A DNA stretch of 20,326 bases from a virus, in the IMG/VR virus record IMGVR_UViG_3300026097_000133, positions 1 to 20,326 of that record; one strand, 5' to 3'. The position numbers and the translations under genes are program-made. Of this stretch, positions 1-20,326 are shown in pieces (positions within the stretch are counted from its first letter, which is position 1; every line of letters begins with the position of its first letter). Under the pieces are notes generated by a model. It was not told where the DNA came from and did not search any database. It was given only the letters and a program-made list of their open reading frames with translations.

Positions 1-459
1 TGGAAGAATTTCAAGGTTAATCCGGTGAATACGGTCAATCTGTGCAACATTATACTCCTGTATCGAATATTCGAAACCTATCTTCAATAATTCAGAATAC
101 ATGCCTCTGAAATTCACCTTTATTATTTCGTTTTCTTCAATATTCTTTTCCGTTATGAATGGGTCAAATATCTTAGGTCTTAACTCCAATGGGATGAAAT
201 TAAAATTCACACCCATTATTATTATCATATTACCCATCTTTCTATAATCACAGCAGAATATTGGTGAATACCTCATCCAATTAGAATCATCCCTATAAAC
301 AAGATGGTAGAAACCACCGACCGTGATATCTTCTTTATTAACACTCTCACACTCATTGGTAGATTTCCCATATAGATCATACATATACTCAGTATTGTTC
401 TTGTAGTAATCCACAATATCAGTACCGAACACCTTTTGACTCAATTTAACTCTTTCCAT
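1..459 (-). CDS. Conserved phage protein of unknown function, 3' end cut off by the window edge
   Basis: An open frame runs leftward from ATG 459 (or ATG 471, four codons earlier) to base 1 without a stop, giving at least 153 residues. The N-terminus reads MERVKLSQKVFGTDIV. A middle segment, GVNFNFIPLELRPKIFD, follows a hydrophobic MIIIM stretch. This resembles a pattern (Gly-x-Asn-x5-Pro-x3-Arg) that I associate with small conserved proteins in T4-like genomes; the family has no function I can name. I chose 459 because a TATATAA box lies 16 nt upstream of it, the same spacing as before the 425-aa gene further right, but 471 remains possible. The gene is divergent from the endonuclease at 541 and shares its control gap with it. 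It may be a structural or DNA-handling protein, but nothing in the visible part shows which. Confidence 0.6.
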   Translation of the reverse strand, partial: MERVKLSQKVFGTDIVDYYKNNTEYMYDLYGKSTNECESVNKEDITVGGFYHLVYRDDSNWMRYSPIFCCDYRKMGNMIIIMGVNFNFIPLELRPKIFDPFITEKNIEENEIIKVNFRGMYSELLKIGFEYSIQEYNVAQIDRIHRINLEILP

Positions 460-475
460 AAGAGGTCCCATATGA

Positions 476-482
476 TTATATA
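476..482 (-). promoter_or_regulatory. Candidate late-type promoter box (TATATAA)
   Basis: On the minus strand TATATAA lies 16 nt ahead of the ATG at 459. The surrounding plus-strand 12-mer TATATAAACTAT (479-490) recurs exactly at 6488-6499, ahead of the 425-aa gene. Two exact copies in front of two leftward genes argue for a functional box. The gp55-like sigma as reader is inference. Confidence 0.35.
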
Positions 483-540
483 TAAACTATGATAAATTCC
501 AAACCAAGTAAGTGGTCTAGTGAATTCAATATATAAATAT

Positions 541-2112
541 ATGAAGAAATTAAATAGAGAAGAGATGATAGAAAAGATAATAGAAATACACGGAAAAAAG
601 TATTTATTCAATTTCTTCAAATACACATCATACAAAGAAAAAGTTCAATTAATCTGTAAAACACATGGTAAATTCAATATTTCATTAAGTAATTTAATAG
701 GAAATAAAAGAGGTTGTCCTGAATGTGGAAGAACAAGAGGTTGGGAATCAAATAAAAAAACAACTGATGAGTTTATTGAAAATTCCCAAAAAATACATAA
801 AAATAAATACAGTTATGAGAATGTAGTATATGAGAAATGGAATATCAAAGTATCTATAACCTGTAAAATACATGGTGATTTTCTCCAAAGGCCAAATACG
901 CATTTAAATGGAAGTGGTTGTCCACAATGTGGTAAAAGAAAAAGAAGTAACAAAAAACCAAAAAAGATAGACATTAAAAAAATAAAAGAATTGAACTTTA
1001 TAAATTTAGCAAAAGCCAAACACAATAATAAATATGATTATACACTTGTAGAATACCAAAGAAGCAATGAGAAGGTCAAGATAGTTTGTAAGAAGCATGG
1101 AATATTCCAACAAACTCCACACCATCATAAAAATGGAAGTGGTTGTCCACAATGTGCATATCTAAATCAATTTGGACCAAGACTTAAGACATGTGATTTT
1201 ATCTCTATTTCAAAAAACAAACATAATAACTATTACACGTACACAAAATCTAATTACACAGGATATAAAAACAAAATAATAATAACATGTCCAATACACG
1301 GTGATTTTAAACAAATACCCAAATATCATATGAACGGTGGTGGATGTATAAAATGTAATAATGGAAATGGGAATAGAAATAGGAATATTCTAAAATACAC
1401 TACAAAAGAATATATTGAAAATTGCCAAAAAATACACAAAAATTATGATTACAATTTTTGTGAGTATAAGGGGATGAAGGAAAATGTTAAAATTATATGC
1501 AATAAACATAAAGAATTTGACATCAACGCATACCTACACATAAATGGAAGTGGGTGTCCAAAATGTTCATTGGATATGAGGAAAAGAACAAAGGACGAAT
1601 TTATACAGGAGGCAAACGAAATACATAACAATATATATAAATATCTTATAAGAGATGACTATGTATCGATATCAGATAGAATACCCATAATATGTAATGA
1701 ACATGGAACATTTCAACAAAAAGTTGAAACACATCTAAAGGGATGTGGTTGTAACCTTTGCAAAACAAAAAGTAGAGGGGAGATATCAATAATTAACTTT
1801 TTAAATAAATATAATATACCACACACAAGAGAAAAAACGTTCAATAATATAGATAATACAAGACTTAGGTTTGACTTTTGGTTACCCCACAAAAAAACAT
1901 TAATAGAATATGATGGGAAACATCATTTCAAACCCATAAAATATTTTGGTGGTGAAAAAGCATTCGAAAAAATTCAAATAAATGATGAAATTAAAAACAG
2001 GTACTGCATCGAAAATAATATAAACCTCATAAGAATTAGTTACAAAGAATATAAGAATATTAAAAATATATTAAAAAATAAATTATTGATAAATGATAAA
2101 TTCAAAGCCTAA
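541..2112 (+). CDS. Homing-type endonuclease with six zinc-ribbon repeats and a C-terminal Vsr/PD-(D/E)XK-like nuclease domain
   Basis: The 523-residue product (start ATG 541, MKKLNREEM) is built from six repeats of about 60-70 residues. Each carries H-x-x-K/N-Y, then a C-x3-HG-x-F core, an H, and a GCPxC-type ending (repeats end near GCPECG, GCPQCG, GCPQCA, GCIKCN, GCPKCS and GCNLCK). These look like DNA-binding zinc ribbons. From about residue 414 there is a small nuclease domain: FLNKYNIPHTREKTF, then RFDFWLP with a key Asp and EYDGKHHF with Glu-x-Asp and paired His, and finally INLIRISYKEY. This is the arrangement of Vsr-like (EDxHD/PD-(D/E)XK) nucleases found in phage homing endonucleases. 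A GTG at 520 could add seven residues, but ATG 541 begins the conserved part. The last 20 nt overlap the gp4 start. The gene is even richer in A/T than its neighbours, as mobile endonuclease genes often are. The nuclease family is clear; the target site is unknown. Confidence 0.82.
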   Translation: MKKLNREEMIEKIIEIHGKKYLFNFFKYTSYKEKVQLICKTHGKFNISLSNLIGNKRGCPECGRTRGWESNKKTTDEFIENSQKIHKNKYSYENVVYEKWNIKVSITCKIHGDFLQRPNTHLNGSGCPQCGKRKRSNKKPKKIDIKKIKELNFINLAKAKHNNKYDYTLVEYQRSNEKVKIVCKKHGIFQQTPHHHKNGSGCPQCAYLNQFGPRLKTCDFISISKNKHNNYYTYTKSNYTGYKNKIIITCPIHGDFKQIPKYHMNGGGCIKCNNGNGNRNRNILKYTTKEYIENCQKIHKNYDYNFCEYKGMKENVKIICNKHKEFDINAYLHINGSGCPKCSLDMRKRTKDEFIQEANEIHNNIYKYLIRDDYVSISDRIPIICNEHGTFQQKVETHLKGCGCNLCKTKSRGEISIINFLNKYNIPHTREKTFNNIDNTRLRFDFWLPHKKTLIEYDGKHHFKPIKYFGGEKAFEKIQINDEIKNRYCIENNINLIRISYKEYKNIKNILKNKLLINDKFKA

Positions 2113-2632
2113 TAATAATAAATATCACCAAGGAAATTACATTCCTATAAATAAAGAAAAAGTAATAAAACTAAACTCAGAAGGGGGAATCTACTACCGT
2201 AGTTCCCTCGAAAAAAAAAAAATGATGGTTTGGTTCGATAATAATGATAAAATAATTAGATGGTGTGCAGAGTGTAACAAAATACCATACCAACTCACAC
2301 ATTATGAAAAATCAGGTGATATAAACTTAAAAAGCCATACCTATTATCCCGATTTCTATTACGAATTAGAAAAGAATGACAGAACAACCTCAAAAGTTAT
2401 ATGTGAGGTAAAACCACACAAGGAATATGAAGATGTTATTCTATTCGAAAAGAAATTGTTCAATGTACCCCAAAATGCAACCACAAAAAAATTGAAAAAT
2501 TTAGAATATCGACTTAAAATGGCACAAAAGAATTCACAGAAATGGAAAACAATGATACGTTACTGTGAGAAAAAGGGACTTAAATTCATTGTTATAACAG
2601 AACAACACCTCAAAAGCAAAAAATTCAATTAA
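2093..2632 (+). CDS. 4: Head-completion protein, T4 gp4-like, nuclease fold
   Basis: 179 residues. In T4, gp4 acts after DNA packaging to complete the head so that the tail can join. The protein follows that family's pattern: YHQGNYIPINKEKV near residue 11, YYRSSLEKKKMMVWFD at about 34-49, IIRWCAECNKIPY, then YYPDFYYELE with the conserved Pro-Asp-Phe, and CEVKPHKEYED with the Glu-x-Lys-Pro motif, ending in an aromatic/hydrophobic FIVITEQHL segment. The E...PDF...EVKP arrangement is shared with TnsA/PD-(D/E)XK nucleases. The length fits the family (about 150-180). The start at 2093 sits inside the last codons of the upstream endonuclease (20-nt overlap), so translation may be coupled. The conserved block begins only ten residues in, so no later start is plausible. 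The stop shares the bases TTAA with the convergent fcl gene. Confidence 0.82.
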   Translation: MINSKPNNNKYHQGNYIPINKEKVIKLNSEGGIYYRSSLEKKKMMVWFDNNDKIIRWCAECNKIPYQLTHYEKSGDINLKSHTYYPDFYYELEKNDRTTSKVICEVKPHKEYEDVILFEKKLFNVPQNATTKKLKNLEYRLKMAQKNSQKWKTMIRYCEKKGLKFIVITEQHLKSKKFN

Positions 2633-3579
2633 TTTTTATCACTGAACGTATCCAATGTTTTTAGAAATTCTTTATATGTCATATCTATACCATCTCTTAG
2701 AGAGGTTTTTGGTTCCCACCCAATTTCTTTCAATTTAGAAACATCCAATAATTTTCTAGGAGTACCATCTGGTTTGCTCTGATCAAACTCAACGTTACAA
2801 TAATGACCAATAACATCCTGTATCAGATACACAAGATCTCTTATAGATATATCCTCACCTGTACCAATATTCACAATTTCACTTCCGTTATGATGTTCAA
2901 ATAAATAAACACACGCCTCTGCAAGATCATCAACATAAAGGAATTCCCTTTTTGGGTTTCCGGAACCCCAAACAACCACATTATTATCACTTGAATTCAT
3001 TGATTCGTGTACCTTCCGAATAAGGGCGGGTAATACATGCGATGCTTCAAGATCATAATTATCATTCGGTCCATATAGATTCGTAGGCATCACCGATATG
3101 AAATTTGTACCATGTTGCTCATTATACGATTGACACATCTTTATACCGGCAATCTTAGCAATTGCATAAGAGTCATTAGTGGGTTCTAACTCACCGGTCA
3201 TCAAATACTCCTCTTTTATTGGCTGTTTGGACATCTTAGGATAAATACATGATGAACCAAGGAATAACAATTTCTCCACTCCATACAAATAAGAGTGGTG
3301 TATTACATTATTCTGTATCATCAGATTCTTGTATAGAAAATCTGCTTTTTTAGAATCATTCGCATGGATACCACCTACCTTGGCGGCTGCCATAAAAACA
3401 AACACCGGACGATGTTTTTTAAAATACATATCCACTCTACCTTGGTTTGTCATGTCCAATTCTGAACTTGTTGGGGATAGTATATTATTAAATCCCCTCG
3501 ATTTTAATTGTCGTATTATAGCAGAGCCAACCATACCTCTACCACCACAGACTAATATTTTAGAATACGGTTTTATCAT
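2629..3579 (-). CDS. fcl: GDP-L-fucose synthase
   Basis: 316 residues, the usual length. The enzyme converts GDP-4-keto-6-deoxy-D-mannose to GDP-L-fucose with NADPH, acting as both epimerase and reductase. The N-terminal Rossmann motif [10 protein letters not shown] (about residues 12-21) binds [15 protein letters not shown] holds the catalytic Ser/Cys region and YAIAK the catalytic Tyr-x3-Lys. [29 protein letters not shown] and [11 protein letters not shown] are family signatures of the extended SDR sugar-nucleotide enzymes. All catalytic residues I know of are present, so the gene looks functional. It overlaps gmd by 4 nt (ATGA type), which implies a shared transcript and coupled translation. 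This pair is normally found in bacterial capsule and O-antigen clusters, so the phage probably acquired it. Its 3' end meets gp4 tail to tail. Confidence 0.95.
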
Positions 3580-4622
3580 TGTGTAACTTTCAATTTAATC
3601 AAATCTGCTGATACCATTTCCCTACAAAGTTCTTCAACCGTATATTCGGGTTCCCAATTAAGTACCTCTTTGGCTTTTGTAGAATCACCAAGGAGTTCAT
3701 CTACCTCTGTGGGGCGGAAGTATTTCTCATCAATTTTTATAAGAACTTTATTTGTTTTCGAATCAATACCCACTTCATCAACTCCTTCACCTTTCCACTC
3801 AATATCAACACCAATTTCACGAAATGCCATTTCACAAAAATCCCGAACTGATATCTTCTTACCAGTTGATAATACATAATCTTCTGCTTTTTTTTGCTGC
3901 AGCATCAACCACATACCACGAACATAATCCTTTGCATGTCCCCAATCCCTTTCAGCATCCAAATTCCCAATAGAAAGACTGTCTTGTAGTCCAAGTTTTA
4001 TTTTCGCAACTGCCTGTGTTATCTTCCGAGTAACAAATGTTTCTCCACGAACAGGACTTTCGTGATTGAACAATATACCAGAACAGGCATAAATTCCATA
4101 TGACTCTCTATAATTCACAGTTATCCAATGTGCATATAACTTTGCTACACCATAAGGACTACGTGGATAAAAGGGTGTAGTTTCCTTTTGTGGAACTTCT
4201 TGTACAAGACCAAACATCTCAGATGTTGATGCTTGGTAAAATTTGGTCTTATTTTCCAATTTCAGAATACGGATGGCTTCAAGGATTCTCAAAGTTCCCA
4301 GTGCATCAGAGTTTGCCGTGTATTCAGGTGTTTCAAATGAAACCTTAACGTGTGATTGTGCAGCCAAATTATAAATTTCAGTTGGCTGCACTTCCTGTAC
4401 GATCCGTATTATATTTGTCGAATCCGTAAGATCCCCATAATGCAAAAAGAAACGATCCTTATATTTGGGGTTTTCGTATATGTGGTCTATCCTATCTGTA
4501 TTGAACGAGGAACTTCTTCTTTTTATACCATGGACAATATACCCATTGTCCAAAAGTAATTCCGCCAAATATGACCCATCTTGTCCGGTTATACCGGTAA
4601 TTAATCCAACTTTTTTAGCCAT
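3576..4622 (-). CDS. gmd: GDP-mannose 4,6-dehydratase
   Basis: 348 residues, the usual length. It removes water from GDP-D-mannose to give GDP-4-keto-6-deoxy-D-mannose, the substrate of the next gene. Visible signatures are [15 protein letters not shown] (NADP-binding, starting near residue 9), [45 protein letters not shown] with the catalytic Thr/Glu region, [10 protein letters not shown] with Tyr-x3-Lys, and [18 protein letters not shown], which is highly conserved in Gmd. [12 protein letters not shown] closes the catalytic domain. All key residues are intact. It lies 51 nt downstream of the sigma gene in the same direction and overlaps fcl by 4 nt. The 51-nt gap has no TATATAA box, so the pair may be read with the sigma gene rather than as a late unit. 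Gmd genes are known in several marine phages. Confidence 0.96.
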
Positions 4623-4673
4623 TGATAAATCTTAAATTTATTTCTTATATCAAATGGAAATAGATTTGTCCAA

Positions 4674-5045
4674 TTAAATTGAATGTAATCCTTGTCCATC
4701 ATTCGAACCCTGTATAGATATCAACTTAATATTGTTATCGGGGTCACCCTTCTTTTTATACAGAACATTAAATTGTTCAGTAAGGGCACGTTTAAATATT
4801 TCTGTGAAATATGCAAATGCATTCTCAGACTTCTCTTGATTGAAATTATACCAATTCTGGTACATTTTCAACAACCCCATCTGAAAACAATCCATTTTAT
4901 CATCTTCGGTGAAGAAACGTTTGTTCATTTTTTTTATAGCCTCAGTTCCCAAAATCTCCAACATTTTTACAGATCTTCTTGTTAATTTCCCTCTGGCTTT
5001 TGATACTACTATTTCATAATACAGTTCTTTATTATTTATGTGCAT
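4674..5045 (-). CDS. 55: Short sigma factor for late transcription, T4 gp55-like
   Basis: 123 residues against 185 in T4 gp55. The order of segments matches the T4 protein: NNKELYYEIVVSKA at the N-terminus, an AIKKMNKRFF helix, then DCFQMGLLKMYQNWYNFN followed by EKSENAFAYFTEIFKRAL. This corresponds to T4's region around the helix before HNFDETKYKNPHAY, a sigma region 2-like core that contacts RNA polymerase and melts the promoter box. The end, YKKKGDPDNNIKLISIQ, is basic and ordered. T4 gp55 carries a hydrophobic/acidic sliding-clamp-binding tail (around SLDFLYE); the C-terminus here, SNDGQGLHSI, shows no such motif. The start is ATG 5045, just downstream of a nested inverted repeat. It heads a possible sigma-gmd-fcl transcript. 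The gp55 identity is by motif order, not by alignment. Confidence 0.75.
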   Translation of the reverse strand: MHINNKELYYEIVVSKARGKLTRRSVKMLEILGTEAIKKMNKRFFTEDDKMDCFQMGLLKMYQNWYNFNQEKSENAFAYFTEIFKRALTEQFNVLYKKKGDPDNNIKLISIQGSNDGQGLHSI

Positions 5046-5050
5046 AAATT

Positions 5051-5090
5051 AAGCATTGTTTTTTTACCACTAGTGGTTATACTAATGCTT
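5051..5090. repeat. Nested inverted repeat ahead of the sigma gene
   Basis: A perfect 12-bp palindrome ACCACTAGTGGT (5066-5077) lies between inverted arms AAGCATT (5051-5057) and AATGCTT (5084-5090), with nearly the same centre. It ends about 6 nt before the sigma start codon on the minus strand. There is no T-run on the correct side for a leftward terminator. It could be an operator or an mRNA hairpin controlling the sigma factor; the function is inferred. Confidence 0.45.
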
Positions 5091-5139
5091 TTGAATTATA
5101 TGATAAAATTATAAATAAGTTTTAAAAATAGCCCAGAAA

Positions 5140-5172
5140 CAAAAAAAAAAATCCGACCGTAGGTCGGATTTT
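5140..5172 (-). terminator. Rho-independent terminator of the 425-aa gene
   Basis: A perfect 11-bp stem, AAAATCCGACC (on the minus strand, from 5172) pairing across a 3-nt loop with its complement, is followed on the minus strand by an unbroken T-run of about ten bases (the A-run at 5141-5151). It lies about 20 nt beyond the stop of the leftward 425-aa gene, so it ends that unit before the sigma gene. Confidence 0.9.
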
Positions 5173-5191
5173 CCAAGTATAACTATTCAGG

Positions 5192-6469
5192 TTATTTTTT
5201 AACTCTTTCTTTGTACTGAAGTTCTTTAATTCCATCAACTTCTGTCTTCAAGTTATTTTCTCTTGTTTTTAAGTTTTCAAATGCCTCTGTAAGAACTTCG
5301 GACTCACCCATAATTTCCATAGAAGACTTTATCTTAGAAATGTTGAATTGAACATCTTCCAATTTAAGAGTAACTTCTCTTTCTTTGTCTTCTAATTTTT
5401 TCTTAACAACTACCTCTTTATCAAGTTTAGTTTCAAAGAAATAAGTGAGATCACACTGAAGTTCATTTCTAACTTCATTAACCAACTCCAATGCTGATTC
5501 ATATTTGAAGAATGAATGTCCATATCTTTCATCACATCTATACAAGAATGTATTATCTTTGTAATTGAAAACATATGCTTCCAATGTAGGGTTAATCAGA
5601 TTACTAACTCTTTTAACAACATCCAATTCAACAAATGAATCTAAATTATTAGATACTTCAAGAATGATCGGATAAAAACTTCTATTTACGATAGGAATTA
5701 CCGGTGAATTGAAAACTGACTCAAGAGTACTCTCATCAGTCATCTCATCATCATTGATATAAACTCCTTTCTTTGAAACTCCAAGCCCAATAGTCAAATA
5801 TTCAGAAATTCTGAAATCTATTCTTGATTCAGAGATTTCACTGAACTGCATTGAGTTTTGAAGAGTTCTTAATGTTTCTAATCTCTCATCATCAGAAATA
5901 TGTGATTCAAGCAATGTTTTCTCAATAACGCCATCTGAAAGCAAAAACCATGAATCCTTAATAAATGCCAAGTGACCATCTTCAACTTGCTCTACAATAG
6001 TATAAACAGGCTCAGATTTACCACCACTCAAAAGATTTGATCTATCCTCCGGATTCTTTGTTAAATTATGAACAAAAAGCTTTATTTCTGGAACCCAGTC
6101 ATAGATTGACAATTCGTTTAGGATCTTAGTGATTCGATCTTGATCAGTTTCCATGTTAATTGTTTCCAATAAAACATTTATAGGCTGTCGATACAATTCA
6201 CCCTGGTTCTTTGAATTTAAAACATTGAATAATGACTTCAATTCATATACCAATTTAAATTCCTCAACATCATTGTTAATGCCTTCAAGAAAGGATTTAA
6301 CTTGGTCATCAAATGAATACTTATTAAGTTTTTCATTCAGTGATTTTATAATCCCTAATTCTGCGTGGTCATTGAAATTCATGTGTCCCTCTATAATATA
6401 AGCCACATCTGATTGGTCATATGACAAAGATTTTTTGAAGTTGAATAGTTCAAGCTTTAGATTCTTCAT
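5192..6469 (-). CDS. Phage protein of unknown function with C-terminal coiled coil (425 aa)
   Basis: I do not recognise a family. The 425 residues are acidic overall and have no signal peptide or membrane segment. Residues about 1-150 look helical (FNFKKSLSYDQSDVAYI, then many Leu/Glu/Lys heptads). The middle part, from about 155 to 345, is richer in beta-type patches such as EPVYTIVEQVEDGHLAFI and NRSFYPIILEVS. The last 75 residues (from about KLDKEVVVKKKLEDKER) form a clear coiled coil of Lys/Glu-rich heptads. ATG 6469 is preceded by a TATATAA box 17 nt upstream, and the gene ends at a strong terminator, so it is transcribed as its own unit. The gp15-like gene lies 57 nt upstream in the same direction. 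The promoter and position suggest a late, perhaps virion-associated protein, but that is inference. Confidence 0.75.
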   Translation of the reverse strand: MKNLKLELFNFKKSLSYDQSDVAYIIEGHMNFNDHAELGIIKSLNEKLNKYSFDDQVKSFLEGINNDVEEFKLVYELKSLFNVLNSKNQGELYRQPINVLLETINMETDQDRITKILNELSIYDWVPEIKLFVHNLTKNPEDRSNLLSGGKSEPVYTIVEQVEDGHLAFIKDSWFLLSDGVIEKTLLESHISDDERLETLRTLQNSMQFSEISESRIDFRISEYLTIGLGVSKKGVYINDDEMTDESTLESVFNSPVIPIVNRSFYPIILEVSNNLDSFVELDVVKRVSNLINPTLEAYVFNYKDNTFLYRCDERYGHSFFKYESALELVNEVRNELQCDLTYFFETKLDKEVVVKKKLEDKEREVTLKLEDVQFNISKIKSSMEIMGESEVLTEAFENLKTRENNLKTEVDGIKELQYKERVKK

Positions 6470-6486
6470 ATTCTGAAATATTTTTT

Positions 6487-6493
6487 TTATATA
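6487..6493 (-). promoter_or_regulatory. Candidate late-type promoter box (TATATAA)
   Basis: The minus-strand TATATAA lies 17 nt ahead of ATG 6469. The plus-strand 12-mer TATATAAACTAT at 6488-6499 is identical to 479-490, ahead of the leftward gene at the left edge, at nearly the same distance from the start codon. Confidence 0.4.
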
Positions 6494-6526
6494 AACTATA
6501 TATTAGTATTAAAAACCCACTTTTTT

Positions 6527-7273
6527 CTATTTACCGATATCACCGGAATTTGGGTTTTTCCCATTCGGCTTACCATCTCTCAAATTTTTCAAATTATTAT
6601 ACCACTTGGTCCTCATTGGACTGGCTTTCAATGTATCATCCTCCTCGTTAAACGATGGGTAATATGTTTGAACTTCAATTTGTGCATTTAACCGTATCTC
6701 ATTATCACCGGTCAAACCACCCTTTTCTCTCGAAATATCAATACTATTATTATCAGGCATTTGCATATAAGCATCAATATGCATATAGTTATATTCAAAG
6801 AACATAAATTTATATAACCAAAGTGTATCCATTATTGACTGAGAACACTTAAATGTATCAATTTCAGTTTTCAACAATATGGATAGGTCATAAGTGGCAC
6901 TTATTGGCACAGCCCTTACCTTTTTCAACTCTCTCCTCAATTCAAGTCCCTCTTCTTTAATATCCTTTAACCACATATTGGGATTTCTGAATTCATCAGA
7001 ACGAATTGTCCAATCTTTCAATGTCAGGTGACCACGTGGTATCTGGTCAGTATTAAGTTCGACATACCTATTCTCGGAAACAATATCATCTTGGAAAGAA
7101 TCCAAAAGAAATCTCTCATCACCGGACAGAGAATAATAAATCGGAACATTCACCTCAACATCTTTCTTAGTGAAACGGTTTGTCCATTTTATCCTTCCTT
7201 CGAGTGTATCCAACACACAAATGGTCAGATCACGAAAAAATACATCTTGATAATTAAACTTTTTGCCAATCAT
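6527..7273 (-). CDS. Probable tail completion / sheath stabiliser protein, T4 gp15-like
   Basis: 248 residues from ATG 7273 (MIGKKFNYQD); a longer reading from 7360 would run into the divergent clamp-loader gene and adds an unlikely N-terminus. The arrangement recalls T4 gp15, which caps the tail tube and sheath: an early segment VFFRDLTICVLDT, then VEVNVPIYYSLSGDERFLLD (T4 gp15 has a VPITYASKEHF block in the same place), an IPRGHLTLKDW segment (T4: LPRINLHLVDF), and then VPISATYDLSILLKTEIDTF leading into a helical stretch (T4: KMIYELSIFTRYEDDMF). It ends with a polar Asn/Gly/Lys tail. T4 gp15 is 272 residues. The match is by motif order only, so another neck protein of the same fold is possible. 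It shares a 34-nt divergent gap with the clamp loader and lies upstream of the 425-aa orphan. Confidence 0.6.
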   Translation of the reverse strand: MIGKKFNYQDVFFRDLTICVLDTLEGRIKWTNRFTKKDVEVNVPIYYSLSGDERFLLDSFQDDIVSENRYVELNTDQIPRGHLTLKDWTIRSDEFRNPNMWLKDIKEEGLELRRELKKVRAVPISATYDLSILLKTEIDTFKCSQSIMDTLWLYKFMFFEYNYMHIDAYMQMPDNNSIDISREKGGLTGDNEIRLNAQIEVQTYYPSFNEEDDTLKASPMRTKWYNNLKNLRDGKPNGKNPNSGDIGK

Positions 7274-7307
7274 ACCACTATATATTAAGAAACAAAAACC
7301 TCGTAAT

Positions 7308-8255
7308 ATGAAAGACTTACTTTTTTGGGAAAGATACAGACCAAGGAAAATGGAAGACATGGTTCTCCCTGAAAGAATAACAAATCATTTTAAGAATGGA
7401 CTCAATAAAAATGTTATATTATATGGAGATTTTGGAACAGGGAAAACATCACTTGCAAGAATTCTCATTGGGAAATATAGAACAGGTACCAATTACATCG
7501 AAGTAAACTCATCACTATACACATCAATTGATTTATTGAGAAACGAGATAGAAAAATTCTGCAAATCAACAAATATAATAGACACAGAAGATGATGTAAA
7601 ATATGTTTTCCTAGATGAATATGAACGTGTATCTGCTCAATTCGAAGATGCATTCAAAGCATTTAGTGAAAAATACAAACACGTAAGGTTTATTCTAACC
7701 ACCAACCACTATAACAAAGTATCTAAAGGAATAAAATCAAGGTTTACAGGAATAAACTTCAACTTTCACGAAGATGAAAAGAAAGACATTCAACAGAGGT
7801 TTTATAAAAAGTTAAAAAATATATGTGCCAACGAATCAATAACCATTGATAATAAGACATTGGCCGATGTTGTTAAGAAGAATTTTCCCGATATGAGGTC
7901 AATGGTACAAAGAGTCCAAGACATCAAAGATACCGGAACAGAAGAGAAGTCAATTGAAATAAATACAGAACTACAAGAAAACCTATACAAAACCCTATTC
8001 GAAAAAGATATGACATACAATGAAATATATCATTTCGTAATGGATAATTTTGGGGATGATAACATTGATGTAATGTTTCAAATATTATCAAGACCATTTG
8101 TTGATCATATGATTGAAAAGAAACAATCAGTAAACCAACTCTTCAAATGTAATTATATCATAACCGATACCTACCCCAAATTGGAAACAAATGCAGACCC
8201 AATTATCGTTGCAATGACAACCATAGGAAGGTTAAGAGATATTCTCACATCTTAA
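7308..8255 (+). CDS. 44: Sliding-clamp loader large subunit, T4 gp44-like AAA+ ATPase
   Basis: 315 residues (T4 gp44: 319). The clamp loader uses ATP to place the ring-shaped clamp (gp45) on DNA at primer ends; gp44 forms the ATPase subunits together with gp62, which is not in this window. FWERYRPRKMEDMVLP matches the N-terminal family motif. GDFGTGKTS (about residues 44-52) is the Walker A, VFLDEYER the Walker B, FILTTNH the sensor 1, and KSRF takes the place of the SRC arginine-finger motif. VKKNFPDMR matches T4's VKKNFPDFR in the lid/sensor 2 region. ATG 7308 starts directly at the conserved block; an upstream TTG at 7263 would extend into the divergent gene and is unlikely. Its promoter must lie in the 34-nt gap shared with the gp15-like gene, which has no TATATAA box, fitting an earlier expression class. 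Confidence 0.92.
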   Translation: MKDLLFWERYRPRKMEDMVLPERITNHFKNGLNKNVILYGDFGTGKTSLARILIGKYRTGTNYIEVNSSLYTSIDLLRNEIEKFCKSTNIIDTEDDVKYVFLDEYERVSAQFEDAFKAFSEKYKHVRFILTTNHYNKVSKGIKSRFTGINFNFHEDEKKDIQQRFYKKLKNICANESITIDNKTLADVVKKNFPDMRSMVQRVQDIKDTGTEEKSIEINTELQENLYKTLFEKDMTYNEIYHFVMDNFGDDNIDVMFQILSRPFVDHMIEKKQSVNQLFKCNYIITDTYPKLETNADPIIVAMTTIGRLRDILTS

Positions 8256-8447
8256 TCATTCAAAAATGCTGCTTCCATAATTTAACCGTACACCCATTTC
8301 ATAATATCATCGATATATATATCAAATCTATTGCATAATATTCATCACATACGAATGATATATCAACTAAGATGAGGTATTCCATTTAAATAATGATGAA
8401 AATTCATAAAAAGGTACAAGGTGTTCCATATCAATAATATATATTAT
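8256..8447. other. 192-nt non-coding gap before gp25
   Basis: No credible gene on either strand. The gap is AT-rich and contains a perfect 12-bp palindrome GATATATATATC (8312-8323). I see no terminator with a T-run after the clamp-loader stop. The gp25 promoter is presumably here or overlaps ATATATATT just before the ATG. Confidence 0.5.
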
Positions 8448-8825
8448 ATGCCAGAGTTCGATTTTAAAGATATGTATATAGGATACCAAGGACACCCACG
8501 GTTCCAAGTGAATACCATCATAACCGATGACATAATCCGTGTGATTATTCAAAAATACGAGATGATCATCTTCACAAATAAAGGAGAACTCTATGGTGAT
8601 CCAAATTTTGGGGCAGATCTTTTGAAATTATTATACGAAACAAGAATATCAGCAACAGCAACACGAAATGTGATTGCTCAACAAATCTCGGAATACATAC
8701 CAGAATTGAACGATATCGATTATGGGTTGGAAGTTGTATTTGAACAAGACCCGGAAAAGTTCCAAGATATAATGATTGTGAATTTCACCATACGTGAATA
8801 CGAAGTTAAAGCAATAATTGCCTAA
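8448..8825 (+). CDS. 25: Baseplate wedge protein, T4 gp25-like
   Basis: 125 residues (T4: 132). gp25 sits in the inner baseplate wedge, holds gp6 and gp53, and nucleates sheath assembly. The signature block here is IIFTNKGELYGDPNFGADL at about residues 42-60 (family pattern: T-x-x-G-x-R/L-x-x-D-P-x-F-G). It is followed by a helix with TRISATATRNVIAQQISEYIPEL and a C-terminal beta strand region, IMIVNFTIREYEVKAII. ATG 8448 is chosen over a GTG at 8421: it starts at the usual distance from the conserved block, and the extra nine residues look non-coding. The stop overlaps that of the convergent giant gene by 3 nt. Immediate proximity to the giant protein fits a shared role in the wedge. Confidence 0.88.
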   Translation: MPEFDFKDMYIGYQGHPRFQVNTIITDDIIRVIIQKYEMIIFTNKGELYGDPNFGADLLKLLYETRISATATRNVIAQQISEYIPELNDIDYGLEVVFEQDPEKFQDIMIVNFTIREYEVKAIIA

Positions 8826-11800
8826 CTCAACCTCTTAGTACCAAGTGTCGCATTCCTATATTGCTTCGATGTTAAATTAGCAAATGCCTCTAATTCCTGT
8901 ATATCAAGTATCCCCTTTATCTCATAATTCTTTCTATCTCTCCAATTAAGACCATAACCATTATTAGAACTCACCTCAACAACTATAAATGGGTCAATAT
9001 TTGAATCAACCGTGAAGTTGAATGGGTCAGTGTTAGAAGATAGCCTTCTCTCACTTATTCGTTGAATTGGATGTAAATCTATCTCTTTCCATTCTGTTAT
9101 ATCAATCCAATTCGTAAATTGACCACCATTATCATTCACGGGTGGAATAACTGAGGCTGTTACAGATTGTGTCATTCCATAACCAGAAAATATATAATTA
9201 TACCTATTATAACTCACAACATCAGAAACATTATAAGTAGTACCCGTTTTCCATTCCGGAACATCCTCATACTTCCGAGGGTTATTCAAACGATTATCAC
9301 CAATAACAGACTCATACACCTTATCAAAATAAATAACCTTTTCACCGACAGAATATGTCTTCAATGGATACCATTCACGGTATATCTCATATGTTTTGAT
9401 ATCAACAACATATTCGTCCGGCAATGATTGAGTTACACCAAGTGGTTGATCTGCATAAAAATCAAGAACACAATTATACACAGTTGATCCATTATTAACA
9501 GGCATCAAATAAGATTCATTCAATCTAAAACTGATAGGTGTCATCGATTCCCTCACATTGAATATGGTAACATCTCTCATCTGGTGAGAAATATAAGTGT
9601 TCTGAACAAAATCTGTTCGACCGGTGATATCCAATATCTTATGTGATAATGGTATTATATTCCCCTGCAACCAATATTTCAAACCTTGTAACTTTTTCTG
9701 AACCTCCTCAAGAGTATATGTCAGAACACTATTACCATCTCTATCAGTTATACGGTAAGTAAGGTTGAATAAATTCGTGTCTTCATATGTATCATTTGGA
9801 AATGTACCTTTCAAAAAGTCATTATCTTCCCACCCCACAACAGTTTGGTCAAATATATCAGGTATCTCTACTTTGAACAATTTCATATAGTTTTTTGAAA
9901 GGCGATCAACATTCTTATAATATTCATACAGTTCAAGGTCATTATAACCAAAATAGTTTATGGCATTTATTATTGACTTATATGCCCCAACATATGGGTA
10001 TATAACATGTCGCATCATCAACATCTCTTTACGTTTCTTATTAAGGAATGTCCAATCAATTCCTTCTTCTTTAATATCATACTCCTTAAAAATATAAACA
10101 TCATCTGATGATATCAATTTACCCATATTGTTCAATTCCGTCTTGTATCTTATGTCTTCATTTTCGGTTTGACCATATACGAAAAATCTCCCTATCTCTT
10201 TATCCCACACCCTTATACGCAACGACAAATAAGTAATTGAATTATCTGATGGATAGCCATTGACGATTGTTGATTCATCTTCGAAAAAATCTATTTCTTT
10301 GAAAAATTCAACCTCTATCTCTCTTGAATAAACTGCCTTTACTTTCACCAAATAACCATTATTAACTGATATGTATTGGTTTGAAGCATTTGAAACATCA
10401 TTTAAGAAAATGGCTATATGTTGCCCAACTTCAAGACCCCTATTGACAAACATGGTATTTGATTGTGGATTTAACTTTATAAAACCCGAACGTTTTCCCG
10501 ATACGGGATCAACCACGGTTGAAAATGATATTTCATTTGTAATATCTTGTGATACATCAATGGTAAAGTCAATATCTTCCTTCATATACAATTGTAATAC
10601 TGAACGAAGTGCCCCCTCTTCTCTTGAACGATACCCGACAAAGGTTTCAATTGGTTGTGGTGTTGATGAAATATCATCATTATCATCTACAAACCCCAAT
10701 TCGTGGTCAATTCTCGGAAAAACGGTCTGTTGATAGATGGAATTTCCCACTTTGTCAATATCCCTATTAGGCTTATTGTTCAAATGAACCGTTGGCAAAG
10801 GCTTTTGACCAATATAGGCGAGTGGTCCATCAGTAGTCAGTTGTTCCCCCGAAAAATCATAAAGGAAAAATTCCGGAACATTATCCGAATACCATTTCCA
10901 ATAAACACTTGCTGTTATACCGCCATTGAAATTGTATCGTGGTCTTCTCAAATAATCCCTCGTATTCAACCAGAGACCATCTGGTTGTGTATAATTAGGA
11001 TGAAGAGCACCATATTGACTTTGTGTAACAGTCAATGGATTCGACACAACCACATTGGAAACCACAAAAGAAACTTGTGGAACAACTTCAATTATCTGTG
11101 ATAATGTAGGTTGCAAAAACCAAACAGAATTCCTATCCGGGTTGAAAACATTTCGTGTAGTATTATCACCAACAGGTAATGTGAATAATTCCCTCACAAC
11201 ACCTGTAACAGAATTCATAACAGATATATTTGCATTACCCGGATCCTGATTGGAAATATAAACATCCCCATCATAATAATTCAATACTTGGTATCCATAT
11301 GCAGGCGGTACTGTATTATTATAAAATTGATTGCCATTGCTTGCATTTCTTTTATAAAACTTAGGTGCATCCGATGATGCATATATAGAATCATCCACCC
11401 CTGAAAATTCAAGATAATTATTCGTTCCTGATGCAATACCAGTTGATATAACAACATTATTATCAATATAATATAAATCCGAAGAGTCATAGAAATAAAC
11501 TGCCTCTCTTACCGGGTCATAGATAACCTCATCATCTGTTACCGATGGAACAGAATACGTATTCACAACGGTTCGTGTCGAACCATCTATCCTTCTAACA
11601 TCAGTTGGTGGGGAAACAACATACATATCCCCTTCAAATTCATTGAAAACAATATCATATCCCTGACCCGATATGGTCTGCACCAATGAACCGGAATTGT
11701 ATATTAGAACTGATGTATCTGTCGTAACATAAACATCCCCATTATCACGATTGAAATCAAGTGAGAATGCAGTTGATGGTAATGTTACCGAACCAATAAG

Positions 11801-14611
11801 ATTCTGTGTGTAAATATCAATCCAATAAAGATCCCTTTCTTCTAAGGCATATACATAAGAATCATATGTATTATAAATCATCTTCAATGGTGAGTAAGTA
11901 CCTGATAAAGTAACTTGTGATTCTAAATTACTCGTTATTGAATCATATACCAATACATCATTACCAAGTACAAAAATTGAACTCGATGGTTGCACATAAA
12001 GAATATCCACAATAGATTGTGTTGCTGTTGCATATGTGTTCAATGAATATGTTGCCGTGTTTTGGAATGTGATATTATATGCACTCGAAAATTGCTGATT
12101 GTTGAATTGACCACCTGACTGGGTCACGGAAATACACCCTGATTGCTGAAACCCATTAGAGAACCCAACAATTGCAAATGGAGAATTACCATAACACGCC
12201 TGAGTCAATCCCCAAAATGGACCCTCATAACTTAAATTCATTATATATGGATCAAGGAATATTATACTATAATCAACATTCTGCAATGTATAAACAGTAT
12301 TATTTACCCCCATGACCATACCCGTAGAAAATCCAGAATCCTCAAAATGAAGACATGAAAATGTTCCGGACTGTGTTCCGGATTGTGTCCCAAGTATTAC
12401 CGAATTTGATGTGAGAAGTGAACCATGGTTCCCTTTGAATTTCTCAGTTATCACATAATTACTATCACCTGGCAAAACACTTGCACCCGGCTTCACACTT
12501 ATATCACACCTTTGGGATGGGTCTTTAACATTAAATTTCAATGTTGAGCCAAGATTATCAACATATACACCAAAATCATCCAAAATAAATTGGTGTTGGT
12601 CTATCCAATCCTCCAATGTTTCTACCATCGAAGATACCCCACCCGTTGGAAGGCTGTGTGTTACTGGATATGATCGATCATTCACAACAATATCCACATA
12701 TGGTCCATAACTGAAAGTAACACCCTCAATAGATGGTTCGTGAAAAGTTACCTCTGTGTGTTCTATATAAAAATCTGCAGTTGAACCAACACTTACATTG
12801 AAATCCATTGGAACATTCGGATATTGAGTTTCTAATTTTATAGAATTCTTATAGGGTGAAATCATACCTATTGTCTGTAATGTTGGTGCAATACCCAAAC
12901 TCACCAACTCAGATAGGTTGTTATTATACCACTCAATAAGTGTGGCGTGTATTGTTCGTTCCATATCAATCTGACCAGATGAATACACAAATTTTATATC
13001 TGCTTGATAAATTTCACCATTTATATTTATGACAAACCCAAATTCGTCAAGGTCAGTGAAGACAATATTATAAAGGAAATTCTCAGATATATCATAATTA
13101 TACTCACTTGTAAGTTGTTCTTCAACTTCAATAAGTCTTTCTATTTTCTGATTCGTTGTACCAATATTCACCTGTGGGGTGGTATCTGTTAAAAAATTAA
13201 CAATAGTGTATTGCGATGGATGCACAAGGTCGGCCTTTAACTCAGAACCTTCATAATAAAGGTCTATATCAAGCTCAGAAAAGACATCTGAGTACTTATC
13301 AGCAGCAGATGCAAGTGTTACCCCCTCAGAGAAGGTGAAACTCTGTGTGAATGCGAATCTATCAACAGTAAGATAAACTTTACCATTTACCCCAATTGTC
13401 TCATTCACGGGTGTCTGTTCAACGGGTATATAAGTTGCCGTACTTGACCAATAATCCGTATCATCCGGATTTACAGTAGTTACCGGTGGAGTAACAGTAA
13501 GGTCTTCACTTATGGAGTTAGCAACCCACGTATATGATTGAACACATTGATATATTTTATTCTTCCATATTACTTGCTGACCAACTTGGTATGTTGTTTG
13601 GTTAGCATTCCCAACAAATGAAGAAATTGGGGAAACTCTATAAAATTGTTGGTTAGATATCGACTCCGGTATCTTAAATTCAACACCCGGCTTCAATATT
13701 TGAGGAACACCCGAAACAAAATCAATAACACCAACAAAACCAAGTGAGTTGGTTGTTGTTGCATCATAAAATTGCATTGCTCCCTCATAAACCAAAGGAA
13801 CATCTGTTCTTGTAAGAACTTCTATGAAAAGTCCCGTGTTGGTTGGTAACTGTGTATTTGATACCGAATACTCATAATGACTCATATCAAGTAGGTTATC
13901 ATTCTTTATAGTAACAATATCAACATCATCAAAATCATTAGTTTGTTTATAATCATCATTACTATCAGTATTAACAATATTTATCCTCCTACCAACATCG
14001 ATCTTAGTGTAGAATTCATCCTCATTCCAAGTGGATAAAGTATTCTGTAATGATGGAGTTATGTAATTATAAATACCAAGGGCATCAACAGATGATATCT
14101 TCTCGTCATTGTATGACGAATTATTCTGATAAGGATACGTATTATCGAAGAACGAATTTGTTTCATCAGATAATATCATAATTGCACCCGGCTTTGTTCT
14201 TATAACGAAATACATTCTATTGGGGTCTGTGAATCCAAATATAGGATCATCGAACCGTATCAATGTACCAATAGGAAATTTCTTATGAAAATCAACACCA
14301 TAAACCCACTTGGAATAATATGAATCCTCAAAATTAACAGGTTCAATAGATGTCACAACCTCAGACAAAACACCGGATTCATAGAAATGAAAGCCATATT
14401 CATTAAATAACTGCCATTTATCAAGTGTAAGATTCTCTCCACACTCATAATCAAAAGCATCTACATTTTCAAACATATAAATGCCCTGTGTTTTAAATGT
14501 GTCTGTTGAATTCTCATGAAAGAGGATATCCCCATCATATCTTTCAATATCTGTATTATACGTAATGTTTAAAGACTTTCCCTCCTTATCAAAGAACCTA
14601 AGATTATTCAT
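8822..14611 (-). CDS. Giant tail/baseplate structural protein (1929 aa) with inserted beta-propeller and carbohydrate-binding-like modules
   Basis: The longest gene here. I do not recognise it end to end. The N-terminal 330 residues are mixed beta. Around residues 334-390 there is a CBM5/12-like pattern: YQVGQQVIWKNKIYQC, a Trp/Tyr-rich stretch and DYWSS. From about 864 to 1177, about eight 38-42-residue units carry Asp/Gly-x-hydrophobic-Tyr patterns (YDSYVYALEE, NGDVYVTTDT, EGDMYVVSPP, REAVYFYDSS, DGDVYISNQ), which is typical of a YVTN/NHL beta-propeller. Residues about 1514-1565 (FLNKKRKEMLMMRHVIYPYV then INAINYFGYNDLELYEYY) are helical and resemble gpI/gp7-type wedge proteins. Two more CBM-like units lie at 1741-1842 (EWYPLKTYSVGEKVIYF and EWKTGTTYNVSDVVSY). 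Short Thr-Gln-Ser motifs recur (for example GTQSGTQSG). Its position beside gp25 suggests a wedge or fibre-bearing baseplate part; gp7-like is my best guess. It could bind host surface sugars. Confidence 0.75.
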   Translation of the reverse strand: MNNLRFFDKEGKSLNITYNTDIERYDGDILFHENSTDTFKTQGIYMFENVDAFDYECGENLTLDKWQLFNEYGFHFYESGVLSEVVTSIEPVNFEDSYYSKWVYGVDFHKKFPIGTLIRFDDPIFGFTDPNRMYFVIRTKPGAIMILSDETNSFFDNTYPYQNNSSYNDEKISSVDALGIYNYITPSLQNTLSTWNEDEFYTKIDVGRRINIVNTDSNDDYKQTNDFDDVDIVTIKNDNLLDMSHYEYSVSNTQLPTNTGLFIEVLTRTDVPLVYEGAMQFYDATTTNSLGFVGVIDFVSGVPQILKPGVEFKIPESISNQQFYRVSPISSFVGNANQTTYQVGQQVIWKNKIYQCVQSYTWVANSISEDLTVTPPVTTVNPDDTDYWSSTATYIPVEQTPVNETIGVNGKVYLTVDRFAFTQSFTFSEGVTLASAADKYSDVFSELDIDLYYEGSELKADLVHPSQYTIVNFLTDTTPQVNIGTTNQKIERLIEVEEQLTSEYNYDISENFLYNIVFTDLDEFGFVININGEIYQADIKFVYSSGQIDMERTIHATLIEWYNNNLSELVSLGIAPTLQTIGMISPYKNSIKLETQYPNVPMDFNVSVGSTADFYIEHTEVTFHEPSIEGVTFSYGPYVDIVVNDRSYPVTHSLPTGGVSSMVETLEDWIDQHQFILDDFGVYVDNLGSTLKFNVKDPSQRCDISVKPGASVLPGDSNYVITEKFKGNHGSLLTSNSVILGTQSGTQSGTFSCLHFEDSGFSTGMVMGVNNTVYTLQNVDYSIIFLDPYIMNLSYEGPFWGLTQACYGNSPFAIVGFSNGFQQSGCISVTQSGGQFNNQQFSSAYNITFQNTATYSLNTYATATQSIVDILYVQPSSSIFVLGNDVLVYDSITSNLESQVTLSGTYSPLKMIYNTYDSYVYALEERDLYWIDIYTQNLIGSVTLPSTAFSLDFNRDNGDVYVTTDTSVLIYNSGSLVQTISGQGYDIVFNEFEGDMYVVSPPTDVRRIDGSTRTVVNTYSVPSVTDDEVIYDPVREAVYFYDSSDLYYIDNNVVISTGIASGTNNYLEFSGVDDSIYASSDAPKFYKRNASNGNQFYNNTVPPAYGYQVLNYYDGDVYISNQDPGNANISVMNSVTGVVRELFTLPVGDNTTRNVFNPDRNSVWFLQPTLSQIIEVVPQVSFVVSNVVVSNPLTVTQSQYGALHPNYTQPDGLWLNTRDYLRRPRYNFNGGITASVYWKWYSDNVPEFFLYDFSGEQLTTDGPLAYIGQKPLPTVHLNNKPNRDIDKVGNSIYQQTVFPRIDHELGFVDDNDDISSTPQPIETFVGYRSREEGALRSVLQLYMKEDIDFTIDVSQDITNEISFSTVVDPVSGKRSGFIKLNPQSNTMFVNRGLEVGQHIAIFLNDVSNASNQYISVNNGYLVKVKAVYSREIEVEFFKEIDFFEDESTIVNGYPSDNSITYLSLRIRVWDKEIGRFFVYGQTENEDIRYKTELNNMGKLISSDDVYIFKEYDIKEEGIDWTFLNKKRKEMLMMRHVIYPYVGAYKSIINAINYFGYNDLELYEYYKNVDRLSKNYMKLFKVEIPDIFDQTVVGWEDNDFLKGTFPNDTYEDTNLFNLTYRITDRDGNSVLTYTLEEVQKKLQGLKYWLQGNIIPLSHKILDITGRTDFVQNTYISHQMRDVTIFNVRESMTPISFRLNESYLMPVNNGSTVYNCVLDFYADQPLGVTQSLPDEYVVDIKTYEIYREWYPLKTYSVGEKVIYFDKVYESVIGDNRLNNPRKYEDVPEWKTGTTYNVSDVVSYNRYNYIFSGYGMTQSVTASVIPPVNDNGGQFTNWIDITEWKEIDLHPIQRISERRLSSNTDPFNFTVDSNIDPFIVVEVSSNNGYGLNWRDRKNYEIKGILDIQELEAFANLTSKQYRNATLGTKRLS

Positions 14612-14632
14612 TTAAATGATCAATTTGGTGTA

Positions 14633-14639
14633 TATATAA
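14633..14639. promoter_or_regulatory. Candidate promoter box (TATATAA) in a divergent gap
   Basis: GTATATATAAAA lies 38 nt ahead of the small gene at 14678 and about 21 nt ahead of the giant gene on the other strand. The box is nearly palindromic, so it could serve either direction. Confidence 0.3.
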
Positions 14640-14677
14640 AATTAGGTTATTCTCGGACAAATTCATATATTTACAAA

Positions 14678-14959
14678 ATGAAAGTAATAATTGTATGGTA
14701 TGAGAACTTTGTGTTCTTATATAAACATGGGAATAAATTAGGAACTGCTATAACAAATCAAATAGAATATTTGGAATATTTTGAAGGTACTAAAAAAGAA
14801 TTCATGGTGAGATACCAAAAAGATTATCCAACTTCATCAAAACAAATTTTCTGCGATTCAAAACACCCACTTCGATTCCATATCAGACAGGCTATCGAAA
14901 CATCATCCGAATTCAAAATAGTTGAAAGAAGTAGGAAATTGAAGAATATATTACGATAA
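14678..14959 (+). CDS. Small protein of unknown function (93 aa)
   Basis: I do not recognise this protein. It begins MKVIIVWYENFVFLYK with a hydrophobic/aromatic beta-like start, and continues with a basic, Lys/Arg-rich body (net positive charge), two isolated aromatic clusters and one Cys. There is no membrane segment or signal peptide long enough to score. ATG 14678 lies 38 nt after a TATATAA box, and the last 9 nt overlap the end of the convergent gp47-like gene, an arrangement typical of real, packed phage genes. Basic charge would fit a nucleic-acid-binding accessory factor, but this is a guess. Coding is supported by its lack of conflict with neighbours and its position between two convergent/divergent units. 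Confidence 0.6.
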   Translation: MKVIIVWYENFVFLYKHGNKLGTAITNQIEYLEYFEGTKKEFMVRYQKDYPTSSKQIFCDSKHPLRFHIRQAIETSSEFKIVERSRKLKNILR

Positions 14960-16078
14960 TTTATCAGAGGAGGATTTATAATTCTCCTCATACTTCTGAA
15001 GTATAATATCATACTGTTCTACCATAACTTCTCGAAATTTATCATTTGAATAAGTTTGGCGTTCAATATAGTTCTTGATATAATTTTCATAATCCAACTT
15101 CGTAGTTATCTCAACATCACCATCAGCAGCCTCTAGCAATATCTCTTCTTCATCTTCCTCATCCTCATCATCTACTATATCATCAAGATAATCAATTGAA
15201 GCAAATCCACCTTTTGACAGTAATATCTCTAAATTCCTACGAATCTTCCTATCGGTAACAAGTAGGTTATTTGAAATAACAAGGTCTATATAATCCTTAG
15301 AATTTATCTCATCATCCAACTTATCAATATCTTCCTTTTCCTTTATAACAATTTCACGGAATATAGGTGAATATTTATTTGGTACAAATTCAATCTCACC
15401 TGAATCTGGCCGAAGTATGGTTATTCCCTTCTGATCACCACGGTCATTCCTATCCATCTGATACGGAGAACCTATAAATGTAAAGTTTTTAGTTCGTTGA
15501 CGGATATGTATATGACCACTGAAAACATGCTCATATCTCGAAAATGCAGAAACATCAATTTTATCATGGTTTCTATGTGCAACAGAATTAAGATGCATTC
15601 GACAACCATTCAGATCGGAATGACAAAACAAATAATCACCCGGGCTATTCTCTATTTCCTTTATCATATCCACTCTATGCTCAACCCAAGGCATAAGTAC
15701 AAGTTTCTTTTCAGCAAAATCAATTGTAGTTGTTTCTGTATAAACATGAACATCATCTATATGATCGAAAAGCCTAACCGAATTAACATCATTCGTTCCC
15801 TTATTCCATAGATCATGGTTTCCAACTATCATATGAACTGGGAGTATCTTAGATATCTCTGTTATTATCTTCTCTGCTTTATAAGAAACAATAATAGGAA
15901 TTGCAGTCCTATTATCATAGAGATCACCACAATGGATAAGAATATCTCCCTCTTCAACATTTTCTTTCAGAAATGGTATATAGGAGTTCATAAAATAATC
16001 CTCCATCATATCCAACCATTTATCCAAATTATTCAAGTAAACACCAAAGTGCCAATCCGTAGTAATAAAAACCTTCAT
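14951..16078 (-). CDS. 47: Recombination endonuclease subunit, T4 gp47-like (Mre11/SbcD family)
   Basis: 375 residues (T4 gp47: 339). With gp46 (an SMC-like ATPase, not in this window) it processes DNA ends for recombination-dependent replication. The five metallophosphoesterase motifs are present in order: TTDWHFG (D-x-H, residues about 6-12), GDLYDNR, VGNHDLW, the FCHSDLNG histidine, and SGHIHIRQ (G-H-x-H). FIGSPYQMD follows as in Mre11 capping regions. All metal-binding residues are intact, so it is probably active. From about residue 298 to 325 there is an almost purely acidic run (DDIVDDEDEEDEEEILL), which I do not recall from T4 gp47. ATG 16078 has a TATATAA box 21 nt upstream. The 3' end overlaps the 93-aa gene. 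Confidence 0.88.
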   Translation of the reverse strand: MKVFITTDWHFGVYLNNLDKWLDMMEDYFMNSYIPFLKENVEEGDILIHCGDLYDNRTAIPIIVSYKAEKIITEISKILPVHMIVGNHDLWNKGTNDVNSVRLFDHIDDVHVYTETTTIDFAEKKLVLMPWVEHRVDMIKEIENSPGDYLFCHSDLNGCRMHLNSVAHRNHDKIDVSAFSRYEHVFSGHIHIRQRTKNFTFIGSPYQMDRNDRGDQKGITILRPDSGEIEFVPNKYSPIFREIVIKEKEDIDKLDDEINSKDYIDLVISNNLLVTDRKIRRNLEILLSKGGFASIDYLDDIVDDEDEEDEEEILLEAADGDVEITTKLDYENYIKNYIERQTYSNDKFREVMVEQYDIILQKYEENYKSSSDKLS

Positions 16079-16099
16079 ATAATCTATTGATTTTAAAGG

Positions 16100-16106
16100 T
16101 TATATA
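16100..16106 (-). promoter_or_regulatory. Candidate promoter box (TATATAA) ahead of gp47
   Basis: The minus-strand TGTATATAACC begins 21 nt before ATG 16078, in the short gap after the tail-tube terminator, where a new promoter is needed. Confidence 0.35.
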
Positions 16107-16127
16107 CATTATCACAGAATATGTTTA

Positions 16128-16169
16128 AGAAAAAAAAAACCCACCAATCGAATAAATGATTGGTGGGTT
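16128..16169 (-). terminator. Rho-independent terminator of the tail-tube gene
   Basis: On the minus strand a 12-bp perfect stem (AACCCACCAATC and its complement, plus positions 16138-16149 and 16158-16169) with an 8-nt loop is followed by a T-run (A-run at 16130-16139). It lies about 20 nt beyond the stop at 16190. The strong terminator suits an abundantly made structural protein. Confidence 0.9.
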
Positions 16170-16189
16170 CAAAAATACACTCAATAGGA

Positions 16190-16816
16190 TTATACATATC
16201 CCGCCACGAATGGTGGAGATATTGTAAAGTTATTATCAATAAATTCATCAATCCAGTAATCACAAACAAAACTAGCATCTGCTTGAAAAATTTCTTTTGA
16301 TGACCAATCCATTGATGGAGAAGATACAGATTTCAACTGACAGTTTTGGAATGTTACTCTTCGTAGAACAAGACCCTTCTTATCATGTTGATTCACTATC
16401 ATTGTACCAATAGTATCTGCTTTATAATGAAGAGTACCATTCTGTGAATTCCACGCAAGATCATACCAAGCCCTTAATGTATTCCATGTTTCCATAGAAC
16501 CTTGGTTATTAACATTCACATTGAATTTAATACTCAAATCATCAATATGTGTCTGTTCCGGACCCGCATCCAAAAATGCACGTGTAGTGTATTTGAACCT
16601 TTGATCCTTTACACCAATTTGTTTATTGGTCAAGTTAAGGTCAATATCTGTTGCTTGTTGTAATAAAAGAACAGGGTCACGACCTTGTGCTTGTAATATT
16701 GTTGGTAAGATAAAAGTAATCTCGAATAAATTCATGAATACTGGCTCTTGTGGATCAGAACCCGGACCACCTGGTGACCCAGTCATTTGAAGTTGAGTGA
16801 AATGTGGTAATGGCAT
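16190..16816 (-). CDS. 19: Tail tube protein, T4 gp19-like
   Basis: 208 residues (T4 gp19: 163; Hcp-like tube fold). The protein forms the inner tail tube through which DNA passes. Features that fit are a Pro/Gly-rich start (LPHFTQLQMTGSPGGPG), EPVFMNLFEITFILP, then VKDQRFKYTTRAFLDAG and a long beta segment LSIKFNVNVNNQGSMETW. Next come NTLRAWYDLAWNSQNG (the helix of the tube fold), then a strand pair LVLRRVTFQNCQL and DASFVCDYWIDEF near the end. Its own promoter boxes (two copies of GGAATATATAA) and its own terminator make it a single-gene unit, as expected for a highly expressed tube protein. The gp19 call is by fold pattern; another tube-fold protein, such as a gp54-type or second tube-like protein, is not excluded. 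Confidence 0.7.
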   Translation of the reverse strand: MPLPHFTQLQMTGSPGGPGSDPQEPVFMNLFEITFILPTILQAQGRDPVLLLQQATDIDLNLTNKQIGVKDQRFKYTTRAFLDAGPEQTHIDDLSIKFNVNVNNQGSMETWNTLRAWYDLAWNSQNGTLHYKADTIGTMIVNQHDKKGLVLRRVTFQNCQLKSVSSPSMDWSSKEIFQADASFVCDYWIDEFIDNNFTISPPFVAGYV

Positions 16817-17017
16817 ATGTTTTATGTTTCTTTTTGTTATATATTCCTTAGAATATTCTCTCTTGTATTATATATTCCAAACAAAAAGTCATTTTTTAAC
16901 TTTCATCACAAAAAAGAAATATAAACATCAGTATATACCACACTAAAAAAGAGTTTTTATATTTTATATATAATAATAGACTCACATAAAAAGTGGTCTA
17001 AAAATAAAGTATCTGTT
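16817..17017. promoter_or_regulatory. 201-nt divergent control region between the tail tube and the cysteine-rich gene
   Basis: No gene. On the minus strand GGAATATATAA occurs twice, 31 bp apart (plus positions 16837-16847 and 16868-16878), ahead of the tail-tube start at 16816; the nearer TATATAA begins 20 nt from the ATG. On the plus strand TTTATATATAATAA (TATATAA at 16967-16973) lies 44 nt ahead of ATG 17018. This is the largest and most promoter-rich gap in the window. Confidence 0.5.
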
Positions 17018-17200
17018 ATGAGAAATATTAAAGAAAACAAATTAACTTCTGTTATGAAGTTCAATGAGTGGTCAAAAGAACCAAAGGCCGAGAAAGCCAA
17101 TGGAGAAGTTACAAATGAATCTGCTAAATGTGATTGCACAGATTGTGATTGCAAAGGAGATTGTAAAAATTGTGACTGTGATTGTAGTTGCTGTAAATAA
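17018..17200 (+). CDS. Metallothionein-like cysteine-rich small protein with a capsid-targeting-like N-terminus
   Basis: 60 residues from ATG 17018, or 48 from in-frame ATG 17054. The C-terminal 24 residues hold ten cysteines in Cys-x-Cys, Cys-x-x-Cys and Cys-Cys spacing (KCDCTDCDCKGDCKNCDC, then DCSCCK), with Asp/Lys/Thr/Ser between them and no aromatic residue or His. This is the composition of metallothioneins, which bind several Zn, Cu or Cd ions through thiolates. The N-terminal part from the second start, MKFNEWSKEPK, resembles the T4 capsid-targeting sequence (MKTYQEFIAE). Both ATGs are embedded in the same 10-nt repeat TCTGTTATGA (17012-17021 and 17048-17057). No close family is known to me; metal binding is inferred from cysteine pattern, and the DNA behind it shows short GATTGT-like repeats. 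Confidence 0.7.
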   Translation: MRNIKENKLTSVMKFNEWSKEPKAEKANGEVTNESAKCDCTDCDCKGDCKNCDCDCSCCK

Positions 17201-17217
17201 GACCAAACTAAACATAA

Positions 17218-17838
17218 TCAATTAGAATATAACAATTTACTAAGGGTTATAGGTGATGGGAAATATCCAATATCATCTACTTTCCGTCTAACCGAATTGA
17301 ATAAATTTGAATAGAACATATCATAATCCTTAAAAATAAAATCATTATTATCAACATCCTTTATTGATCGCCTACTCTCAATAAAGTCCTTAATATCAAT
17401 AACATTGAACCTAGAACACGCACCACCAATGACTGCATGTTTGGTATAAGTGTTACCTCTCCTAAAAGGAACATCTTTAAAAACCCCCAATTCCTCATTA
17501 AGTGATAACAACTCATTGAATACTCGTTCTGTTATTTCTTGGTGCTCAATGAATATCCCACACAGGTTTTCAAGATGTTGTTCATCAAATCCAAATGGCA
17601 AATTCCATTTTTTGGATATACCACTGACACCAACTTTTTCTTCGAGATCCTGTGATGGGAATACTGTGGAAAAATAGATATCATACTCAGGTAATTCATT
17701 TGTTTCCAATTTTAATTTATCCAATTCAGAATTAACAGATATATAATCACCCTTCAGAAAGTCGGCTTCTATCGTAGATACTATCTCACGAAATTTATCA
17801 AATCCTTGAAAATTTTCATATAGTTTAATATACCTCAT
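17218..17838 (-). CDS. Phage protein of unknown function starting MRYIKLYENF (206 aa)
   Basis: I do not recognise the family. The start at 17838 (MRYIKLYENFQGFDKF) is preferred to ATG 17844, which only adds Met-Val. The N-terminal IKLYENF segment matches a recurrent start in proteins of large uncultured phages, and is similar in pattern to T4's capsid-targeting peptide. The rest is mixed: an N-terminal helical part with alternating Lys/Glu, DEQHLENLCGIFIEHQEIT, then FRRGNTYTKHAVIGGACSRF in the middle, and a C-terminal segment with RRKVDDIGYFPSPITLSK. No enzyme motif is evident. The gene is convergent with the cysteine-rich gene (17-nt gap, no terminator) and divergent from the gp26-like gene. 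It may be a head-internal protein delivered or packaged with DNA, which is inference from the N-terminus only. Confidence 0.65.
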   Translation of the reverse strand: MRYIKLYENFQGFDKFREIVSTIEADFLKGDYISVNSELDKLKLETNELPEYDIYFSTVFPSQDLEEKVGVSGISKKWNLPFGFDEQHLENLCGIFIEHQEITERVFNELLSLNEELGVFKDVPFRRGNTYTKHAVIGGACSRFNVIDIKDFIESRRSIKDVDNNDFIFKDYDMFYSNLFNSVRRKVDDIGYFPSPITLSKLLYSN

Positions 17839-17878
17839 CACCATATATATTATATTTTAAACATAACAAGGGAGGGAT

Positions 17879-17885
17879 TATATAA
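17879..17885 (+). promoter_or_regulatory. Candidate late promoter box (TATATAA) ahead of the gp26-like gene
   Basis: GATTATATAAACAT begins 32-40 nt before ATG 17918. The stretch TATATAAACAT is close to the TATATAAACTAT boxes at 479 and 6488. Confidence 0.35.
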
Positions 17886-17917
17886 ACATATATATGCTAT
17901 AAAAATAACTTACTATT

Positions 17918-18868
17918 ATGACTCAAAGTAACCATATGTCCGAAGAGGATTATCTCAAAAAATACATAAGCAATGATGGTGGCAATAATAACCAATCACT
18001 TGAAAATATTGAAAATTACGAGAAGGAAAACACAAATACGAGCAAATCAGGATCACGTACAGAAGACCTACAATACTTAACATTTGATATAAATCAATTA
18101 CCATGTGGTAAATTTTACCCAATGGGTACAATCTTAACCGTAAGAGCAGCACAAGTAAGAGAGATTCAAGCATATTCAATGGTCGATGATAACAACTTTT
18201 ATGATGTGGTTGAGAAGATGAATGATATGTTAGCATCATGTGTCAGATTAAAAAGACCAGATGGTTCCTTTGGAACATATTTAGAACTAAAAGACCAAGA
18301 TAGATTATTCATAATTTTTCTAATAAGAGAACTCACTTTCCAAAAAGGGAACTCACTTGAAGTAAAAGAAAAGTGTTCTTGTGGAGAAGAAGTTAGTATG
18401 GAATTGAAAAGGGAAAATTTCAAATTCCACAAAATAGAACCATCACTGGAAAAGTTCTTTGATAGTTCATCACAATCGTTTGTATTTGAGTTGAAAAATG
18501 GTACTGTTTTCAACCTAACACCACCAACAATAGGCATACAAAAAGCATTCACTGAATACATAATTGAAGAAAATAACCAAAAAAGAAAACCAGACCTATC
18601 CTTTTTGAAAATAATACCATTTCTATTAGATGGACGTAGTTCTATAACAAACGAAGGCATCAAGAAAAAATTACAAAAGTATCAACAACTTTCACCAAAT
18701 GAATTCCAATTCTTAAATTCGGCAGTAGATAAACTTACATTCGGGATAAAAAATCTTAGCAGAGAATGCACGTGTGGTCAGGAGGTCCACACGGAAATGT
18801 CATTTCCCAACGGAGCGTCAGGTATTTTCGTTATTCATGATGCCTTTGAAAAGTTTATTAAAGAATAA
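17918..18868 (+). CDS. 26: Baseplate hub / hub-assembly protein, T4 gp26-like, with two CxCG zinc-type motifs
   Basis: 316 residues (T4 gp26: 208). The Pfam T4_baseplate family (gp26/gp51 type) has an early Leu-Pro-x-Gly-x-x-Tyr-Pro motif; here LPCGKFYPMGTILTVRAAQV at about residues 61-80 follows a disordered Asn/Glu-rich leader of about 55 residues. After the helical region LKDQDRLFIIFLIREL come KCSCGEEVSMEL (about residue 151) and, near the end, ECTCGQEVHTEM (about 286). Each has a Cys-x-Cys-Gly, so the two pairs may bind one zinc or form two half sites. The function is assembly of the central hub of the baseplate. The final bases overlap a +1-frame small ORF at 18774-19088. A TATATAA box lies 32 nt upstream. 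A zinc ribbon is not a feature I recall from T4 gp26. Confidence 0.68.
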   Translation: MTQSNHMSEEDYLKKYISNDGGNNNQSLENIENYEKENTNTSKSGSRTEDLQYLTFDINQLPCGKFYPMGTILTVRAAQVREIQAYSMVDDNNFYDVVEKMNDMLASCVRLKRPDGSFGTYLELKDQDRLFIIFLIRELTFQKGNSLEVKEKCSCGEEVSMELKRENFKFHKIEPSLEKFFDSSSQSFVFELKNGTVFNLTPPTIGIQKAFTEYIIEENNQKRKPDLSFLKIIPFLLDGRSSITNEGIKKKLQKYQQLSPNEFQFLNSAVDKLTFGIKNLSRECTCGQEVHTEMSFPNGASGIFVIHDAFEKFIKE

Positions 18869-18902
18869 ACTCCTTATACAAAAACATAATAATGTGAATG
18901 AA

Positions 18903-19088
18903 ATGGCACTTGATTGTTGGCCATTTTGGATGTTGGAAGAAAATATCTCTATAATAAATGAAATGGTTGAGGAAGAAGAAAAAGAACGAAAAAACCAAGA
19001 GGATGAACAACAACACTCAATGCCCAATTTCAACCCCGGTCAATATATGAACCAAATGAAAAATATGACAAGTGGTTTTAAGAAATAA
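18903..19088 (+). CDS. Small protein following gp26-like gene (61 aa), possibly made by frameshift
   Basis: The +1 frame is open from 18774 through the gp26-like stop at 18866-18868 to 19088. Its likely own start is ATG 18903 (MALDCWPFWMLEENI), with GTG 18894 three codons earlier. The product is a highly charged helix: WPFWMLEENISIINEMVEEE, then ERKNQEDEQQ, then Pro/Asn/Met-rich NFNPGQYMNQMKNMTSGFKK. The Trp-rich start followed by an acidic helix, directly after a hub-assembly protein, recalls the downstream part of tail-assembly chaperone pairs in other phages. Whether it is a separate gene or a +1/-2 frameshift extension of the gp26-like protein cannot be settled by eye. The 35-nt gap after the stop contains no clear ribosome site. 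Confidence 0.6.
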   Translation: MALDCWPFWMLEENISIINEMVEEEEKERKNQEDEQQHSMPNFNPGQYMNQMKNMTSGFKK

Positions 19089-19102
19089 CCAACCTTTGAA
19101 AA

Positions 19103-19120
19103 CCTTATTAAATAATAAGG
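19103..19120 (+). other. Short hairpin just ahead of the second endonuclease
   Basis: CCTTATT (19103-19109) pairs with AATAAGG (19114-19120) across a 4-nt loop. The 3' arm contains AAGG, the only Shine-Dalgarno-like bases, 11 nt before ATG 19132. No T-run follows, so it is not a typical terminator; it may limit translation of the endonuclease. Confidence 0.4.
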
Positions 19121-19131
19121 ATATATAATAT

Positions 19132-20326
19132 ATGATATTATCTGAAACCATTCAAGTAAAAACCAAGGGGAATAAGAAACTCAAACACTACAATTCACTT
19201 GGATACAATACAAGTAAAGAGTTTATAGAAGTTTATATAAAGGACTTGCCTCTATCAATATCCAATGAGGTATTAGTAAAATGTGATTATTGTGGCACTG
19301 AACACTATAAAAAGTATGTCGATTATAATAGAGTGGCAAGTGATACTAAATACGCATGTTCCCGTAAATGTGGAACGATCAAAGCAAAAGAAACAATTGA
19401 GAATTCCCCAAAAAAAGACCATCCCCTAAAAGGTAAAAAAATAGATCCGGATAAATTAAATGAGATAATCCAAAAAAGGATAAACACCAACATTGAAAAA
19501 TATGGTGTTGAACATGTTCTACAAAAAGAAGAAATAAAAGAAAAATTCAAAAAAACCAACATAAAGAAATATGGGACTGACAACTATGCAAAAACAGACG
19601 AATTCATAGAAAGGCAACGAAAAAATACAATCGACAAATATGGTGTTACACATATATCAAAATTAGAAGAAACAAAAGAGAAAATAAGAAGAACAAATAT
19701 AAAGAAATATGGTGTTCCTTCCACATTGAATATTGAACGGGCAAATGAAAACAGACTTGAAGTTTTCAAATCTGAAGAACACAGAAAGGATTATGAAATA
19801 TCTAATCACAAAGATTATATAAAATACATAGGAAACAGCACATCACTGTTCATGTGTGAAAAAGGACACGAATTTCGAATAAAATATGATAATTATAAAA
19901 GTAGATTATCGAATAATATACCTTTATGTACCACATGTTACCCCATAAACAGTTTAACATCCATAAAAGAAGAAGAACTATACAACCACATATCATCACT
20001 ATACAACAAAGAAGTCATAAAATCCCACCGGGATATAACGGAATTGGATATATACATCCCAAGCCTCAATATTGGGTTTGAATTCAATGGGTTATATTGG
20101 CATTCAAATAAATTCAAAGACAAGAATTACCATCTGAATAAGACAAATTACTTTAAGAAAAAGAACATAAGAGTTATACACATATGGGAAGATGAATGGG
20201 ATAATAAGAAAGAAATAATATTATCACAAACAAAAAACCTACTCAACAAAAGCAATCGAATAGGTGCAAGAAAATGCAAAGTTATTGAAATAAATGACAC
20301 ATCCATAAGTAAAGGATTCTTAAATG
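19132..20326 (+). CDS. Homing-type endonuclease with KYG repeats and a Vsr/EDxHD-like nuclease domain, 3' end cut off
   Basis: At least 398 residues from ATG 19132; it runs off the right edge without a stop. Order: a zinc-binding pair at residues about 51-85 (CDYCG, then CSRKCG); four 22-24-residue repeats at about 119-200, each with Ile-x-Lys-Tyr-Gly (IEKYGVEHVLQ, IKKYGTDNYAK, IDKYGVTHISK, IKKYGVPSTLN), which probably contact DNA; a second zinc pair at about 241-270 (CEKGHEF, then CTTCYP); and from about 306 a nuclease core LDIYIPSLNIGFEFNGLYWHS with Asp, Glu and His, followed by YHLNKTNYFKKKNIRVIHIW and EDEW. This is the pattern of phage homing endonucleases of the Vsr-like EDxHD group. The gene is free-standing between gp26-like/small protein and the next, unseen gene. 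Very AT-rich. The domain call is firm; active-site assignment is by pattern. Confidence 0.8.
   Translation, partial: MILSETIQVKTKGNKKLKHYNSLGYNTSKEFIEVYIKDLPLSISNEVLVKCDYCGTEHYKKYVDYNRVASDTKYACSRKCGTIKAKETIENSPKKDHPLKGKKIDPDKLNEIIQKRINTNIEKYGVEHVLQKEEIKEKFKKTNIKKYGTDNYAKTDEFIERQRKNTIDKYGVTHISKLEETKEKIRRTNIKKYGVPSTLNIERANENRLEVFKSEEHRKDYEISNHKDYIKYIGNSTSLFMCEKGHEFRIKYDNYKSRLSNNIPLCTTCYPINSLTSIKEEELYNHISSLYNKEVIKSHRDITELDIYIPSLNIGFEFNGLYWHSNKFKDKNYHLNKTNYFKKKNIRVIHIWEDEWDNKKEIILSQTKNLLNKSNRIGARKCKVIEINDTSISKGFLN

Follow-up and report, generated by a model that had tools for sequence, protein, structure and literature searches.

Beta-propeller domains bind many things. Among phage baseplate proteins, such domains are already known from PhiKZ gp131 and phi11 gp45 (PMC4901313). 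PhiKZ gp131 (4GBF) is found at the baseplate periphery of a very large contractile-tailed phage, carries a C-terminal seven-bladed domain, and has a receptor-binding role that is only speculated (PMC4901313). phi11 gp45, from a siphophage, is a trimer and a receptor-binding protein in its own right, and the five-bladed propeller platform that it bears at the baseplate has been implicated in host recognition (PMC4901313). In the contractile-phage baseplates that have been studied, the third wedge protein serves as the attachment site of the receptor-binding proteins (PMC10811340). The Mahaphage clade contains the Lak phages together with the largest genomes of the survey in which it was described, and its predicted hosts are Bacteroidetes (PMC7162821). 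Host finding by the largest phages is almost unknown, because few of them have been cultured.

The protein described here is encoded on a 20-kb viral fragment of 20,326 nucleotides (IMG/VR record IMGVR_UViG_3300026097_000133, hereafter the window). In contrast to the C-terminal seven-bladed domain of gp131 (with which it was compared by description only) and to the separate five-bladed gp45, its propeller is predicted to be eight-bladed and is inserted in a large multidomain protein. What is new is that an eight-bladed propeller occupies a constant position in a giant tail-locus protein, where relatives have no insert or a different one; a literature search found no description of such an arrangement, and likewise no report of a propeller in the T4 wedge proteins.

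An earlier note on this DNA, made from the sequence alone, had placed one 1929-residue protein at positions 8822-14611 of the window, next to gp25, and on both points it was right. The protein is encoded by a single complete ORF on the minus strand (14611-8822), so that the first base of residue n lies at 14611-3(n-1) and residues 864-1177, for example, correspond to 12022-11081 (Table 1). The neighboring gene, whose product weakly resembles gp25 by profile match, is convergent with this ORF and overlaps it by 4 bases. The tail tube, clamp loader, SbcD-like gp47 and late sigma factor genes elsewhere in the window identify it as a core region of T4-like type from a large phage, and sugar-nucleotide genes are also found near the ORF. 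In a Pfam search, the 1929-aa protein matched only CBM_5_12, over three stretches and above the cut-off, and DUF4888, below threshold, and the PHROG search gave no match; no Pfam or PHROG family assigns the window protein itself to the baseplate.

Table 1. Positions in the window of the 1929-aa ORF, its segments and the convergent neighboring gene
Feature	Coordinates	Strand	Basis
Multidomain baseplate-locus protein, 1929 aa, complete ORF	8822..14611	-	ORF and full-length homologues
N-terminal conserved segment, residues 1-60, FFDKEG...N...NSTDTF motif	14432..14611	-	Invariant columns; HMM match in nearly all huge-phage homologues
First CBM5/12-like module, residues about 335-395	13427..13609	-	Pfam CBM_5_12 best stretch 337-361; 1ed7 E 2.8e-4
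Upstream slot flank, residues 728-800, terminating in LSYEGPFW	12212..12430	-	Conserved with and without propeller
Entry linker, residues 801-847, low model confidence; largely kept in propeller-less L134	12071..12211	-	Low pLDDT; alignment
Predicted eight-bladed beta-propeller cassette, residues 848-1188	11048..12070	-	AlphaFold2, Foldseek, profile search, NCBIfam YncE-type matches in 21/62 homologues
Exit linker, residues 1189-1212	10976..11047	-	AlphaFold2 model
Downstream slot flank, residues 1213-1300, ...LNTRDYLRRPR	10712..10975	-	Conserved with and without propeller
Core common to Lak, Tenacibaculum and Chryseobacterium phages, residues 1470-1690, KRKEML...YKSIINAINYFGYNDL	9542..10204	-	Homology
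Second cassette, two CBM5/12-like modules, residues 1741-1845, within C-terminal beta-sandwich	9077..9391	-	Profile and fold matches
gp25-like baseplate wedge gene, convergent neighbor	8421..8825	+	phrog_261 E 2.9e-5; PF04965 E 0.005, below cut-off

When phage records were searched with the 1929-aa protein by tblastn, full-length homologues were detected in LR745206 (634,780 bp) and LR756502 (642,428 bp), with 45-46% identity over 99% of the length, and partial homologues in LR756504 (636,363 bp) and LR756501/LR756503 (735,411 bp). Only the core (residues about 1473-1687) is shared with LR756500, the Prevotella Lak phages, and the Tenacibaculum and Chryseobacterium phages. More than 220 related contigs were found in IMG/VR scans, and 104 distinct homologous sequences were analyzed, a sample biased towards sequences that resemble the query alignments. 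The two closest named full-length relatives (LR745206 and LR756502) are encoded in genomes of the Mahaphage clade. The gene would thus belong to Mahaphage-like huge phages, and homology shows the slot flanks and the C-terminal core to be the conserved structural part of its product.

In three isolated phages, PTm1 and pT24 of Tenacibaculum and MA9V-1 of Chryseobacterium, one to three genes lie between the homologue and gp6 (phrog_219, E 9e-22 to 4e-24), and a gp25-like ORF is found near the homologue in LR756500, Lak-B5 and PTm1. The vicinity of gp6 and gp25 is the neighborhood of gp7 in T4; in the window the gp25-like gene is adjacent but convergent, and no gp6 was seen beside the ORF within the window. 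That the protein has no place in the virion, and is instead a multidomain protein that stays in the cell or is secreted and lies beside tail genes by chance, is very improbable: the clamp loader, gp47 and sugar-nucleotide genes close by would fit such a protein, and neither virion proteomics nor a structure was found for it or its homologues, whereas in several phages, from different lineages, the homologue is close to gp6 or gp25. T4 gp7 is also a large multidomain protein, and in related smaller phages the homologues are found near gp6 and gp25, which would be the gp7 position. The two proteins differ in that no profile similarity was detected in hhalign comparisons with seven gp7 sequences (probability below 1%, both with the alignments and with trimmed cores), and the three Gp7 domains of Pfam are all absent from the window protein; the middle region of T4 gp7 itself matches no Pfam family. 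Membership of the gp7 family was set aside on the hhalign result, and we infer the wedge role and the gp7-like position from synteny. A wedge protein of a contractile tail would be expected in six copies per baseplate.

An AlphaFold2 model of residues 728-1300, built on 62 homologues with rows from annotated records left out, shows, between two linkers of low confidence, a closed ring at residues 848-1188 with pLDDT mostly above 90, in which seven blades are four-stranded and the eighth is completed by an N-terminal strand. An eight-unit propeller had been read from the repeats at residues about 864-1177, and both the count and the borders agree with the model. The count also agrees with a repeat-similarity test, in which the blade segments of the window protein (with borders taken from the model) gave a summed score of 764 against 611 +/- 25 for shuffled segments (z about 6; none of 500 shuffles reached it). 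The earlier note would have been contradicted by a structure without closure or by a fibre-like beta-helix, and neither was obtained. All of the best 50 Foldseek matches to the modeled propeller are propellers; the top target-normalised TM score (0.76) was given by the eight-bladed design Tako8, YncE ranks near the top of the list by E-value, and WDR5 and ODA16 are among the fold matches. A PDB search with the lone 1929-aa sequence gave no match, and profiles were required: the homologue profile matched the YVTN propeller of an archaeal S-layer protein (1l0q, E 6.9e-16), followed by Lp49 and YncE (3vgz, E 5.1e-5). The YncE-type family NF052280 of NCBIfam matches 21 of the 62 homologues (best E 8.7e-7), and the propeller of the window alone does not match it. 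On the model, then, the domain is a closed beta-propeller of the YncE/YVTN class, the class by profile and fold of 3vgz, 1l0q and the Bacteroides B12-binding surface lipoproteins. It differs from YncE, which is named seven-bladed in NCBIfam, in having eight blades in the model and in residing within a tail-locus protein.

The earlier note had also proposed that homologues be compared for the presence or absence of the propeller as a cassette, and the outcome is clear. The content of the slot was measured in the 104 homologues as the length between two flanks that are kept in propeller-bearing and propeller-less sequences alike. The slot is 405-445 aa long and holds a propeller in 77 homologues; it is empty (6-26 aa) in 13, among them the 735-kb phage LR756501. 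One homologue has 42 aa at this place, and three have 160-172 aa, with a PKD-like insert in L092 and L094 and an unassigned 172-aa insert in L006. Three more slots are enlarged or divergent (477, 528 and 1100 aa), and in the longest (L148) a Ycf48/BNR-type propeller (PF14870, E 2.5e-33) is nested within the first propeller. The flanks were undetectable in six more distant homologues (LR756500, Lak, Tenacibaculum and Chryseobacterium phages). In the remaining sequence, L134, the slot has been reduced to 81 aa: the blades are absent, and the first linker and the flanks are kept in frame. This gap may be an assembly artefact, as L134 is known from one contig, but it keeps the reading frame, and its ends fall at the edges of the domain. 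The propeller is a cassette whose single, constant slot follows residue 800.

In a tree of the flanks and core, the propeller bearers group together, and L134 falls within the subgroup to which the window belongs; some long branches make the deep placements unsure. At least two changes are needed on this tree, and one gain with one loss is enough. A tree keeping the propeller bearers together to the exclusion of L134 was rejected (p-AU 0.0002, for a group that was named after the tree had been seen). Distances between propellers track those between cores (Spearman 0.76) and are about 1.5 times as large. This correlation disfavors free exchange of the propeller between lineages and points to mostly vertical descent after one gain. 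We suggest that the propeller was gained once in the sampled lineage and then diverged faster than the core, and that its loss can leave the reading frame and the flanks intact. Any loosely constrained domain would also be expected to diverge faster.

We propose, as the reading we favor on balance, a large wedge-type baseplate protein bearing a slot propeller and a CBM-like insert that are probably displayed outward for host contact. The predicted YncE/YVTN-type eight-bladed propeller is carried on two linkers at the slot after residue 800, and two CBM5/12-like modules form a second insert in the C-terminal beta-sandwich. The propeller and the smaller modules would be exposed at the baseplate's outer or lower rim, where they might contact the host surface, be it a protein, capsule or lipopolysaccharide. 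The exchangeability of the slot content, the faster divergence and the receptor-binding precedent of the third wedge protein together favor an outward-facing contact domain. Its main rival, which we regard as rather unlikely, is a propeller that makes no direct contact with the host and serves as a structural spacer or protein-docking platform, joining neighboring wedges or holding tail fibres. Propellers are common as protein-docking scaffolds, and the fold matches to WDR5 and ODA16 are in keeping with this; in addition, some slots have no insert and others have PKD-like domains, which commonly act as spacers. The clean loss in L134 and the absence of the propeller in the 735-kb phage argue that assembly is independent of it. 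Conservation is higher in the A-B loops (mean entropy 1.47 bits) than in the remaining loops (2.2-2.35 bits), as would suit a docking face, but the conserved A-B turns probably belong to the blade architecture, and a conserved face need not dock.

Beyond the contact domain that we favor, the slot after LSYQGPFW could tentatively be seen as a general display port in the baseplate protein of the largest known phages, into which different lineages plug unrelated domains or which they leave empty; we hold this to be possible, and somewhat doubtful. If it were so, host contact would be altered by swapping baseplate parts and not by tail fibres only, and, should the slot serve for host contact, what it holds could help to predict the hosts of uncultured huge phages. 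The family itself offers a marker protein, present in over 200 viral contigs, and its near relatives with and without the propeller make a natural comparison.

One CBM5/12-like unit near residue 340 and two near 1741-1842 had been noted before, and these places were borne out. The whole protein scores 34.2 bits against the Pfam CBM_5_12 cut-off of 26.2 bits, over three stretches, and the C-terminal pair alone scores 25.7 bits, just below the gathering score. The module near residue 340 matches the chitin-binding domain of chitinase A1 (1ed7), and the pair matches the tandem modules of chitin deacetylase by profile (E 5.6e-4) and also by fold (Vibrio, 4nz1); the phage modules differ from those of both enzymes in having no attached enzyme. 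The chitin-binding Trp of chitinase A1 (ChiA1) we take to be W687, immediately before a Pro. At that position, before the conserved Pro, no aromatic residue was found in any of the three modules in 32 homologues, a further difference from chitinase A1 and chitin deacetylase, and the modules can thus be named CBM5/12-like as a fold and not as proven sugar binders. The suggestion in the earlier note that the baseplate itself is built to recognize host glycans goes beyond the resemblance that is supported here. It seems improbable from sequence that the propeller and the CBM-like modules bind host glycans as genuine lectins. The CBM5/12 resemblance of three modules would agree with such a role, as would the cavity of the five-bladed phi11 gp45 propeller, which could hold GlcNAc (PMC4901313); the non-aromatic residue at the presumed Trp position speaks against it, and so do the profile relatives of the propeller, which are YncE/YVTN proteins and not lectins. 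A model of residues 1301-1929 was good for the beta-sandwich and the CBM-like modules, but its pTM was 0.36, and the best fold matches of its helical core included no convincing baseplate protein. Several relatives carry 8-14 aa in place of the C-terminal pair, which suggests that the pair is itself an insert.

The family phrog_28177, which has no assigned function, includes gp177 of Tenacibaculum phage PTm1, a shorter homologue of the 1929-aa protein, and synteny suggests a baseplate role for gp177. Other homologues are enlarged: three contigs encode 287-882 additional amino acids at the C-terminus, in the form of a fibronectin type III array (L073:15719-18364) or of low-complexity, Thr-rich tails (L077:4709-5569 and L059:15464-16534). 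In the contig L148 (12275-15574), a second propeller, of the Ycf48/BNR type, is nested within the YncE-type cassette propeller.

The two sugar-nucleotide genes of the window lie side by side and possibly constitute a GDP-fucose pathway of the phage. Homologues of these genes were also found close to the homologue of the 1929-aa protein in another contig, L003. Both large ORFs carry domains of the zinc-finger or repeat type and appear to encode free-standing homing endonucleases; the 3' end of the first is overlapped by the start of the TnsA-like ORF on the same strand. ORFs resembling the two large ones recur close to the 1929-aa-protein locus in other contigs.

Accessory ORFs and genes of the window
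Feature	Position	Strand	Domain match
Large ORF	520-2112	plus	DUF723/DUF4379/DUF2726
ORF with TnsA-like endonuclease N-terminal domain	2093-2632	plus	PF08722 (E 6.3e-13)
GDP-mannose 4,6-dehydratase and GDP-fucose-synthase-like genes	2629-4622	minus	PF16363 (E 5.2e-160) and PF01370 (E 8.4e-64), respectively
Large ORF	19132-20325	plus	DUF7487
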